Shown here in pieces: positions 1 to 64,000 of a DNA stretch of 64,000 nucleotides. Below the pieces are notes generated by a model. The model did not search any database and had not been told where the DNA came from. It saw nothing but the letters and a program-made list of their open reading frames with translations. Within the stretch, counting starts at the first letter, position 1, and the number at the start of each line of letters is the position of its first letter. Both the position numbers and the translations under genes were made by a program. Source of the DNA: Actinomycetota bacterium (lineage in GTDB: Bacteria; Actinomycetota; UBA4738; HRBIN12); NCBI GenBank assembly GCA_040881665.1, contig JBBECT010000004.1:320303-384302 (forward strand), in the 5' to 3' direction.

Positions 1-60
1 CGGCCGGGTCGGGGACGGCCGGGTCGGGGACGGCCGGGTCGGGGACGGCCGGGTCGAGCA
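1..60. repeat. 15-bp tandem repeat inside the GNAT gene
   Basis: The unit CGGCCGGGTCGGGGA occurs three times exactly at 1-45 and a fourth time with changes at its end at 46-60. It reads in frame on the minus strand as DPAVP repeats. More units may lie beyond the window edge. Confidence 0.9.
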
Positions 61-235
61 GGAGCTTCCCGCAGGGACCCCACTCGAGCAGCGTCGAGGA
101 GAACCACTCCTCTTTCTGGAACCGAGCGTTCACGGCACGGTCGTCATGGTCGAGTTCCCAGAAGACGGTCTGCCGGCAGTCCCGCGGGACCCGAGCGAAG
201 TTCTCCAGGTCGACATCGACGATGCGCCTGCCCAC
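1..235 (-). CDS. GNAT-family N-acetyltransferase, C-terminus beyond window
   Basis: GTG start at 235, read leftward and cut by the window edge after 78 codons. The visible part contains DCRQTVFWELD, FQKEEWFSSTLLEWGPCGK and then LLLD. This resembles the GNAT acetyltransferase often found beside parAB in actinobacteria, where an FWELD block is followed by KEAW and LLEWGSCG. Substrate unknown. Four copies of a 15-bp repeat, encoding DPAVP units, fall where the family normally has a short D-V-P segment, so the protein is either expanded or mis-assembled here. The start codon overlaps the stop of a tiny upstream reading frame. The family is recognised from memory of the motif, not from a search. 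Confidence 0.65.
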   Translation of the reverse strand, partial: MGRRIVDVDLENFARVPRDCRQTVFWELDHDDRAVNARFQKEEWFSSTLLEWGPCGKLLLDPAVPDPAVPDPAVPDPA

Positions 236-360
236 TACGCCGCCCGACGCCTCCGAGCGAGCAGCGCCAGCACCGATCCGAGGAGGGCCCCGAGGGCCGC
301 GGCCCTGACGGCGCGCCGGAGCTCGGAAGGGTTCGCCGGTGACTGCATGCCGGGCATCAT
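235..360 (-). CDS. Possible 41-residue membrane peptide
   Basis: A short reading frame upstream of the GNAT gene. Its stop TAG shares one base with the GNAT GTG start. The peptide has a polar N-terminal half, one hydrophobic stretch (LGALLGSVLALL) and a RRRR end, consistent with a small single-pass protein. No Shine-Dalgarno sequence precedes either ATG (358-360 or 346-348). The tight junction is the only context support. It may equally be the untranslated leader of the GNAT gene. Confidence 0.25.
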   Translation of the reverse strand: MMPGMQSPANPSELRRAVRAAALGALLGSVLALLARRRRAA

Positions 361-437
361 AGGTCGGGCTCGAGCCGCCCTCCTGCCGGGGTCGCCCCGG
401 GACGGGCTCGGAGGTCGCGACCAGCGGCGTTGTTAGC

Positions 438-1679
438 ATGGGACCCCCCATGGCCGAGTTCTCGATCGATCCCTTCGTCGACCGCTACGCCGCTCGCACG
501 GCGGGGATGTCCGAGTCCGAGGTGCGGGCGCTGTTCGCGGTCGCATCTCGCCCCGAGGTCGTCTCCCTCGCGGGAGGGATGCCGTTCGTCCAGGCGCTGC
601 CTGCCGACGAGGTGCAGCGAGTGGTGGCCGAGGTGCTCCGCGAGCGGGGCGCCGAGGCGCTCCAGTACTGCGGGGGGCAGGGGCTGCTCGAGCTCCGCGA
701 AAGGCTCGTCGGTCTGATGGCTGTCGAGGGAGTGGAATCCGACCCCGAAGATCTCGTGGTGACGACGGGAGCGCAACAGGCGCTCGATCTCGTCGCGAAG
801 ATCTTCGTCGACCCGGGTGACGAGATCGTCGTCGAGGCACCGGCCTACGTCGGCGCGCTGTCGGCATTCAGCGCGTACGAACCGCGCTACCTCCAGGTCG
901 ACCTCGACGACGACGGGATGATCGTCGACCAGCTCGAGGATCTGCTCGTCCACGGAGCCCGGCCCAAGTTCGTCTACACGGTCCCCAGCTTCCACAACCC
1001 GGCGGGGGTGACGATGTCCGGGCCTCGCCGCGAGCGGCTCGTCGCGCTGTGCCGGGAGGCCGGTGTTCCGATCGTCGAGGACAACCCCTACGGCATGCTC
1101 CGGTTCGAGGGCGATCCGCTGCCGACGCTCCGTTCGCTAGATCCGCACAACGTGATCTACCTCGGCACGGTCTCGAAGGTGTTCTCGGCGGGCATGCGGA
1201 TCGGCTGGGCGCTGGCCGAATCACATGTGCCGCAACGCCTCGTACTTGCCAAGGAGGCCGCCGATCTGTGTCACTCCTCGTTCACCCAGCTCGTGTGCGC
1301 GCGCTGGCTCTCGGACGAGGATCGATGGCGCTCCTCCGTCCAGACCCTGATCGACATCTACCGCTCCCGGCGGGACGTGTTGATCGGCGCGCTCGAGGAG
1401 TTCTTCCCCGAGGACGCCACGTGGACCCGCCCGGCCGGTGGCTTCTTCTCGTGGGTGACCCTGCCCGAGTACTTCGACACCCAGCAGTTGCTCGCGGCCG
1501 CGGTCGAACGACGCGTCGCGTACGTGCCGGGAACCGGGTTCTATCCCGACGGTCGCGGACGCCGGCAGATGCGACTCGCGTTCTGCTATCCGCCCGAGGA
1601 GCAGATCGTCGAGGGGGTGAAGCGATTGGCCGCCCTGCTCACGGACGAGGAGGACCTGTATCGATCGCTGCACCCATGA
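438..1679 (+). CDS. PLP-dependent class I/II aminotransferase (2-aminoadipate / aromatic type)
   Basis: Fold-type I aminotransferase of 413 residues, the usual size for the stand-alone relatives of the MocR C-terminal domain. Visible blocks are SLAGGMPF near the N-terminus, YCGGQGLLELRERL, TTGAQQALDLV, VPSFHNPAGV, EDNPYGMLRFEG and VSKVFSAGMRIGW. The schiff-base lysine is K247 counting from 438. It transfers amino groups between an amino acid (2-aminoadipate, aromatic or branched-chain in known relatives) and 2-oxoglutarate. The start may be ATG 450 instead of 438; neither has a clear ribosome site. Its stop overlaps the ddl start by four bases (ATGA), so the two are translationally coupled, a pairing common next to parB in actinobacteria. 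Exact substrate cannot be read from the sequence. Confidence 0.88.
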   Translation: MGPPMAEFSIDPFVDRYAARTAGMSESEVRALFAVASRPEVVSLAGGMPFVQALPADEVQRVVAEVLRERGAEALQYCGGQGLLELRERLVGLMAVEGVESDPEDLVVTTGAQQALDLVAKIFVDPGDEIVVEAPAYVGALSAFSAYEPRYLQVDLDDDGMIVDQLEDLLVHGARPKFVYTVPSFHNPAGVTMSGPRRERLVALCREAGVPIVEDNPYGMLRFEGDPLPTLRSLDPHNVIYLGTVSKVFSAGMRIGWALAESHVPQRLVLAKEAADLCHSSFTQLVCARWLSDEDRWRSSVQTLIDIYRSRRDVLIGALEEFFPEDATWTRPAGGFFSWVTLPEYFDTQQLLAAAVERRVAYVPGTGFYPDGRGRRQMRLAFCYPPEEQIVEGVKRLAALLTDEEDLYRSLHP

Positions 1680-2629
1680 GCGCGGCCGTATCCGGGCGGA
1701 TCGCGGTCTTGGCCGGAGGACGGTCCACCGAACGCGAGGTCTCCCTGCGGTCGGGCCATCGGGTGGCCGGGGCGCTGGGCGAGCGTGGATATGACACCGT
1801 CATACTGGATCCGGCCGACGTTCCCTTGGTCGAATCGCTGTCGGAGGGCGGCTTCGACGCATGCTACCTGGCCCTGCACGGCAAGGAGGGCGAGGACGGA
1901 ACCGTCCAGCGTCTGCTCGACCTCCTCGGCCTCCCGTACACGGGGACGCCCGGATCCGCGTGCGAGATCGCGTTCGACAAGGTGCTCGCGAAGGACGCCC
2001 TTGCCGCGGCCGGGGTCCGCACGCCTGCGTGGGCCACGATCGAGGCCGCCGCCCTGCGCGATCTGGGGGCGGGCGCAGCCCTCGCGCGCATCGCCGAGAC
2101 GGTGGGCACGCCCGCAGTCGTGAAGCCCTCCCGCTCGGGATCCGCGTTCGGAGTCGGATTCGTCGAGCGCGAGGCCGATCTGGCGGCCGCGATCATGGCG
2201 GCGCTGTCGTACGCGGAGGCGGTCATCGTCGAGCGCAAGATCGTGGGGACCGAGATCGCCGCCGGCCTGATCGGCGACGAGCCCGAGGTCCTTCCGCTCG
2301 TCGAGATCGAGCCGAAGTCGGGTGTGTACGACTACGCAGCGCGGTACACGGCGGGTGCCACCGAGTACCACGCCCCCGCACGGCTGGCTCCCGAGATCGC
2401 CGGGGAGGTTGCGTCCGAGGCCGTGCGGTCGTTCGAGGTTCTCGGTCTGCGAGACGTGAGTCGGGTCGACGTGATCGTCGACCGTGACGCGATCCCCTGG
2501 GTACTCGAGGTCAACGTGTCCCCCGGCATGACCGAGACGAGCCTGCTCCCGATGGCCGCGAAGGCTGCGGGGCTCTCCCTCGGAGATCTCTGCGACCGGG
2601 TCGTTCGTGCGGCCCTCGCGCGCGTTTGA
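1676..2629 (+). CDS. ddl: D-alanine--D-alanine ligase
   Basis: ATP-grasp ligase of 317 residues that makes the D-Ala-D-Ala dipeptide for peptidoglycan in the cytoplasm. It begins with the N-terminal signature VLAGGRSTEREVSLRSG, then HGKEGEDGTVQRLLDLLG and YTGTPGSACEIAFDK. The ATP-grasp core shows VVKPSRSGSAFGVGFV, and the C-terminal loop has EVNVSPGMTETSLLP, which carries metal-binding E and N. Length matches the family. The ATG start overlaps the preceding aminotransferase stop (ATGA), which fixes it. It converges on parB with only 64 bp between the stops, and that gap is filled by an 8-bp tandem repeat. Confidence 0.95.
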   Translation: MSAAVSGRIAVLAGGRSTEREVSLRSGHRVAGALGERGYDTVILDPADVPLVESLSEGGFDACYLALHGKEGEDGTVQRLLDLLGLPYTGTPGSACEIAFDKVLAKDALAAAGVRTPAWATIEAAALRDLGAGAALARIAETVGTPAVVKPSRSGSAFGVGFVEREADLAAAIMAALSYAEAVIVERKIVGTEIAAGLIGDEPEVLPLVEIEPKSGVYDYAARYTAGATEYHAPARLAPEIAGEVASEAVRSFEVLGLRDVSRVDVIVDRDAIPWVLEVNVSPGMTETSLLPMAAKAAGLSLGDLCDRVVRAALARV

Positions 2630-2660
2630 ACCCGATCCTCAGGGGCGATCGCAGCTCGGT

Positions 2661-2700
2661 CTCGGTCGCTCGGTCGCTCGGTTGCTCGGTCGCTCAGTCG
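2661..2700. repeat. 8-bp tandem repeat between convergent ddl and parB
   Basis: Five units of CTCGGTCG in a row: 2661, 2669, 2677 (one change), 2685 and 2693 (one change). The last unit includes the parB stop codon. The period is not a multiple of three and the tract is outside ddl. No T-rich terminator is present in this gap. Confidence 0.9.
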
Positions 2701-3575
2701 GGCATCATGCCCGGTCCGGACCCGACGATCTCGGACACGATGCGTTCCAGGTCGTCGGCGGAGCCGAACTCCACGACGATGCGTCCACGTTTCTTGTTCA
2801 TCTGGATCTGCACCCTGGTGGCCAGTTGTTCCGAAAGGATCTCTTCCACCTCGCCCAGGCCCGCGTTGGACGGTTCAGCCTGTGCAGCAGAGGCTTTCGG
2901 TGTTGCCTCCGGCTTCGGTCGATCGATGTAGCGGCGAACGAGTTCCTCGGTCTCACGAACCGAGAGGTCCTCGGCGGCGATCCGCAGCGCAAGGTCGTTC
3001 TGCGCCGATCCTTCGTTCAGCGAGAGCAGGGCGCGACCGTGACCCGCTTGGATCTTTCCGTCCGCGAGCAGCTGCTGACACTCTTTGGGGAGCTGCAACA
3101 GGCGGATCGTGTTCGCGATGTGCGAGCGGGAGACGCCGAGCCGGTCGGCGAGGGTCTCCTGCTTGAGGCCGAGTTCCTCGAGCAGCTCGCGGAACGCCTC
3201 CGCGAGTTCGACGGGACCGAGGTCCTCGCGATGGATGTTCTCGATCAGCGCCTCGCGCAGCGTTTCCGAATCCTCGACGTCGCGCACGACGGCGGCGATC
3301 GTGGCCAAGCCGGCGAGCTTGGCTGCGCGCAACCGCCGCTCGCCGGCGACGAGCTCATAGCCCGAGGCCGACTTGCGGACGACGATCGGCTGCAGGATGC
3401 CGACCTCCTTGATCGAGGCCGAGAGCGAGCGAAGCGTCTCGTCGTCGAAGTTCGTGCGCGGCTGCTTGGGGTTAGGAGCGACCGCCGTCACGGGGATCTC
3501 CACCAGGCCGGCGCCCTCCTCGACCGCCCCCGGGATCAGCGCGCCCAGGCCGCGGCCGAGTCCACCCTTCTTCAT
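2694..3575 (-). CDS. parB: Chromosome-partitioning protein ParB (parS-binding CTPase)
   Basis: 293 residues. The N-terminus KKGGLGRGLGALIPG is the ParA-stimulating segment typical of chromosomal ParB. It is followed by the CTP-binding ParB/Srx domain (QPRTNFDDETLRSL, then GERRLRAAKLAG with arginines of the nucleotide pocket) and NIHREDLGPVELAEAF. The DNA-reading helix-turn-helix has LGVSRSHIANTIRLL, and the C-terminus is a dimerisation domain. ParB loads on parS (a perfect copy lies at 5994-6009), spreads, and recruits ParA and SMC to segregate the origin. The start is the ATG at 3573-3575, with a GGGGGAGAGG ribosome site and an ATGA overlap with parA. The longer frame upstream is not needed. 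Confidence 0.96.
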   Translation of the reverse strand: MKKGGLGRGLGALIPGAVEEGAGLVEIPVTAVAPNPKQPRTNFDDETLRSLSASIKEVGILQPIVVRKSASGYELVAGERRLRAAKLAGLATIAAVVRDVEDSETLREALIENIHREDLGPVELAEAFRELLEELGLKQETLADRLGVSRSHIANTIRLLQLPKECQQLLADGKIQAGHGRALLSLNEGSAQNDLALRIAAEDLSVRETEELVRRYIDRPKPEATPKASAAQAEPSNAGLGEVEEILSEQLATRVQIQMNKKRGRIVVEFGSADDLERIVSEIVGSGPGMMPD

Positions 3576-5227
3576 GCCTCTCCCCCTTTGCCGAGCTGCC
3601 ACCAGCGCTTCTTCTTCCTCGCGGGTTCCTGGGGCAACCGCTCACCGATATCGGCGGCGGCGCCCGGATCGACGTCGTCGGTGCGAACCGGCCGCTCCTG
3701 CCCACTGAGCACGGCCGCCTCTTCGGCCCGCTCATCGATCACCACGACCCTCCGACCTCGTGGCCCGGACGGGTCGTTCCGTTCGCCCGACGTGGATGCT
3801 CCCACGGTTGCGGGGCGCCGCTGCGCGGGGCCCTGTGGGGGGGACGCTCCTTGCTCCTTGGAGTCCTGCTCGACAGGGGTCTGCGACCCGGTGGCCTGCT
3901 CACGACCCGAGGGTGCCCGACGCGGTGGGGGGTCCTCCCGAGGTGCCTCCCGTGTGACAGCGTCGTACGACGCAGACGGCGATCCCGTCTCGGAACGCTT
4001 GGCGGGGGGTGAGGCGACCTCGGGTGTAGTCGTGGCCTGCGTCGATCCCTCGGTCGCCGCGTCTCCTATGCCAGCAGCGGGGCGCTCGGCATCCGCCGCT
4101 ACGGACGTCGACCCGCGGTCGGCAGTCTCGGGTCCGGAGGCGGTTCTCGCGGGATCGGCGGGCTCGGAGACGGCCTGGGAGCCCTCCGGCTCAGGCTCCT
4201 CGTCCTCGTCGTCCGGGGACGAGGTGGGCTGGGTGGAACGCGCCGACTCCCCCTCGACAGGGAGGATCACCTTGGGCAGATCCTCCATCTGTGGCATCGC
4301 CTCTCCCTCGGGGAGGGGCTTCTCCAGTACCTCCTTGGCGAGCAGCCGGTACGTCTCGGCTCCCTTGCTCTTGGGGTCGTAGGTCGTGATCGGCTGACCG
4401 AAGCCGGGGGCCTCCGACAGCCGGACCGTCCGCGGGATGATGACGTCATACACCCGGTCCCCGAAGTACCGCCTGACCTCGTCGACCACCTGCTCCGAGA
4501 GCTTGGTCCGAGAATCGAACATCGTCATGACGATGCCGGTGAGGCGCAGTCCCATGTTGATGTTCTGCTGGACCAGCCGCACGTTGTGGAGCAGCTGGCC
4601 CAGCCCCTCCAGGGCGTAGTACTCGCACTGGATCGGGACGATCAGCTCCTGTGCCGCGGCGAGGGCATTCACCGTCAGGAGTCCGAGCGAGGGCGGACAG
4701 TCCAGGAAGATGAAGTCGTAGGAGTCCTCCTTGAGCGGCTCGATCGCCTTCCGCAGGCGGAGCTCCCGGGAGAACTGGCTCACCAGTTCGATCTCCGCCC
4801 CGGCGAGATCGATCGTGGAGGGGATCGCCGCGAGGCCCTCGGTGGGGGTTTGGATGATCGCCTCGGTGATCGGCGCCTCGGTCGCCAGAACGTCGTAGAC
4901 GGTGACGTCGCGAGACTCGTGCTTGATGCCCAGTCCCGTGGACGCGTTCCCCTGGGGATCCAGATCGATCACGAGAACCCGTTGCCCGAGCTCGGCGAGG
5001 GCGGCACCGAGGCTCACGGCCGTCGTGGACTTACCGACCCCGCCCTTCTGATTCGCGATCGCGATGACGCGGGAACCGGTATCGGTCGCTGGGGACGAAC
5101 GGGAAGAAGACTTCTTCGTTCGCTTCGGCTGCTTCTGCTTCGAGCTGGAACCAGGAGAGACCTCGGACGCGGGGGCGCCGGGAGAGTCTCCGGAAGCAGC
5201 GCGATCGCGGGGGTCACGCTTCGTCAC
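3572..5227 (-). CDS. parA: Chromosome-partitioning ATPase ParA with a long C-terminal tail
   Basis: 551 residues, about twice the normal ParA length. Residues 1-52 are a basic, Ser/Lys-rich leader. The ATPase core spans about 53-315 with the deviant Walker A KGGVGKSTT at 61-69, DLDPQGNAS near 90 and FLDCPPSLGLL near 174-184. The rest (about 316-551) is a low-complexity tail rich in S, T, P, E and D that ends in a basic RKKKRWWQLGKGGEA. ParA binds nucleoid DNA with ATP and moves ParB-parS complexes. The GTG start overlaps the rsmG stop (GTGA), and the stop overlaps the parB ATG (ATGA). The core is unmistakable. The tail is not a known ParA feature and may be a disordered or membrane- or polar-scaffold-binding arm. 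Confidence 0.95.
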   Translation of the reverse strand: MTKRDPRDRAASGDSPGAPASEVSPGSSSKQKQPKRTKKSSSRSSPATDTGSRVIAIANQKGGVGKSTTAVSLGAALAELGQRVLVIDLDPQGNASTGLGIKHESRDVTVYDVLATEAPITEAIIQTPTEGLAAIPSTIDLAGAEIELVSQFSRELRLRKAIEPLKEDSYDFIFLDCPPSLGLLTVNALAAAQELIVPIQCEYYALEGLGQLLHNVRLVQQNINMGLRLTGIVMTMFDSRTKLSEQVVDEVRRYFGDRVYDVIIPRTVRLSEAPGFGQPITTYDPKSKGAETYRLLAKEVLEKPLPEGEAMPQMEDLPKVILPVEGESARSTQPTSSPDDEDEEPEPEGSQAVSEPADPARTASGPETADRGSTSVAADAERPAAGIGDAATEGSTQATTTPEVASPPAKRSETGSPSASYDAVTREAPREDPPPRRAPSGREQATGSQTPVEQDSKEQGASPPQGPAQRRPATVGASTSGERNDPSGPRGRRVVVIDERAEEAAVLSGQERPVRTDDVDPGAAADIGERLPQEPARKKKRWWQLGKGGEA

Positions 5228-5994
5228 GGCCGACCCATGATAACGAGAGGACCGGCGCTTTCAAGGCCGGAGGGCTCCACGACGCGCACCTGGGGGGTTC
5301 CGGGGCCGTCCCTCAGCTCCGGAGAGAGCTGGTCCGGACCGCCGAACCCCTTGCCTCCGAAGTAGACAAGGCGTCCCCCGGGACGCAGGAGTGGCTGCGC
5401 CAGGCGCCAGCTTTCTGCGGCCGACTTCAACGCCCTTGCGAAGCACAGGTCCACACGCTGTGCCAGGTCCTCGATCCTTCCCGGACGGGCGCGGGCGTTC
5501 CGCAGCTCGAGATCGTCGATCGCGAGCTCGATGAACGCCACCCGGTTCCGCCGCGCTTCGACGCAGGTGATCGACAGCTCCGGCACGGCGATGGCGAGGG
5601 GAAGGCCGGGAATCCCGCCTCCGCTCCCGAGGTCGTAGGCGAGCCGATCACCTGTCTCGGCGGCGCCGGCCGCTCGAAGGGAATCCAGGATGTGCCGTTC
5701 GAGGATCCTGGGGCGGTCGCGTTCCGAGATCAGGCCGAGCGCGACGCCGCGGTCGGCCAGGAGCCGCTCCAACGCCAGAAGCTTCCGGAGGGCCGGATCG
5801 GGGAGTCCCCGTCCGAGGATCCTCTCGACACGGTCCGCGAGTTCCTGCACCCCGGTCATCGGATCGAACGGTACCGGGCCCGGGACCGGGCGGCCACGAC
5901 GAGCGGCCTCCTCGGCGCCGCCCGGGAGTGCGCGGACGATCACAGGGGTTCCCTCGACGGTCACACCCGAGACGAGGGGACACCTGTGGCCCAT
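5224..5994 (-). CDS. rsmG: 16S rRNA (guanine-527-N7)-methyltransferase RsmG
   Basis: 256 residues from the ATG at 5992-5994. RsmG methylates G527 of 16S rRNA using S-adenosylmethionine. The helical N-terminal part has LLADRGVALGLISERDRPRI and HILDSL. The SAM-binding motif is DLGSGGGIPGLPLAI, followed by CVEARRNRVAFIE and FARALKSAAE. Core length matches the family. The first about 45 residues are extra, and later starts (a GTG in VTVEGTP or ATG 5859) are possible. The annotated start sits inside the parS site, as also seen in other bacteria where rsmG carries parS at its 5-prime end. Its stop overlaps parA (GTGA). Confidence 0.92.
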   Translation of the reverse strand: MGHRCPLVSGVTVEGTPVIVRALPGGAEEAARRGRPVPGPVPFDPMTGVQELADRVERILGRGLPDPALRKLLALERLLADRGVALGLISERDRPRILERHILDSLRAAGAAETGDRLAYDLGSGGGIPGLPLAIAVPELSITCVEARRNRVAFIELAIDDLELRNARARPGRIEDLAQRVDLCFARALKSAAESWRLAQPLLRPGGRLVYFGGKGFGGPDQLSPELRDGPGTPQVRVVEPSGLESAGPLVIMGRP

Positions 5995-6009
5995 GTTTCA
6001 CGTGAAACA
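5994..6009. promoter_or_regulatory. parS: parS centromere site
   Basis: TGTTTCACGTGAAACA, a perfect 16-bp palindrome identical to the bacterial parS consensus. It lies about 3 kb from dnaA, between jag and rsmG, and overlaps the rsmG ATG on the minus strand. It is the nucleation site for the ParB encoded 2.4 kb away. It is the only perfect copy noticed in the window. Confidence 0.97.
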
Positions 6010-6128
6010 TGAGGCTGAGCGATACGCTCCCCGGCGGGCCGAGAAAACGGAGCCCCCCAACCGTCGGCGGCCAACGTGCGGCGGTCCTGGGAGAGGTCGA
6101 GGGGTAGGCTCGGGACTCAGCTCGGGAC

Positions 6129-6800
6129 TCAGGAGGAGCGGCTGATGACGACACGGCGTTCCGGGTCCTCGCCGCGGCTGGAGCTCTGGAGCCCGTCGAA
6201 CCCGGCCACGACGTCGTGCACGATCTTCCGATCGTAGGCGTTCATCGCTTCGAGCTCCCGCTCCTTGCCGGAACTGATCACCTGCTTCGAGAGATCCCTG
6301 GCCCGGGACTCCAGGCGGTCGCGGTGTCGCTTGCGATAGTCCTCGACGTCCACCATCACGCGGCAGCGACCCTCGCTCTGGCGGCCGACGACCACCCGGG
6401 TCAGCTCCTGGAGCGACTCCAGGGTCTGACCGTGCCGCCCGATCAGGATGGCCATCTCCTCGTCGTCGGGGCTGTCTCCGAGGATGTCGACATACATCGT
6501 CCCGTCCTCGAAGTTCGGCTCAACGACGCATTCGATGCCCATCCTCTCGAGGAGCTCATCGAGGAAGTCGGCCGCGATCTCCGCCTGCTCCTCGAGCTCC
6601 TCCTGCGTGGGCGCGTTCGGATCGCGGCGACGGCGCACCCGGACGACCGCCTCCTGGCCACCACGGCGAAGCAGCCCGCCGGCCTTCGGCTCCTGGACGA
6701 TCTCTACGTCCACTTCCTGTTCCGTCGCCCCGAGTGCCGCCAGAGCGGCCCCGAGAGCCTCCTCAACGCTTTGGGCGCTTCTTTCGACTTCCGCCACCAC
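6129..6800 (-). CDS. jag: Jag / KhpB-type RNA-binding protein
   Basis: 223 residues with the three Jag parts. The N-terminal Jag_N domain is about 1-60 (SVEEALGAALAALGATEQEVDVE, cited here in part). The KH-II domain has GDSPDDEEMAILIGRHGQTL. The R3H domain near the C-terminus has LEAMNAYDRKIVHDVV and ends in VVISR. Family members bind RNA, and in Gram-positives affect cell elongation and division. GTG starts at 6800 and 6797 are adjacent and either may be used. The 5-prime end overlaps the yidC 3-prime end by 38 bases. Downstream to the parS site there is about 130 bp without a gene. Confidence 0.93.
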   Translation of the reverse strand: MVAEVERSAQSVEEALGAALAALGATEQEVDVEIVQEPKAGGLLRRGGQEAVVRVRRRRDPNAPTQEELEEQAEIAADFLDELLERMGIECVVEPNFEDGTMYVDILGDSPDDEEMAILIGRHGQTLESLQELTRVVVGRQSEGRCRVMVDVEDYRKRHRDRLESRARDLSKQVISSGKERELEAMNAYDRKIVHDVVAGFDGLQSSSRGEDPERRVVISRSS

Positions 6801-7929
6801 TGCCTCCGGTTCCCGGTTTCTGTCCGGACGGCTTCTTGGCCCCGGAGGATCCGGAGCCCTTCGTGCCGCCGGACGCGCCGGGCTTCTTCTTGTTGTTGGT
6901 CGATGATCCCGAGGACTGCGCCTTCTTGGATGGGGACGATCCCGATCCGGGACCCTTCTCCGGCGCCTCGCCCCGCTGGCGCTGCTGGTCGACGGAGTCC
7001 ATCATCCGGCCCATGATGCCTTTCCGGGCGCCGTCCTTGGGCTTCTTGGGGGGAGCGGCCTGCGCGGCCGGACCGATGTGGCCCAGCCGCAACATCGCGG
7101 CTTGCTGCCCCATCTGCCACAGGTTCGAGGTGGTCCAGTACAGCACCAGACCGGACGGGAAGCCGATACCGAAGACCCCGAACAGGATCGGCATGAGCTT
7201 GAGCAGCGCCTGTTGCTGGGAGTTCGTCGCGCCGGGCGGAGCCGCCCGCTGCATCTGCCTCTGCTGGTAGAAGGTGCTGCCGATCATCAGCAGAAGCAGC
7301 AGGAAGTAGGGAGCCTTCGCGAGGACCCCCTCGCCGCAGTCGATCGTGAGTCCCGTGTCCTTGTCGTCGGTCGTCTTCAGCTGGACGTCCCCGGATCCCG
7401 CCTGCAGCGCGTTGCACTGCATGTTCATGAACAGGAACTCGGTCCCCTCGTGGTCGACCACGGTCACCTGATACAGCTCGCTGTCCTCGGGGATGTGGAT
7501 CTCTCCGTCGATCACGGGGACCGGCTCCCCGCCGTCCGGGGGGATCTCGTACGTGGGGGGCCGCAACACCGCGTACATCGCGATCAGGATCGGGAACTGA
7601 AGCAACACCGGCCAGCACCCGGACAGCGGATTGACGCCGCTCTCCCGATACAGCTTCATGATCTCTTCCTGCTGGCGTTGCTTGTTCCCCTTGTACTTCT
7701 GTTGGAGCTGTTTGATCTTGGGCTGCAGGGACTGCATGTTGTGCATCGAGCGCACCTGCTTGATCCCGAGCGGGAGCAGGATCAGCCGGACGATGATCGT
7801 CAGGATGATGATCGCGACGCCGTAGTTGCCGACGACGTCGTAGATCTCGGCGAGGACCCATCCGATCGCACCGAGGATCGTCCGGAAGACGGGGGAGACG
7901 ATCGGGATCTCGGCGAGCAGCCCGATCAT
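6763..7929 (-). CDS. yidC: Membrane protein insertase YidC (short actinobacterial type)
   Basis: 388 residues. It lacks the large periplasmic domain of proteobacterial YidC and starts directly with VFRTILGAIGWVLAEIYDVVGNYGVAIIILTII, cited in part as IGWVLAEIYDVVGNYGV. The conserved GIKQVRSMHNMQSLQPKIK region precedes the cytoplasmic coiled loop. Later come SGCWPVLLQFPILIAMYAVL, FLLLLLMIGSTF and LMPILFGVFGIGFPSGLVLY. The tail is basic and low in complexity (KKPSGQKPGTGG region). YidC inserts membrane proteins alone or with SecYEG. The start overlaps the yidD stop (ATGA), and rnpA-yidD-yidC-jag is the universal order. Confidence 0.95.
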   Translation of the reverse strand: MIGLLAEIPIVSPVFRTILGAIGWVLAEIYDVVGNYGVAIIILTIIVRLILLPLGIKQVRSMHNMQSLQPKIKQLQQKYKGNKQRQQEEIMKLYRESGVNPLSGCWPVLLQFPILIAMYAVLRPPTYEIPPDGGEPVPVIDGEIHIPEDSELYQVTVVDHEGTEFLFMNMQCNALQAGSGDVQLKTTDDKDTGLTIDCGEGVLAKAPYFLLLLLMIGSTFYQQRQMQRAAPPGATNSQQQALLKLMPILFGVFGIGFPSGLVLYWTTSNLWQMGQQAAMLRLGHIGPAAQAAPPKKPKDGARKGIMGRMMDSVDQQRQRGEAPEKGPGSGSSPSKKAQSSGSSTNNKKKPGASGGTKGSGSSGAKKPSGQKPGTGGSGGGSRKKRPKR

Positions 7930-8327
7930 GCTTTCGCTCCCTCACGCGAGTTCCGCTGGGCGTGGGCACCCCGGCGCGATCCGCGGTTCGAGCGCGCACG
8001 TGTGACCGCGTCATACCCACTCGCAGGGGTGACCCCGTCATACACACCGTGATACGAAGGCGCTCCGCGACCGGCAGGGGGGACCGGGTCGACGCCGCCT
8101 CGGGTGAACGGACCGCACCGCGCGATCCTCCACACCGCCAGAAGGGAGCCGCGCACCGCTCCGTGTTCGCGGATCGCCTGCTCGGCGTAGTGGGAACACG
8201 ACGGGAAGAACCGGCACTGGCCGCCGAGCACCCCCGACAGGGTCCGGCGGTAAACGTGGATCACACCCACCAGGATCGCGCGCGCAGGGACGCCGGCGGA
8301 CCTCGAAGCACGACGCAGCGTGTTCAC
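7926..8327 (-). CDS. yidD: Membrane protein insertion efficiency factor YidD
   Basis: 133 residues. The conserved core is about 18-80: VIHVYRRTLSGVLGGQCRFF, then PSCSHYAEQAIREHGAVRG and RCGPFTRGGVDPVP, with the cysteine-containing PSCSHY signature. It is a small amphipathic membrane-associated protein that aids YidC insertion. The last about 45 residues are a non-conserved Arg-rich tail containing two YDxVT units that correspond to a dispersed DNA motif. GTG start overlaps the rnpA stop and its own stop overlaps the yidC ATG, so all three are coupled. Confidence 0.92.
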   Translation of the reverse strand: MNTLRRASRSAGVPARAILVGVIHVYRRTLSGVLGGQCRFFPSCSHYAEQAIREHGAVRGSLLAVWRIARCGPFTRGGVDPVPPAGRGAPSYHGVYDGVTPASGYDAVTRARSNRGSRRGAHAQRNSREGAKA

Positions 8328-8632
8328 CCGCGCGTCACCCGCGCTCCGCGGAGCAGTTCGGTCATCTCGCCCACCAGGTCCTGCGTCTTGGCGCCCAGGA
8401 TGTCTTGCCTAGCAACCCAAGCGATGTCGTGTCCCTCGGAAACCTCCGGAGCGATCTGTTGCCAGGCCGCCCTCAGAACCCGACGGGCGCGGTTCCGTTG
8501 CACCGCACCTCCGACGCGACGACCAGCGATGAACGCCACCGCCCCGGAGCCGGGTGCGAGGAAGGCTACCACCCGTGCTGCGTGGAGTGGTCTGCCTCGC
8601 TCCAGCAGCGCGCGCACTTCGCGAGGACGCAC
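8324..8632 (-). CDS. rnpA: Ribonuclease P protein component
   Basis: 102 residues, basic, matching RnpA by position between rpmH and yidD and by the central helix signature VGGAVQRNRARRVLRAAW, the RNR motif that contacts RNase P RNA. It supports 5-prime maturation of tRNAs. The N-terminus looks short: the usual opening with phenylalanine and arginine before the first strand is weak, so the GTG at 8630-8632 may not be the true start. No ribosome site is visible in the 18 bp after rpmH. Its stop overlaps the yidD start (GTGA). Confidence 0.88.
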   Translation of the reverse strand: MRPREVRALLERGRPLHAARVVAFLAPGSGAVAFIAGRRVGGAVQRNRARRVLRAAWQQIAPEVSEGHDIAWVARQDILGAKTQDLVGEMTELLRGARVTRG

Positions 8633-8650
8633 AGCGTCACCCGCGGGAGG

Positions 8651-8788
8651 TCAGCCGGCGAGGCGGGCGCGGCCCTTGGCGCGACGCCGGGAGATGATCG
8701 CGCGGCCGGCGCGGGTCTTCATGCGCGCACGGAACCCGTGCTTCTTGGCCCGGCGGCGGGTGTTCGGCTGGAACGTGCGCTTCGACAT
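8651..8788 (-). CDS. rpmH: 50S ribosomal protein L34
   Basis: 45 residues, the classic L34: [20 protein letters not shown], then [23 protein letters not shown] at 8786-8788. It is the first gene of the leftward operon that runs through rnpA, yidD, yidC, jag, rsmG, parA and parB. Confidence 0.97.
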
Positions 8789-8851
8789 CGGAGTCCTCGC
8801 GTGATCGGTGTGACACGGACGGCCGGATCCCCGAAGGGGCGGCACCTGGGC

Positions 8852-8881
8852 AGTATACGGTCGCCGGTCTCGGCGGGACAA
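8852..8881 (-). promoter_or_regulatory. Promoter of the rpmH operon
   Basis: On the minus strand TTGTCC (8881-8876) and TATACT (8857-8852) are 18 bp apart, a good housekeeping sigma promoter. The transcript leader of about 55 nt contains a small CCCC-TTC-GGGG hairpin (8830-8840) before the rpmH start. The rest of the 8789-9145 intergenic stretch holds only the dnaA control region described next. Confidence 0.6.
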
Positions 8882-9011
8882 AGGGACATCGCAAGCAGCA
8901 CACCGCCGCTCACCGAGACGCATCGAGACGACGGGACCCGCCGTGGATCGCCACCGGGGTCGCTCCGGAAGAGAAAGACCGTCAAAACCGAGGCGCCGAG
9001 GGGGGTTCGGC

Positions 9012-9041
9012 TTCCGGTGTGGAAAACGCCGGTGCTATAGT
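9012..9041 (+). promoter_or_regulatory. dnaA promoter with internal DnaA box
   Basis: An extended -10 TGC-TATAGT (TATAGT at 9036-9041) faces dnaA. A weak -35 TTCCGG lies at 9012-9017. Between them TGTGGAAAA (9018-9026) is the complement of TTTTCCACA, one base from a consensus DnaA box, so DnaA would cover its own promoter. Further box-like halves lie at 9110-9128 (TTTCCACACATGTGGAAAG) close to the dnaA start. This suggests autorepression. Confidence 0.6.
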
Positions 9042-9145
9042 CCGGCCCGCTTCCCCCGCGAGGGGGCCGCGCCGGAAGGGCCGGGTCCCCGCTCCCTTCC
9101 CTTCAGGTATTTCCACACATGTGGAAAGGTTCTGTGGAATCAGGG

Positions 9146-10573
9146 ATGGTCGACGCATCTTCGCAGGTCAACAGTGGATCCGATCCGGAAGCGATCTGGA
9201 CCCATGTTGTCGATCGAGCCCGCTCCGAACTCACCGAGACGTCGATCTCGATGTGGTTCACCGGCGTCCGGGCCGTCGGCCTTCACGACGGCGTCTTCGA
9301 GGTCGCCGCGCCCTCGGCCTACGTGCGTGACTGGCTCGCCCGCCATCACCTCCGCCTGATCGAAGGCGCGATCGTCGAGGCCACGGGACAAGAGCAGATC
9401 CGCGTCGTGCTGACCGCAGACGAGGAGGCGGAGCAAGCGGTCGCTGCCGCCGCGCCGCCGTCCACCGACGGAACCGCTGCGCTGCAGCCGACCGGGCCCA
9501 CGACCGATCCCGTCGAGCGTCTCGGCGCTCCGGGACTCCCGTTCCCCGGCTACACCTTCGACGCCTTCGTTCCCGGCCCCAGCAACCGGTTCGCCCACGC
9601 GGCCGCGATGGCGGTCGCGGAGGCGCCACCGTCGAAGGCCTACAACCCACTGTTCATCTACGGCGGCGTCGGACTGGGCAAGACCCACCTGCTGGTCGCG
9701 ATCGGTCATCACATGCACCGCCTCAACAACCGGCTCCGCGTGAAGTACGTGACCTCCGAAGCGTTCGTCACCGAGTTCGTCAAGGCTGTCCGTGAGCGGC
9801 AGGGCTATCAGTTCCAGCAGCGCTACCGCGAGGTCGACGTGCTGCTCGTCGACGACATCCAGTTCCTCGCCAAACGCGAGGAGACCCAGACCGAGTTCTT
9901 CCACACCTTCAACCACCTCCACCTCGCCGAACGGCAGATCGTGATCGCCTCCGACCGTGCGCCGCAAGACCTTTCGGGCATGGAGGAACGGCTCAAGAAC
10001 CGGTTCCGCTGGGGCTTGTGCGTCGACGTGCAGCCCCCCGACCTCGAGACCCGGCTCGCGATCCTGCAGCTGAAGGCGCAGCGCGACGACATCCGCGTGC
10101 CCGACGAAGTGCTCGACTTCATCGCCAGCCGGTTCGATCAGAGCGTCCGCGAGCTCGAGGGCGCGCTCGTACGCGTCGTCGCGTTCAGCGAGCTCACCGG
10201 ACAGGCCATCGACGTGCTGCTCGCCGAACGCGCACTGCAGGATCTGTTGCCGCAGACCGTGGCGGAGATCGCGCCCGAGACGATCCTCGACGAGGTCGCC
10301 ACCTACTTCGGGCTCTCGCGCGACGACCTCGTCTCGCCGAGCCGCTCGCGACCGCTCACGAATGCACGCCACATCGCGATGTACCTGATCCGCGAGTGCA
10401 CCGGGCTGTCGCTCGTGAAGATCGGTGAGATCTTCGGCGGCAGGGACCACTCGACCGCCTTGTATGGCATCAATCAGGTCGAGAAGAAGATGCGTGCGCG
10501 CGACACGACCTACAAGCAGGTCCAGGACCTGTCCCGGATCATCCGTGGCCGGGCCCGGGCCACCGGGAACTGA
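9146..10573 (+). CDS. dnaA: Chromosomal replication initiator DnaA
   Basis: 475 residues from ATG 9146, which follows a weak TCAGGG. The ATG at 9119 lies inside box-like sequence and is less likely. Domain I covers about the first 90 residues (AIWTHVVDRARSELTE, SISMWFTGVRAV). Domain II is a short linker. The AAA+ domain III has Walker A YGGVGLGKTH near 172-181, Walker B VLLVDDIQF near 232 and the box VII arginine region MEERLKNRFRWGL. Domain IV ends with the DnaA-box-reading signature GRDHSTALYGI near 432. DnaA-ATP melts oriC, most likely the region directly downstream. Confidence 0.97.
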   Translation: MVDASSQVNSGSDPEAIWTHVVDRARSELTETSISMWFTGVRAVGLHDGVFEVAAPSAYVRDWLARHHLRLIEGAIVEATGQEQIRVVLTADEEAEQAVAAAAPPSTDGTAALQPTGPTTDPVERLGAPGLPFPGYTFDAFVPGPSNRFAHAAAMAVAEAPPSKAYNPLFIYGGVGLGKTHLLVAIGHHMHRLNNRLRVKYVTSEAFVTEFVKAVRERQGYQFQQRYREVDVLLVDDIQFLAKREETQTEFFHTFNHLHLAERQIVIASDRAPQDLSGMEERLKNRFRWGLCVDVQPPDLETRLAILQLKAQRDDIRVPDEVLDFIASRFDQSVRELEGALVRVVAFSELTGQAIDVLLAERALQDLLPQTVAEIAPETILDEVATYFGLSRDDLVSPSRSRPLTNARHIAMYLIRECTGLSLVKIGEIFGGRDHSTALYGINQVEKKMRARDTTYKQVQDLSRIIRGRARATGN

Positions 10574-10794
10574 GGGGAGCGGAGCGTGGAGCGACATGGG
10601 GGAAACCGGTGGGGTTCGTGGGGACTGGTGCTCGCCGCGCCACGTCCCACCCCGATCCTCACCGCCCCTCCACATGTCAGCCGGCGTCGGTACGCTGCAC
10701 GAACAGGGGGGTTCTCCACATCCTCACAGCCCCTACTACTACTGATAGAGAAAGAACCACTACAGAAGCAGGGCGAGCCCAGGGGGTGGACAAC
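10574..10794. other. oriC: Probable chromosomal origin oriC (dnaA-dnaN gap)
   Basis: 221 bp without a gene. TTCTCCACA (10712-10720) is one mismatch from a consensus DnaA box. It is followed by the 13-bp GC-rich spacer TCCTCACAGCCCC and then CTA-CTA-CTA-CTG-ATA (10733-10747), which reads on the lower strand as repeated 3-prime GAT triplets. This box, GC spacer and trio order is the basal unwinding system described for bacterial origins. Other near boxes are CCTCCACA (about 10667-10674) and the complement of TTGTCCAC over the dnaN start. The AT-richer stretch 10734-10770 would be the duplex-unwinding site. Confidence 0.75.
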
Positions 10795-11898
10795 GTGAAG
10801 TTCCGGTGCGATCGAGACACGCTCTCCGAGGCGCTGCAGACCGTCCAGCGAGGGGTGTCCTCACGGCCCGGGATCCCGGCGCTGACCGGCGTCCTGCTCG
10901 ATGCGGCCGACGGCGGCACGCTGACGATGACAACGACCGACCTCGAGGTTTCCGCCCGCCTCGCGATCGAGGTCACCGTCGCGGCATCCGGCTCGGCGCT
11001 CGTTCCGGCACGGTTGCTCGCCGACACGGTCAAGAGCCTGTCCGACGCCCCCGTCGAGATCGAGACCGATCAGGCTCAGGCGCAGATCCGTTCCGCGGCG
11101 TTCGAGGGATCGCTGCGGCTGCTTCCCGTCGAGGACTTCCCGACGCTGCAGGAGCCGAGTGGAACGAAGGTCACGTGCGAGGCCGGCGCCTTCGTCGAAG
11201 CCGTCGGGCAGGTGGCGCGCGCGGCGTCACGCGACGAGGCGCGCCCGGTTCTGACCGGTGTGCTGCTGGAGATCTCCCGCGAAGGCGTCACGCTCGTCGC
11301 GACGGATTCGTACCGCCTCGCCGTCCGCGACCTCGTCGCGACCAGCGCCGGCGAGTCGAAAGCGATCGTTCCCGAGCGGGCGATCTCCGAGGCTGGGCGG
11401 GCGGCCGCGACCGACGAGAAGGGCACGGTCGAGCTGCTCCTGGACGACGCGCAGGTATCGTTCAAGGCTGGCGACCTGATGCTCACGTCCCGTCTGATCG
11501 AGGGCGAGTTCCCGAACTATCGCCAGTTGCTCCCCGACACCTACGACAGCCGCCTCGAGGTCTCTCGCCAGCAGCTGATGGAGGCCGTCAAGCGGGTGGG
11601 ACTGCTCGCCCGCGACACGACCCCCGTGCGCATGGAGTTCAACGCGCTCGGCGTCAAGCTGTCGTCGTCCTCGCCCGACGTGGGCCAGGCTGTCGAGGCC
11701 GTCGAGGCCCGGTACGAGGGCGAGGAGATCACCGTCGCCTTCAATCCCCACTACCTGTCCGACGGCCTCGCCGCCGCGACGGGAGAGACGGTGAAGGTCG
11801 AGGTCCGCGACGGCCTCAAACCGGGCATCGTCCGGGGCGACAACGACGCGTTCACCTACCTGGTGATGCCGGTGCGGCTCCCCGCGCCGGTGGCCTGA
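10795..11898 (+). CDS. dnaN: DNA polymerase III beta sliding clamp
   Basis: 367 residues from a GTG with an AGGGGGTGG ribosome site nine bases upstream. Three repeated clamp domains are visible: an N-terminal one (MKFRCDRDTLSEALQTVQRG, with GIPALTGVLLDA), a middle one (ARPVLTGVLLEISREGVTLV, with ATDSYRLAVRDL) and a C-terminal one that ends in VMPVRLP, the usual clamp terminus. The dimer encircles DNA and tethers Pol III. It lies between oriC and recF in the standard order. Confidence 0.97.
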   Translation: MKFRCDRDTLSEALQTVQRGVSSRPGIPALTGVLLDAADGGTLTMTTTDLEVSARLAIEVTVAASGSALVPARLLADTVKSLSDAPVEIETDQAQAQIRSAAFEGSLRLLPVEDFPTLQEPSGTKVTCEAGAFVEAVGQVARAASRDEARPVLTGVLLEISREGVTLVATDSYRLAVRDLVATSAGESKAIVPERAISEAGRAAATDEKGTVELLLDDAQVSFKAGDLMLTSRLIEGEFPNYRQLLPDTYDSRLEVSRQQLMEAVKRVGLLARDTTPVRMEFNALGVKLSSSSPDVGQAVEAVEARYEGEEITVAFNPHYLSDGLAAATGETVKVEVRDGLKPGIVRGDNDAFTYLVMPVRLPAPVA

Positions 11899-11920
11899 GC
11901 GGCGCCGGGGGCTCCACCCC

Positions 11921-13039
11921 GTGCGTCTGCTCTGGGTCGAGCTCCGCGACTTCCGAAACCACGAGCACAGCGAGATCACCGATCTGCCGACGGGTCTGAT
12001 CACCGTCGTGGGCCCGAACGGTGAAGGGAAGACGAACCTACTCGAGGGGATCGACTACCTGTTCGCTCTCTCGTCCCCCCGCTCCACCGCCGGGGAGCCG
12101 CTCGTTCGCCGCGGCGCCGGCGCCGCGTACGTGCGCGGGGAGGTCGAGACCCGCGACGGCCGAGTGCTCGTTGAGGTCGAGATCCCCACGAAAGGTGCGT
12201 CACGGCTCCAGGTGAACCGATCCCCGCTGCGCCGCAAGCGCGAACTGCGCAGGCAGATCCGTTCGGTGTTCTTCGGCCCGCACGACCTGAGGATCGTGGC
12301 CGGCGAGCCCGGCGCGCGACGCGCCTTCATGGACGAGGCGCTCGGCGTGCTGAACCCGGTGAAGGAGTCGCTCGTCGCTGCGTACGACAAGGCACTGCGC
12401 CAGCGAAACCGCTTGTTGAAGGAACACGAGGGCGCCGGTGCGCCGCCCGCGATCGAGGTGTGGGACGAGGAGCTCGTCACCGCAGGGACGGCGTTGATGC
12501 GCGCGCGCGCCGAGGCGATCGCGAAGCTCGCTCCCACCGCGGACGAGGAGTACAGATGGCTCGCCGGCTACGGGCTCAGGATCACCTACCTGCCGAACGT
12601 CCCCGGGGACCCGTCAGCGAAGGTCGACGCGGCCTCCCTCACCGAGGCGTTCCGGGCGCGGATCGCGGAGCGGAGGGCGGACGAGCTCATCCGGCGGACG
12701 ACGCTTGTCGGGCCGCACCGCGACGAGCTCGATCTCGAGGTTCGCGATCTCACCGTCCGGGGGTTCGCATCGCACGGGGAGTCCTGGGCCGCCGCACTCT
12801 GCCTGCGACTCGGGCTGGCGAAAGCCGTCGAGGCAGAGATCGGCGAGCCCCCTGTGCTGCTCGTCGACGACCCGTTCTCCGCGCTCGATCCTGCGCGGCA
12901 GCGCCGGGTCGCGGAGCATCTCGAGCGCCGCGGGCAGGTGCTGATCTCGGTGTTCGACGACGCGCTCATCCCGAAGAACACGATCGCGGTGTGGGACGTG
13001 TCGTCAGGTCGGGTCGCCGTCCGAGATGCGGCCGCATGA
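11921..13039 (+). CDS. recF: DNA replication and repair protein RecF
   Basis: 372 residues, GTG start at 11921, 22 bp after dnaN. SMC-like ABC ATPase with Walker A GPNGEGKTNL at 31-40, the signature region SHGESWAAALCLRLGLA and Walker B PVLLVDDPFSALDPARQ near 310-325. The N-terminal LRDFRNHEHSEI is typical. RecF helps load RecA at gaps through RecOR. The stop overlaps a short ATG stretch that leads to the next gene. Confidence 0.95.
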   Translation: MRLLWVELRDFRNHEHSEITDLPTGLITVVGPNGEGKTNLLEGIDYLFALSSPRSTAGEPLVRRGAGAAYVRGEVETRDGRVLVEVEIPTKGASRLQVNRSPLRRKRELRRQIRSVFFGPHDLRIVAGEPGARRAFMDEALGVLNPVKESLVAAYDKALRQRNRLLKEHEGAGAPPAIEVWDEELVTAGTALMRARAEAIAKLAPTADEEYRWLAGYGLRITYLPNVPGDPSAKVDAASLTEAFRARIAERRADELIRRTTLVGPHRDELDLEVRDLTVRGFASHGESWAAALCLRLGLAKAVEAEIGEPPVLLVDDPFSALDPARQRRVAEHLERRGQVLISVFDDALIPKNTIAVWDVSSGRVAVRDAAA

Positions 13040-13082
13040 TGGGATCCGCCGAACCCGAAATCCCGTCCCGAGAGGAACCCTG

Positions 13083-13424
13083 ATGCCACACAGCAAAGGA
13101 TGGTCCTCGCGTAGGGACGAGCGCAGCTCGAAGGAGACGCCGATCGGCGACATCGTCGCGGGGTTGCTCCGCGAACCGCTGTTCTCGCGCGGCATGGCCG
13201 TCGGCCGCCTCGCGGCCGGGTGGGAGGAGATCGTCGGTCCCAAACTCGGGTCGCAGACCGCCCCGGAGAGCCTGGACGAAGGCGTCCTGGTGGTCCGGGC
13301 GAGCACCGGGCCGTTCGGCGCGCAGGCCCGATTCCTGGCCGAGGAGATCCGTCTCCAGGCGAATGCGGCCCTCGGTTCCGAGCTCGTCCGTCAGGTGCGG
13401 ATCGTGGTCCGTCCCGAGGGCTGA
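13083..13424 (+). CDS. dciA: DciA (DUF721) replicative helicase loader
   Basis: 113 residues. Members of the DUF721 family, now called DciA, load or operate the replicative helicase DnaB in bacteria lacking DnaC. The DUF721 core is visible: IGDIVAGLLREPLFSRGMAV, then GWEEIVGPKLGSQTAPESLD and LVVRASTGPFGAQARFLAEE, ending in a strand pattern LVRQVRIVVRPEG. Position between recF and gyrB is the actinobacterial norm. The ATG at 13083 is chosen because the upstream in-frame extension overlaps recF and is not conserved in type. Confidence 0.9.
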   Translation: MPHSKGWSSRRDERSSKETPIGDIVAGLLREPLFSRGMAVGRLAAGWEEIVGPKLGSQTAPESLDEGVLVVRASTGPFGAQARFLAEEIRLQANAALGSELVRQVRIVVRPEG

Positions 13425-13446
13425 GAACCCCTGCTCCCCAACGGTA

Positions 13447-13479
13447 TATCGACCCCCCTGACCTCGGTCGATAGGGGTC
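13447..13479. promoter_or_regulatory. Nested inverted repeats upstream of gyrB
   Basis: TATCGACC (13447-13454) pairs with GGTCGATA (13466-13473) across 11 nt. GACCCC (13451-13456) can instead pair with GGGGTC (13474-13479), so two mutually exclusive stems exist. A TAAGAT hexamer (13489-13494), a possible -10, follows. The site lies in the 157-bp dciA-gyrB gap and could be a gyrB operator, attenuator or dciA terminator. No T-tract follows. Confidence 0.5.
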
Positions 13480-13491
13480 TGTGGTTGATAA

Positions 13492-15738
<2,247 letters not shown>

Positions 15739-15748
15739 GGGACAGCGT

Positions 15749-15844
15749 GGGCGGGTGGTGGGGACGCTCCGCCGGACGGTCCTCCTCGTCTCGCTGCGCG
15801 AGACTTCGTGCGGGGTGTCCGGCTCCGGTCCCCACCACCCGCCT
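15749..15844 (+). repeat. Structured hairpin element, copy 1 (gyrB-gyrA gap)
   Basis: A perfect 16-bp inverted repeat, GGCGGGTGGTGGGGAC (15750-15765) with GTCCCCACCACCCGCC (15828-15843), encloses a second stem GCCGGAC/GTCCGGC (15771-15777 and 15817-15823) and a terminal stem GTCTCGC-TGC-GCGAGAC (15788-15804). The single-stranded joints GGTCCTCCTC and TTCGTGCGGGGT are shared with copy 2 at 19870-19947, while the stems differ but stay paired. It fills most of the 163-bp gap between gyrB and gyrA. It could be an RNA element controlling gyrA or a mobile hairpin repeat. Confidence 0.85.
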
Positions 15845-15901
15845 CAGACGGGTTCCCGCGACGTTCGTGTCGGCCTGATCGCCGACAAGGGGCGGTAGCC
15901 G

Positions 15902-18370
15902 GTGGCGCAGAACTTGTTCGTGGGGCGGGTTGAGCCTGTTGCGTTGGAGGAGGAGATCCAGCGGTCGTACCTCGACTATGCGATGTCGGTCATCGTGGGG
16001 CGGGCTCTGCCGGATGTGCGGGACGGGTTGAAGCCGGTGCATCGGCGGATCTTGTGGTCGATGCTCGAGGGGGGATTGCGGCCGGATCGTCCGTATCGCA
16101 AGTCGGCGTCGGCGGTCGGCGACGTGATGAAGAAGTACCACCCGCACGGGGACACGGCGATCTACGACGCGTTGGTGCGGATGGCGCAGGACTTCTCGTT
16201 GCGGTACCCGTTGGTGGATCCGCACGGGAACTTCGGATCGATCGACGGGGATCCTCCGGCGGCACAGCGCTACACCGAGGCGCGACTCGCGCCGCTCGCC
16301 CTCGAGCTGCTGCGCGACATCGACGCCGAGACGGTCGACTTCGTTCCCAACTACGACGGGTACGAGCAGGAGCCGGTGGTGCTGCCGAGCCGGTTCCCGA
16401 ACCTGCTCGTCAACGGTTCGGGAGGTATCGCTGTCGGGATGGCCACGAACATCCCGCCGCACAACCTCGGCGAAGTGATCGACGCCGTGATCCACACGAT
16501 CGACAACCCCGAGTCCACGCCGAAGGACCTCATGAAGTTCGTGAAGGGTCCGGATTTCCCGACGGGCGCGGTCGTGATGGGCCGCGACGGCTTCAAGGAT
16601 GCGTACGAGACGGGTCGCGGCTCGATCAAGGTGCGCGCCGTCACGAGCATCGAAGAGGGGACCGGGGGACGGTCGCGCATCGTCGTCACCGAGCTCCCCT
16701 ATCAGGTGAACAAGGCGCGACTGGCCGAGAAGATCGCCGACCTCGTGCGGACCGGCCGCGTGAAGGAGATCGCCGACCTTCGCGACCACTCGAGCGGTCG
16801 CGCCGGCATGCGCCTGGTGATCGACCTCAAGCGTGGCGCGAACCCGCACGTCGTGCTCAACCAGCTCTACAAGCACACGCAGCTGCAGGACAACTTCAGC
16901 GTGATCATGCTCGCCCTCGTGGACGGCGTTCCCCGAACGCTGAATCTCGCGGAGATGGTCGGCTACTACATCGACCACCAGGTCGAGGTCGTCACCCGGC
17001 GCACCCAGTTCCAGAAGCGTAAGGCGGAGGAGCGCGACCACATCATCCAGGGTCTGCTGATCGCGCTGGACAACCTCGACGAGGTGATCAAGATCATCCG
17101 CGCGTCGCAGGACGCCGAGGCCGCGCGCAAGAAGCTGATGACCAAGTTCAAGCTGAGCGAGATCCAGGCGAACCACATCCTGGACATGCCGCTGCGCCGG
17201 CTGACCAAGCTCGCGCGCGAGGAGCTCGATAACGAGCATGCGGAGCTGCTGAAGCGGATCAAGTACCTCGCGTCGTTGCTGAAGGATCCGAAGAAGCTGC
17301 GCGGCGTGATCAAGGACGAGCTCACGGCCCTCAAGGACAAGTACGCGGACAAGCGCCGTACGGCGATCAAGGCCGACGAAGGAGACCTCGAGATCGAAGA
17401 CCTGATCGCCGAGGAGGACGTCGTGATCACGGTCAGCCGCGCCGGCTACGTGAAGCGGTTCCCGGTCGACACGTTCCGGCGCCAGGGTCGCGGGGGCAAG
17501 GGCGTACGCGGGCAGAACCTCAAGGAAGAAGACGTGGTCAGTCACGTCTTCACGACCACGACGCACCATTGGCTGCTGTTCTTCACCGACAAGGGCCGCG
17601 TCTACCGCGTGAAGGTGCACCACGTTCCCGACGTCTCGCGCACCGCACGGGGGCTCTACGCCGCGAACCTGCCGGGGGTCGGTATCAGCGGGGACGAACG
17701 CATCAGCGCGGTGATCGACCTCAAGGAGTACGAGGACGGCCGGTTCCTGCTGTTCGCCACGAAGAAGGGGATCGTGAAGAAGACGCCGCTGCCCGAGTAC
17801 GACTCCCCACGGACGGGCCTGATCGCGATCAACCTGAAGCCCGGGGACGAGCTGATCGAGGTCAAGCTCACCGACGGGAACGACCAGGTGATCCTCGTCT
17901 CCCGCCGCGGACAGGCCGTGCGTTTCAAGGAGTCGATGGTGCGCCCGATGGGCCGCTCGGCCGCCGGCGTGATCGGGATGCGCCTGGGCAAGGAGGACGA
18001 CGAGGTCCTCGAGCTGTCCGTCGCCTCCCAGGGCGACGAGCTGATCAGCGTCACCGAGCAGGGATACGGCAAGCGCACGAAGCTCGAGCAGTATCCGGTG
18101 AAGGGCCGTGGCACCAAGGGCGTGATCGGCCACCAGCTCACGAAGAAGACCGGCCTGCTCGCCGGCGCCTACGTCGGAACGAAGGACCACGACATGTTCG
18201 TGATCTCCTCGTCCGGCATCGTGATCCGCGTCCCGGCGGGCGACATCCGGCGCGTCGGTCGCTCCAGTCAGGGTGTCCGGACGATGCGTGTCGACGAGGG
18301 CGCGAGCGTGGTAGCGCTGGCGCCGGTCGCTGCGCAGGTCGCCGGCGTCGACGAGCCCGCCGAGGAATGA
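15902..18370 (+). CDS. gyrA: DNA gyrase subunit A
   Basis: 822 residues, GTG start. The winged-helix/tower domain begins [20 protein letters not shown]. The quinolone region reads [18 protein letters not shown], with Thr at the E. coli Ser83 position and Asp at Asp87. The catalytic tyrosine is Y124 in [10 protein letters not shown]. The coiled-coil region follows, and the C-terminal beta-pinwheel carries the GyrA box RQGRGGKG near 520 and further blades. The first about 370 bp use TTG for leucine repeatedly, while the rest uses CTC/CTG, an abrupt codon change. The gene lies 163 bp after gyrB, behind the hairpin element. Confidence 0.97.
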
Positions 18371-18410
18371 TCCCGTCGGAACGGGTTCGAGAGGGGGAGT
18401 CCGCGCCGCC

Positions 18411-18680
18411 ATGGATCGTGCCGCCGGGATCGCGCTGATCGTCCTCGGTTCCGGGATCGGGCTGGTGACCGCCGCCGCCCTGCGGCAGCGGATCGCATCG
18501 GCCTACGCGATCGCCCTGTACGCGGGAGCGGGAGTGGTCCTCGGGACCGGTGCCTTGCTCGTGCAGAGCCGCCAGCCGAACCTCACGAACTGGGCGGTCA
18601 CCGTCACGGTGCTCGCGTTCCTCACGCCCCTGCACATGCACCTGGTGTTCGGCCCGCCCCGTTCGGGAGCCGAGGCATGA
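18411..18680 (+). CDS. Small membrane protein
   Basis: 89 residues with three probable membrane helices: AAGIALIVLGSGIGLVTAAA near the N-terminus, AIALYAGAGVVLGTGALLV in the middle and VTVTVLAFLTPLHMHLVFG near the end. No conserved catalytic motif. A GAGAGGGGGAG ribosome site precedes the ATG, and the gene follows gyrA by 40 bp, so it is probably co-transcribed. Family not recognised. Confidence 0.7.
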   Translation: MDRAAGIALIVLGSGIGLVTAAALRQRIASAYAIALYAGAGVVLGTGALLVQSRQPNLTNWAVTVTVLAFLTPLHMHLVFGPPRSGAEA

Positions 18681-18777
18681 TCGTGCCTGGCCGCGATGTT
18701 CGGTCCCCGGCAGGGAACCGCCGTTGCTTGCCGGGCCGTCTGTCTGCGCGTACAAAGGCGTATCCGAGGTGTAGGCA

Positions 18778-19353
18778 GTGAGTGACGGAACGACGAGGGC
18801 GACCGACGCGAACGAGGCTGCGCCGGACGAGGGGAACGCGATGGCCAGCGAGGTCGATACGGGATCCGTCGCCGATCGGTCCGGCGAGCCGTCCAGCGAC
18901 CCTGGTTCCGCCCAGCCCGCACCGCCGACGGCCGTGATCGGCGGCGGACACCCGGCGGTGGCCGGCCCCGCGATCCACGCGCCACAGCCCTCGCGCAAGG
19001 CCCGCGTCGTCGTGCGCAAGGTCGGTCCCTGGTCGGTGCTGAAGTTCTCGCTGCTGTTCTACCTGTGCGTGATGCTCGTCGTGCTGCTCGCGGGAACGAT
19101 GCTCTACCTCGTGCTCGACGCCCTCGGTACGATCGATGCGGCCGTCGAGCTGGCGGTGAACCTGTCGGTGGTCGAGGCGGGATTCGCCGTCGACGGGAAC
19201 TGGCTGTTCTGGCGCGCGCTCTCCGTGGGGTTGATCGGCGTCGTCCTATGGTCGCTGGTGAACGTGTTCGTGATCTTCCTCTACAACCTGATCTCCGACG
19301 TGGTCGGAGGCATCGAGGTCACCCTCGGCGAGAAGCGTTCCCGGCGCGGTTGA
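18778..19353 (+). CDS. DUF3566 membrane protein
   Basis: 191 residues from GTG 18778. The first about 75 residues are polar and low in complexity. The DUF3566 domain begins at KVGPWSVLKFSLLFYLCVML and has two membrane helices, LVVLLAGTMLYLVLDALG and SVGLIGVVLWSLVNVFVIFL, then YNLISDVVGGIEVTL. A DUF3566 protein next to gyrA is a hallmark of actinobacteria, as in mycobacteria (Rv0007 position). Role not established; a link to cell envelope or division is suspected. The start could be later (an ATG in the N-terminal region), which would trim disordered sequence only. Confidence 0.88.
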   Translation: MSDGTTRATDANEAAPDEGNAMASEVDTGSVADRSGEPSSDPGSAQPAPPTAVIGGGHPAVAGPAIHAPQPSRKARVVVRKVGPWSVLKFSLLFYLCVMLVVLLAGTMLYLVLDALGTIDAAVELAVNLSVVEAGFAVDGNWLFWRALSVGLIGVVLWSLVNVFVIFLYNLISDVVGGIEVTLGEKRSRRG

Positions 19354-19429
19354 ACGCACGACCCCGGGGGTAGGTCTGCGGCGCAGGTTCGAGCATCACC
19401 CGAGACGGTTCCGCAGGCCGATGCACCGA

Positions 19430-19459
19430 TTGACACCCTTTCCGGGGCGTCGGTACGCT
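19430..19459 (+). promoter_or_regulatory. Promoter of tRNA-Ile
   Basis: A perfect -35 TTGACA (19430-19435) and a -10 TACGCT (19454-19459) are separated by 18 bp, and the tRNA begins 45 bp downstream. The sequence between DUF3566 and the tRNA holds no reading frame of note. Confidence 0.6.
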
Positions 19460-19503
19460 CCGACCAGGGCGGGGTGTAGGTTCATCCCGGCACCACTCAC
19501 CTC

Positions 19504-19578
19504 GGGCCTGTAGCTCAGCTCGGTTAGAGCGCTTCCCTGATAAGGAAGAGGTCGATGGTTCAAGTCCATCCAGGCCCA
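19504..19578 (+). tRNA. tRNA-Ile (anticodon GAT)
   Basis: The acceptor stem GGGCCTG pairs with CAGGCCC, with discriminator A. The D arm has TAGCTCAGCTCGGTTAGAGC, the anticodon loop is CTGATAA, and the T arm has GATGGTTCAAGTCCATC. CCA is not encoded. Its place after gyrA and DUF3566 is standard; the tRNA-Ala normally close behind is here 18 kb away. Confidence 0.97.
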
Positions 19579-19605
19579 CTGGCCCGACCGGGAAAGGGGT
19601 TCCCC

Positions 19606-19776
19606 ATGGCCGAAGAAGTCGAAGTGAAGCAGAAGAAAGGGTTCTTCCGGCGCCTGATGAAGCTCGCCGTGATCGGCGCGATCATCGCCGGCGTCGTCGC
19701 GTTCTTCAAACGACGTCGCGGATCGGATCTGGACGACAGCGAATGGCAGGAGCTTCCACCGCCGTCCGGCGGGTAG
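19606..19776 (+). CDS. Small single-pass membrane protein
   Basis: 56 residues: a charged start MAEEVEVKQKKGFFRRLMK, a membrane helix LAVIGAIIAGVVAFF, a basic stop-transfer KRRRG and an acidic end DLDDSEWQELPPP. An AAAGGGG ribosome site precedes the ATG. The N-in topology follows the positive-inside rule. It lies 27 bp after tRNA-Ile and ends just before a strong terminator. Function unknown. Confidence 0.7.
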   Translation: MAEEVEVKQKKGFFRRLMKLAVIGAIIAGVVAFFKRRRGSDLDDSEWQELPPPSGG

Positions 19777-19797
19777 ATCCTTCCACGCCCACCGTTC

Positions 19798-19835
19798 GAG
19801 CCCGCGCCCCTTCCGAGGGGCGCGGGCTCTTTCGT
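19798..19835 (+). terminator. Rho-independent terminator
   Basis: A perfect 13-bp stem, GAGCCCGCGCCCC (19798-19810) with GGGGCGCGGGCTC (19817-19829), has loop TTCCGA and is followed by TTTCGTT. It ends the tRNA-Ile and small membrane protein transcript. Confidence 0.88.
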
Positions 19836-19869
19836 TCGTAGCGGTCCCGGGCAGCATCCTGGGGCGTGA

Positions 19870-19947
19870 GGGTGACCCGGAGCCGAACACCCCGCACGAA
19901 GCCGCGCGAAGCGCGGCGAGGAGGACCGTTCGGCGGAGCGGTCACCC
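19870..19947 (-). repeat. Structured hairpin element, copy 2
   Basis: Read on the minus strand, this has the same layout as copy 1 at 15749-15844. The outer stem is GGGTGACC/GGTCACCC, the middle stem CCGAAC/GTTCGG, and the terminal stem GCCGCGC-TTC-GCGCGGC. The joints GCTCCG, GGTCCTCCTC, TTCGTGCGGGGT and CTCCG are shared. Stem bases differ from copy 1 but remain paired. It lies between the terminator and the next gene, in the opposite orientation to copy 1. Confidence 0.85.
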
Positions 19948-19974
19948 CCGCGACCCGCTAAAGTTCGCGGTCTG

Positions 19975-20784
19975 ATGGATGGGGCTTGGGAGGTTGCGCA
20001 GGGGGCCGCGACGGCTGCGGGGGTCGAGCTTGAGCCGTTGGAGTCGTTGGAGGACGCGGATCTGATCCTCGAGGTGATGACCTCGACGTGGGGTGTGACG
20101 GCGGGACTGCCGCGCGAGGTGATCCGGGCGCTGCAGGAGAGCGGGAACGTTCCGTGGGGAGCGTTCTCGTCGGGACGGATCGTCGGGTTCGTGCTCGACT
20201 GGGCGGGGTTCGACGATCTCGGTCTGCACGTGCACTCGCACATGCTCGCGGTCGATCGGGAGTGGCAGGGCAAGGGCACGGGGTTCGCGCTCAAGCTCGC
20301 GCAGCGCGCGGTCGCGCTCGACCGCGGGGTCGGGGTCGCGCGCTGGACGTTCGACCCGATGCTCACGAAGAACGCGTACTTCAACCTCGCGAAGCTGGGC
20401 GCCTTGGCCGATGGGTTCCGCCCGAACTTCTACGGGGCGATGGACGACGAGCTCAACCGCGGCGAGCGCAGCGACCGCCTCGTGATCCGCTGGGAGCTCG
20501 ATCGCGAGCCCGAACCCGGCGCGCTTCCCGACGAGGGAACGATCGTGGTCGATCGCGAGGGCCCGGACGACGTGCCGCACCCGGTGGTCGCTCTGGATCC
20601 CGCCGACGTGGGAGCGGGACCGTTGCTCGTCCGGATCCCCGAGGACTACCGCACCGTGCGCGAAGCCGACCGAGAGCTCGCCGACCGATGGCGCGAAACC
20701 GTCGGATCGGCGCTCGGAACGCTCCTGGACGCGGGCCGCACCGTGCGCGGATTCACCGCGAACGCCACCTACGTCCTGGACTGA
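19975..20784 (+). CDS. GNAT-like acyltransferase (COG3375 type), partner of the racemase
   Basis: 269 residues. The N-terminal half is a GNAT fold: EVMTSTWGVTAGLPREVI, then GFVLDWAGFDDLGLHVHSHM, with the acyl-CoA loop DREWQGKGTGFALKLAQR. Then comes WTFDPMLTKNAYFNLAKLGA, the signature of the predicted acetyltransferase family COG3375. Known relatives sit beside N-acylamino-acid racemases and can succinylate D-amino acids. Here the racemase-like gene follows after 22 bp, so a D-to-L amino acid conversion pathway is plausible. The first about 100 bp use TTG/GGG codons more than the rest. The start is ATG 19975; no strong ribosome site is seen. Confidence 0.82.
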   Translation: MDGAWEVAQGAATAAGVELEPLESLEDADLILEVMTSTWGVTAGLPREVIRALQESGNVPWGAFSSGRIVGFVLDWAGFDDLGLHVHSHMLAVDREWQGKGTGFALKLAQRAVALDRGVGVARWTFDPMLTKNAYFNLAKLGALADGFRPNFYGAMDDELNRGERSDRLVIRWELDREPEPGALPDEGTIVVDREGPDDVPHPVVALDPADVGAGPLLVRIPEDYRTVREADRELADRWRETVGSALGTLLDAGRTVRGFTANATYVLD

Positions 20785-20806
20785 GCCGAGACAGCGAAGG
20801 GCACAC

Positions 20807-21913
20807 GTGAGCCGGATCCGCGACATCGAGCTCTGCCTGATCGGGCTGCCCCTGGTGCGCCCGTTCCGCACGAGCTTCGGCATCGAGACCGACAAGGCCT
20901 GCGTCCTCGTCCGCGTCGAGACCGATGGGGCGGTCGGCTGGGGCGAATGCGTCGCCGGCAGACGCCCCGACTACTCCGAGGAGTTCAACGAAGATGCCTG
21001 GCTGACGCTGCGCGACCACCTCGGCCCGGCCGTCCTCGGCGAGGATGTGCGGCCCGAGGACGTCGCGGCGCGGACCGCCTGGGTCCGCGGGCATCGGATG
21101 GCGAAGGCGGCCCTCGAGATGGCGGTGCTCGACGCCTGGCTGCGAGAGCGTGATCGCTCGCTCGCGTCGCACCTCGGGGCGGAGCGCGACCGCGTTCCCT
21201 GCGGAGTCTCGATCGGCATCACACCGACCACCGGCGAGCTGCTCGAGCAGGTCGGGGGATATCTCGCCGAAGGCTACCGAAGGATCAAGCTCAAGATCGA
21301 GCCCGGCACGGACGTCGAACGTGTCGCGGCGGTGCGCGAGGCCCATCCGGAGATCCAGCTCTCGGTCGACGCGAACGCCGCCTACACGATCGAGGACGCG
21401 GACACGATGCGCGCCCTCGAGCCGTACGAGCTGCTGATGATCGAGCAGCCCTTGTCGCACGAGGACATCGTCGAGCACGCGAACCTCCAGCGGATGCTCC
21501 GCACCCCGATCTGCCTGGACGAGTCGATCCGCTCAGCCGCCGACGCGGCCGCGGCTCTCGAACTCGGCGCGTGTCGCATCGTGAACATCAAGCAGGGACG
21601 GGTCGGAGGACTCCTCGAGTCGCGCCGTATCCACGACCTCGCGCTCGCGCGAGAGGCACCGGTGTGGTGTGGAGGGATGCTCGAGACCGGCATCGGCCGT
21701 GCCGCGAACCTCGCGCTCGCCGCGCTCCCCGGGTTCACACTCCCCGGGGACACCTCGGCGAGCGCTCGCTATTTCGAGGCCGACGTGACCGAACCCTTCG
21801 TGATGGAACCCGACGGAACGATGGCGGTCCCGGTCGGTCCCGGGTTGGGGGTGGAGCCGCTCCCCGATCGGCTCGCCGAGATCACCACCCGGACCGAGCG
21901 TCTCGAAGGTTGA
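20807..21913 (+). CDS. N-acylamino acid racemase / o-succinylbenzoate synthase family enzyme
   Basis: 368 residues of the enolase superfamily, muconate-lactonizing subgroup. The N-terminal cap has LPLVRPFRTSFGIE and the barrel carries the KxK pair (K161 and K163 in RRIKLKIEPG). Metal ligands lie in SVDANAAY, MIEQP and CLDES, and the second general base is the lysine of NIKQGRVGG. Ligands and both catalytic lysines are present, so it should be active. OSBS and N-succinylamino acid racemase cannot be split by motif alone. No other men gene is nearby, while a COG3375 acyltransferase is directly upstream, which favours the racemase role. Confidence 0.85.
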   Translation: MSRIRDIELCLIGLPLVRPFRTSFGIETDKACVLVRVETDGAVGWGECVAGRRPDYSEEFNEDAWLTLRDHLGPAVLGEDVRPEDVAARTAWVRGHRMAKAALEMAVLDAWLRERDRSLASHLGAERDRVPCGVSIGITPTTGELLEQVGGYLAEGYRRIKLKIEPGTDVERVAAVREAHPEIQLSVDANAAYTIEDADTMRALEPYELLMIEQPLSHEDIVEHANLQRMLRTPICLDESIRSAADAAAALELGACRIVNIKQGRVGGLLESRRIHDLALAREAPVWCGGMLETGIGRAANLALAALPGFTLPGDTSASARYFEADVTEPFVMEPDGTMAVPVGPGLGVEPLPDRLAEITTRTERLEG

Positions 21914-21998
21914 AGCGCGCGGGCATCATCGCGTTGCCGATGCGAGATACTGCCGGGGTCAGCACGAGGTAGGCACCAGCCGGAGGGGGCACACGGAC

Positions 21999-23900
21999 AT
22001 GGACGATCAACGACCGGACGCACCGGGGGCCGGCGAGGCTCCGCCGCCGCCGCCCGGAACGACCCCAGCCGATCCCCCCTCGGGAACCGCGTCGTCCGGG
22101 TCGACCCCGCCACCACCCCCGACCGAGGCGGGTGGTTCCGGCGGCGGCGAGGGGCAGACCCCCACCACCGCGGGGGACAGCTGGTCGGCGGGAGATCCGG
22201 CGCCGTCGTCCCGCAAGAAGCGCAGCACCGGCGTGGTCCTTGCGATCATCGTGGCAGCGATCGTGATCGTGGCCGGCGCCGCGGTCGCCACCACGATGTT
22301 CATGCTTCGTGGCGCCGACGAAGCGCTCGCGACGAAGGTGCCGGCCTCGGCGCAGGTGTTCGCCGCCGTCTACCTCGACCCCTCCGCGAGCCAGAAGGTC
22401 AACCTGTTCCGCCTCACGGAGAAGTTCCCGGCGCTCGGCGGGGAGGAGCAGATCGAGGCCGAACTCGACTCGACGCTCAACGATGCCCTCGAGCCCATGG
22501 GACTGACCTCCGACGACGTCACCGGTTGGGTGGGCTCGCAGGTGGGCGTCACCGCGCGTATGGGAGCCGACGCGAGCGATATCCAGGGAGCGGTGCTGAT
22601 CGCGACCGACGACGAAGCCGCCGCACGGACGGCGCTGGAGAAGGCGCGTGGGGCCGAAGGCTCGGACACCACCTGGACCCAGCAGGAGTACGGCGGGGCC
22701 GATCTGTGGATCGGTGCGAGCGAGTTCGGTGACGATCAGGTGGTTGCGATCGTGGACGGCGTCGTCGTCTTCGGCTCGGACCGCGGGTTCGTCGAGGACG
22801 TGGTCGATACCGCGAACGGCGACCTCGAGGCACTCGAGGACACTCCCACCTACACCGACGCGATCGAGGAGCTGCCCGAGGGCAAGCTAGCGGCCGTGTA
22901 CGTGGACGTCGGCGCGTTCGTGCGTCAGGGGCTCGAGCAGGCCACCACGACCGGCGAGTTCGGCGCGGCGCAGGCCGGCCTCGGAGGTCTCGACCCCGAG
23001 GCATTCGGCGGCATGGGGATGTCGATCTCGGCGCAGCCCAACGGGATCGCGATGGACGTGTCCGTCGGGTACGACCCGACGAAGCTGCCCGCCGAGCTCC
23101 GTGATCAACTGGGTGCCGACACGGGTCCGAACGAGCTGCTGAACGACACACCGACGGATTCCTACGCGGTGATCGCTCAGACCGGGATCGATCGCGGACT
23201 CGAGCAGGCGCTCGTGCAGGCCGGACCCATGCTTCCCGAGCTCGACGAGCTCGGACTGACCGGACCCGACGGTGTGGTCGAGAACCTCACGGGCGACCTG
23301 GTCGTCACCGCCGGCCCGAGTTCGTCCACCTCGGTTCCGACCGGCGCGGTGTTGCTCGGGACCGAGGACGAGGCGGGGATGCAGATATTCCTGGACACGG
23401 TCGCGCCGATGCTGATCCAGGGGCTCGGGGGTGTCGGCGCCGAGGACTTCTCGAACGAGAACGCAACGTTGTTCCGAACGCCTCTGCAGATCCGACCGGC
23501 GTGGCAGACCGAGACCTACGAGGGCGTCACGATCTCCTCGCTCGTCGAACCCTCCCTGAACGAGATGGGTGTGCGCCCGGCCTACGCCGTGACGAACGGG
23601 TCGGGCGTCCTCGCGACGAGCGTCGAGGAGATCAAGAAGGTGATCGACACGGCGAACGGTGAGTCGATCGAAACCGACACCACGTTCACCGAGGCGGTCG
23701 GCGCGGTCGGCGACGCGAACCAGTCGCTGCTGTTCCTCAACGTCGGGGGGATCGTCGACGCGGTGCAAGCCGCGGACCCTTCGGGAACGGCGATCCCACC
23801 CGAAGTCGGCGCGAACCTCGAGCCGATCGAGGCCTTCGTCGTCGGGGGCCGCGTCGACGACGACAGCCAGGATGCGCGGATCCTGCTGCTGATCCGCTGA
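21999..23900 (+). CDS. DUF3352 membrane-anchored extracellular protein
   Basis: 633 residues with a GGAGGGGG ribosome site. Residues 1-75 are a Pro/Gly-rich cytoplasmic segment, and a single membrane helix follows (STGVVLAIIVAAIVIVAGAA). The large outside domain has the DUF3352 pattern, starting at PASAQVFAAVYLDPSASQKV, with repeated alpha/beta blocks such as GVLATSVEEIKKVIDTANG and a close LFLNVGGIVDAV. DUF3352 proteins are common actinobacterial surface proteins of unknown function. It ends before a strong hairpin, so it is a separate transcription unit. Confidence 0.82.
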   Translation: MDDQRPDAPGAGEAPPPPPGTTPADPPSGTASSGSTPPPPPTEAGGSGGGEGQTPTTAGDSWSAGDPAPSSRKKRSTGVVLAIIVAAIVIVAGAAVATTMFMLRGADEALATKVPASAQVFAAVYLDPSASQKVNLFRLTEKFPALGGEEQIEAELDSTLNDALEPMGLTSDDVTGWVGSQVGVTARMGADASDIQGAVLIATDDEAAARTALEKARGAEGSDTTWTQQEYGGADLWIGASEFGDDQVVAIVDGVVVFGSDRGFVEDVVDTANGDLEALEDTPTYTDAIEELPEGKLAAVYVDVGAFVRQGLEQATTTGEFGAAQAGLGGLDPEAFGGMGMSISAQPNGIAMDVSVGYDPTKLPAELRDQLGADTGPNELLNDTPTDSYAVIAQTGIDRGLEQALVQAGPMLPELDELGLTGPDGVVENLTGDLVVTAGPSSSTSVPTGAVLLGTEDEAGMQIFLDTVAPMLIQGLGGVGAEDFSNENATLFRTPLQIRPAWQTETYEGVTISSLVEPSLNEMGVRPAYAVTNGSGVLATSVEEIKKVIDTANGESIETDTTFTEAVGAVGDANQSLLFLNVGGIVDAVQAADPSGTAIPPEVGANLEPIEAFVVGGRVDDDSQDARILLLIR

Positions 23901-23912
23901 TCCGGGGCACGA

Positions 23913-23941
23913 GGCGGACCGGACCGATCGTCCGGTCCGCC
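23913..23941 (+). terminator. Terminator-like hairpin
   Basis: A perfect 12-bp stem GGCGGACCGGAC/GTCCGGTCCGCC with loop CGATC, 13 bp after the DUF3352 stop. There is no T-tract, so termination would rely on the GC stem alone. Confidence 0.6.
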
Positions 23942-24024
23942 GTGGCGGCCTCGTTCGGTGCTGGACGCGGCGCCGCGCAGGCGCGATGCTTACCCATCGC
24001 CACACGGCCGAGGGGTGACGATCG

Positions 24025-24588
24025 GTGAAGAAGCGTGTCGTCCAAGCGGGCGGCTTCGAGATCGTCGACGACGAGGGACGGGTCCGTGCGCGGATCGGGA
24101 TGTCGAGCGACGACTCCCCGTTCCTGTCGTTCCACGACGCCGAGGGGCGCGTCCGGGCACGGTTCGGCCTCTCCGCGGACGGTGCCGCAGGTCTCGCGAT
24201 CGGTGACGAAGAGGGCAAGGTCCGGGCGACGATCGGTCTGGCCTCCGACGGGTCGGCGAGCATGGCGCTCGGCGACAAGCGCGGGAAGATCCGCGCGAAG
24301 TTCGGTCTCGCCGCGGAGGGCGCGCCCACGTTCGGTCTGATGCACAAAGACGGCGAGGTGAAGATGGTCTACACCCTCGCGCAACAGGGTTCGCCGACGG
24401 TGGGGCTGCACGACGAGGACGGCAAGGTCCGGGCGCGTCTCGGTCTGGCCGCCGACGGCGCCCCGGTGATCCGGATGCTCGACGCGGAGGGCGAGCTGCG
24501 CGCGGTGCTCGGGATCGCCGACGACGGATCAGCGGTGCTGCGGTTCACCGATCAGAACGGCAAGCTCCAGTGGTCCGCTCCCGACTGA
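24025..24588 (+). CDS. Tandem-repeat protein with DGKVRARxGLAxDG units
   Basis: 187 residues built almost wholly of about seven repeats of roughly 23-25 residues, with consensus DEEGKVRARIGLAADGAPxL followed by a short hydrophobic strand and D. Examples are EEGKVRATIGLASDGSASMA and DGKVRARLGLAADGAPVIRM. The strict G-hydrophobic-D spacing suggests a beta-solenoid or beta-roll. There is no signal peptide. The GTG start has AGGGGTGA upstream. It is the first gene after the terminator and leads the MauD/MauE-like cassette, though co-function is only suggested by position. Confidence 0.75.
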   Translation: MKKRVVQAGGFEIVDDEGRVRARIGMSSDDSPFLSFHDAEGRVRARFGLSADGAAGLAIGDEEGKVRATIGLASDGSASMALGDKRGKIRAKFGLAAEGAPTFGLMHKDGEVKMVYTLAQQGSPTVGLHDEDGKVRARLGLAADGAPVIRMLDAEGELRAVLGIADDGSAVLRFTDQNGKLQWSAPD

Positions 24589-24628
24589 GGGCTGCGCGAC
24601 CGGCTCCGGGCACGTACCCTCGTTGGCG

Positions 24629-25156
24629 ATGACGGGCTGGTGGATCGTCGCGTTCGTAGCCCAGTGGCTGCTCCTCGTCGTGCTGGCGGTGGTCGTTGTC
24701 GCCCTCGCCCGGCAGGTCGGCACGCTGCACTTGCGCCTCGGCCCCCTCGGCGCGCTAGAGCTCGACGACGAGGGTCCCCCGCTCGGGAAGGCCGTGGATC
24801 TGCTCCACGTCGCGGGGCCCGACGATCGCCCCGTCACCCTCGGAGGACCCGCCGACCGCGGGAAGCTCGCGCTGTTCACCTCCCCGACCTGCCAGATCTG
24901 CCGCCAGGTGGCTCCCGGCGTGCCGGCGGTCGCGACCGCCGGCGGGCTCGATCCGGTCCTGGTGTCCGATCCGGGAGCCGAGCGCGCCCTCGATGTTCCG
25001 GGGACCCCCTATGCTCTGGTGCTGGACCGCCACGGTGTGGTCCGCGCGAAGGGAACGGTGAACAACCTCGAGCAGCTCGAGGGCCTGGTCGACACGGCGG
25101 CGCGACGCGTCGAGGAGGTCGGCCCGGCCGACGGAGCGCACCGGGAGGCGATGTGA
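24629..25156 (+). CDS. MauD-like membrane thioredoxin
   Basis: 175 residues from ATG 24629. One N-terminal membrane helix (WIVAFVAQWLLLVVLAVVVV) is followed by an outside thioredoxin-like domain with the redox pair C88-x-x-C91 in SPTCQICRQV, and then TPYALVLDRHGVVRAKG as the cis-Pro and strand region. This matches MauD, which helps make the six disulfides of the methylamine dehydrogenase small subunit. Its TGA overlaps the start of the Cys-rich exported protein (GTGA), which is the expected client. Confidence 0.82.
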   Translation: MTGWWIVAFVAQWLLLVVLAVVVVALARQVGTLHLRLGPLGALELDDEGPPLGKAVDLLHVAGPDDRPVTLGGPADRGKLALFTSPTCQICRQVAPGVPAVATAGGLDPVLVSDPGAERALDVPGTPYALVLDRHGVVRAKGTVNNLEQLEGLVDTAARRVEEVGPADGAHREAM

Positions 25157-25701
25157 GCACCCGAGAGCCGCAGACCGAGACCGCGATCGAGTGGGCGCAG
25201 CGCCGTCTCGCGCAGCGTTCCTCGCGCCGGTCGTTCCTCGGCACGCTGGGTGCGGGGGTCGTGGCGATCACGGGCGGCGCCGTCGTCGCCAGCGCGTTGA
25301 AACCCGACCGTGCCGAGGCGTATCACATCTGCGGGCACACCTTCACGACGGGATCGTGTCCGCATCCGTTCGCGCCCCTGTCGCGGATCGACAAGGCCGG
25401 GTTCCCGCTGCATCCGACCTACGGCTATCCGGTCGACGACGCCGGCAACGTCTACACCTCACGCGATCAGAAGCGCCGAAAGGTGTGTGAGCAGGTCGTT
25501 CCCGATCGCTACAACTTCGTGAACAACCCACGGTACGGCGGCGGATGGAGCCGGTGCTGCGGTGGACGGATCCGGCACATCTCCGACTGCTGCTCGAAGT
25601 CGGACCGACGGATCAACGGTGACGCCTCGGTGCGGGGCTATTGCCCGAAGGGCAAGAAGGTCTTCTGCATCACCTACCGGGATCTCCAGCTGCGGTGCTG
25701 A
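25153..25701 (+). CDS. Tat-exported cysteine-rich protein, MauA-like
   Basis: 182 residues. The N-terminus carries a twin-arginine signal, SSRRSFLGTLGAG with RR at 25-26, a hydrophobic stretch and a cleavage site after AEA (about 56). The mature about 126 residues hold ten cysteines, including RCCGG and DCCSK pairs. This resembles the methylamine dehydrogenase light chain in export route, size and disulfide load, and the MauD- and MauE-like neighbours fit. However, only one tryptophan remains in the mature part, so the two-Trp TTQ cofactor cannot form, and no heavy chain (MauB) is nearby. True function unknown. Confidence 0.7.
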   Translation: MSTREPQTETAIEWAQRRLAQRSSRRSFLGTLGAGVVAITGGAVVASALKPDRAEAYHICGHTFTTGSCPHPFAPLSRIDKAGFPLHPTYGYPVDDAGNVYTSRDQKRRKVCEQVVPDRYNFVNNPRYGGGWSRCCGGRIRHISDCCSKSDRRINGDASVRGYCPKGKKVFCITYRDLQLRC

Positions 25702-25781
25702 CCGCCGGAGCCGAGCCGGTCGCGGTCGCGGTGATCGCCGCCGCGGTCGTCGCGGGCCTGTCGACCCTGTTCGGTCCCTGA
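25695..25781 (+). CDS. Possible 28-residue membrane micropeptide
   Basis: GTG at 25695-25697 overlaps the last codons of the Cys-rich gene, and the frame ends at TGA 25779-25781, ten bases before the MauE-like ATG. The peptide is a single hydrophobic helix (VAVAVIAAAVVAGLSTLF) after a short AGAEP start. Position in a tightly overlapping operon supports it, but codon evidence is weak because the stretch is short. Confidence 0.35.
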   Translation: MLTAGAEPVAVAVIAAAVVAGLSTLFGP

Positions 25782-25790
25782 GGCCTGTCG

Positions 25791-26933
25791 ATGGTGGAAA
25801 CCATCGCCCCCGTGGTCCACGGGGGACGCCGCGCCAGGTGGGCCCTGGATGTCGCGCTCCACGTCGTGGGCGCCACGCTCGCCGCCGCGGTGTTCGGAGC
25901 GCTGTTGGGTGGCATCGGCACGCTGCTGGGAGCACCGTTCGGCGCCGCCGGCCTGCTCCTGCTCGCCGCGGTCGCGGTCGTCTACGGCGTTGCCGAGGCC
26001 GCGCGACTGGGCGTGCCGATTCCCCAGGCGCGGCGGCAGGTCCCCGACTGGTGGCGCACGTTCTTCTCGATGCCGGTCTTCTCGTTCCTGTACGGGGCGG
26101 GTCTCGGGGTCGGGTTCCTGACCTACCTGTCGCGAGGAACGCTGATCGCCGTGACCGCCGCGTGCGTCGCGAGCGGGCGGCCGCTGACGGGGCTGGTCTC
26201 GATGGCCCCGTTCGGGTTCGCACGGTCGGCGGTCGTGCTGCTCGCGGCCGGCGCGACGACGCGCGAAGCCGCGGCCGCCCTCGTCGATCGTCTCGCGGAG
26301 GCGTCGCGTTCGGTCTGGTGGCGCATCGCCAACGGCGCCGTCCTGTTCGCCGTCGCGCTCACCGCCGGTCTGACCGCGCTCGACACCGGTGGTGACGGAG
26401 CGGGGCTCGAGCGACTGCTGCCGGCGGCGCTCGCGGCACTCTTCGGCTGGGCTGGCTTCGCGAAGCTGCTCCGCCCACGCGCGTGGCGCCGTTCGCTCAC
26501 CGACCACCGGTTTCCCCGGCGCGTCGCGTCGGTGGCCGGGTTCGGCGTTCCGTTCGCGGAGCTCGCGGTCGCGGCGCTCGCCGTCCTCGGCTACGGCCGC
26601 GCCGCGGGTGTCGCCGCCGCGATCCTCACGGTGGTGTTCTCGGCCGCGGTGCTCCGTGCGCGGGGGTTCGCCGAGGGACAGGTCCCGTGCGGTTGCTTCG
26701 GGGGAGTGCGCTCCCGCGACTGGCGTGTGCTCGTGCTCCGCAACCTCGCCGTGCTCGCTCTCTCGATCGCGACCGCGCTCACCGGGTCCGACCCGAGGAT
26801 CGAGTGGCCGGGAACTCCCTCGGGCTCGGAGGTGCTCCCGGCGCTGTTGGCCGTGGCGGGCGTGCTCGTGGGAGGGTGGGTGCTCGTCACGGCCGCGAAC
26901 GCGTTCCGTGCGGGAAAAAGGAGGCAGGCGTGA
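25791..26933 (+). CDS. Polytopic protein with C-terminal MauE domain
   Basis: 380 residues and many membrane helices. The C-terminal about 150 residues match MauE of the DoxX-like superfamily: FGWAGFAKLLRPRAWRRSL, then FGVPFAELAVAALAVLGYG and GQVPCGCFGGVRSRDWR with the CGCFG cysteine pair. MauE supplies disulfide or quinone-linked electron transfer for MauA folding. The N-terminal about 220 residues form another helical bundle (GRPLTGLVSMAPFGFARSAV) that is not part of classic MauE and may be a fused electron-transfer module. The stop overlaps the next gene (GTGA). Confidence 0.75.
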   Translation: MVETIAPVVHGGRRARWALDVALHVVGATLAAAVFGALLGGIGTLLGAPFGAAGLLLLAAVAVVYGVAEAARLGVPIPQARRQVPDWWRTFFSMPVFSFLYGAGLGVGFLTYLSRGTLIAVTAACVASGRPLTGLVSMAPFGFARSAVVLLAAGATTREAAAALVDRLAEASRSVWWRIANGAVLFAVALTAGLTALDTGGDGAGLERLLPAALAALFGWAGFAKLLRPRAWRRSLTDHRFPRRVASVAGFGVPFAELAVAALAVLGYGRAAGVAAAILTVVFSAAVLRARGFAEGQVPCGCFGGVRSRDWRVLVLRNLAVLALSIATALTGSDPRIEWPGTPSGSEVLPALLAVAGVLVGGWVLVTAANAFRAGKRRQA

Positions 26934-27721
26934 GGATCCGGACGGACACGCGGTGGCGGACCGTGCCCCGGATCGGGGTGTCGGCGGTCCTCACCGCTCT
27001 GGCCACCTCGGCCCTGCTCGTGCTGAGCGCGCTCCCGGCGGCGGCCGTCCACGAGCAGGTCGCCGATCCGAACGACGCGGACGGCCGGTTCGACGTCCGG
27101 TTCGTCGACCACGCGCACAAGGCGCGTCCGCGGCGGTGGTTCGTGACGATGTACCCGAAATGGACCCTGCGGAACACATGGGACACGGGGTACATGGTCC
27201 TCAACCTCGACACGACCGGCTCGCCCGACCTCGACTACTACGTCGTGGTGAGCTCGAACGGCAAGCGCCTCCTCGCGCAGGTGCATCGCGACCGCGCGCG
27301 AGGCAGGGACCCCGTCATCGCCAAACCGCGGGCCTGGAAGAAGGGCCGGACGATCGGTCTCGAGGTTCCGTGGAGCAAGCTGAACATCGGCGACCAGCGC
27401 CTCCTCTACCGCTGGTCGGTGCAGACGCTGTGGACCGGGAAGGGATGCCTGCGCACGTGCTTCGACTTCGCGCCGAACGGCGGCGAGTGGGTCGAACAGC
27501 TCTACGAGGAGGAGGACCCCAAGGACCCGCCACGGCATAGCGACGCGGGACCCGAACCGACGACCGACCCCTCGGAGCCGTCCGCACCGTCGGAGTCGCC
27601 CGAGCCGTCCGAACCCGCCCCCGAGCCGACCGAGGCCGGCCCGTCTCCGACTTCGCCGACCCCGGATCCCACCTCTCCCGCGTCCACCGGCATCGCGTCA
27701 CCCGATCCCTCGCCCGGGTGA
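26930..27721 (+). CDS. Secreted protein with Pro/Glu/Ser/Thr-rich tail
   Basis: 263 residues. A Sec signal peptide ([20 protein letters not shown], cleavage near AAA) leads to a domain of about 145 residues with immunoglobulin-like beta pattern ([14 protein letters not shown], then [20 protein letters not shown] and [11 protein letters not shown] with one cysteine pair). The last about 75 residues are [15 protein letters not shown]-type repeats, like a wall-spanning stalk. No sorting motif is present. Start GTGA overlaps the MauE-like stop, so it belongs to the cassette operon. Function not recognised. Confidence 0.7.
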
Positions 27722-28515
27722 TGGAGGAGCGCAGGCTCGGTCGCGATGGCCCGGAGATCCCGGTCGTGGGCCTCGGCACGTGGGAGGTCTTCGACGTCGA
27801 ACCTTCGCAGGTGCCGGCTGCCCGAGAGGTCGTCACCACGGTGCTCGATGACGGCGGCCGGTTCCTGGACTCCTCCCCGATGTACGGGCGGGCCGAGCGC
27901 GTCCTAGGCGAGGCGCTGGGCGATCGCCGTCCGAACGCGCTCGTCGCCACGAAGATCTGGACCGATTCCCTCGACGAGGGTCGCGCGCAGTTCGAGGCGC
28001 AGCTCGGCTTCTTCGGGGGTGTCGTCGACCTCGAGCAGGTCCACAACCTCGTCGCATGGCGAGAGCATCTCGACTGGATCGAACGGGAGCGAGACCGCGG
28101 GACGATCCGCTGGCTGGGAGCGACCCACTACGACACCTCCGCGTTCGACGAGCTGGAGACCGTGATGCGAACCGACCGCCTCGACTGCATCCAGGTTCCC
28201 TACAATCCGCACGAGCGCGAGGTCGAGGAACGCATCCTGCCCCTGGCCGAAGAGCTTGGTCTCGGGGTAATCGCGATGCGGCCACTCGGCCAGGGTTCGG
28301 TGGTGCGCCGCGCTCCCGCTGCCGATGATCTCTCCGGACTCGGCGTGCGCTCGTGGGCGGAGGCGCTCCTCACGTGGTGCCTCTCGGATCCGCGCATCAC
28401 CGTCGCGATCCCGGCGACGTCGAGCCCGTCGCACGCGGCAATGAACCTCCAGGCTGGAACGGGCCCCTGGTTCGACGAGCCGCAGCGGGCTCAGGTCGCC
28501 GCCCTGACCTCCTGA
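27721..28515 (+). CDS. Aldo/keto reductase
   Basis: 264 residues, a TIM-barrel NADPH-dependent oxidoreductase. The start [20 protein letters not shown] is typical. Catalytic residues appear as D and Y in [13 protein letters not shown] in VATKIW and H in EQVHNLVAW. The cofactor end is [20 protein letters not shown]. Shorter than many members, so some loops are trimmed. ATG 27721 is preferred to GTG 27718. It abuts the preceding stop and is probably the last gene of the operon. Substrate unknown. Confidence 0.88.
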
Positions 28516-28603
28516 TCCGCCGGGGTCAGGGCCGCTGATCGCCACCGATGAGTTTCGTCGCGGTCTGCTGTCTAATGGGGAAAGGACGAGCGAAGGAGGA
28601 GCG

Positions 28604-28969
28604 ATGGATCTCAACAGCGTCTTGATCGGATCCGAGGACCCGAAACGCCTGGCGGACTACTACACGAAACTCTTCGGCGAGCCGCAGTGGAACGAGGGCG
28701 GCTTCACGGGGTGGATGATCGGCTCCGGCGCGATCACCGTCGGTCCGCACGACCAGGTGAAGGGGAAGAACCCGCATCCGGGGAGGATGCTCCTGAACAT
28801 CGAATCCCCCGACGTGAAAGCCGACTTCGCCCGGCTCGCGGCGGCGGGTGCGACTGTGGTACAGGAGCCGTACCAGCCGGAAGGCGCGCCCCAGGAGGCC
28901 TGGATCGCGACGCTCGCCGACCCGGACGACAACTACTTCCAGCTCATGAGCCCGATGACGGAGGGGTAG
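28604..28969 (+). CDS. VOC-family (glyoxalase/bleomycin-resistance-like) protein
   Basis: 121 residues, two beta-alpha-beta-beta-beta units: MDLNSVLIGSEDPKRLADYY opens the first and LLNIESPDVKADFARLAAAG the second. It ends with LADPDDNYFQLMSP, where the Glu position of the metal site is Gln. A strong GAAGGAGGAG ribosome site precedes it. The vicinal-oxygen-chelate superfamily covers dioxygenases, isomerases and drug-binding proteins, so function is open. Confidence 0.85.
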   Translation: MDLNSVLIGSEDPKRLADYYTKLFGEPQWNEGGFTGWMIGSGAITVGPHDQVKGKNPHPGRMLLNIESPDVKADFARLAAAGATVVQEPYQPEGAPQEAWIATLADPDDNYFQLMSPMTEG

Positions 28970-28977
28970 CTCTGGAT

Positions 28978-30588
28978 CTAAGTCTCCTCGTCTCGTCCGG
29001 CGGCCGCGCTCGGATCCCAGCGGCCGTACGATCCCGAAACCGGATATGTGGCCGTGGAGACCAGATCGTATCCGCGCGGGAACGACCGTTTCGCGACCCG
29101 CGACGATCCCGAAGGAGGGCTCAACGCTGACAGGAGTGCGACAGCGAGAGCGTCGATCTCGGGAAGCGTCTCGATCCCGACCGCGATCCGAAGGAACGAG
29201 CGACGCTCGTTGGCAACCGCGTAGATCCTCGTCGTGTCGAAGCCGAAGCTCGTCCCTGCCACCAGTGGAACTCCACCGTCGCGCGCGGCACACAGGGCCG
29301 CGTCGACGAGCGCGTCGCAATCCGAATCCGCGGTAGCGACCGTCAGGAGGCCGCCGCGGAAGGGGAGCCCGCGACAGACCCGGTGTGAGGGGTGGCGCTC
29401 GAGCGATCCGTGCTGCACGTCGAGTGAGCCTGCGAGGAGGCGAGCGAGGTGCTCGGTATTGCCCCCGATCCGATCGAGTCGGCGCATCAGCATCGTCCGA
29501 TCGGGCGGAGGCAGGACGATCGGCGAGATCGCCGCGACGTTGGCTCCGAGGTGTTCTCGGTACCGGTCCAGCCGCTCGGCGTCCTCATCGACCGCGACGA
29601 TGAGTCCCGCGGTCGTCAGGTCCATGCCGAACTGCGGGTATTTCGTGAGGCTCTCGTGGACGATCAGCCGCACGTGAGCCGCATCGTCCGAGGCGAGCTC
29701 CCACGGGAGCAGGGACGACGACAAGCACGTGTTGTCGACCACGAGGTAGGTTTCGGACTCGACCTCACGCAGGGCCGCGCACGCCTCTGCGAGATCCGGA
29801 ACGATCACGCCCGCCTCGTTACAGAGGGAGTCGAGGAACACCGCCACCGGCCGGTGGCGCGCAACCGCGGTTCCGATCGCCCCCGGGATCGACTCGTCGA
29901 CGTCGATGAGCTGGCTCCCGAGGGCCGAGCGAAGCAGTCCGGCACACTCGTGATAGCTGTGCCGTCCCATGAGGACCGGGCCGCGGAGGTGCCCCTCCAT
30001 GGCCAGGTACGTCATGATCGTGGTGAACGCGGACATGCCGCAGCTCGTCATGATCGCTCGTTTCCCGTGACCAGAGGGTCCCAAGGATGCGACGTAGTCC
30101 CGTTCATACCCAGCGGCATCGTGGTGACGGTCTCGCTTGTAGTCGTCGTGGCGTGCCCTGATCGAGCCCATGTGGCGGCCCGCCGCGGGCGTGCCGGAAT
30201 GTTGCGTCGATGGCGATTGCCAGTCGGTGGAGATCACGGTCGTTGCCGAGAGCCCGACCTCGGTCCGAACGAGGTCAGACATCTCACGCCTGCGTCGTGA
30301 CAGCTCACCCAGCTCACCGATCCCCGCCTCGCGTGCCGTCGATCCGAGGTTTCGGAGCGCTCGGAGCAGACGTCCGTGACGATCGATCGTGCGCTCGAGC
30401 TCGTGCTCGTAGAGCATCCTGGTGCCGGGGAAGAACCCGCCCCGGCTGCCCGCGATGTGGGACCGCAGGCGCTCCAGCCGCGCAAGCCCCGCGCCCACGA
30501 CGAACGCGAGCGATCCGAAGTCTTCGGACAGGTCGGCCCCCGCGCTGCGTCCCAGGCGGTCCGCTTCGCGGGCTGATGTCATCGTCAT
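28978..30588 (-). CDS. Cys/Met-metabolism-type PLP enzyme with N-terminal extension
   Basis: 536 residues. The C-terminal about 400 residues look like the cystathionine synthase/lyase group of fold-type I enzymes: TSCGMSAFTTIMTYLAMEGH binds phosphate, ETYLVVDNTCLSS holds the Asp that contacts the PLP nitrogen, and HESLTKYPQFGMD has the schiff-base lysine K316. The first about 130 residues are not part of the fold seen in that group. It lies divergent to the MurF-like gene across a 75-bp gap that must hold both promoters. Likely reactions are gamma/beta elimination or replacement on an amino acid; the true substrate is unknown. Confidence 0.75.
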   Translation of the reverse strand: MTMTSAREADRLGRSAGADLSEDFGSLAFVVGAGLARLERLRSHIAGSRGGFFPGTRMLYEHELERTIDRHGRLLRALRNLGSTAREAGIGELGELSRRRREMSDLVRTEVGLSATTVISTDWQSPSTQHSGTPAAGRHMGSIRARHDDYKRDRHHDAAGYERDYVASLGPSGHGKRAIMTSCGMSAFTTIMTYLAMEGHLRGPVLMGRHSYHECAGLLRSALGSQLIDVDESIPGAIGTAVARHRPVAVFLDSLCNEAGVIVPDLAEACAALREVESETYLVVDNTCLSSSLLPWELASDDAAHVRLIVHESLTKYPQFGMDLTTAGLIVAVDEDAERLDRYREHLGANVAAISPIVLPPPDRTMLMRRLDRIGGNTEHLARLLAGSLDVQHGSLERHPSHRVCRGLPFRGGLLTVATADSDCDALVDAALCAARDGGVPLVAGTSFGFDTTRIYAVANERRSFLRIAVGIETLPEIDALAVALLSALSPPSGSSRVAKRSFPRGYDLVSTATYPVSGSYGRWDPSAAAGRDEET

Positions 30589-30663
30589 GCCTAGGGGACC
30601 AGTTCGAGGGTCAGTTCGGTTCCCGCTCGGAACCTCATCATTCCTGCACCGGTCTTCCCCCGT

Positions 30664-32016
30664 ATGAGGCGATCGCGTCTTGACGACGTTGCCGCACGCC
30701 TCGGAGGCCGCTTGATCGGGCCTTCAGGGTGGGCGTCGGGAGTCATCACCGACAGCCGCCTGGCCTCCAGGGAGACATTGTTCTTCGCCCTCCGAGGCCA
30801 GAGGTCGGACGGGCACGACCATGCCGCGGAGGCCCTCGGACGAGGGAGCTCCGCCGTGGTCGTCGAGGAGGGGCGGGTGCAGCTCGAACCGAGGATCGAG
30901 GTTCGCGACCCGCTGGCCGCTCTGGCGGGCCTGGCGGCAACCGAGCGGTCCGCCTCCTCGGCCCATGTCGTTGCGATCACGGGGTCGACGGGCAAGACCA
31001 CGACGAAGGATCTTCTGGTCTCGATCCTGTCTCTGGCGGGACCGACGCACGCCAGCCCGGAGTCTTTCAACAACCATGTGGGGGTCCCGACGACACTGCT
31101 CGGGGCGGCCTCCGACCCGGCGTTCTTTGTCTGTGAGATGGGCGCCGGGGCCGAAGGCGAGATCGCGGACTACTGTCGGATAGCGCGCCCGGACTCCGGG
31201 ATCGTGACCAACGTGGGCCAGGCGCACCTCGCAACGTTCGGCTCCGTCGACTCGATCGCTCGGGCGAAACGCGAGGTGGTCGAGGCCCTTGCGGACGACG
31301 GGCTGGCCGTCCTGAATCGCGACGACCCACGCGTGATCGCCTTCTCCCGAGGGCTCAGGTCTCGGATCGTGACGTTCGGACGCTCGCGGGCCGCAGACGT
31401 GCGCGCTACCTGCGTGCGTCTCGGAGCGGACGCAAGGGCGAGGTTCACGTTGGTGACGCGCCAGGGAGCCGTGCCCGTCGTCTTACCCCTGCCTGGTGCG
31501 CACATGGTGCCCAACGCCCTGGCCGCCTCGGCTGCGGCGTTGGGCTTGGGCCTGACCCCAGTGCAGTGCGCGGAGGGATTGAGGGCGGCCAAGACGAGCC
31601 GATGGCGGATGCAGCGGTCGGTGACGCCCTCCGGTGTTCGGCTCCTGAACGACGCCTACAACTCGAGCCCTCCTTCGGCCCGCGCCGCTCTGACAACGGC
31701 CCGTCTCATGGCGGGGAGCGGTCGGTTGATCGCGGTGATCGGAGAGATGGCGCAGCTCGGACCCGAGTCCGCGAGGGAGCACCGGTCCCTCGGCCGGTTC
31801 GCGTCCGAACTCCCTGTGGACCGCCTCATCACCGTGGGCGCATCCGCGAGAGCGATCTGGAGCGTTGCCACCGACCGTGGGATCGCCGCCTCGCACTCCG
31901 AGGACCTGGACGGCGTCGACGCAACCCTCGAGGCGATGTGCCGCCCCGGGGATGTCGTTGTTCTCAAAGCGTCCCGCTCGGCCGGCTTCGAGCGGATCGC
32001 GGCGGCGCTGTCATGA
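30664..32016 (+). CDS. MurF-like Mur ligase
   Basis: 450 residues with the three Mur domains. The N-terminal domain has VITDSRLASRETLFFALRG. The central ATPase has GSTGKTTTKDLLVSIL (P-loop near 107-114) and the MurF-specific ESFNNHVGVPTTLL and VCEMGAGAEGEIADYCRIA. The C-terminal domain has RLLNDAYNSSPPSARAAL and VIGEMAQLGPES. MurF adds D-Ala-D-Ala to the UDP-muramyl tripeptide. This gene is outside any division-wall cluster and is fused by ATGA overlap to an amine oxidase and SbnA-like synthase, so a dedicated amide ligase in a biosynthetic pathway is at least as likely. No ribosome site precedes the ATG, suggesting a leaderless message. Confidence 0.85.
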   Translation: MRRSRLDDVAARLGGRLIGPSGWASGVITDSRLASRETLFFALRGQRSDGHDHAAEALGRGSSAVVVEEGRVQLEPRIEVRDPLAALAGLAATERSASSAHVVAITGSTGKTTTKDLLVSILSLAGPTHASPESFNNHVGVPTTLLGAASDPAFFVCEMGAGAEGEIADYCRIARPDSGIVTNVGQAHLATFGSVDSIARAKREVVEALADDGLAVLNRDDPRVIAFSRGLRSRIVTFGRSRAADVRATCVRLGADARARFTLVTRQGAVPVVLPLPGAHMVPNALAASAAALGLGLTPVQCAEGLRAAKTSRWRMQRSVTPSGVRLLNDAYNSSPPSARAALTTARLMAGSGRLIAVIGEMAQLGPESAREHRSLGRFASELPVDRLITVGASARAIWSVATDRGIAASHSEDLDGVDATLEAMCRPGDVVVLKASRSAGFERIAAALS

Positions 32017-33092
32017 GTTCCGAGGCGGTCGTGGTCGGGGCCGGCATCTGTGGCGCCTCCGCGGCCTACCATCTCGCGGCCCAGGGGGTTCAGACGCTCC
32101 TCGTCGAGCGATCGGGTATCGGGTCGGGCGCGACCGGGGTGGCCCCGGGACTGCTGTGCGGGGGAAGCGATCCTCCGTCGCAGGCCCCCGGACTCGACGT
32201 CCTCAAGTCCTGGGCCCAGGCGCACTACGAGGAGACCCTGATCCCGATCCGCGACGAGCTCCCGAACAGCGCCCTCAGGTGGACGGGGGCCCTGCGCATA
32301 CGCCGGGTCGCCGATCCCCCCGATCCTCCGACCGAACCGGCCCCCGGATCGATCGAGATCGTGAGCGCTCGCGACATCTCGCAGATCGATCCTTCGTTGC
32401 ACGCACCGCTGGGGGGGAGCTGGTTCCCCGAGGACGGGAACGCCGATGCCCCGGCGATCGCGAGGGCCTTCGTGTCGGCAGGCGTCGCGACCGGGAAGCT
32501 CGCGCTGGATCATGCCGACGGCATCGAGGTCGTCGCCCCGGGGGGCGCGGTCACGGGGTTGCGTACGACGTCGGGCACGATCGACTGCTCGACGCTCGTG
32601 GTGGCGACCGGAAGCGACGAGCGAGGGCTCCTCGCACGGCTCGGCCCGGAGCTCGCACCGGTGCGGGGGCAACTGCTGGTCGACCGTGGGACGCCACACC
32701 CCCGGGTCGTGTGCCGCTACGGCCGCACCTACGCGGTGGCGCGAGGAGGCTGCACACTGATCGGTGCAACCGAGGAGCGTCTGGGTTTCGACACCACGCC
32801 GGATCACCGGAAGCTTCGGGTGCTCGCCGGTGAGTGGGGGGAGCTGATGGGACGGGGGCTCGTCGATCCCGAGGTGAGAACGGGCTTCCGGTCGGCGACC
32901 TCGGATGGGGCCCCGTTGATCGGTCGGCACCCCGGCGTCCGAGGCCTCTACATCGCCTCGGGGCTGTATCGGGATGGCGTCCTCCTCGGGCCCGCCGCGG
33001 GCGCGGCCATCACCCGCGTGGTGACTGCGGGAGTGGCGCTTGCTCCATGGGATCGGTTCGATCCCGCTCGCCTGATCGAAGGTGCCGCATGA
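32013..33092 (+). CDS. FAD-dependent amino acid oxidase / glycine-oxidase-like
   Basis: 359 residues. The N-terminal dinucleotide fold reads VVVGAGICGASAAYHLAAQG with the ribose-binding glutamate in LLVERSG. The DAO-type body has VAPVRGQLLVDRG (seen as LAPVRGQLL), GGCTLIGATEE and the C-terminal flavin-contact SATSDGAPLIGRHPGVRGLY followed by [17 protein letters not shown]. The family oxidises glycine, D-amino acids, sarcosine or N-substituted amino acids. ATGA overlaps join it to the MurF-like gene before and the SbnA-like gene after, so all three are translated together. Confidence 0.85.
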   Translation: MSSEAVVVGAGICGASAAYHLAAQGVQTLLVERSGIGSGATGVAPGLLCGGSDPPSQAPGLDVLKSWAQAHYEETLIPIRDELPNSALRWTGALRIRRVADPPDPPTEPAPGSIEIVSARDISQIDPSLHAPLGGSWFPEDGNADAPAIARAFVSAGVATGKLALDHADGIEVVAPGGAVTGLRTTSGTIDCSTLVVATGSDERGLLARLGPELAPVRGQLLVDRGTPHPRVVCRYGRTYAVARGGCTLIGATEERLGFDTTPDHRKLRVLAGEWGELMGRGLVDPEVRTGFRSATSDGAPLIGRHPGVRGLYIASGLYRDGVLLGPAAGAAITRVVTAGVALAPWDRFDPARLIEGAA

Positions 33093-34147
33093 GCTTGGTC
33101 CTGCGCGAAGCAGCCGCGGTCGACTCCGTCTTGGACGTGGTCGGGCACACGCCCCTCGTGCGCCTGAGGCGCCTGCCCGATCCTGCGGGCGCCGACGTGT
33201 TCGTGAAGCTGGAAGGCTTCAACCCCAGCGGCAGCGTCAAGGACCGCTCCGCTCTCGGGATGATCGATGCCGCTGAGGCGGCCGGGTCGCTGGCCCCCGG
33301 CATGACCGTGATCGAGTCGTCATCGGGCAACCTCGGCGTCGCGATCGCGCAGATCGGTGCGGTTCGTGGCTACCGAGTGATCATCGTTGCGGACCGCAAG
33401 GCCTCACCCGCGCAGGTTGCGCTCATGACCGCCTACGGGGCGGAGGTCGATCTGGTCCAGGGTGATCCCCCCGAGGGTCTGCAGCAGGCGCGTTGGCACC
33501 GGGTACGCGAGCTCGCGGCGATCCACGCGCCCGCCTTCATCCCCGATCAGTACGACAACCCCGACAATCCTGCGGCCCACGCTCGGACCACGGGCGCCGA
33601 GCTGCTCGCCGCGCTCGGTGATCGGTTCTCGACGGTGGTCGCGTCGGTGAGCACCGGGGGACACCTCAGCGGGATCGCGGAATGCGTGCGCCCGATGGGA
33701 GTGCGGATCGTCGCGGTGGATATCGCGGGGTCCGCACTGTTCGGGTCCGAGAGCCATCCGTATCTCACGAACGGCATGGGCCTTTCGTGGACGCCCGGGA
33801 ACCTCGCCGACGACCTCATCGACACGGTGGTCGTCGCCGACGACATCACCGCCTTCGAGACCGCGCGAGCGCTCGCACTTCACGAAGGGATCCTCGCCGG
33901 GCCGTCGACGGGGGCGGCCGTGGCTGCCGCGATCGGAGTGGCTTCCACCGCTGCTCCGGAGGACTCCGTCGTGGCGATCGCACCCGACAGGGGTGATCGC
34001 TACGTGGATTCGCTCTTGCAGCCCGACTGGTGCGAGCGGCACGGTATACGGGCGTGGCCGAGCGTTCGGCAAGCTCGGGAGAACCCGAGGCTGGCGTCCC
34101 TCGGCCGCAGCGTGCGGCGGACGCTCGTCGGCCGGGATACGGGATGA
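33089..34147 (+). CDS. SbnA-like PLP synthase (cysteine synthase superfamily)
   Basis: 352 residues, fold-type II. The PLP lysine is K51 in NPSGSVKDRSA; the phosphate/amide loop is ESSSGNLGVAIAQI, and SVSTGGHLSG holds the second glycine loop. It matches SbnA beyond ordinary CysK: VDIAGSALFG, EGILAGPSTGAAVAA and APDRGDRYVDSLLQPDWCER all have close counterparts in SbnA. SbnA condenses O-phosphoserine with glutamate to N-(2-amino-2-carboxyethyl)glutamate, the precursor of 2,3-diaminopropionate. Its usual partner SbnB is absent here; the FAD oxidase next door may replace it. Recognition is from memory of the SbnA sequence. Confidence 0.8.
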   Translation: MSLVLREAAAVDSVLDVVGHTPLVRLRRLPDPAGADVFVKLEGFNPSGSVKDRSALGMIDAAEAAGSLAPGMTVIESSSGNLGVAIAQIGAVRGYRVIIVADRKASPAQVALMTAYGAEVDLVQGDPPEGLQQARWHRVRELAAIHAPAFIPDQYDNPDNPAAHARTTGAELLAALGDRFSTVVASVSTGGHLSGIAECVRPMGVRIVAVDIAGSALFGSESHPYLTNGMGLSWTPGNLADDLIDTVVVADDITAFETARALALHEGILAGPSTGAAVAAAIGVASTAAPEDSVVAIAPDRGDRYVDSLLQPDWCERHGIRAWPSVRQARENPRLASLGRSVRRTLVGRDTG

Positions 34148-34154
34148 GTCGCGC

Positions 34155-35309
34155 GTGACGGGGCGGGTGTCCACCGCCGCGCCTGCCGACCTGGTGCTCA
34201 ACCCAAGGTCGAGGCCGAGCGATATCCCGGCACCCGGTCGGCAAGCGTTCGAGTGGCACCGGTCCCTTCCGGGATACCGTCCGACGCCGCTACGATCCCT
34301 CCCCTCCCTCGCGGAGTCGCTCGGTCTGGAGCGACTCCTGGTGAAGGACGAGTCGAGCCGTTTCGACCTGCCCTCCTTCAAGGCCCTCGGAGCCTCGTGG
34401 ACGACCCGACAGCTCCTGCGCGAGCATCGGGGGACCCGGATCGATGCGCTCGTCGCGGCATCCGACGGCAATCACGGCCATGCTGTCGCCGCCGTTGCGC
34501 GCGAGCGAGGCCTCGATGCGGTGATCTACCTTCCTCCCACGGCGGTCCCGGCGCGGGTCGACGCGATCAGGAAGACCGGGGCACGCGTGATCACCGTCCC
34601 CGGCACCTATGACGATGCCGTGAGCGCGGCGGCCGCGCACGCAGCACGGTTCGGCTCGGCCCTCCTCGTCACCGACACGTCCGTGAGTGCCGCCGACCCG
34701 AGCGCGAGGGCAACGATCGACGGCTACGCCACGATCTTCTGGGAGATCGACGATCAGCTCGCGCGTGCCGGTCTGGAGCAGCCCGATCTGGTGATGCTGC
34801 AGGTTGGGGTGGGTGGCCTTGCCGCCGCGGGAGTTCGGCACTTCCGTGCGGAACCGACTCCGCAGGTGATGGTCGGTGTCGAGCCGCTCCATGCGGCCCC
34901 CGCGTTCGAGTCGCTCCGCAGCGGAGGGCCGGTCCGAGTCGACCTTCCCACGAGTGCGGGACGCATGGTCGGGCTCCAGGCCGGCATGGTTTCCGCGGCC
35001 GCCTGGCCGTCCCTTCGTGACGGACTCGACGCTGCCGTCGCGATCTCAGATGTGTGGTGTTCGCAGGCGATCGAGGGGCTCGCCGATGTCGGGATCGCCA
35101 CCCTGCCGACGGGTGCGGCCGGTCTCGCCGGGCTGCTGGCGTTGGCAGCCATGGACCGCAGGCCGAAGGGTCTCGTGTGGCGAGGCTCGGCGCTCGTCAT
35201 CGTGACCGAAGGGGATGATGGGAGCGGGTTGGCTTGGGGTCCGCCGTCGAGGCGGCGGTTTCAATGGGACACGACATGGACTCAACAGAGGACGTTGCGG
35301 CGCACCTGA
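34155..35309 (+). CDS. Diaminopropionate ammonia-lyase-like PLP enzyme
   Basis: 384 residues from GTG 34155, eight bases after the SbnA-like stop. Fold-type II enzyme with PLP lysine K76 in LPSFKALGASW and the loop ASDGNHGHAVAAVARE. The order FEWHRSLPGYRPTPLRSLPS, then SFKxLG and DGNHG, and LMLQVGVGGLAAAGVRHF is that of 2,3-diaminopropionate ammonia-lyase. The tail TATLPTGAAGLAGLLAL region and VTEGDDGSG complete the phosphate site. It may cleave diaminopropionate to pyruvate and ammonia, or may use this chemistry in another step. The gene ends the rightward cluster. Confidence 0.75.
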   Translation: MTGRVSTAAPADLVLNPRSRPSDIPAPGRQAFEWHRSLPGYRPTPLRSLPSLAESLGLERLLVKDESSRFDLPSFKALGASWTTRQLLREHRGTRIDALVAASDGNHGHAVAAVARERGLDAVIYLPPTAVPARVDAIRKTGARVITVPGTYDDAVSAAAAHAARFGSALLVTDTSVSAADPSARATIDGYATIFWEIDDQLARAGLEQPDLVMLQVGVGGLAAAGVRHFRAEPTPQVMVGVEPLHAAPAFESLRSGGPVRVDLPTSAGRMVGLQAGMVSAAAWPSLRDGLDAAVAISDVWCSQAIEGLADVGIATLPTGAAGLAGLLALAAMDRRPKGLVWRGSALVIVTEGDDGSGLAWGPPSRRRFQWDTTWTQQRTLRRT

Positions 35310-35338
35310 AGGGGACTTGGTCGGTGGCATAGCTGCGC

Positions 35339-36541
35339 TCACGTGCCTTCCGCGAGCTTCAGCAGGTCGCCTCGCTCATTGAGGATCCAACCAGTGGAGG
35401 AGGCCGGCTCCCAGGCTGAGTCGACAAAGGCCGCTGATTGCGTGAACGTCTCAGGCACGTCCGCCACCGGCACAGTCTCGTGCGAGATCCCATCAAGCGC
35501 AGCCACCTCCCATTCACTTTCGGAACCTTGAATGAACAAGACATCGTCATCCGGTCCGAAGAAGGGAACGATCATCTGCTCGTCACTCGATCCCGGGGTG
35601 ACGGCTCCCGTCAATGTGTCGACTCCGAGGGCGGGATCGGTACCACGGGAAGCCCAGATCCTGCCGTCGCGGTATGCGATCGCGGTCGCCCCTGGAACAC
35701 TGGCGATCAGAGAGAAGGATGAGTCACCACTCGAAAGGGCGTACAGGCGCGTTCCGACGACCTTCGGCCCAGCGCCTTCGTCTGACTGTTCCAGCACGTC
35801 GCCCGCAAGAATCCACAGTCGTCCGTCGCCAGTCTGTATGTCCCAAACCTGCCGACTAGCACCTGCCTCAAGGGTCGGGGAAGCGGTTGCCAGGTCAACG
35901 CTTGATTCCACAGCGTCCAGCGCTGGATCGACCTCGCTCACCCAGACGGTTCTTCCGTTGGCGGATGTGGATGTCACCCACACTTGCGCGTCGGCACCCG
36001 TCACAAGCCCAGCCACTTCCCCGGGCAGCGGCACATTGGCCGCTACCGACCCGTTGCTGTTCAGCCTGCTGACAGAATTACTCGTGTGCGGCGAAGTAGC
36101 AATGCCAGTGATCCAGATCGACTCGTCCACGTAAGCGGCCGACGTGGGACCATCGCCTTCGATGATCGTCTCCTGTGTCCCGGATTGCGCGTCCACTTCC
36201 AGCAGCGCGTCGTAGGTTCCAACCAAGACCGATCCGTCCGGTCCAACGACGAGGAATCGACCACCATCCCCGGCCGGGATGATGGTTGGCTCCAGCTCGG
36301 TCGGGACCGATGAAGACGCGCTGGTCTCCTCGCCTGGACCCGCACCACTCGTGAACGAGACGACCAGCCATCCGATCGCTGCCACCGACATGACCACAGC
36401 AACGACGATGGCCGGGAGTCGACCACGATTGCTCCCACGCTCATGCATGCGATGACCAAGCGCGGCCCTCGCAGAGGTCTCGTCTACCTTGACCAAGCTA
36501 GCCTGGCGCTTGAGTGCCTCACGCAGTTCTTCGTGCACCAT
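35339..36541 (-). CDS. Anti-sigma-like membrane protein with outside propeller domain
   Basis: 400 residues. Residues 1-40 are cytoplasmic and charged, and one membrane helix follows (LPAIVVAVVMSVAAIGWLVV). The outside part has WD/PQQ-like repeats such as VGPDGSVLVGTYDALLEVDA and DIQTGDGRLWILAGDVL, consistent with a beta-propeller sensor. Its start overlaps the ECF sigma gene end by 23 bases, the usual sigma/anti-sigma layout, but no zinc-binding HxxxCxxC motif is present. Base composition is visibly lower in GC than neighbours, suggesting transfer. Confidence 0.7.
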   Translation of the reverse strand: MVHEELREALKRQASLVKVDETSARAALGHRMHERGSNRGRLPAIVVAVVMSVAAIGWLVVSFTSGAGPGEETSASSSVPTELEPTIIPAGDGGRFLVVGPDGSVLVGTYDALLEVDAQSGTQETIIEGDGPTSAAYVDESIWITGIATSPHTSNSVSRLNSNGSVAANVPLPGEVAGLVTGADAQVWVTSTSANGRTVWVSEVDPALDAVESSVDLATASPTLEAGASRQVWDIQTGDGRLWILAGDVLEQSDEGAGPKVVGTRLYALSSGDSSFSLIASVPGATAIAYRDGRIWASRGTDPALGVDTLTGAVTPGSSDEQMIVPFFGPDDDVLFIQGSESEWEVAALDGISHETVPVADVPETFTQSAAFVDSAWEPASSTGWILNERGDLLKLAEGT

Positions 36542-37043
36542 TTTCGATCTCCTTGCGCAGACGACCTAAGCCGCGTGAACACTGGCTCTTGATCGTTCCA
36601 ACAGAAACGCCCAAAGCAAAGGCTGCTTCGGAGTCAGTCATGTCGTCGTAGTACTTCAGGATCAGGCAGGCTCTCTGGCGCGAGGGAAGGGTGACAAGAG
36701 CTCGGGTTATCAGATCGGAGTTGTCGATCGCTTCGTGTGGATCGGAGACCGGCAAGGCGTGGGCTCTTGCCTTGCGTCGCTCAAGACTGAAACGGCGTAC
36801 TCGGCTTCTCCACGTGTTCACCGCGGTCCGTCGCAGGTAGTACTTGGCCTTCGCTTCCTCCAACTTCTCTAGGTGAGGGGCGATTCGGACGAAGCAGTCC
36901 TGCGCCAAGTCCTCTGCCACGGCCCGACTGCCCGTCAGGAGTGAGCAGAACCTGACAAGCCCCGAGTACTCAGCCTCGAAGAGGGACTCCCAGGAAACCC
37001 GGGCGTCTTGCCCAACCGTGCCTGGCTGTGCCTGTCGCGCCAT
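36519..37043 (-). CDS. ECF (extracytoplasmic function) RNA polymerase sigma factor
   Basis: 174 residues, the size of an ECF sigma factor. Region 2 has LFEAEYSGLVRFCSLLTG, DLAQDCFVRI and YYLRRTAVNTWRSRVRR. Region 4 has LPSRQRACLILKYYDDMTDS, then EAAFALGVSVGTIKSQCSRG with the helix-turn-helix that reads the -35. It should direct transcription of its own operon and an unknown regulon, held by the membrane protein encoded next. Lower GC than the flanking genes. The 164-bp stretch upstream (37044-37207) holds its promoter region and no gene. Confidence 0.9.
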   Translation of the reverse strand: MARQAQPGTVGQDARVSWESLFEAEYSGLVRFCSLLTGSRAVAEDLAQDCFVRIAPHLEKLEEAKAKYYLRRTAVNTWRSRVRRFSLERRKARAHALPVSDPHEAIDNSDLITRALVTLPSRQRACLILKYYDDMTDSEAAFALGVSVGTIKSQCSRGLGRLRKEIENGARRTA

Positions 37044-37207
37044 CGATAAGCCGCCTATGTAGATAGAGACTCACGGGGCATGGGAAAAGTTGAGATGAGA
37101 AGGGAAAATCCTCCTTCGACCTCCAGACAAGGCCGGGCCTGCTCCCGATCGTCAAAGTCCCGGCGGCCAGCCGAAAGGCCCGCCGCGGCGCACGGGGTGG
37201 GCGGCGT

Positions 37208-37771
37208 GTGGACAAGGAACGCTTGATCGAGATCAAGGGCGTCACGATGCCCGACGGTCAAGTCCAGAAGGTTCAGATCTATGCCACCGATGGTGCGGCG
37301 GCGATCGGACGCCTCAACGATGAGGGCGAGATGATACTCGTCCCGCTTGAGCGCGTCCGAACCCAACGGCGCGCGAGCAAGAGCGGATACAGCTGGAACA
37401 ACCAGTACCGGCTCCCGGCAGAGTTCGGTCACCGCGAGATCACCTTCCGCCTTCAGGGAAACGATGCGGACGCCGCGAAGAAGCTGAACCGAGCCGAGAA
37501 TCTGCGCGCGATCCCCCGGTCCGACCCCGACTTCGGGCGCCTGTACGTTCGCCGGAGCGACGCCGAGAGCATCAACCGCCACCTCGAAGACACCCTGTAT
37601 CTGAATCGAGCGCACAGCGTCGGCATGCTGCGGCAGGAGGCGGATCTCCTCGGCTTCGCTCTCTCGGTCAAAGCGATGACCGTGCACGACATCGGGCCCG
37701 TGAGTCCTTGCCCGAGGCTGCATAACCTCCCTGCGTTGCGCGTTCCATCGGTTAGACGCTGCTCGAAGTAG
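37208..37771 (+). pseudogene. Transposase-derived fragment
   Basis: 187 residues from a GTG with no ribosome site. Residues about 100-155 (DPDFGRLYVRRSDAESINRH, then LNRAHSVGMLRQEADLLGFA) resemble the C-terminal end of DDE transposases, where a divergent RAHS-G-RQ---LLGFAL-VNAL motif closes the catalytic domain. No upstream catalytic Asp residues are present, and the last about 30 residues look like an unrelated or frameshifted tail. I read it as a remnant of an insertion sequence just upstream of tRNA-Ala. It could instead be an uncharacterised whole protein. Confidence 0.45.
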
Positions 37772-37883
37772 CTGAAGGGGCGCCGGCGATCGATGCCGCG
37801 CCCTTGCGGGGCTGAGTAGACTCGAGTGCCGAAGGTTGCTGGCTTTCGTGGACGGGTTTCCTGCCACGTTTCCTGCATCCCCC

Positions 37884-37956
37884 GGGGACGTAGCTCAGTC
37901 GGTAGAGCACCGCCTTTGCAAGGCGGGGGTCGCCGGTTCGAATCCGGTCGTCTCCA
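37884..37956 (+). tRNA. tRNA-Ala (anticodon TGC)
   Basis: The acceptor GGGGACG pairs with CGTCTCC, with discriminator A. The D arm has TAGCTCAGTCGGTAGAGC, the anticodon loop is TTTGCAA, and the T arm has CGCCGGTTCGAATCCGG (one G-T pair). CCA is not encoded. Elsewhere in the 318-bp stretch 37772-38089 around it I see no other gene and no clear terminator. Confidence 0.96.
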
Positions 37957-38089
37957 CCGAGGGTCGTCGACTCACCTCCTTCGCGTCGATCCACGCACCC
38001 GACGTCGTCCCTTCTCAAGCCGCACGGGCGATCCGTCGAAGTTCCTTCGGAAGGCATCCAGGGGGAACCAGGAGGGACCGGGCTCGATC

Positions 38090-39553
38090 ATGCGTGGGTG
38101 GCCGAACTCGAGGTTCCTCCATGCTGGTCCGCTCGCGCTGCTCGCCGTCGCCCTCCTCGGACTGGCGCCCGCAGCCTCGTCTGCCGCGTCGTCGGCGGGC
38201 GCATCCTCCGGCGCCGCGCAACCGGCCGTCTCCGAGCCGTCGCCGCAGCCCCAGGCGCCCCCGGCGCCGTCGGATCCGAACGTCGTGTTCATCGTCTCGG
38301 ACGATCAACGGTGGGACACCCTCGACGCGATGCCCAACGTCCTGTCGCAGATCGCCACGCCGGGCGTCACCTTCGAGAACGCCTTCGTGTCGAACCCGCT
38401 GTGCTGTCCGAGCCGAGTGAGCATCCTCACGGGGCAGACCTCGGCAACGTCCGGCGTCTGGCGGAACGCCCCGCCGGGCGGCGGGTTCGAGTCGTTCGAC
38501 GACTCGACCACGATCGCGACCGAGCTGCAGGGCGCGGGGTACCGCACGGGGCTGTTCGGGAAATACCTGCAGGGCTACGCTCCCGACGGCACCTACGTTC
38601 CACCCGGCTGGAGCGCCTGGGCCGCCCGCGATCGCGCCGCGTACTTCGACTACACGCTGAACGTCGACGGCGTGCCGACCGCGTTCGGCAGCGCCTCCCA
38701 GGACTACTCGACCGACGTGCTTGCGGGGATGGCGGACGGGTTCATCCGCTCGACGCCTTCCTACCAGCCGCTGTTCCTGTTCTTCTCCCCGTCGGCGCCG
38801 CATCTTCCGGCGACGCCCGCCCCTCGCCATGACGGAGCGTTCGACGGGATCGCGAAATATCGTCCGTCGAGCTTCGATCGGATCGGGACAGGCTCTCCTC
38901 CCTGGGCCGAGGCTCTGCCGCCACTCGCGTGGCGCGACCGTGCGAAGCTCGACGAGCTCCGGCGCGACATGCTCGAGACGCTCCTCGCGCTCGACGAGGC
39001 CGTCGGCACGATCGTGACGGCACTTCACGACACGGGACGACTGTCCGAGACGCTCCTGGTGTTCACCTCCGACAACGGCTATCTCTGGGGTGAGCACCGG
39101 CGCGAGGGCAAGTCGGTCGCCTACGAGGAGAGCATCCGCGTCCCACTCGTTGTGCGCTACGACCCGGCCGCCACCGCGGGAGCGCTCGACGACCGGTTCG
39201 CGATGAACATCGACCTGGCGCCGACCGCCGCCGCGGCCGCGGGTGTGGCGCTCCCTGCCCCGGACGGGAAGAGCCTGCTCCCGCTACTGCAGAACTCCGA
39301 GGGCCCGGGCGTCAGGAGCCGGGTCGTCGTCGAGCAGATCCCGCATAGCAGCTTCGACGTTCCTCCCTATTGCGCGATCCGGACACGCCGACACTCCTAT
39401 ATCCGTTACCGCAACGGCGCGACCGAGCTCTTCGACCTGCGTCGTGACCCCTACCAGCTGCGGAACCTGACCGCCGATCAGGCGCACCGGCCCCTCGTGC
39501 GATCGTTGGTGCGTGGCACCCGGAGTGCCTGCGAGCACAGCCTGCGCGGGTAG
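38090..39553 (+). CDS. Secreted sulfatase (GlcNAc-6-sulfatase-like)
   Basis: 487 residues. A signal peptide (PLALLAVALLGLAPAASSAA) and a Pro/Ser-rich linker lead to the alkaline-phosphatase fold: NVVFIVSDDQRWDTLDAMPN supplies metal Asp residues. The sulfatase motif C105-C106-P-S-R (LCCPSRVSILTGQ) carries the cysteine converted to formylglycine. GLFGKYLQGY and VFTSDNGYLWGEHRREGKSV add the remaining active-site Lys, Asp, Asn and His. The Cys-type motif needs a formylglycine-generating enzyme or similar, not seen in the window. Likely acts outside the cell on sulfated sugars. The start ATG 38090 follows a GGAGGGA ribosome site. Confidence 0.9.
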   Translation: MRGWPNSRFLHAGPLALLAVALLGLAPAASSAASSAGASSGAAQPAVSEPSPQPQAPPAPSDPNVVFIVSDDQRWDTLDAMPNVLSQIATPGVTFENAFVSNPLCCPSRVSILTGQTSATSGVWRNAPPGGGFESFDDSTTIATELQGAGYRTGLFGKYLQGYAPDGTYVPPGWSAWAARDRAAYFDYTLNVDGVPTAFGSASQDYSTDVLAGMADGFIRSTPSYQPLFLFFSPSAPHLPATPAPRHDGAFDGIAKYRPSSFDRIGTGSPPWAEALPPLAWRDRAKLDELRRDMLETLLALDEAVGTIVTALHDTGRLSETLLVFTSDNGYLWGEHRREGKSVAYEESIRVPLVVRYDPAATAGALDDRFAMNIDLAPTAAAAAGVALPAPDGKSLLPLLQNSEGPGVRSRVVVEQIPHSSFDVPPYCAIRTRRHSYIRYRNGATELFDLRRDPYQLRNLTADQAHRPLVRSLVRGTRSACEHSLRG

Positions 39554-39665
39554 CTCGAGCGCCCGCTGCGAGGGTTCAGCCACTCTCCCCGGAAGCCGAA
39601 ACGAACGGAGAGGAGGCGGCATCGCGGGTGTCGCCGGAGAGCGAACCGCGGAGACGGCATCGGCG

Positions 39666-40352
39666 ATGGATCGCAGGGAGCGTGTACGCGAGCTTGCAGG
39701 CAGGGTCGGCGCCGGCCGAACCGGACGGATCGTCTGGACCGGCATCGCTCTGTTCGCCGCCGCCGTTCTGCTGTTGAGCACCTCGGTGCAGGCTCGGGAA
39801 CGGGGGAACGAGCGCGCGTTCGCCGAACGTCGGGCGGCCGGGAAGGTGCGCACGGCACTGTCCCAGTCGCTCACCGCGAGGGACCTCGAAAAGCCGATCC
39901 TCGGGCCGCGGCTCCGGGAAGTCCTGATCCTCGTGCGCGCGAAGTTCCTCGCAGATCCGGCGATCGGACGCGTCCGGATCTGGCAGCCCGACGGCGACCT
40001 GATCTTCTCGACACAGGAGCGCGAGCGGCTCGTTGACGCGACAGGCGAGGAGGCCGGGCTGATCCTGGACGCGATCGAGGGTCGGACGACCAGCGTCGAC
40101 GCGGTCGAGCGGGTGGCTCCGGGCGTCCGCGCCCGGCCCGTCCGGACCGAGATGTTGAAGACGGTCACGCCGATACGCGTTCCGAACCGCGAGGCGGTGC
40201 TCGGCGCCGCCCAGATCGACACGTTCCTGTCCTCGATCGACGAGCCCGCTGCCGAGCCTTGGCAGACGCTGCGGATCGTGTTCGGGATCGTGCTGCTCGC
40301 CGCGCTCGCGATGCTGGTCGTCGCGGTCCGGTTCCGCCGCGACTATCCCTAG
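39666..40352 (+). CDS. Two-helix membrane protein with extracytoplasmic sensor-like domain
   Basis: 228 residues. Helix 1 (IVWTGIALFAAAVLLLSTSV) and helix 2 (TLRIVFGIVLLAALAMLVVA) frame about 150 outside residues with a PAS-like pattern, LADPAIGRVRIWQPDGDLIF and ETVTPIRVP-type strands (LKTVTPIRVPNREAVLGAAQ). This looks like the input half of a sensor kinase or chemoreceptor, but nothing follows helix 2 except RFRRDYP. It may be a stand-alone sensor or a truncated kinase. It ends against the convergent next gene. Confidence 0.65.
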   Translation: MDRRERVRELAGRVGAGRTGRIVWTGIALFAAAVLLLSTSVQARERGNERAFAERRAAGKVRTALSQSLTARDLEKPILGPRLREVLILVRAKFLADPAIGRVRIWQPDGDLIFSTQERERLVDATGEEAGLILDAIEGRTTSVDAVERVAPGVRARPVRTEMLKTVTPIRVPNREAVLGAAQIDTFLSSIDEPAAEPWQTLRIVFGIVLLAALAMLVVAVRFRRDYP

Positions 40353-40927
40353 GCCACAGGTTCGCGCAAGAGGTCGACCGCGTACGCGTCGAGCAGCGCA
40401 CGTTCGATCGTCCCCGCGTCGACCGTCACGCGCGGTTGCATGCCGTAGCGCACCGCCGTTCCCAGGTGCGGCTCGCACAGCGGAAGCATCCGCCGGCGAC
40501 CGACGATCGCGACGACGTCCGGATCCTCACCGAAGGTGCCGCGCAGCCAGAAACAGAGCAGACAGACCAGACGGAGGCGCTGCGGGTAGGCGAACTCCGC
40601 GCGGTACCCGTGCTCGTGCTCCACGATCGTGCCCCACAGCGCGATCCGCCCGAGCACGGCGGGGGTCTTCGTCCGGCGCAGCAGCTCCGTCGTGTGGGTT
40701 GCGTGGAGACCGCAGGTGCACCCGAGGGCGGGTGCGGCGTGCAGACGACCCTTCTTGCAGTGCGCCCTCGCCGGCTCGCGGTACGGCCAGGGCAGACGCG
40801 GACCCGCGACCGGGCGCAGCCGGAGGCGGCTAGCGTCGGGGCGGCCGGTGAGCGCCCACGAACGCCACGCGACGATCGGTTCCGTCGTCGCGAGCGCCGG
40901 AGCCGCGCGCGCGAGATCGACCTGCAT
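40349..40927 (-). CDS. Uncharacterised actinobacterial protein with Cys pair
   Basis: 192 residues. Features seen: a W-rich opening (EPIVAWRSWAL, GPRLPWPYREPARAHCKKG), then APALGCTCGLHATHT, and VLGRIALWGTIVEHEHGYRA followed by AYPQRL. This pattern (two cysteines in CTCGLHA, then alarm-like LWG-VVEHE-G-RAE-AYP) recurs in uncharacterised actinobacterial proteins; no function is known to me. Metal binding through the cysteines and histidines is possible. The partner mini-gene upstream is a usual companion. Confidence 0.6.
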   Translation of the reverse strand: MQVDLARAAPALATTEPIVAWRSWALTGRPDASRLRLRPVAGPRLPWPYREPARAHCKKGRLHAAPALGCTCGLHATHTTELLRRTKTPAVLGRIALWGTIVEHEHGYRAEFAYPQRLRLVCLLCFWLRGTFGEDPDVVAIVGRRRMLPLCEPHLGTAVRYGMQPRVTVDAGTIERALLDAYAVDLLREPVA

Positions 40928-40930
40928 GGC

Positions 40931-41092
40931 CTACCTCGATGGCGCGGGCGGGGGCTCGGCGGGAACGGGATCGGCGGGAACCGGCTCAACCGGGCGGGGC
41001 TCCGACGGCGCGACGGGGTCGGGAAGCGTCTCGGGCACGGGGAGGGTTCCGGGATCGATCTCGATCACGCGCTTGGGGCGACCGATGTTCAT
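40931..41092 (-). CDS. Small Pro/Glu-rich protein
   Basis: 53 residues: MNIGRPKRVIEIDPGTLPVP followed by a P-E-V-A-rich tail to PAPSR. The RPKRVIEI-P--LPVPE start recurs in actinobacteria next to genes like the one immediately downstream, with three bases between them, so they form a unit. It is probably a disordered or interaction peptide. Too short for length-based tests. Confidence 0.55.
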   Translation of the reverse strand: MNIGRPKRVIEIDPGTLPVPETLPDPVAPSEPRPVEPVPADPVPAEPPPAPSR

Positions 41093-41146
41093 GGGGCCAG
41101 CGTACGCCCGTTCTCCGATCCGCTCAACGCGAGCCGTCCTGCCTGG

Positions 41147-42241
41147 TCAACGACGGACGAGCTTGAAGATCGCCTTCGTGTCGCTGAAGTAGAGGGCGCC
41201 GTTCGGGTGGGGTTCCACCGAGAGGATCCCGCCGTCGTGGCGGAACACGACCCGTTGTCCCTTCACGTTCCGCCGGTCGGCGGTCAGCGAGACGCGCCGG
41301 AGCTGGCCGGTGTTGATCGCACCGAAGAAGGCGGCCCGACGCGCGGCCACCCCGAGGTCGCACCCGTCACAGAACGCGATGCCGGTCGGAGCGATCGTCG
41401 GGTTGTACCAGCGTTCGGGGAGCACGGGGTTCGGCCCGTCGCGGTTGGTGTTCCGGGGCGCGTTGCCCGAACAGCTCTCGTTCGGCCCCCATCCGTAGTT
41501 GCGACCGGGCGCGATCCGGTTGAGCTCGTCGTTGCACTCCGGGCCGTTCTCCGTTTCCCATAGGTCGCCGCCGTAGGGGTCGAACGCGAGCCCGAACGAG
41601 TTGCGGATCCCGAAGGCGAACACGCGACGGTTCCCGAGGGGGTTGTCGCCGGGGATCGCGCCGGTCGGTGTCATGCGGAGCACCTTGCCGCGCTCGTCGC
41701 CGAGCTGCTGGGAACGGGCCGGACTACCCCCGTCGCCGACGACCGCGTAGAGCATCCCGTCGGGACCGAAGGCGATCGGCCCGCCGTTGTGGATCGAGCT
41801 GGGGCTGCGCCGTGCCCAGATCTTGGTGAGATCCCGGCCCTTCCCGTCCACGTTGCGCAGCCGGATGATCTGGTTCTGGACACCGCCGCCCCCGCGGCGC
41901 GTCACGTACACGTAGACCAGCGGCGTCGCCGGGTAGTCGGGGTGCAGCGCGATCGACAGCATCCCACGCTCCCCGGAGCTGTTGACCCCGCGCACCTTGA
42001 AGAACGTGTGGCGCCCTCCGCCGGCCCGGTTGATCACCAGGATGCGTCCGGAGTTCTTCTCGATCGCGAAGACGCGGTTGTTCGGAGCGAACGCGAAGTC
42101 GGTGGGGAACCGCAGGCTCCCGACCGCCCGCACGGAGCGGACGCGGGCGGCCGCCGGGTGCGCCGCGAGCAGCGACCCGGTGAAGGACAGCACGACGACG
42201 AGCGCGATCCCCGCGGCGAACATGCGACGCGTAGGGGTCAT
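41147..42241 (-). CDS. Secreted sorbosone/glucose dehydrogenase-like beta-propeller, paralogue 2
   Basis: 364 residues. A signal peptide (FAAGIALVVVLSFTGSLLAA) is followed by a six-bladed propeller of the GSDH type: LRFPTDFAFAPNNRVFAIEK, SGERGMLSIALHPDYPATPL, YAVVGDGGSPA, RNSFGLAFDPYGGDLWETEN, NYGWGPNESC and a late FCDGCDLG. Soluble PQQ sugar dehydrogenases share this fold; the calcium/PQQ residues cannot be assigned by eye. Its ATG overlaps the stop of the paralogue (ATGA), so the pair is co-translated and arose by tandem duplication. Confidence 0.85.
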   Translation of the reverse strand: MTPTRRMFAAGIALVVVLSFTGSLLAAHPAAARVRSVRAVGSLRFPTDFAFAPNNRVFAIEKNSGRILVINRAGGGRHTFFKVRGVNSSGERGMLSIALHPDYPATPLVYVYVTRRGGGGVQNQIIRLRNVDGKGRDLTKIWARRSPSSIHNGGPIAFGPDGMLYAVVGDGGSPARSQQLGDERGKVLRMTPTGAIPGDNPLGNRRVFAFGIRNSFGLAFDPYGGDLWETENGPECNDELNRIAPGRNYGWGPNESCSGNAPRNTNRDGPNPVLPERWYNPTIAPTGIAFCDGCDLGVAARRAAFFGAINTGQLRRVSLTADRRNVKGQRVVFRHDGGILSVEPHPNGALYFSDTKAIFKLVRR

Positions 42242-43371
42242 CGGCGGTCGAGCCGGTAGATCCCGTCGAAGGTCGAGAAGAACAGCCGCCCCGAGGGTCC
42301 CGCCTCCAGCGCGACGACGTTGTTCCCGGACAGGAGCTTCTCGATCCTCTTGATCCGCGTGCGCGGCTCGTTCAGCGTCGTGCGCCGGATCAGTCCCTGC
42401 TGACGGCTTCCCCAGAACATCCGGCCGCGGCTCTTCGGCCCGAGACGGCATCCCCGGCAGAACACTGCCCCGACGGGGGCGATCGTCGGGGTCCACCAGC
42501 GCTGCGGCAGCACGACGTTCGGGCCGTCCTGGTTCGTGTTGAACGGGTCCTGCCCGCTGCAGGTCTGACTGGCACCCCAGCCGTAGTTCTGCCCCTCGCG
42601 GATCCTGTTCAGCTCGTCGTTGCAGGCCGGTCCGTTCTCGGTCTCCCAGAGGAACCCCGTGTGCGGATCGAAGGCCATCCCGAACGAGTTGCGGATCCCG
42701 TAGGCCCACACGACGCTGCCCGCGAACGGGTTGTCGACCGGGGCGTTCCCGTCCGTGTCCATCCGGAGCACCTTCCCGCGATCGTCGTCGAGGTCCTGCG
42801 CGTTCCCCGGCTCGAGTCCGCCGTCGCCGACCACCGCGTACAGCATCTCGTCGGGACCGAACAGGATCCGCCCACCATTGTGGTTCGTGCGCGGCTCGGC
42901 GACCGGGGCGCTCCAGATGATCTCGGGTGAGGTGCCGCTGCCGTCGTCGTCGATCAACCTCACGATCTCGTTCTCGAGCGGATCGGCCGGGGCGGGGCGG
43001 CGCGTGACGTAGACGAAGACCTCCGGCGTCGCGGGGTAGTCAGGGTGCAGCGCGACGCCGAGCACGCCGCGTTCGCCGGCAGAGCTCACGTCGGTGAACT
43101 CGTAGAACAGCGTGTTGGTGTTTGCGGCCCGGTCGATGATCCGCACCTGGCCGTTGCCGGCGTCGGCCTCCTTCTCGGTGTAGAAGATGCGGCCGTCGGG
43201 AGCGAAGGTGAATCCGACGGGGACCTCGAGTCCCTCCCGGACGGGAACCGCCACGATCTTCGCGCTCGCGAGCTCCGGGAGGACCCCGAGGGCGAGACAG
43301 GCGCCGATCGCGACCGCGAGGACCCTCGCGATCCCGCGGGCACCGGAACGTGGGCGACTCGTCGCTAGCAT
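42238..43371 (-). CDS. Secreted sorbosone/glucose dehydrogenase-like beta-propeller, paralogue 1
   Basis: 377 residues. Signal peptide (ARVLAVAIGACLALGVLPEL) then the same propeller as its neighbour: FTFAPDGRIFYTEKEADAGN, SAGERGVLGVALHPDYPATP, YAVVGDGGLEPGNAQ, RNSFGMAFDPHTGFLWETEN, NYGWGASQTCSG and FCRGCRLG. Likely exported and oxidises sugars or aldehydes with PQQ. The ATG at 43369-43371 is only six bases from the divergent GTG of the molybdopterin enzyme, so one or both messages may be leaderless or start further in. Confidence 0.85.
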   Translation of the reverse strand: MLATSRPRSGARGIARVLAVAIGACLALGVLPELASAKIVAVPVREGLEVPVGFTFAPDGRIFYTEKEADAGNGQVRIIDRAANTNTLFYEFTDVSSAGERGVLGVALHPDYPATPEVFVYVTRRPAPADPLENEIVRLIDDDGSGTSPEIIWSAPVAEPRTNHNGGRILFGPDEMLYAVVGDGGLEPGNAQDLDDDRGKVLRMDTDGNAPVDNPFAGSVVWAYGIRNSFGMAFDPHTGFLWETENGPACNDELNRIREGQNYGWGASQTCSGQDPFNTNQDGPNVVLPQRWWTPTIAPVGAVFCRGCRLGPKSRGRMFWGSRQQGLIRRTTLNEPRTRIKRIEKLLSGNNVVALEAGPSGRLFFSTFDGIYRLDRR

Positions 43372-43377
43372 GGGCGG

Positions 43378-45669
43378 GTGATCCCTTCTTCCTTCGGCAT
43401 TCCCGTGCTCCGGTCTGAAGACCCCCGGTTCCTGCGAGGCGAGGGCCGCTACCTGGCGAACCTCCCGCTGGAGGGGGCGCTGCACGCCGTGTTCGTCCGT
43501 TCCATGATGGGCCATGCGGGGCTGAACGGTGTGGACGCCGCCGCCGCGGCCCGGATGCCCGGCGTTGAGGCCGTCTGGTCCGCGGCCGACGTTGAGGGAC
43601 TCCCGCAGATCCCGCCGTCGGGCAACGTCCCCGAGCTGTTCGCGATGCCGTTGCTCGCCTCCGAGCGGGTGCGCTACGTCGGCGAGGCGGTGGCCGTGGT
43701 GCTGGCCCGGACGCTCGAGCAAGCGGTGGACGCCGCCGAGCTCGTGGCCGTCGACTACGATCCGCTCCCCGCTGTCGTGGGGTTCGACGCGGCGCTCGCC
43801 GACGACGGAGAGCTGTTGTTCCCCGCGCACGGCAGCAATGTGTGCGATGTGCTCGACGAGGAGCGTCCCGAGTCGCGGGGTGACGACGTGCTCGCCGACG
43901 CCGAGGTCGTCGTCCGCGGAACGTTCGTGAACCAGCGTCTCGCCCCGGTCCCGATGGAGCCGAACGCGTTCGCCGCCCGGCCGGAGGAAGGGGGAGGCCT
44001 CACGGTCTGGGCGTCCACGCAGATCCCGTTCGACGTGCGCGACGACATCGCGGAGGCGCTAGGGCTCCGGCGGGAGCAGGTACGTGCGATCGCGCCGGAC
44101 GTCGGTGGCGGGTTCGGTGCGAAGCTCGTCGTCTATCCGGAGTTCGTCGTCCTCGCGAAGGCCGCGCTCGATCTCGGGGTCCCGGTTCGGTGGGCGCAGT
44201 CGCGTTCCGAGAGCATGACCGCCCTCACCCACGGCCGGGCGCAACGACAGCGCGTCGCGATCGGCGCCACGCGGGACGGAACGATCACTGGTCTGCAGGT
44301 GCACCTGACCCAGGATCTCGGCGCCTACCCGATCGGCGCCTACCTCGCGGTCACGACCGCGGAGATGGCCGGCGGCGTCTACCGCATCCCGAGCATCGAC
44401 GTCCGCGGCGAGAGCATCGTGACGAACGCGTCGCCCGTCCAGGCCTACCGGGGAGCCGGCCGGCCCGAGGCGACCGCGCTGATCGAGCGCGCGATCGACC
44501 TCCTCGCGGCCGAGCTCGACATGGATCCGGTGGCGTTGCGGCGCCGCAACCTGATCGAGCCGGATGCGTTCCCCTACGACACGGGACTCGGTCCCGTCTA
44601 CGACAGCGGCGAGTACGCGCGGGCCCTCGACACCGTCCTCGGACTCGCCGGCTACGAGGACCTTCGTGCCGAGCAGGCGAGGCGTCGGTCGGCGGGCGGT
44701 CCGATCCGGCTCGGGATCGGGATCAGCACGTACGTGGAGACCACCGCCTTCGCCGGCAAAGAGTGGGGGAGCGTCGAGGTCCACGACGACGGGACGGTCA
44801 CGGCTTTGACGGGCTCGTCCTCCCATGGTCAGGGGCACGAGACCGCGTTCGCACAGCTCGTGTCCGGGGCGCTCGGGGTCGGGTTCGACTCGGTGACCGT
44901 CGTGCACTCGGATACCGCCAAGGTGAAGATGGGGAACGGCACGTACGCCTCGCGTTCCCTGCAGCTCGGCGGATCCGCGTTGTGGGAGCAGAGCCTGGCG
45001 GTGATCGACGAGGCGACCCGCCTCGCGGCGGAGGATCTCGAGGTTGCGATCGACGACGTGGCGCTCGCCGACGGGGTGTTCGGTGTCGTCGGCGCTCCCG
45101 ATCGACACCGCAGCTGGTCGCAGGTCGCGCAGCTCGCCCGCGCGGCGGGCGGAGCGCTGTCCTCGGAGGGGCGGTTCGCGCAACGCGAGTCGACCTACCC
45201 GTTCGGAGCGCATATCGCCGTGGTCGAGGTCGACACCGGAACGGGTGACGCCCGGCTCGTGCGCCACGTGTCGGTCGACGACTGCGGGCGGATCCTCAAC
45301 CCGATGCTCGTGCAGGGCCAGGTCCACGGCGGACTCGCCCAGGGGATCGCGCAGGCGCTGTACGAGGAGGTCGTCTACGACGAGCAGGGGAACCCCCTGA
45401 CCTCGACGCTGTCGACGTACGCGATGCCGAGCGCCGCGGAGCTCCCCGCGTTCGAGAACGCGAGCACCCAGACCCCCACCCCGCACAACCCCCTGGGTGT
45501 GAAGGGCATCGGCGAGGCGGCTACGATCGGATCCACCCCGGCGGTGCAGAACGCGGTGATCGACGCGTTGTCCGACCTGGGGGTGCGTCACCTCGATCTG
45601 CCGCTGAGTCCGGAGCGGATCTGGCGGGCGCTCCGCGCCGCAGCAGGCACCGACGGAACGGGTCAATAG
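43378..45669 (+). CDS. Molybdopterin hydroxylase large subunit (xanthine/aldehyde/CO dehydrogenase family)
   Basis: 763 residues. Opens with LRSEDPRFLRGEGRYLANLP. Mo-cofactor motifs are DVGGGFGAKLVVYPE, the active-site loop AYRGAGRPEATALIE (form II, not the AYxCSFR of true CO dehydrogenase), SSSHGQGHETAFAQ and the end GVKGIGEAATIGSTPAVQNA with the catalytic Glu in GEA. It hydroxylates aldehydes or heterocycles with water as oxygen donor. The FAD and 2Fe-2S subunits that complete such enzymes are not adjacent. GTG start 43378; a GTG at 43405 is an alternative. Confidence 0.88.
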   Translation: MIPSSFGIPVLRSEDPRFLRGEGRYLANLPLEGALHAVFVRSMMGHAGLNGVDAAAAARMPGVEAVWSAADVEGLPQIPPSGNVPELFAMPLLASERVRYVGEAVAVVLARTLEQAVDAAELVAVDYDPLPAVVGFDAALADDGELLFPAHGSNVCDVLDEERPESRGDDVLADAEVVVRGTFVNQRLAPVPMEPNAFAARPEEGGGLTVWASTQIPFDVRDDIAEALGLRREQVRAIAPDVGGGFGAKLVVYPEFVVLAKAALDLGVPVRWAQSRSESMTALTHGRAQRQRVAIGATRDGTITGLQVHLTQDLGAYPIGAYLAVTTAEMAGGVYRIPSIDVRGESIVTNASPVQAYRGAGRPEATALIERAIDLLAAELDMDPVALRRRNLIEPDAFPYDTGLGPVYDSGEYARALDTVLGLAGYEDLRAEQARRRSAGGPIRLGIGISTYVETTAFAGKEWGSVEVHDDGTVTALTGSSSHGQGHETAFAQLVSGALGVGFDSVTVVHSDTAKVKMGNGTYASRSLQLGGSALWEQSLAVIDEATRLAAEDLEVAIDDVALADGVFGVVGAPDRHRSWSQVAQLARAAGGALSSEGRFAQRESTYPFGAHIAVVEVDTGTGDARLVRHVSVDDCGRILNPMLVQGQVHGGLAQGIAQALYEEVVYDEQGNPLTSTLSTYAMPSAAELPAFENASTQTPTPHNPLGVKGIGEAATIGSTPAVQNAVIDALSDLGVRHLDLPLSPERIWRALRAAAGTDGTGQ

Positions 45670-45719
45670 TCCGTTCGCGGCTAACGGGTTGGATCCGGCG
45701 TGCCGAAGCCTAATCAGCG

Positions 45720-46403
45720 ATGTTCAAGCACGGGCCCGGCAAGGGCTCTTCGACGCTGTCGGCGGCGGTGGCGATCCTCGTCCTGCTGGGCGCGAGCCTG
45801 GCCGCAGCGAGTCCGGGAGATCTCGGCCGGTTGGTCGACCACGCGAAAGAGATGCTGAACATCGCGCCCGAAGACACAGCCACCGGGGATCACGGCAAGC
45901 GCGACGACGGCTCCGGTGACGGGGCGCCGGCGGGAGACGCGGATGGTTCCGGCGACGCGTCCCGCCCGGGCGGCGGCGCAGGCGGTGACGGTGGAGCGGG
46001 TTCCGCCGACGCCGCCGGTGGATCTCCCCACACCGGGGGTCCCGATGACGGTCCGGATCCGCCGGACGTCGACGGCGACGAACCGGGCCCGGGCAATGGG
46101 AACGATGATGACCCCGGCGAAACGAATGCCGGCGGGAAGGGTCACGGCGCGGGCGGTGGCAACTCCGGCAACGGCGGTGGCAACGGTGGTGGAGACGGCA
46201 GCAACGCGGGTGGCAGCGGCTTTGGCGACGGTGGCAACGCGGGCGGCAACGCGGGCGGCAACGGCGGCGGTTCCAGCAGCGATCACGGCGCCGGGGGCGA
46301 TCACGGCGTCGGTGGCGGCACCTCAGGCAAGGGCGGCAACCCGGGCTCCGGGGGCGGCGCTCCATCCGGCGTAGGTCAGCCTCCTGACGAAACAGAAGGG
46401 TAG
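45720..46403 (+). CDS. Gly/Asp-rich secreted low-complexity protein
   Basis: 227 residues. A hydrophobic signal or anchor (STLSAAVAILVLLGASLAAA) precedes a short helical part (LGRLVDHAKEMLNIAPED). The remaining about 175 residues are almost only G, N, D, S, A and H (GGGNSGNGGGNGGGDGSNAG). No fold motif; probably a disordered surface protein. The final codons include a GTCAG-CCTC-CTGAC palindrome that belongs to the intergenic family described downstream. Confidence 0.55.
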   Translation: MFKHGPGKGSSTLSAAVAILVLLGASLAAASPGDLGRLVDHAKEMLNIAPEDTATGDHGKRDDGSGDGAPAGDADGSGDASRPGGGAGGDGGAGSADAAGGSPHTGGPDDGPDPPDVDGDEPGPGNGNDDDPGETNAGGKGHGAGGGNSGNGGGNGGGDGSNAGGSGFGDGGNAGGNAGGNGGGSSSDHGAGGDHGVGGGTSGKGGNPGSGGGAPSGVGQPPDETEG

Positions 46404-46435
46404 TTCCACGAGAGTTCGCGTCAGTTCATTGCTCC

Positions 46436-46584
46436 GTCAGCCGGTTTACGTCTTCGCCCGAACCCCATCGCCCCGATATCGTCAGCTGGTTGACGTCTTC
46501 GCCCGAACCCCATCGCCCCGATATCGTTAGCCGGTTGTCGTGCTGGCCCGACCACACCCGCCTCCAGGTCGTCAGGAGGCTGAC
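46436..46584. repeat. Four 14-bp palindromes at a 45-bp period, locus A
   Basis: GTCAGCCGGTTTAC (46436), GTCAGCTGGTTGAC (46481), GTTAGCCGGTTGTC (46526) and GTCAGGAGGCTGAC (46571) begin exactly 45 bp apart. The first two 31-bp spacers are identical and the third is a diverged version. The last palindrome contains the stop codon of the glycosyltransferase gene. A further copy GTCAGCCTCCTGAC lies at 46375-46388. A sister locus is at 59315-59373. Confidence 0.85.
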
Positions 46585-47939
46585 GCGTTCCTCACCGGTT
46601 CGCCCGTCCGCGCCACCTGCTCGATCAGGTCGGCCGCCCGCGCCGTTCCCGGCGACGCCTGCAGTCGCGAAGAGATCGTCGCCAACGCAGCGCGACGTTC
46701 CACGCCGGACAGCAGCTCTTCGATCGCCGCCAGCATTGCCGGCGCCTCGAACTCATAGGTCGGCAACCGGACGCCGTAGCCCAGCTCATCCACCCGTTGC
46801 GCGTTGTCGTACTGGTCCCAGAACACCGGCAGCACGATCATCGGCTTGCCGAAATGGAACGCCTCGGTCACCGTGTTGTTCCCCCCGTGCGTGATCACGA
46901 GGTCGACGTGCGGCAGGATCGAGGTCTGCGGCAGGAATTCCGCTCCGTGCATGTTGTCGGCGACCTCGTACAGGTCCGCCTGCGGCCCCTTGCTCACGAC
47001 GAACCGGTGCGGAGAGGTCGCCAGCACCTCGACCAACCGCTCCATCAACGACACGTCCGCCGAGGCGAGCGAGCCCAGCGAGAGGTAGATCAGCTTGCCG
47101 TCCCCGGACCCGCCGGACCCGCCCAGCGACGCCGGAACCTCCCACGGCTCGTCCGTCGTCCGCACGCTCGAGTCCAGCCGATGCCAGGTCGCGGCGAGGG
47201 GATCACGGCGCGCGTAGTCGGCCTCCTCCGGGTACACGTACAGGTTCAGGAACGGCGACCCGTGGATGAATTCTCGCGCCCCCAGCGGCGGCGCACCTCG
47301 TTCCACGCAGAACTCCGAGAACGCCGCCGCCATCGGCGACAACACCCGGTCGTACTCCTCCCAGAACTCCGCCCACCCGCTCGTGTCGCCGTTGGCGGCG
47401 TAGCCGGAGAACACGGGCGGGATCGCCGGATCCTTCAGTTCCGCCGGGTTGCACGAGGCGATCCGGACCCACGGCACGCGCGAAGCCATCGCGGGCAGCG
47501 TCGGGAACGACACCACGTTGTCCTCCACCACGGCGTCGGGCTGCACCTCCTCGTAGATCTCGCGCAGCCGGTCGTCGACGTAGGTCGCGCCGTCGATCAG
47601 GGCCTGCCAGGTCGGAGCGAGGAACGAGGAGATCTGCTCGATCGTCGGCTTGCGGAACTCGGGCGCGGTGTCGCGGATGAAGTCCTTCCAGAATTGCCCC
47701 GGAACCTCCTCCTCCTCCGGCGGAGGCGCGAGGCGCATCAGGCGTTCCTCGAAGCCCTTCGCGGCGAGCGTTCCTTCGAACGACTCCTCGATGATGAACA
47801 CGACGCGGTGCCCGCGCGACCGCAGGACGTTGCCGATCCCGACGCAGTTGTTCGTCGGCCCGAACGCGCCTTCGGGAAAGAACACGATCGTCTTCGCGCC
47901 TGCGTCCACCACCGACGCCGCCGCCATCACCACCATCAC
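46572..47939 (-). CDS. GT1-family glycosyltransferase (macrolide/UGT type)
   Basis: 455 residues, GT-B fold. The N-terminal acceptor domain has IVFFPEGAFGPTNNCVGIGN and SRGHRVVFI. The C-terminal nucleotide-sugar domain has LIYLSLGSLAS and the signature VDLVITHGGNNTVTEAFHFG, with KPMIVLPVFWDQYDNAQRV. The HGGNNT and DQ residues bind the sugar nucleotide. Such enzymes glycosylate small hydrophobic compounds such as macrolides. It stands alone, convergent to the Gly-rich gene, so its acceptor is unknown. The start may be the first or second ATG or a slightly later one. Confidence 0.9.
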   Translation of the reverse strand: MMVVMAAASVVDAGAKTIVFFPEGAFGPTNNCVGIGNVLRSRGHRVVFIIEESFEGTLAAKGFEERLMRLAPPPEEEEVPGQFWKDFIRDTAPEFRKPTIEQISSFLAPTWQALIDGATYVDDRLREIYEEVQPDAVVEDNVVSFPTLPAMASRVPWVRIASCNPAELKDPAIPPVFSGYAANGDTSGWAEFWEEYDRVLSPMAAAFSEFCVERGAPPLGAREFIHGSPFLNLYVYPEEADYARRDPLAATWHRLDSSVRTTDEPWEVPASLGGSGGSGDGKLIYLSLGSLASADVSLMERLVEVLATSPHRFVVSKGPQADLYEVADNMHGAEFLPQTSILPHVDLVITHGGNNTVTEAFHFGKPMIVLPVFWDQYDNAQRVDELGYGVRLPTYEFEAPAMLAAIEELLSGVERRAALATISSRLQASPGTARAADLIEQVARTGEPVRNASAS

Positions 47940-47990
47940 CTCCGTTGCCGAACCGCTCGTTGCGGTGCCCGGATGCTACCCTCGCTCGCC

Positions 47991-49820
47991 ATGAGCGTGG
48001 AGACCCGTCCGACCGATACCCCGATCTGGGAACGCCGGTTCCGAGCACCCACGGTGTGGTTGCCGACCTGGTCCCCCGACGCGCCTGAACGGCTCGTCTA
48101 CGCCTCGAACCAGGGTGGGTCGTGGCAGCTCTGGGCGTGGGACCGGAGCACCGGGGAACGCAACAAGGTGACCGACGATCCGGTCGGTCTGCACGACGGG
48201 TTCCCGACGCCGGACGGTTCGGGGATCGTCTGGTTCCACGACGATACGGGCGACGAGTTCGGCCGCTACCTCGTCGCTCCCTTCGAAGGCGGAGGGACCG
48301 AACCGCTCGTCGAAGGGATCCCCGACGGGTGGCCCGCCGGACACGCCGTCCGCGAGGGCGTCGTCGCGGTCGCCCTCGGGGAACGCGAGGGGTTCGCGAT
48401 CTACGTCTCCGTCGACGGCGAGCGCGCCCGGGAGGTCTACCGGCACGACGAGGTCCTCGGCCTCGGCGGCGGGGAACACACCGGCTTCAACACCGGCGGC
48501 CTGTCGGCCGACGGCTCGCTGCTCGCGTTCGCGCACTCCGAGCACGGCGATCCGCTGCACCCCGCGCTGCGCGTGCTCGACGTCCGCACCGGCGAGACCG
48601 TCGGCGACCTCTGGGACGGCGACGGCAAGGGGCTGTCCGCCGCCGCGTGGAGCCCGGTGCCGGGCGACCAGCGACTCGCCGTGGTGCACGAGCGTGCCGA
48701 CCTCCAGCGCCCCACGATCTGGAACCCCGTCACCGGGGAACGCAGCGATCTGGAGGTCGACCACCCCGGCGCGATCGAGGAGATCTGGGACTGGTACCCG
48801 GACGGCTCGGCGATCCTCGTCTCGGCCTCCCTCGACGGTCGCGACAGCCTGCTGCGCATCGACGCGTCGACGGGTGCCGCCACGCCGGTCGAGCACGACG
48901 AGGGCGTGGTCTCCGTCGCCCGGGTTCGTCCCGACGGCGAGGTGTGGATCCGCTGCTCAGCAGGCGGAACGCCCTCGCGGGTGATCGGTGCGCGCGGCAC
49001 CTCGCTGCTCGAGCTCGACGGGGAAGCCTCGCCCGGGGGACGACCGTATGAGTCCTGGGAGTTCACCAACCCGAACGGGCAGCGGGTCCACGGGTTCGTG
49101 GTCCGGCCCGACGGCGAGGGGCCGTTCCCGCTGGTGATCGACATCCACGGCGGGCCGACGTGGCAGTGGTACGACGAGTTCTCACCCACGGTCCAGTCGT
49201 GGGTCGACGCCGGCTTCGCGGTCGCCCTCGTGAACTACCGTGGCTCGACGGGGTACGGGGCGGCCTGGCGCGACGAGATCAACGGCAACCCCGGGTTCAC
49301 CGAGCTCGAGGACGTGATGGCCGGGCTCGACGACCTGATCGCGTCGGGCATCGCCGATCCGGCGCGCGCGGTGATCGCCGGTGACAGCTGGGGTGGCTAC
49401 CTCACGCTGCTCGGGATCGGGATGCACCCCGATCGCTGGGCCGCTGCCGCGGCGGGCGTGCCGGTGGCCGACTACGTCGCCGCGTTCGAGGACGAGGCAC
49501 CGTCGTTGCAGGCGATGGACCGCGGGCTGTTCGGTGCCGGACCCGACGAGAAGCGGGAGATGTACGAAGAACGCTCGCCGATCACTTTCGTCGACCGGGT
49601 GGAGACGCCGCTGTTGATCCTCGCGGGCGAGAACGACAGCCGGTGCCCGATCCGTCAGGTGGACAACTACGTCGCGGCGATGCGCGAACGGGGCAAGGAA
49701 CTCGAGGTCTACCGGTACGACACGGGGCACAGCTCCTTCGTCGTCGACGAACGCGTGCACCAGCAACGGATCCGGCTCGAGTTCGCCGCGAAACACGTCC
49801 CCGGCGTGACGCCGTCCTGA
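47991..49820 (+). CDS. S9 family prolyl-oligopeptidase-like serine peptidase
   Basis: 609 residues. The N-terminal about 340 residues are a beta-propeller with repeats such as SPDAPERLVYASNQGGSWQL and WYPDGSAILVSASLDGRD. The C-terminal alpha/beta-hydrolase domain has the triad S466 (GDSWGGY), D549 (ENDSRCP) and H580 (DTGHSS), and the oxyanion region IDIHGGPTWQW. Most like acylaminoacyl-peptidase/DPP-IV relatives that cut short or N-blocked peptides. No signal peptide, so cytosolic. It starts 51 bp from the divergent glycosyltransferase. Confidence 0.93.
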   Translation: MSVETRPTDTPIWERRFRAPTVWLPTWSPDAPERLVYASNQGGSWQLWAWDRSTGERNKVTDDPVGLHDGFPTPDGSGIVWFHDDTGDEFGRYLVAPFEGGGTEPLVEGIPDGWPAGHAVREGVVAVALGEREGFAIYVSVDGERAREVYRHDEVLGLGGGEHTGFNTGGLSADGSLLAFAHSEHGDPLHPALRVLDVRTGETVGDLWDGDGKGLSAAAWSPVPGDQRLAVVHERADLQRPTIWNPVTGERSDLEVDHPGAIEEIWDWYPDGSAILVSASLDGRDSLLRIDASTGAATPVEHDEGVVSVARVRPDGEVWIRCSAGGTPSRVIGARGTSLLELDGEASPGGRPYESWEFTNPNGQRVHGFVVRPDGEGPFPLVIDIHGGPTWQWYDEFSPTVQSWVDAGFAVALVNYRGSTGYGAAWRDEINGNPGFTELEDVMAGLDDLIASGIADPARAVIAGDSWGGYLTLLGIGMHPDRWAAAAAGVPVADYVAAFEDEAPSLQAMDRGLFGAGPDEKREMYEERSPITFVDRVETPLLILAGENDSRCPIRQVDNYVAAMRERGKELEVYRYDTGHSSFVVDERVHQQRIRLEFAAKHVPGVTPS

Positions 49821-49856
49821 TCGGGTTCCGACCGGCGTGATCCCCGGCCGGTCGAC

Positions 49857-51092
49857 TCAGTGCCGGCCGCGGCGCTGCTCGGCCTGGCCCACCCGCTCGA
49901 CGGCGATCTCGTAGGAGGCCTCGCGATGGGTAACGCGGCCGGCCTCGGCGCGTGCCAGCACCTCGTCGGTCGCCGTTTCCATCAGCTCGCGGAGCCGGTC
50001 GTTCACCCGGTCCTCGGTCCACCGCTCCCGCTGGATGTTCTGCACCCACTCGAGGTAGCTGACGGCGACGCCGCCCGCGCTGCCGAGGATGTCGGGAACG
50101 ACGACCACGCCCCGCTCGGCGAGCACCGCGTCGGCCTTTGGGGTGATCGGGTAGTTCGCCACCTCGAGCACCGTGGAGGCTCGGACCTGGTCGGAGTTGT
50201 CCTCGCGGATCGACTCCTCGAGCGCGGCGGGGACCAGGACCTCGCAGTCCACGCCGACGATGTCTTCGCCGTCGATCGTCTCGGCGTTCGCGAAGCCGAC
50301 GACGCTCCCGGTCTCGCGCTTGTGGTCGAGCACCGCGCGGGGATCGAGCCCCTGCTCGTTCACGACCGCTCCTCGCGAGTCCGACACACCGACGATCCGG
50401 TACCCGAGCGCGTGGGCGAGGATCGCGAACCACGAGCCGGCGTTCCCGTAGCCCTCGACGGCGATGCGGATCTCGCCGCGCGCCCAGCCGTGCGCGTGCG
50501 CCAGGCGATCCAAGCAGAACACCGCGCCCCGTCCGGTCGCCGCGTCGCGCCCGAGCGAACCGTTGTACTCCACCGGTTTGCCGGTGAACGCGCCGGGCGA
50601 GTCGCGGCCGACGAGCCGGGAGTACTGGTCGGTCATCCAGGCCATCTCGCGTGGGCCCGTGTTCACGTCGGGGGCGGGGATGTCCTGCTCGGGTCCGATC
50701 ACCGGCGCGATGCCGCGGACGAACGAGCGACACATCCGCTCGAGCTCGCCCTCGCTCAGCTGCTTCGGATCGACCCGGATCCCGCCCTTGCTGCCCCCGT
50801 AGGGGATGTCGACGAGCGCGGTCTTCCACGTCATCAGCGCCGAGAAGCACCGGAACTCGTCCAGCGACGCGTCGGGATGGAAGCGCAGTCCACCCTTGAA
50901 CGGGCCGCGAGCGCCGTTGTACTGCACGCGCCACCCCGCGAACACGTCGAGTGAGCCGTCGTCGCGGGGCACCTTGACCTGGACCGCGACCTCACGCCGG
51001 GGACTCGAGAGCACCGTCCGGGTCGCATCGTCCAACCCGAGCCGATCCGCCGCCTCGGAGAAGAATCCTCGCACCGCCTCGAAGAGCTCCAT
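49857..51092 (-). CDS. gdhA: Glutamate dehydrogenase
   Basis: 411 residues, the hexameric NAD(P) type. Substrate residues are in NGARGPFKGGLRFHP and VDIPYGGSKGGIRV. The Rossmann fold shows VEGYGNAGSWFAILAHALGY, and QDIPAPDVNTGPREMAWMTD is the conserved loop before the active site. It interconverts glutamate and 2-oxoglutarate plus ammonia. The ATG at 51090-51092 follows GGGAGGTGGGAG on the minus strand, which fixes the start; the longer frame is not needed. It converges with the S9 peptidase with 36 bp between stops. Confidence 0.95.
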   Translation of the reverse strand: MELFEAVRGFFSEAADRLGLDDATRTVLSSPRREVAVQVKVPRDDGSLDVFAGWRVQYNGARGPFKGGLRFHPDASLDEFRCFSALMTWKTALVDIPYGGSKGGIRVDPKQLSEGELERMCRSFVRGIAPVIGPEQDIPAPDVNTGPREMAWMTDQYSRLVGRDSPGAFTGKPVEYNGSLGRDAATGRGAVFCLDRLAHAHGWARGEIRIAVEGYGNAGSWFAILAHALGYRIVGVSDSRGAVVNEQGLDPRAVLDHKRETGSVVGFANAETIDGEDIVGVDCEVLVPAALEESIREDNSDQVRASTVLEVANYPITPKADAVLAERGVVVVPDILGSAGGVAVSYLEWVQNIQRERWTEDRVNDRLRELMETATDEVLARAEAGRVTHREASYEIAVERVGQAEQRRGRH

Positions 51093-51213
51093 CGGCTCCC
51101 ACCTCCCGTTCCGCCTGTGGAGGGTGTGCGGCGCACATCCTTGCACGCCAGAGGCTCCCACGGCCAGTTGCTCGCCGGCGCGTGTCCCGAGGCGGCCTCG
51201 CTAAGCTGGGCGC

Positions 51214-51483
51214 ATGCCCTGGTGGATCACCGTTCCGATCGCGATCGTGATCGCCGCCCTGATCTGGCGGATCGGGATCGGCGTGATCCGCGGCATCTCG
51301 CTGGCTCCCCCTCCGCCGGACCGCGACGACGCGGAGGACGTGGAGGAGCTCGACGTATTCCTCGTCTGCTCCGAGTGCGGAACCGAGTTCCGGGTGACCC
51401 GGATCGGCGAGCTGCAGGTTCCGCGTCACTGCGGCGAGAAGATGCAGGTGGAACGGCGTCCCCGCGGCTCGACCCCCGCCTGA
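51214..51483 (+). CDS. Small membrane-anchored zinc-ribbon protein
   Basis: 89 residues. A membrane helix (WWITVPIAIVIAALIWRIGI) leads, through PPPPDRDDAEDVEELD, to a short domain with CSECGTEFRVTRIGELQVPR and HCGEKM. Three visible cysteines plus a histidine could bind zinc in a ribbon. No known name. It stands alone between divergent gdh and the intergenic palindromes. Confidence 0.65.
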   Translation: MPWWITVPIAIVIAALIWRIGIGVIRGISLAPPPPDRDDAEDVEELDVFLVCSECGTEFRVTRIGELQVPRHCGEKMQVERRPRGSTPA

Positions 51484-51667
51484 GGGCCGGTTCCCCACAG
51501 GTTTTCCACAGCTGATCCCGGACGATCGGGCCTGTTTCCCACATCGGATGAACGGACGGAACCCGGGTGTCCCCCGAGAGTCACACCGATGTGATTTCCC
51601 CAAGTGGGGAGAACGCCGTGGAAAACCACACGGGTGTGATTCGTGGGCACGGGGAACCGGGGGCGGA
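51484..51667. repeat. Intergenic stretch with several palindromes and DnaA-box-like sites
   Basis: No gene. TTTTCCACA (51502-51510), TTCCCCACA (51491-51499) and TTTCCCACA (51535-51543) resemble DnaA boxes, and GTGGAAAAC near 51618 is the complement of a fourth. TCACACCGATGTGA (51581-51594) and CACACGGGTGTG (51626-51637), each followed by ATT, are related palindromes, and TCCCCAAGTGGGGA (about 51597-51610) forms a hairpin between them. No terminator-like T-tract. Confidence 0.6.
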
Positions 51668-51955
51668 TCAGCGCCAGCGGGTGGTGCCGATGAAGCCGAC
51701 CGCGATCAGGCCGAGTCCGCTCCACAGGTAGAGGTTGCGCGCCCCCTGGTCGGTGCCGGGCAGCACCTCCATGTAGTTGAGGACGATCGTCACGACGCCC
51801 AGGCCCATCAGCACCAGCAGCGTGGGCCCGTACCAGCGCGGGCTCTCCCTGCGCGGCTGTTTGCGGTTGGGCTCGAGCTGGTAACGCTGGGAGGCGCTGC
51901 GTGGTCGCGCCGCCTTCTGCTTGCGCCGGGTGACGTGCGTCTTCGACTTCGGCAT
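51668..51955 (-). CDS. crgA: Cell-division protein CrgA
   Basis: 95 residues. A basic cytoplasmic start (MPKSKTHVTRRKQKAARPRS), then PRWYGPTLLVLMGLGVVTIV as helix 1 and LYLWSGLGLIAVGFIGTTRW as helix 2, the two-helix pattern with PRW before the first helix and a closing T-RW of CrgA. CrgA is an actinobacterial membrane protein that binds FtsZ, FtsI and other division proteins. In many actinobacteria it lies near the origin, as here. Confidence 0.85.
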   Translation of the reverse strand: MPKSKTHVTRRKQKAARPRSASQRYQLEPNRKQPRRESPRWYGPTLLVLMGLGVVTIVLNYMEVLPGTDQGARNLYLWSGLGLIAVGFIGTTRWR

Positions 51956-52001
51956 GACCCCGGGATGGTACCGCGTGGTCGCGTGCCATCATGGCGAGCC
52001 C

Positions 52002-52628
52002 ATGCCGTCCGCAGCCCCTCTCGATCCCGGCGCCACCCTCGTGCGTGTCGACGAGGACATCGAGCTGCGCATGCCGGCCGAGGTCGACGCCGAGGCGATC
52101 TTCGCGATCGTCGACGCGGAGCGACGCCGGCTCGCGCGCTGGCTGCCGTGGGTGGATCTCGTTCCCGACGTCGAGGTTGAACGCGGATTCCTCCGCCGGT
52201 CCCTGCAGGAGGCGGCCGAGGGTCGCAGCTTGACCCTGGTGATCTGGGTGGACGGCGAGATCGCGGGTGGCGTCGGGTTGCCGCGCATCGAGCCCATCGA
52301 TCGATGCTGCGAGATCGGGTACTGGATCGCGCAGGCGTACGCCGGTGCGGGGGTGATGACCCGTTCGGTCGCCGCGCTCACGACCCATTGTTTCGGCGAG
52401 CTCGGGATGCATCGGGTCGAGATACTCGCGGCGGAGGGGAACAGGAGAAGCCGCGCGATCCCCCAGCGCCTCGGCTTCGTGCAGGAGGCCGTGTTGCGCG
52501 CGCGGACCTTCGCGATGGGGGGATTCCGCGACGCGGTGATCTACTCGGTCCTCGACCACGAGTGGGATGCCGAGCAGGGCCGAGGTCCGGGAACCGAGAG
52601 ACGACGCCCGTGGAGGCGGCCCCAGTGA
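52002..52628 (+). CDS. GNAT acetyltransferase, RimJ/RimL type
   Basis: 208 residues from ATG 52002. ELRMPAEVDAEAIFAIVDAE opens the fold; LTLVIWVDGEIAGGVGLPRI and CCEIGYWIAQAYAGAGVMTR hold the acetyl-CoA loop (variant Q-A-YAGAGV), and HRVEILAAEGNRRSRAIPQR with LGFVQEAVLRARTFA ends it. The group acetylates N-termini of ribosomal proteins or small amines. The last about 20 residues are basic and not conserved. It overlaps nothing; the lipoprotein gene follows after ten bases. Confidence 0.88.
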   Translation: MPSAAPLDPGATLVRVDEDIELRMPAEVDAEAIFAIVDAERRRLARWLPWVDLVPDVEVERGFLRRSLQEAAEGRSLTLVIWVDGEIAGGVGLPRIEPIDRCCEIGYWIAQAYAGAGVMTRSVAALTTHCFGELGMHRVEILAAEGNRRSRAIPQRLGFVQEAVLRARTFAMGGFRDAVIYSVLDHEWDAEQGRGPGTERRRPWRRPQ

Positions 52629-52638
52629 GGCGGCCCGC

Positions 52639-53055
52639 GTGAGGTGGCCTCCGCCCGGCATCGGGCTCGGCCTGGCCGCGGCGCTCGCGGCGGCATTCAC
52701 GGTGACCGGCTGCTCCGGCGAGGAACCTGCGTCGTGCGCCGACGCCTCCGCCGCCGTCATCGAGGCCGCGGGGTTCCCGGCGGAGTTCTCCGAGTACGCG
52801 GCGGTCGCCGGCGACGAGGGCGCGTGGTTCGTCGGCATCCCCGCCGATCTCGTCTCGGTCCATCCGGAGGTCGCCGTCTACGCGACCGACGCGGACCCCG
52901 GTGCCGTGCCGTTCGAGGGAACGCTGCTGCCGGCGAACGACCTCGCCGCGGGAACCAAGGGCGAGCCGGTCGCCTCGGACGCCTTCGACGACGCGGACGT
53001 GGTCACCGAGGCGACCGCGTGCGTCCACCTCAGGACTGCTGAAGCCTTTCCTTGA
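52639..53055 (+). CDS. Putative lipoprotein
   Basis: 138 residues, GTG start. Signal peptide with lipobox: LGLAAALAAAFTVTGCSGEE, cysteine in TVTGC. The mature part has SCADASAAVIEAAGFPAEFS and ends in CVHLRTAEAFP, giving two further cysteines. No family recognised. The 3-prime end overlaps the convergent SUMT gene by 26 bases. Confidence 0.65.
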   Translation: MRWPPPGIGLGLAAALAAAFTVTGCSGEEPASCADASAAVIEAAGFPAEFSEYAAVAGDEGAWFVGIPADLVSVHPEVAVYATDADPGAVPFEGTLLPANDLAAGTKGEPVASDAFDDADVVTEATACVHLRTAEAFP

Positions 53056-53785
53056 GGGAGGCTTCCCGAGCCGCTTTCGCCACGCCGACCACGGCTCCGA
53101 CCACGAGCGTCGCGGGAGGGCCGATCGAAACGGCGGCAGCGAGCGTCGGAAGCTCCCGGAGGGTCCCGACGACGGACCGCTGCTCCGGCGTTCCCGCCCA
53201 CTGGACGATCGCGGCAGATTCGGCTCCGTCGCGGCCGGCCGCGATCAGCTCCGCGCAGACCGCCTCGAGCTTCGACGCGGCCATCAGGACCACGAGGGTG
53301 TCGACGGCCGTCGCGACGCGGGCGAGGTCGACCTCGTCGCCGTGGGCGGTGCTCGCGGTCACGACCGCGAAGCTCTGCGCCACTCCTCGATGGGTGACGG
53401 GGATCCCGGCGAGGGCGGGGGCGGCCACGGCGCTCGTCACGCCGGGAACGACCTCGCACGGAACGCCGGCCTCCACGCAGGCGAGCATCTCCTCGCCGCC
53501 GCGACCGAACACGAAGGGGTCGCCGCCCTTCAGGCGCACGACGACATCTCCCGCCAGCGCTCGTGCAACGAGTAGCTCGCCGATCTGTTCCTGCTTCATG
53601 GCCGACACGCCGGGCTCCTTGCCGACGTAGGCGCGCTCGGCGCCGGGTGCGAGCTCCAGCAGCTCGGGGGCAGCCAGCCGGTCGTAGACGACGACGTCGG
53701 CCTCGGCGAGCGCCTTCGCGCCGCGGACCGTGATCAGCTCCGGATCGCCCGGACCGGCGCCGACGAGGATCACGCGCCCGCTCAC
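53030..53785 (-). CDS. cobA: Uroporphyrinogen-III C-methyltransferase (SUMT)
   Basis: 251 residues of the tetrapyrrole methylase family. VILVGAGPGDPELITVRGAK opens, followed by ADVVVYDRL, RLKGGDPFVFGRGGEEM (substrate and SAM loop) and GIPVTHRGVAQSFAVVT. It methylates uroporphyrinogen III twice with SAM to precorrin-2, the branch point to siroheme and B12. GTG start overlaps the stop of the siroheme dehydrogenase gene, and both sit in the sulfite-reductase operon, so siroheme supply is the clear role. Confidence 0.94.
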   Translation of the reverse strand: MSGRVILVGAGPGDPELITVRGAKALAEADVVVYDRLAAPELLELAPGAERAYVGKEPGVSAMKQEQIGELLVARALAGDVVVRLKGGDPFVFGRGGEEMLACVEAGVPCEVVPGVTSAVAAPALAGIPVTHRGVAQSFAVVTASTAHGDEVDLARVATAVDTLVVLMAASKLEAVCAELIAAGRDGAESAAIVQWAGTPEQRSVVGTLRELPTLAAAVSIGPPATLVVGAVVGVAKAAREASLKERLQQS

Positions 53786-54432
53786 AAGGACTCCTCCCTA
53801 TCCGCGAGCAGGCGCGTCCGCAACCGATCAGCCAGTTCGTCGGGGCGGCCGGCGGCCACGAGCTTCTGGGCCTCCTCGAGATCGAGCGCTCGGCGCCAGC
53901 GGCGCGAACGGTCGGCGAGGTCGGGAAGCGCATCGATCGTCTCCTCGCGCACTTCGCGAAGCACGCGGAGGATCTCCTCCCACTCCGGACCGAACCGATC
54001 GCCGAGCTCCTCGCGGAGCTTGCGCGCCAACGTCGGGGACCCGCCGCCGGTGCCGATCGCGAGCACCAGTTCCCCGCGGCGCACGATCGCCGGCATCGCG
54101 AAGTCGCACTGCGGGATGTCGTCGGTCACGTTCACGAGCACACCCCGCTCGCGCGCGGCGGTCCCCAGCTCGGCGCGTTCGCCCGCGTCGCGCGACGCCG
54201 CCAGGCACAGGAACGCGCCGTCCAGATCCGACGGGCGCCACGCCCGACGTTCCACGCGAACGCGGTCGTCGGGGGTCTCGGCGACGTCGACGTCGCCCTC
54301 GACGATCAGCGTGATGTCGGTCGCGCCCGACTCCAGCAGCTGGCGCACCCGGTGTTCACGGACGGCGTCGACCCCGATCACCACGACCCTGCGTCCTGCG
54401 AGCTCCAGCAGCGCGGGGAACCCGAACGGCAC
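53782..54432 (-). CDS. Precorrin-2 dehydrogenase / sirohydrochlorin ferrochelatase-like (CysG N-terminal type)
   Basis: 216 residues from GTG 54432, two bases after the cysH stop. NAD-binding fold with RRVVVIGVDAVREHRVRQLL (usual G-G--A--K pattern altered to GVDAVREHR), FLCLAASRDAGERAELGTAA, VNVTDDIPQCDFAMPAIVRR and LAIGTGGGSPTLARKLREEL, which are the Met8/CysG-B signatures. It oxidises precorrin-2 to sirohydrochlorin and can insert iron. The altered glycine loop is odd but the rest is intact. Confidence 0.9.
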   Translation of the reverse strand: MPFGFPALLELAGRRVVVIGVDAVREHRVRQLLESGATDITLIVEGDVDVAETPDDRVRVERRAWRPSDLDGAFLCLAASRDAGERAELGTAARERGVLVNVTDDIPQCDFAMPAIVRRGELVLAIGTGGGSPTLARKLREELGDRFGPEWEEILRVLREVREETIDALPDLADRSRRWRRALDLEEAQKLVAAGRPDELADRLRTRLLADREESL

Positions 54433-54434
54433 GG

Positions 54435-55316
54435 CTACTCCCGCCCCGGCGTCTCGGAGGGTCCCGCGGCGGCCGCGCCCTCGTCGGTGGCCGAACCCAG
54501 GGCGGCGCGGTCCCGCGCGCGGTCCCCGTCGGTCTTGGTTCCCAGCAGCCCGACCGAGCAGTGGATCCCGCACTCCTTGTCGGTGTCCTGCTCCCACCAC
54601 CAGCGGCCGGCGCGCTCGTCCTCGCCCGGCTGCACGGGGCGGGTGCACGGGATGCAGCCGATCGAGCTGTATCCGTGGTCGAACAGCTCGTGGTAGGGAA
54701 CCTCGTTCTTGCGGACGTAGTCCCAGACCTCGTCCTGGCTCCAATCCGCGAGCGGGTTCAGCTTCACGATTCCGCCGTGATCGCGGTCCAGCTCGACCTT
54801 CGCGATCGACTTGCGTGTCTTCCACTGGTCTCTCCGAAGCCCGGACACCCACGCGTCGAGCGTCGCGAGCTTGCGCTTCAACGGCTCCACCTTGCGGATC
54901 TCGCAGCACCGGAGGCGGTTCTCCACGCTGCGGTACATCAGGTTCGGTCCCCGCTCGAGCACCATCATCTCGACCGCGACGCGCTCGGGGAACTCGAACT
55001 CGACCTTGATCCCGTACTTCTCGCGGATCTCCTCGAACAGCGTGTACGTCTCGGGCGGCAGCCGCCCGGTGTCGAGCGTGAACACGCGGATCTCCGGGTT
55101 GATCTTCCAGGCCATGTCGACGATCGCCATGCCGTCGACCCCCCCCGCGGCGGAGATCGCCATCTTGGGGTGGAAGCGTTCCAGGGCCCACGCGAGCAGT
55201 TCCTGGGCCGAGGCGTGCTCGAAACGGTCGGCGGCGTCGTGGATCGCGCGCGCCTCTTCGTCGACGACGGGCAGCGCGGGTTCGTGGAGCGGTTCGTGGG
55301 GGTCGGTCGTGCTCAC
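54435..55316 (-). CDS. cysH: Adenylylsulfate (APS) reductase CysH
   Basis: 293 residues from GTG 55316, which overlaps the zinc-ribbon gene stop. PAPS-reductase fold with AISAAGGVDGMAIVDMAW (loop), VFTLDTGRLPPETY and RCCEIRKVEPLKR, then GCIPCTRPVQPGED and KECGIHC. The paired cysteines RCC and CxxC show the 4Fe-4S cluster, and ECGIHC is the C-terminal catalytic cysteine, marking an APS rather than PAPS reductase. It makes sulfite for the reductase upstream. Confidence 0.94.
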   Translation of the reverse strand: MSTTDPHEPLHEPALPVVDEEARAIHDAADRFEHASAQELLAWALERFHPKMAISAAGGVDGMAIVDMAWKINPEIRVFTLDTGRLPPETYTLFEEIREKYGIKVEFEFPERVAVEMMVLERGPNLMYRSVENRLRCCEIRKVEPLKRKLATLDAWVSGLRRDQWKTRKSIAKVELDRDHGGIVKLNPLADWSQDEVWDYVRKNEVPYHELFDHGYSSIGCIPCTRPVQPGEDERAGRWWWEQDTDKECGIHCSVGLLGTKTDGDRARDRAALGSATDEGAAAAGPSETPGRE

Positions 55317-55465
55317 TGTGGGTTCTCCCCGAGTCCGGTGAAGCTGAGGTCGAAGTTCCGGTCGCAGATCAGGCAGTGCCACCCGCCGGCGTCGACCGGG
55401 CGGAGGTCCTGTTCCCCGCAGAACGGACAGTAGAAAGGAACGGCGCGCGGCGTGCCCGAGGCCAT
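55313..55465 (-). CDS. Small zinc-ribbon protein of the sulfite-reductase operon
   Basis: 50 residues, absent from longer-frame listings but well supported. Two CxxC pairs, FYCPFCGEQDLRP and WHCLICDRNFDLSFTGL, form a zinc or Fe-S site. Start ATG shares a base with the sir stop (TGATG), and the stop overlaps the cysH GTG, so it is locked between the two. A small protein in this place is standard in actinobacteria (CysX-like); it may carry electrons to, or mature, the reductase. Confidence 0.85.
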   Translation of the reverse strand: MASGTPRAVPFYCPFCGEQDLRPVDAGGWHCLICDRNFDLSFTGLGENPQ

Positions 55466-57174
55466 CAGCGTCCCCCCGGCTTGGCGAAGCGCGCGAGCTC
55501 TTCCTCCGACAACGACCGGACGAACTCCGCGAAGCTCTCGTGCCCGTTGCGGCGGTGTCCGTAGCGGCGCAGCAGCGACTCGACGTAGTCGGTCGCGTCC
55601 TCGGCGTAGATCCGTACGCCCTTGATCTTGCGTCCGAATCCCGGCCGCTCGCCGAGTCCGCCGCCCAGGTGGACCAGGAACCCCTCAGAGCGCGTTCCGT
55701 CCGGCCGAGGGAGCTGGCAACCCATCAGTCCGATGTCGGCGACCTGGAACCGCGCGCAGCTGTTCGGGCAGCCGTTCACGTGGATCCGGATCTCCTCGTC
55801 GAAGTCGGGCATCCGTTCCTCGAGCTCGGTGTAGAGCTGCTGCGCGCGCCCCTTCGTCTCGGTGATCGCGAGCTTGCAGAACTCGATGCCGGTGCACGCC
55901 ATCATCCCTTTGCGGAACGTGCTTGGCCGCGCGCGCAGGTCGACCTTGTCGAGCTCGGCGACGAGCTCGTCGGCGCGAACCGGGTCCACGTCGAGGATCA
56001 CGAGCTTCTGCTGCGTCGTGGTGCGCACCCGGCCCTGTCCGTACTCCGCGGCGAGGTCGGCGACGAGCGAGAGCTGGTGGCCGAAGGTCCGCCCGGCCTT
56101 CGGCGCGAAGCCGACGTAGACCGTGCCGTCGTGCTGCTCGAACACCCCGACGTGATCGCGCTGCGCGGTACGTGAGGTCGGAGGGGCGTCCCCATCGGGC
56201 AGGGCGCCCTGGAGGTACTCCTTCTCGAGCACCTCGCGGAACTTCTCGGCCCCCCAGTCGGCGACGAGGAACTTCATCCGCGCGCGGTTGCGCGTTCGCC
56301 GGTAGCCGTAGTCGCGGAACACGCCCGTCACGCCCGCCCACACGTCGGGAACGCGCTCGGGCTCGACGAACGCACCGAGCCGCTGAGCGATGTGCGGGCT
56401 CGTCGACAGGCCCCCGCCCACCCACAGGTCGAACCCCGTGGCGCCGTCGGACCGCTCGACGCCGACGAACGAGACGTCGTTGACCTCGTGTTGCGCGCAC
56501 TGCTGGCGGCACCCGGAGATCGACGTTTTGTACTTGCGAGGCAGGTTGCTGAACGCCGGGTCCCCGACGAAGCGCGCCTCGGTCTGCAGGATCGCGGGCG
56601 TCGCGTCGAGGATCTCGGTGCGATCGACGCCGGCGAGTGGGCAGCCGAGCATCACGCGGGGCGTGTCACCACACGCCTCCTGCGTCGAGAGCCCGACGCC
56701 CTCGAGTCGTTCCCAGATCGCGGGAACGTCTTCGATCCGGATCCAGTGCAGCTGGACGTTCTGACGGTCGGTGACATCGGCGACGTCCCGGCCGAACCGC
56801 GTAGAGATCTCGCCGATCGCGCGCAGCTGCTCGGAGGTCAGCAGGCCCCCGGAGATCCGGATCCGCAGCATGAAGAACTCGTCCTCGAGCTCCTCGGGCT
56901 CGGCCATCCCGGTGCGGCCGCCCGGCACCCCCTGGCGGCGCTGCGTGTACAGGCCCCACCACCGCATCCGGTTGCGCAGATCCTGCTTCGTGATCGATCG
57001 GAATCCCTGCTGCGCGTAGATCCGTTCGATCCGATCGCGGACGTTGAGGCCATCGTCCTCTTTCTTGATCTGCTCGGCCGGGTTCAGCGGCTCGCGGTAG
57101 CCGAGCGCCCACTGCCCCTGCCCGCGGGGGCGCGGCTTCTTCGGTGTGCGCTTGGGCTGCTGGTCGTCGGCCAT
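55465..57174 (-). CDS. sir: Ferredoxin-dependent sulfite reductase (NirA/SirA type)
   Basis: 569 residues from ATG 57174. Two-fold repeated siroheme reductase: RWWGLYTQRRQGVPGG in the N-terminal half holds the Tyr that can link to the cluster cysteine, DVTDRQNVQLHWIRIEDVPA binds siroheme, and ACTGIEFCKLAITETKG (C-x5-C) with NGCPNSCARFQVADIGLMGC (C-x3-C) bind the coupled 4Fe-4S/siroheme. It reduces sulfite to sulfide using ferredoxin. First gene of the sir, zinc-ribbon, cysH, siroheme operon. The basic start (QQPKRTPKKPRPRGQGQ) is not conserved. Confidence 0.94.
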   Translation of the reverse strand: MADDQQPKRTPKKPRPRGQGQWALGYREPLNPAEQIKKEDDGLNVRDRIERIYAQQGFRSITKQDLRNRMRWWGLYTQRRQGVPGGRTGMAEPEELEDEFFMLRIRISGGLLTSEQLRAIGEISTRFGRDVADVTDRQNVQLHWIRIEDVPAIWERLEGVGLSTQEACGDTPRVMLGCPLAGVDRTEILDATPAILQTEARFVGDPAFSNLPRKYKTSISGCRQQCAQHEVNDVSFVGVERSDGATGFDLWVGGGLSTSPHIAQRLGAFVEPERVPDVWAGVTGVFRDYGYRRTRNRARMKFLVADWGAEKFREVLEKEYLQGALPDGDAPPTSRTAQRDHVGVFEQHDGTVYVGFAPKAGRTFGHQLSLVADLAAEYGQGRVRTTTQQKLVILDVDPVRADELVAELDKVDLRARPSTFRKGMMACTGIEFCKLAITETKGRAQQLYTELEERMPDFDEEIRIHVNGCPNSCARFQVADIGLMGCQLPRPDGTRSEGFLVHLGGGLGERPGFGRKIKGVRIYAEDATDYVESLLRRYGHRRNGHESFAEFVRSLSEEELARFAKPGGR

Positions 57175-57518
57175 GGAGATCGTTCCGCCTCGGTGTCCTC
57201 GTCGGTTCGGGCTGGTCGGGCAGGTGCGGGTGGTCCGGGGAACGCGAAAGGGCCGCTCGCGCGGCCCCACGTGGTTCCCGGTCGGATCGAGGTGGCTACC
57301 GCACGTGCCCCCCAGCGTCCCGCATCGGGACGCCGGACGCGAGCACACAACAGAGGCGACTGGGCATCATGGCGCCCACCAGGCCTGCCGTGCGTGTGCA
57401 GATCATCGCGATTCCTATCCTTCCGATCGGATTTGCAGATGCAAACCCTACTGCTGACCTGCAAGAACCGTCAAGGCGGGTCGTGACGTTGCGCGCCGTC
57501 GGTGAGACCCTCGCGGTG
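57175..57518. other. 344-bp divergent intergenic region of sir
   Basis: No gene is supported here. The sir side has a leader of about 200 nt with a GGGCCGC/GCGGCCC hairpin (57251-57267) in its middle. The control site is at 57432-57445, described next. Confidence 0.6.
57426..57451 (-). promoter_or_regulatory. Operator-like palindrome and promoter of the sir operon
   Basis: TTTGCA-GA-TGCAAA (57432-57445) is a perfect palindrome with 6-bp arms. Read leftward, TTGCAT (57444-57439) can serve as -35, with AGGATA 17 bp on as a weak -10. A dimeric regulator bound here would block sir transcription. The identity of the regulator is unknown; sulfur or cysteine control is expected from the operon. Confidence 0.45.
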
Positions 57519-57947
57519 ATGGCGACCGTCGAGACGGATCCGGAGCTGACCAAGAAGATCCTCGAGCGCGCGACCACGATCGCCGTGGTCGGCGCCTCCG
57601 CGAATCCGAACAAGCCCGCTCACACCGTGCCGGCCCGGATGCAGCAGGCGGGGTTTCGCATCCTCCCGGTCAACCCCACGGTCGAGGGGGAGTTGTTCGG
57701 CGAGAAGGTGTACGCCTCGCTCGCCGAGGTCCCGGAAAAGGTGGACGTCGTGGACGTGTTCCGGCGCTCCGAGGACACGCCGGAGGTCGCCCGAGCCGCC
57801 GTCGAGATCGGCGCCGGCGCGATCTGGCTCCAGCAGGGCATCGTGTCCGAGGAGTCTCGGCGCATCGCCGAGGAGGCCGGCATCGACTACGTCGAAGACC
57901 ACTGCGTCGCGGTCGAGCGCGCCCGGTACCGGATCGACAAGTCGTAG
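57519..57947 (+). CDS. CoA-binding domain protein (YccU-like)
   Basis: 142 residues from ATG 57519. A single Rossmann CoA-binding domain: TTIAVVGASANPNKPAHTVP, ILPVNPTVEGELFGEKVYAS, VDVVDVFRRSEDTPEVARAA, AIWLQQGIVSEESRRIAEEA and VEDHCVAVER, the standard YccU order. Related to the N-terminus of succinyl-CoA synthetase but without catalytic domains. Function in the cell unknown; S-CoA modified forms are known in some. Convergent to the M23 gene with 11 bp between stops. Confidence 0.88.
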   Translation: MATVETDPELTKKILERATTIAVVGASANPNKPAHTVPARMQQAGFRILPVNPTVEGELFGEKVYASLAEVPEKVDVVDVFRRSEDTPEVARAAVEIGAGAIWLQQGIVSEESRRIAEEAGIDYVEDHCVAVERARYRIDKS

Positions 57948-57958
57948 CGGCGTGTCCG

Positions 57959-59155
57959 TCAGCAGACTGCCATCAAGTACGGGTAGGGGTTGACCGCCCC
58001 ACCGAGTACCGACTGTCCGTAGGGGCTGACCGGCACGTTCGAGGGGATCGAGGCCGGGTGCCACTCGAAGTGGTTGTGCGGGCTGGTGCCGGCGGCATTC
58101 CCGGTGGTGCCCACGTAGCCGACCACGTCTCCTGCGCTCACCGAACCGAGCTGCCCGATCTTCGACAGGTGGGCGTTGTAGACGTAGCCCTTGCCCTCGT
58201 TGCTCGTGACGTTGACGGCGAGTCCGCCGAGGGAGTTCGAGGAGCTCGACGCGGTGCCTGAGAAGGGCGCCACGATCGGCGCGCCGCTCGAGGCGAAGAT
58301 GTCGACGCCCATGTGCAGGTGGCCGACCCGGGCGGCGCCGAAGCTGTTCGATATCCCACCGCTGGGAACGGGGCACGCGTCGAACGGGCTGGACCCCGCC
58401 GGAACCGAACCTCCTCCGGTCGATGGGGCGGCCTGGGCGGCGAGCTCCGCCTGGTGTTCCTTCCACTCGTCGTAGCGCTTCTGGCTGTCGGCGAGGATGT
58501 CCTCGGCCTCGGCCTCGAGATCGGCGAGACGGTCGCGTGCCGCCGCGGCGGCGTCGAGCTGAGACTGGAGCGCGTCGCGCTGACGGCGGCGTTCCTCGAC
58601 CAAGGCCTTCTGCCGCTCCCGGATGCCTTGCATCTCCGCTCGGTCTTCCTCGAGCAGGGCGCGCTCGTTCTCGACGGCCACGACGAGATCCGAATCGTCA
58701 CCGGCGATCGCGTCGAGGAACTGCACGCGATCCGACAGCTCGGCCATCGAGTTCGATTCCAGGATCACGCCGAGTTCGGTGGTCCCGCCGCCCTCCATGA
58801 ATCCGATCGCCGCGCGCTCGTCGAGCCGGGCGCGGAGCCGCTCGTACTCGGCACGGGCGATGTCGATGTTCTCCTGGATCAGGTCGATCCGCGCCTCGAT
58901 GTCCTCGAGCTCGTTCTCGGCTTCGCCCAACGCGGTCGCGGCACGGGTGAGCTCGGTCTCGATCCTGGCCAGCTCGGACTGCTGCGCGGCCAGCTCGTCT
59001 TCGATCTCCGAGAGCCGGCTCTGCGCCGCCTCGAGCTCCTCTTTCGGGGTCGCGGCGCCCATCGCCGGCAGGGCGACGAGGAACGCGAGGATCACGGCCA
59101 GCGCAGCGGCGAAGCGGAACCGATTGTCGATCGCCGGGGAAGTCAACGACATCAC
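57959..59155 (-). CDS. Secreted M23 peptidase with coiled coil (EnvC/NlpD-like)
   Basis: 398 residues. Signal peptide (AAALAVILAFLVALPAMGAA), then about 190 residues of coiled coil (EAQSRLSEIEDELAAQQSEL pattern), a Ser/Gly linker and a C-terminal LytM domain. Metal and catalytic residues are in HLHMGVDIFASSGAPI, NAHLSKIG and SPHNHFEWHP; the first His-x-x-x-Asp and the HxH pair are present. This makes a zinc glycyl- or D-Ala-endopeptidase or a pseudo-enzyme that activates amidases. Extracellular, for wall remodelling at division. The second ATG may be used. Confidence 0.9.
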   Translation of the reverse strand: MMSLTSPAIDNRFRFAAALAVILAFLVALPAMGAATPKEELEAAQSRLSEIEDELAAQQSELARIETELTRAATALGEAENELEDIEARIDLIQENIDIARAEYERLRARLDERAAIGFMEGGGTTELGVILESNSMAELSDRVQFLDAIAGDDSDLVVAVENERALLEEDRAEMQGIRERQKALVEERRRQRDALQSQLDAAAAARDRLADLEAEAEDILADSQKRYDEWKEHQAELAAQAAPSTGGGSVPAGSSPFDACPVPSGGISNSFGAARVGHLHMGVDIFASSGAPIVAPFSGTASSSSNSLGGLAVNVTSNEGKGYVYNAHLSKIGQLGSVSAGDVVGYVGTTGNAAGTSPHNHFEWHPASIPSNVPVSPYGQSVLGGAVNPYPYLMAVC

Positions 59156-59213
59156 CTATCTGTGGGGTTGGTGGGGGGTGCGAACCGACACACGGTACGT
59201 GCGGGGCCCCACA

Positions 59214-59242
59214 GGACTATCGTGCTGGGTGGGAAGTGTCAA
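59214..59242 (-). promoter_or_regulatory. Promoter of the M23 gene
   Basis: TTGACA (59242-59237, minus strand) is a perfect -35, with TAGTCC (59219-59214) 17 bp on or GATAGT (59221-59216) 15 bp on as -10. The leader can form TGTGGGG/CCCCACA (59161-59167 and 59207-59213). Confidence 0.45.
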
Positions 59243-59314
59243 CGAGTGTTCGATAGAGGTGTCACTCTCCGCAGGAACTCGTACGACTCCGTCATACAGC
59301 GTCAGGCACGCCCC

Positions 59315-59373
59315 GTCAGGCGGCTGACGGATCATCCAGAGCCGGACACCGCCCAGATCGTCAGGCGGTTGAC
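59315..59373. repeat. Two 14-bp palindromes at a 45-bp period, locus B
   Basis: GTCAGGCGGCTGAC (59315-59328) and GTCAGGCGGTTGAC (59360-59373) start 45 bp apart, as at locus A (46436-46584). The spacer also resembles that of locus A in about half its positions. It lies upstream of the M23 promoter and downstream of mttB. Just before it, TACGAC-TCC-GTCATA (59282-59296) belongs to a second motif family. Confidence 0.85.
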
Positions 59374-59403
59374 GACTCCCCTCGGTTCACGGCCTCGCCG
59401 CGG

Positions 59404-60852
59404 CTAGTCCTCCGGATCGGGCGGATCGGCCTTGCGCTTCTCCATGTACGCGACCAGCTCGGCGTCCACGTCCGCATCGATCCCGGGATCCTCGTACCGC
59501 TCGAGCAAGGCCTTCCACGAGGCGTTCGCGCGCTCGGCAACGGTCGGCGACCCCATGCCCTCCCACGTCGCGAAGTCCTGCGTCTGGAACAGCGGCGACA
59601 TGTACAGCCACTCCTTGAAGTGCTCCATCGTGTGCGGCGAGGCCAGGAACATCCCACCCGGCCCCAGCTCGGCCAGCGCGTCGAACCCGAACTCCTCGTC
59701 GCTCAGCCCGATACCCTCGCGCAGCGTCGAGAAGATCGACAGCAGCTCGAGGTCGAGCGCGAACTTCTCGTACGACGCGCACAGGCCTCCCTCGAGCCAG
59801 CCGGCCGCGTGCAGAACGAAGTCGGTCCCCGCGAGCAGGGTCGCCCACAGCATGTTCTGGGTCTCCGCCGCCGCCTGACCGTCGACCGAGTTCGCCGACG
59901 CGAGTCCGCCGCCGCCGCGGAACGGCAGCCCGTAGCGCCGCGCGATCTGTGCGCCCGCGAGGATCCCGATCACCGACTCCGGCGTCCCGAACGCCGGGGA
60001 ACCCGTCCGCATATCGGTTGCGGTGAAGAACGATCCGTACAGGCACGGCGCCCCCGGCCGTACGCTCTGCGCGATCGCCACCCCGCTGAGCGCCTCGGCG
60101 ACCTGGATCGCGAGGGCGCCGGCGACGCTGACCGGCGAGGTCGCCCCCGCGAGCAGGAACGGCGTGATCACCGTCGGTTGGTTCTCGGCCGCGGTCTTCG
60201 TCAAGGCGTCGGCCATGCGCGTGTCCCAGATCAACGGCGAGTTCGGGTTGATGATCACCATCGTGACGGCGGCGTCGCCCACCTTCTCCTCGCCGCCATG
60301 CGCGATCCGCGCCATCCGGATCCCGTCCACGGCCTTCGGCCCGCTCGTTCCGTACGCGGCGAACGGCTTGTCGGTCCATCGGAGCACCGAGTAGTCCATG
60401 TCCAACGACCGCGACTCGACCGGCAGCTCCACCGGTTCCACCGCCCCGCTCTGCACGGCGTTCAGCAGGTCCGCGGCCTGCGTGAGCTTCACGAGCCGTT
60501 CGTGATCCTCGATCGTGCCGCTTCGCCGGCCGCCGTCCAGATCCGAGCAGAACGGCGGGCCGCCGACATTGGTCCACACCGGCTCGCCCTCGCCGATCAC
60601 GACGTCGCGCTCGCGGTTCCGCCCGAGCAAGGTGAACGACGAAGGTGCCTGCGCGACGCGTTCGGCGATCCAGCCGCGGTCGAACCGGACGCGCTCGCCG
60701 TCGACCTTCTGTCCCTCCTTCACGAGCAGCTCGCGAGCCTCCTCATGGATCACGTCCATCCCGATCTCTTCGAGTATCCGCATCGCCTCGGTGTCGATCC
60801 GATCCAGTTGTTCCTCGGTCAGCACCTTCGGGTTGTTCTCACGCTCGAACAT
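59404..60852 (-). CDS. MttB-family methylamine:corrinoid methyltransferase (non-pyrrolysine)
   Basis: 482 residues of the trimethylamine methyltransferase superfamily. LTEEQLDRIDTEAMRILEEI opens; PPFCSDLDGGRRSGTIEDHE, PNSPLIWDTRMADALTKTAA, PFLLAGATSPVSVAGALAIQ and PGAPCLYGSFFTATDMRTGS are family blocks, with SVDGQAAAETQNMLWATLLA in the place that carries pyrrolysine in archaeal MttB. There is no in-frame TAG, so it is of the MtgB type that takes methyl groups from glycine betaine or other quaternary amines. It would methylate a corrinoid protein, presumably encoded beyond the window. Start overlaps DUF1638 by 14 bases. Confidence 0.88.
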   Translation of the reverse strand: MFERENNPKVLTEEQLDRIDTEAMRILEEIGMDVIHEEARELLVKEGQKVDGERVRFDRGWIAERVAQAPSSFTLLGRNRERDVVIGEGEPVWTNVGGPPFCSDLDGGRRSGTIEDHERLVKLTQAADLLNAVQSGAVEPVELPVESRSLDMDYSVLRWTDKPFAAYGTSGPKAVDGIRMARIAHGGEEKVGDAAVTMVIINPNSPLIWDTRMADALTKTAAENQPTVITPFLLAGATSPVSVAGALAIQVAEALSGVAIAQSVRPGAPCLYGSFFTATDMRTGSPAFGTPESVIGILAGAQIARRYGLPFRGGGGLASANSVDGQAAAETQNMLWATLLAGTDFVLHAAGWLEGGLCASYEKFALDLELLSIFSTLREGIGLSDEEFGFDALAELGPGGMFLASPHTMEHFKEWLYMSPLFQTQDFATWEGMGSPTVAERANASWKALLERYEDPGIDADVDAELVAYMEKRKADPPDPED

Positions 60853-61489
60853 CGGCGGCCTCCGCGTCGGTCTGGCTCTCCGGATCGATCAAGGGGGCGA
60901 ACAGGGACTGCAGGGGCGAGAGCCCCGTGTCGCGGATCTCCAACGGCCGGTCGACGTACGCCGCGATCTCGCGCGCCTTCCGCTCGAGCGCCCCGTCCTC
61001 GTCGGGGTCCTGGCGGAAATAGATGATCCGCGTCAGGTGCTCGAAGTAGGTCTCCTTCAACCACGGGAACCGATCGAGGCCGAGCCCGCGGATCACCGCC
61101 GACTCCCACGCGCGCACGAGCCAGTCGGTGAGGAAGTACACGCCGATGTCCTCGCTGATCTCGTCGAAGGCGTCGGCGGCGAACCACTGGTAGCAGTGCA
61201 CGCCCTCGGGACGCTCCACGGTCGGGTAGCGATCGAGCACCTCGTCGAGGCGTCCGCCGGTGCCGCAGTCGCCGTAGACGACGATCACCTTGTCGTAGCG
61301 CTCGACCAGATCGGCGAGCTTGCGTTCCACGTCCTCGACGATCTTCGGCGGCGTCAGGTGGTGGACCGCCGACACGCCGTGGATGTCGGCGTCCCAGCCG
61401 TTGATCGCGATCAGCTGCTTCGTCTCGCGGGCGAGCGCCCCACACGCGAGGAACGCCGTCCGCGCGCCCGTCGCGGTCACGAGCGCCAC
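60839..61489 (-). CDS. DUF1638 protein
   Basis: 216 residues, GTG at 61489, overlapping the activase gene end by 13 bases. Recognised by TAFLACGALARE, HLTPPKIVEDVERKL, KVIVVYGDCGTGGRLDEVLD, GVHCYQWFAADAF and LTDWLVRAWESAV. DUF1638 genes travel with MttB-type methyltransferases and corrinoid activases; the cysteines in CGALA, GDCGTGG and HCY could bind a metal or corrinoid. Its role is not known to me. Tight overlaps on both sides argue for a direct part in the methyl-transfer system. Confidence 0.8.
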   Translation of the reverse strand: MALVTATGARTAFLACGALARETKQLIAINGWDADIHGVSAVHHLTPPKIVEDVERKLADLVERYDKVIVVYGDCGTGGRLDEVLDRYPTVERPEGVHCYQWFAADAFDEISEDIGVYFLTDWLVRAWESAVIRGLGLDRFPWLKETYFEHLTRIIYFRQDPDEDGALERKAREIAAYVDRPLEIRDTGLSPLQSLFAPLIDPESQTDAEAADVRA

Positions 61490-63336
61490 CCCACGATCGA
61501 GGGCTCCACGCCGACTGCCTCCAGCTCGGGGAAGGCCACGTTACGGATATAGCGGTCGTTGAAGTCCTCGACCGCCGACAGCTCCTCGTACTCGACGAAC
61601 GCCGGGAGCTCGAACGCGACCTCACGTTCTCGGAACGACATCAAGGCCATCTTCGCACCCTCGCTCGCAGCGTTGCCGACCGCCGAGATCCGCTCCACGG
61701 GCACGGCGGGCACGAGCCCGATCACGCGCGCGCTCGCCGGGTTGATGTAGGTGCCGAACGAGCCCGCGAGCATCACTTCGTCCAGGTCGCTCGCGCCCAG
61801 GCCCAGCCGGTCCATCACGACCTCGATCCCCGTGGAGATCGCCGCCTTCGCCTCCGCGAGCGCGCGGATGTCGAGCTGCGTGAGCACCACGTCGTCGGTC
61901 AACGCGAACGCGCGGATCCCCTCCCGGTCCACGACGCGATCGGCCAGCGGGTGTCCGGCGAGCTCCTCGGCCGGCAGGAAGATCCCGTTGGGGCGGATCA
62001 GGCCCGTGAGTCGGAGCTGCGCGACGATGTCGATCAGCGCGGAGCCGCAGATGCCGCGCGGCGTCACGTCGCCGCCGATCACCTGCAGGTGCACACCCTC
62101 GTCGTCAAGCACGACGCCCTCGATCGCTCCCTCGGTCGCGCGCATCCCGTGCAGGATCTGGCCACCCTCGAAGGCCGGTCCGGCGGGCGCGGAGGTCGCG
62201 AGCACGCGGTCCGCGTTCCCGACGGCGATCTCACCGTTCGTCCCGACGTCGACGAGCAGGCGCCGCTCCCGATCGCGGGCGAGTCCCGTCGCGACGATGT
62301 CCCCGACGATGTCCGCGCCGACGTAGGCCCCGATCGAGGGGAACAGGTCGACCCGTCCCTCCGGGTGGATCTGCAGGCCGAGGTCGGCCGCGCGAGCCTC
62401 CTGCGCCTCGAGGAACGTCGCCACGAACGGCGAGAGCGCGATCGAGCGCGGGTCCACCCCCAGCAGCAGATGCAGCATCGTCGCGTTCCCGACCGCGACG
62501 AGCTCGTAGACCTCATCGCGCACGACGCCCGCCGTGGAGCACACGCTCTCGATCAGCCCGTTCACCGTGTCGACGACCGCATCGCGCAGTTCCTCGATCG
62601 CGTCCTCGCCGGTCATCGCGTGTCCCATCCGCGCGATCACGTCGGCGCCGTACGGAGCCTGCCGGTTGATCGTCGACTCGACGGCCGCAGCCGCGCCGGT
62701 GCGCAGATCGATCAACGTCGCGACGACCGTGGTGGTGCCGATGTCCAGGGAGATCCCGAACACCCGCTCGCGCGTGTCGCCGGCCTCGACGTCGACGAGA
62801 TGGTCGCCGACAACGGTCGCCGTCACCCGGGTGTTCTCGTCGGCCGTCGCGCGGGCGAGGCGCGGGAACACGCTGGGACCGGCGACGACCTCGAGTCCCT
62901 CGGCGTCCAGGAGCGCGTCACCGACGCGCCGCAGATGGCTCCGCGCGTCATCGAGCGTCGGCTCGGGCAGGTCCAGGAACACCTTCTGCACGTTGGGCTC
63001 GAGCAACACGAACCGGTTCACGCCCATCGTCGCGGCCTTCGGCGAGCGGAGCAGGGCGGGGACCTCGCACACCGTGTCCTCGTGGATCTCCTGTTGGCAG
63101 CTCAGCCGCCAGCCGTCGGTCATCTCCGGGCTCGACAGGTGCCGATAGTCCGCCACGGTCCGCTCGCCGGCGCCCTCGACGATCCGCACCTTGCACTTGC
63201 CGCACGTCCCGCGGCCGCCGCACGTCGAGTCGATCGGCAGCCCCGCCCAGTGCGCGGCGTTGAACACGCTCGTGCCGCCGGGCACGTGCGCGGTCTTGTC
63301 GCTCGGCAGGTACCTGATCTCGAGCTTCCGGCTCAT
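61477..63336 (-). CDS. Corrinoid-activating ATPase with ferredoxin domain (RamA/DUF4445 type)
   Basis: 619 residues from ATG 63336. The N-terminal 2Fe-2S domain has C39, C45, C48 and C80 (STCGGRGTCGKC, RLSCQQ). A linker leads to the ASKHA ATPase: GISLDIGTTTVVATLIDLRT, ELVAVGNATMLHLLLGVDPR, LLVDVGTNGEIAVGNADRV and GSFGTYINPASARVIGLVP. Such proteins reductively reactivate Co(II) corrinoid to Co(I) with ATP. The stop region overlaps DUF1638, and its start overlaps the methyltransferase upstream (ATGA). Confidence 0.92.
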   Translation of the reverse strand: MSRKLEIRYLPSDKTAHVPGGTSVFNAAHWAGLPIDSTCGGRGTCGKCKVRIVEGAGERTVADYRHLSSPEMTDGWRLSCQQEIHEDTVCEVPALLRSPKAATMGVNRFVLLEPNVQKVFLDLPEPTLDDARSHLRRVGDALLDAEGLEVVAGPSVFPRLARATADENTRVTATVVGDHLVDVEAGDTRERVFGISLDIGTTTVVATLIDLRTGAAAAVESTINRQAPYGADVIARMGHAMTGEDAIEELRDAVVDTVNGLIESVCSTAGVVRDEVYELVAVGNATMLHLLLGVDPRSIALSPFVATFLEAQEARAADLGLQIHPEGRVDLFPSIGAYVGADIVGDIVATGLARDRERRLLVDVGTNGEIAVGNADRVLATSAPAGPAFEGGQILHGMRATEGAIEGVVLDDEGVHLQVIGGDVTPRGICGSALIDIVAQLRLTGLIRPNGIFLPAEELAGHPLADRVVDREGIRAFALTDDVVLTQLDIRALAEAKAAISTGIEVVMDRLGLGASDLDEVMLAGSFGTYINPASARVIGLVPAVPVERISAVGNAASEGAKMALMSFREREVAFELPAFVEYEELSAVEDFNDRYIRNVAFPELEAVGVEPSIVGWRS

Positions 63337-64000
63337 CGTGTCGTTCCCTGCGTCGCGGCCGTTTCGGCGCGATGGGCGGCGATCCAGGCCATCGACATCG
63401 CGTCGCGGCCGAGCAGCACGTCGGCCGCGAGGATCGCCTTGCGAACCGGACGGTGCAGCGGGTTCGTGATCGCCGCGTTCATCCCCGCGAGGATCGCGTG
63501 GGGAACGAACACCGCATCGATCGCCTGGCGATCCGGCATCCCGAACGAGATGTTCGACGCCCCACACGAGCTGTTCACACCGAGCTCGGTACGCAGCAGA
63601 CGCACCGTCTCGTACATCGCGGTCGCGGCGTCGGGCGCGGCGCCGATCGGCATCGCGATCGGGTCGATCACGACATCCTCGCGAGCGATGCCGTGGCCGG
63701 CCGCGGCCTCGACGATCTTGCGCGCGCACGCCAGGCGCACCCGCGGATCCATCGAGGGGCCATCCTCGTCGTTCGCCATGCCGACGACGGCGGCGCCGTG
63801 CTTCGCGACCAGCGGGAGCAGGCGCTCCAACGACTCGGCCTCGGCCGTGACGGAGTTCACCAGGACCTTTCCCCGGGCGGCCGGGATCGCGGCTTCGAGC
63901 GCCTCGGGCGTCGACGAGTCGATGCACAACGGCACGTCGACCACCTCGTGCACCGCCTGGACGAGGCCCGTCAGCATCGCCGCCTCGTCGTACCCGGGGA
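63333..64000 (-). CDS. Methyltetrahydrofolate:corrinoid methyltransferase, N-terminus beyond window
   Basis: The C-terminal about 220 residues of a pterin-binding (DHPS-like) methyltransferase. The visible part starts inside the gene (PGYDEAAML), then VPLCIDSSTPEALEAAIPAA, VLVNSVTAEAESLERLLPLV, AVVGMANDEDGPSMDPRVRL, DVVIDPIAMPIGAAPDAATA and SSCGASNISFGMPDRQAIDA, with folate-binding Asp and Asn in CIDSS, VNSV, DPIA and SNISFG. It would move the methyl group from the corrinoid protein to tetrahydrofolate or back. First visible gene of the leftward methyl-transfer operon. Confidence 0.9.
   Translation of the reverse strand, partial: PGYDEAAMLTGLVQAVHEVVDVPLCIDSSTPEALEAAIPAARGKVLVNSVTAEAESLERLLPLVAKHGAAVVGMANDEDGPSMDPRVRLACARKIVEAAAGHGIAREDVVIDPIAMPIGAAPDAATAMYETVRLLRTELGVNSSCGASNISFGMPDRQAIDAVFVPHAILAGMNAAITNPLHRPVRKAILAADVLLGRDAMSMAWIAAHRAETAATQGTTR

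Follow-up and report, generated by a model that had tools for sequence, protein, structure and literature searches.

An SbnA-type enzyme and a second MurF in one actinobacterial gene cluster: a possible diaminopropionate route linked to UDP-MurNAc-peptide

Siderophores and peptide antibiotics are known to draw on diaminopropionate routes, and peptidoglycan is built by Mur ligases. A five-gene locus of an uncultivated actinobacterium places an SbnA-like synthase and a MurF-like ligase in the same unit, raising the question of what these enzymes could do together. The locus lies in the window, which is the whole 64,000-nucleotide stretch of DNA analysed here (G000:C4:320303-384302), on a 966-kb contig of a 2.46-Mb assembly that is 95.9% complete and 2.1% contaminated. 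We tentatively propose, at somewhat short of an even chance, that the cluster makes L-2,3-diaminopropionate (Dap) and that a duplicated Mur ligase, with a UDP-MurNAc-peptide as its substrate, takes part in its use.

The five genes named in the original prediction were all found intact at their given places (Table 1). The gene for the PLP enzyme is divergent from four rightward genes, and the layout suggests that the intergenic region carries the promoters of both units. As had been described, ATGA overlaps join the first three rightward genes, and translational coupling is predicted at both junctions. The fourth rightward gene had been placed eight bases later; the actual gap between the stop codon of the SbnA-like gene and its GTG start is 7 bases. 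SbnB is indeed missing from the window cluster, which also contains no exporter or regulator and no Ddl-, transporter- or transpeptidase-like gene. No composition break was seen around the cluster, and genes read from their ORFs as dnaA, dnaN, recF, gyrB and gyrA lie approximately 10-20 kb from it. PADLOC gave no matches to anti-phage defence, and P0001 had no match in the plasmids of PLSDB. Elsewhere in the window, a 187-aa ORF at 24025-24588 matches no Pfam family and consists of repeat units (E-G-x-V-R-A-x-x-G-L) of approximately 20 residues each. A thioredoxin-like ORF (24623-25156) and a run of secreted-looking ORFs precede the gene for a MauE-like membrane protein (methylamine utilisation) at 25791-26933. 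These are possibly maturation genes of the amine dehydrogenase type.

Table 1. Features of the five-gene cluster, in positions of the window
Feature	Position	Strand	Size or basis
P0001, PLP enzyme	28978..30588	-	536 aa
Intergenic region between the divergent units, presumed to hold both promoters	30589..30663	.	75 bp; gene layout
P0002, MurF-like	30664..32016	+	450 aa
ATGA overlap of the murF-like and FAD enzyme genes, predicted translational coupling	32013..32016	+	sequence
P0003, FAD enzyme	32013..33092	+	359 aa
ATGA overlap of the FAD enzyme and sbnA-like genes, predicted translational coupling	33089..33092	+	sequence
P0004, SbnA-like	33089..34147	+	352 aa
P0005, DAL-like	34155..35309	+	384 aa, GTG start

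The family scores of the five proteins lie far beyond chance expectation. Among all models, TIGR03945 matched P0004 best, at 285 bits, but this score is below the cut-off of 349.95, and the protein is thus named SbnA-type rather than SbnA. Its cysKM score of 260 is near its SbnA score. In SbnA, Arg132, Tyr152 and Ser185 select O-phosphoserine (PMC12414870), and the equivalents of all three are kept in P0004. At these sites CysK has Ala, Phe and Gly, and CBS has Tyr, Tyr and Gly; even among the SbnA references Ser185 is not universal, and several carry Gly instead. In a tree with SbnAs (several with an adjacent SbnB), the PDB SbnA, CysK and CBS as references, P0004 formed the deepest branch on the SbnA side, outside the cysteine synthases and CBS, with a support of 100/99 for the split. 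The original prediction had named a position inside the ordinary cysteine synthases as a reason to abandon it; the tree and the selecting residues together rule out that P0004 is such an enzyme. P0004 is thus classified, from its sequence, as an SbnA-type O-phosphoserine beta-replacement enzyme. The genome encodes nine PALP proteins, including separate proteins whose sequences read as CBS, CysM-like and CysK-like. SbnA/SbnB makes Dap for staphyloferrin B in S. aureus (PMC12414870), and NjxA/NjxB makes Dap for poly-Dap in S. albulus (PMC4668381). The cluster resembles SbnA/SbnB systems in its SbnA-type enzyme with the three selecting residues, and its Thermoleophilia relatives described below also have SbnB. 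However, the window cluster differs in having a flavoenzyme in place of SbnB and a coupled Mur ligase, and in having no NRPS or siderophore synthetase.

The MurF-like gene is not the sole murF of the genome, an outcome that would have refuted the original prediction, as a canonical second murF is present in the dcw cluster beside murE (C5:162187); P0002 is a paralog. P0002 is full-length, scores 376 bits with TIGR01143 (cut-off, 289), and keeps the P-loop, the NDAYN motif and TDSR...DGH, which we take to be the MurF UDP-site motif. The retention of the UDP-site motif and the P-loop makes a UDP-MurNAc-peptide the likely substrate of P0002. Unlike MurF, the UDP-MurNAc-tripeptide:D-Ala-D-Ala ligase, P0002 is encoded outside dcw and departs from it at several otherwise conserved residues: G162 replaces R, H138 replaces E, and NDAYN is followed by SS instead of AN. 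In the tree, it grouped with dcw MurFs from its own order with a support of 96/93. The genome makes ordinary diaminopimelate, with dapF and a dcw MurE that has DNPR, the diaminopimelate motif of MurE (PMC12681378). The product of the cluster would therefore be extra, and the cluster is ruled out as the source of the only wall diamino acid of the genome.

P0003 matched the Pfam family PF01266 (DAO) with 150 bits, a family whose members split C-N bonds in amino acids. The solved structures nearest to it are glycine oxidases, and P0003 aligns with glycine oxidase at the conserved Arg in the GLRP motif and at the RNG (RxG) loop. P0003 nevertheless scored 132 bits with TIGR02352 (ThiO), under the cut-off of 250.8, and is in this respect unlike glycine oxidase ThiO. 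A search of the phylum sample, covering 336 other genomes, found no relatives of P0003 at E<=1e-40. Glyphosate, which is a secondary amine, is reported to undergo C-N bond cleavage by glycine oxidase (PMC3818420), and cleavage of ACEGA by P0003 would for this reason be chemically reasonable. P0003 may stand in for SbnB in the window.

P0005 scored 207 bits with PRK08206, the model of diaminopropionate ammonia-lyase (DAL), under the cut-off of 276, whereas ordinary actinobacterial DALs scored 301-341. Like DAL, P0005 keeps the Lys and the equivalents of Asp120 and Asp189 of the Escherichia coli enzyme in an alignment to 4d9g, both aspartates being presumably catalytic, and it is 46-48% identical to the best actinobacterial DALs. 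Its sequence thus places P0005 as a diverged derivative of the actinobacterial DAL family.

P0001 matched Pfam PF01053 (Cys_Met_Meta_PP) with 56 bits and is weakly similar to named Cys/Met enzymes, with a best NCBIfam score of 37 bits against cut-offs of approximately 480-690; no named equivalog cut-off was reached. The AlphaFold model of P0001 has a pLDDT of 84, and its best PDB matches are cystathionine gamma-synthases and gamma-lyases with approximately 18-24% identity. P0001 shares with that family the fold, the Lys of SLTK, the Asp of VVDNT and the Y-x-R motif, and Lys316, Asp285, Tyr150 and Arg152 are invariant across 16 relatives. It differs from the family in its low identity and in an extra N-terminal three-helix domain of approximately 120 residues predicted by the model. 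P0001 belongs to a distinct, rare family of CGS-like fold-type-I PLP enzymes with members in both Actinomycetota and CPR bacteria. It is the rarest marker of the cluster, found in 2 of the 27 genomes of the window's class; relatives occur in 5/397 genomes of the phylum sample and in 4/399 genomes of the class of the Thermoleophilia genome G129. A scan of 85,000 species with an alignment as the query detected 14 loci, and the single-sequence query found nothing. In CPR bacteria (Uhrbacteria and Adlerbacteria), a P0001 relative is divergent from a gene for an AstE/AspA-family deacylase in a two-gene unit (L020:3532-6026, L023:4085-6596, L025:1081-3150 and L030:7178-9488), and the best NCBIfam match of the one deacylase tested, that of L020, is DoeB (N-acetyl-diaminobutyrate deacetylase). 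In three other Actinomycetota, according to the reading of the ORFs, a lone P0001 relative adjoins a glucose-6-phosphate-dehydrogenase-like gene or ends a run of pentose-phosphate genes (L015:416-3443, L016:8098-11118 and L026:974-9038).

Conservation of the five genes as a set had been suggested as a check on the cluster. The exact set was found in this one assembly only, across the 27 class genomes, the 397 phylum-sample genomes and the 85,000-species scan, but the PLP enzyme, MurF and SbnA occur together with SbnB in two Thermoleophilia MAGs, G614 (L022, Co-bin10) and G129 (L014). Both MAGs have one common order, with a divergent MurE', the P0001 homolog, MurF', SbnA and SbnB, and in both MurE' and MurF' are extra copies besides those of dcw. 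This recurrence with SbnB supports the coherence of the gene set and the diaminopropionate reading, both put forward in the original prediction. The SbnAs of G129 and G614 scored 347 and 335 with TIGR03945, both just under 349.95, and the best model for the SbnBs is TIGR03944, with 230-233 bits under a cut-off of 327. MurE' of G614 shares only 40% identity with the dcw MurE of the same genome; MurE' keeps DNPR, and MurF' of G614 has lost a Glu that is otherwise invariant (position 204 of P0002). At position 162 of P0002, Gly is present in the cluster MurFs of both lineages and Arg in 16/17 dcw MurFs, which is a hint, no more, of a changed peptide site. The Mur copies of G129 (L014:8266-9552 and 11148-11528) have in-frame deletions of approximately 75 and 317 residues with the ATP-binding part gone, and MurE' is also frameshifted; the P0001 homolog, SbnA and SbnB are still open. 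In genome G719, a remnant (L038:874-2094) joins, in frame, the N-terminal domain from a P0001 relative to the C-terminal two thirds of a MurF, and SbnA is gone. The Mur deletions of G129 and G719 could be assembly faults. Both Thermoleophilia also have, within a few kb but on different sides of the cluster, an MpaA-like murein tripeptide amidase gene (L014:4923-7169 and L022:15177-16397), and that of L022 also has a MepA-like part.

The trees disfavour a single ancestral cluster. The cluster MurFs of G614 and G719 branched with the Thermoleophilia-side dcw MurFs with a support of 100/100, and a single clade of the three cluster MurFs (window, G614 and G719) was rejected by the AU test with p 2.5e-5. 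Single clades of the three cluster PLP enzymes (p 0.0035) and of the three cluster SbnAs (p 0.018) were also rejected. Gene order alone had defined the groups for these tests, in advance of any tree. Read plainly, the rejections indicate that the association of PLP enzyme, MurF and SbnA arose more than once, or was rebuilt by replacement of parts. Such repeated assembly or replacement would be hard to explain without a joint function, and suggests that the enzymes of the set work together.

The main alternative, which we consider unlikely, is an antimetabolite cluster, in which the PLP enzymes and the flavoenzyme make an amino-acid wall poison, derived from Dap or otherwise, and the spare MurF, together with MurE in Thermoleophilia, is insensitive and protects the producer. 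The branching of each cluster MurF with the housekeeping MurF of its own lineage is as expected of a duplicated target, and the rare, patchy and repeatedly decayed distribution also fits. However, the low identity between MurE' and dcw MurE in G614 argues against a protective duplicate, as does G129, where both Mur copies are broken and the genes for the P0001 homolog, SbnA and SbnB remain open. Furthermore, the cluster has no exporter or regulator, and MurF comes first in the coupled unit.

A role in sulfur amino-acid metabolism appears improbable. P0004 would then act as an O-phosphoserine sulfhydrylase or as a cystathionine-type synthase, P0001 would serve in transsulfuration, and MurF and the flavoenzyme would be accidental neighbours; the cystathionine gamma-synthase/lyase fold of P0001 and the cysKM score of P0004, not far below its SbnA score, are consistent with this. 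Nevertheless, Tyr152, Ser185 and Arg132 together form the SbnA pattern, which neither CysK nor CBS shows. CBS, CysM-like and CysK-like genes are, moreover, already present elsewhere in the genome, and the gene set recurs with SbnB and MurF. Turnover of Dap or other diamino acids, in which the DAL-like enzyme and the flavoenzyme degrade amino acids and the MurF copy either has no part in this or serves muropeptide salvage, is given slightly less weight still. It accounts for both DAL catalytic aspartates being kept in P0005 and for the DoeB-matching AstE/AspA-family deacylase beside the stand-alone P0001 relatives of CPR bacteria, but SbnA-type enzymes are biosynthetic, and the PLP enzyme, MurF and SbnA recur with SbnB and without DAL.

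Considering these results, with all functions assigned by homology, we propose the following scenario for Dap synthesis coupled to a duplicated Mur ligase. In the best reading, P0004 would turn O-phosphoserine and Glu into ACEGA. P0003, doing the work of the NAD-dependent SbnB, would then oxidise ACEGA at its secondary amine, yielding Dap and 2-oxoglutarate, a step for which the chances are about evenly balanced. P0002 might add Dap or a Dap-containing unit to UDP-MurNAc-peptide, or complete a precursor carrying one, and the outcome would be either a modified cell-wall precursor or a product of the nucleotide-peptide kind; this step is possible but falls below an even chance. As guesses, P0001 might make or modify an amino-acid building block, and P0005 might clear excess Dap or have a changed activity. 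The computed support for the scenario comprises the gene set, the family placements, the catalytic residues kept, the MurF paralogy and the recurrence with separate histories. The ATGA couplings also favour it. Against it, P0004 and P0005 score below curated cut-offs, a DAL-like enzyme is odd in a Dap-making operon, and P0001 relatives stand alone in CPR bacteria and beside other genes in other Actinomycetota. The restriction of the exact set to one assembly, the lost Glu in MurF' of G614, the truncated Mur copies of G129 and G719 and the lack of a Ddl-, transporter- or transpeptidase-like gene in the cluster likewise count against it.

In the open-access literature, no match was found to a MurF/SbnA cluster or to wall diaminopropionate. 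More speculatively, Mur ligases may have been recruited at least two times into a Dap pathway whose end product is an alternative UDP-MurNAc-peptide, either a cell-wall precursor containing Dap or a natural product of the nucleotide-peptide type. One lineage would have exchanged SbnB for a flavoenzyme, and enzymes of a new CGS-like PLP family would be needed as partners; we regard this wider picture as possible, though doubtful. If true, it would represent new cell-wall chemistry, or a new way to make peptide products on a UDP-MurNAc carrier, and a second, flavin-based solution to the SbnB step. As a similar set appears to have been assembled separately in two lineages, a shared function would be directly testable with a few purified enzymes.
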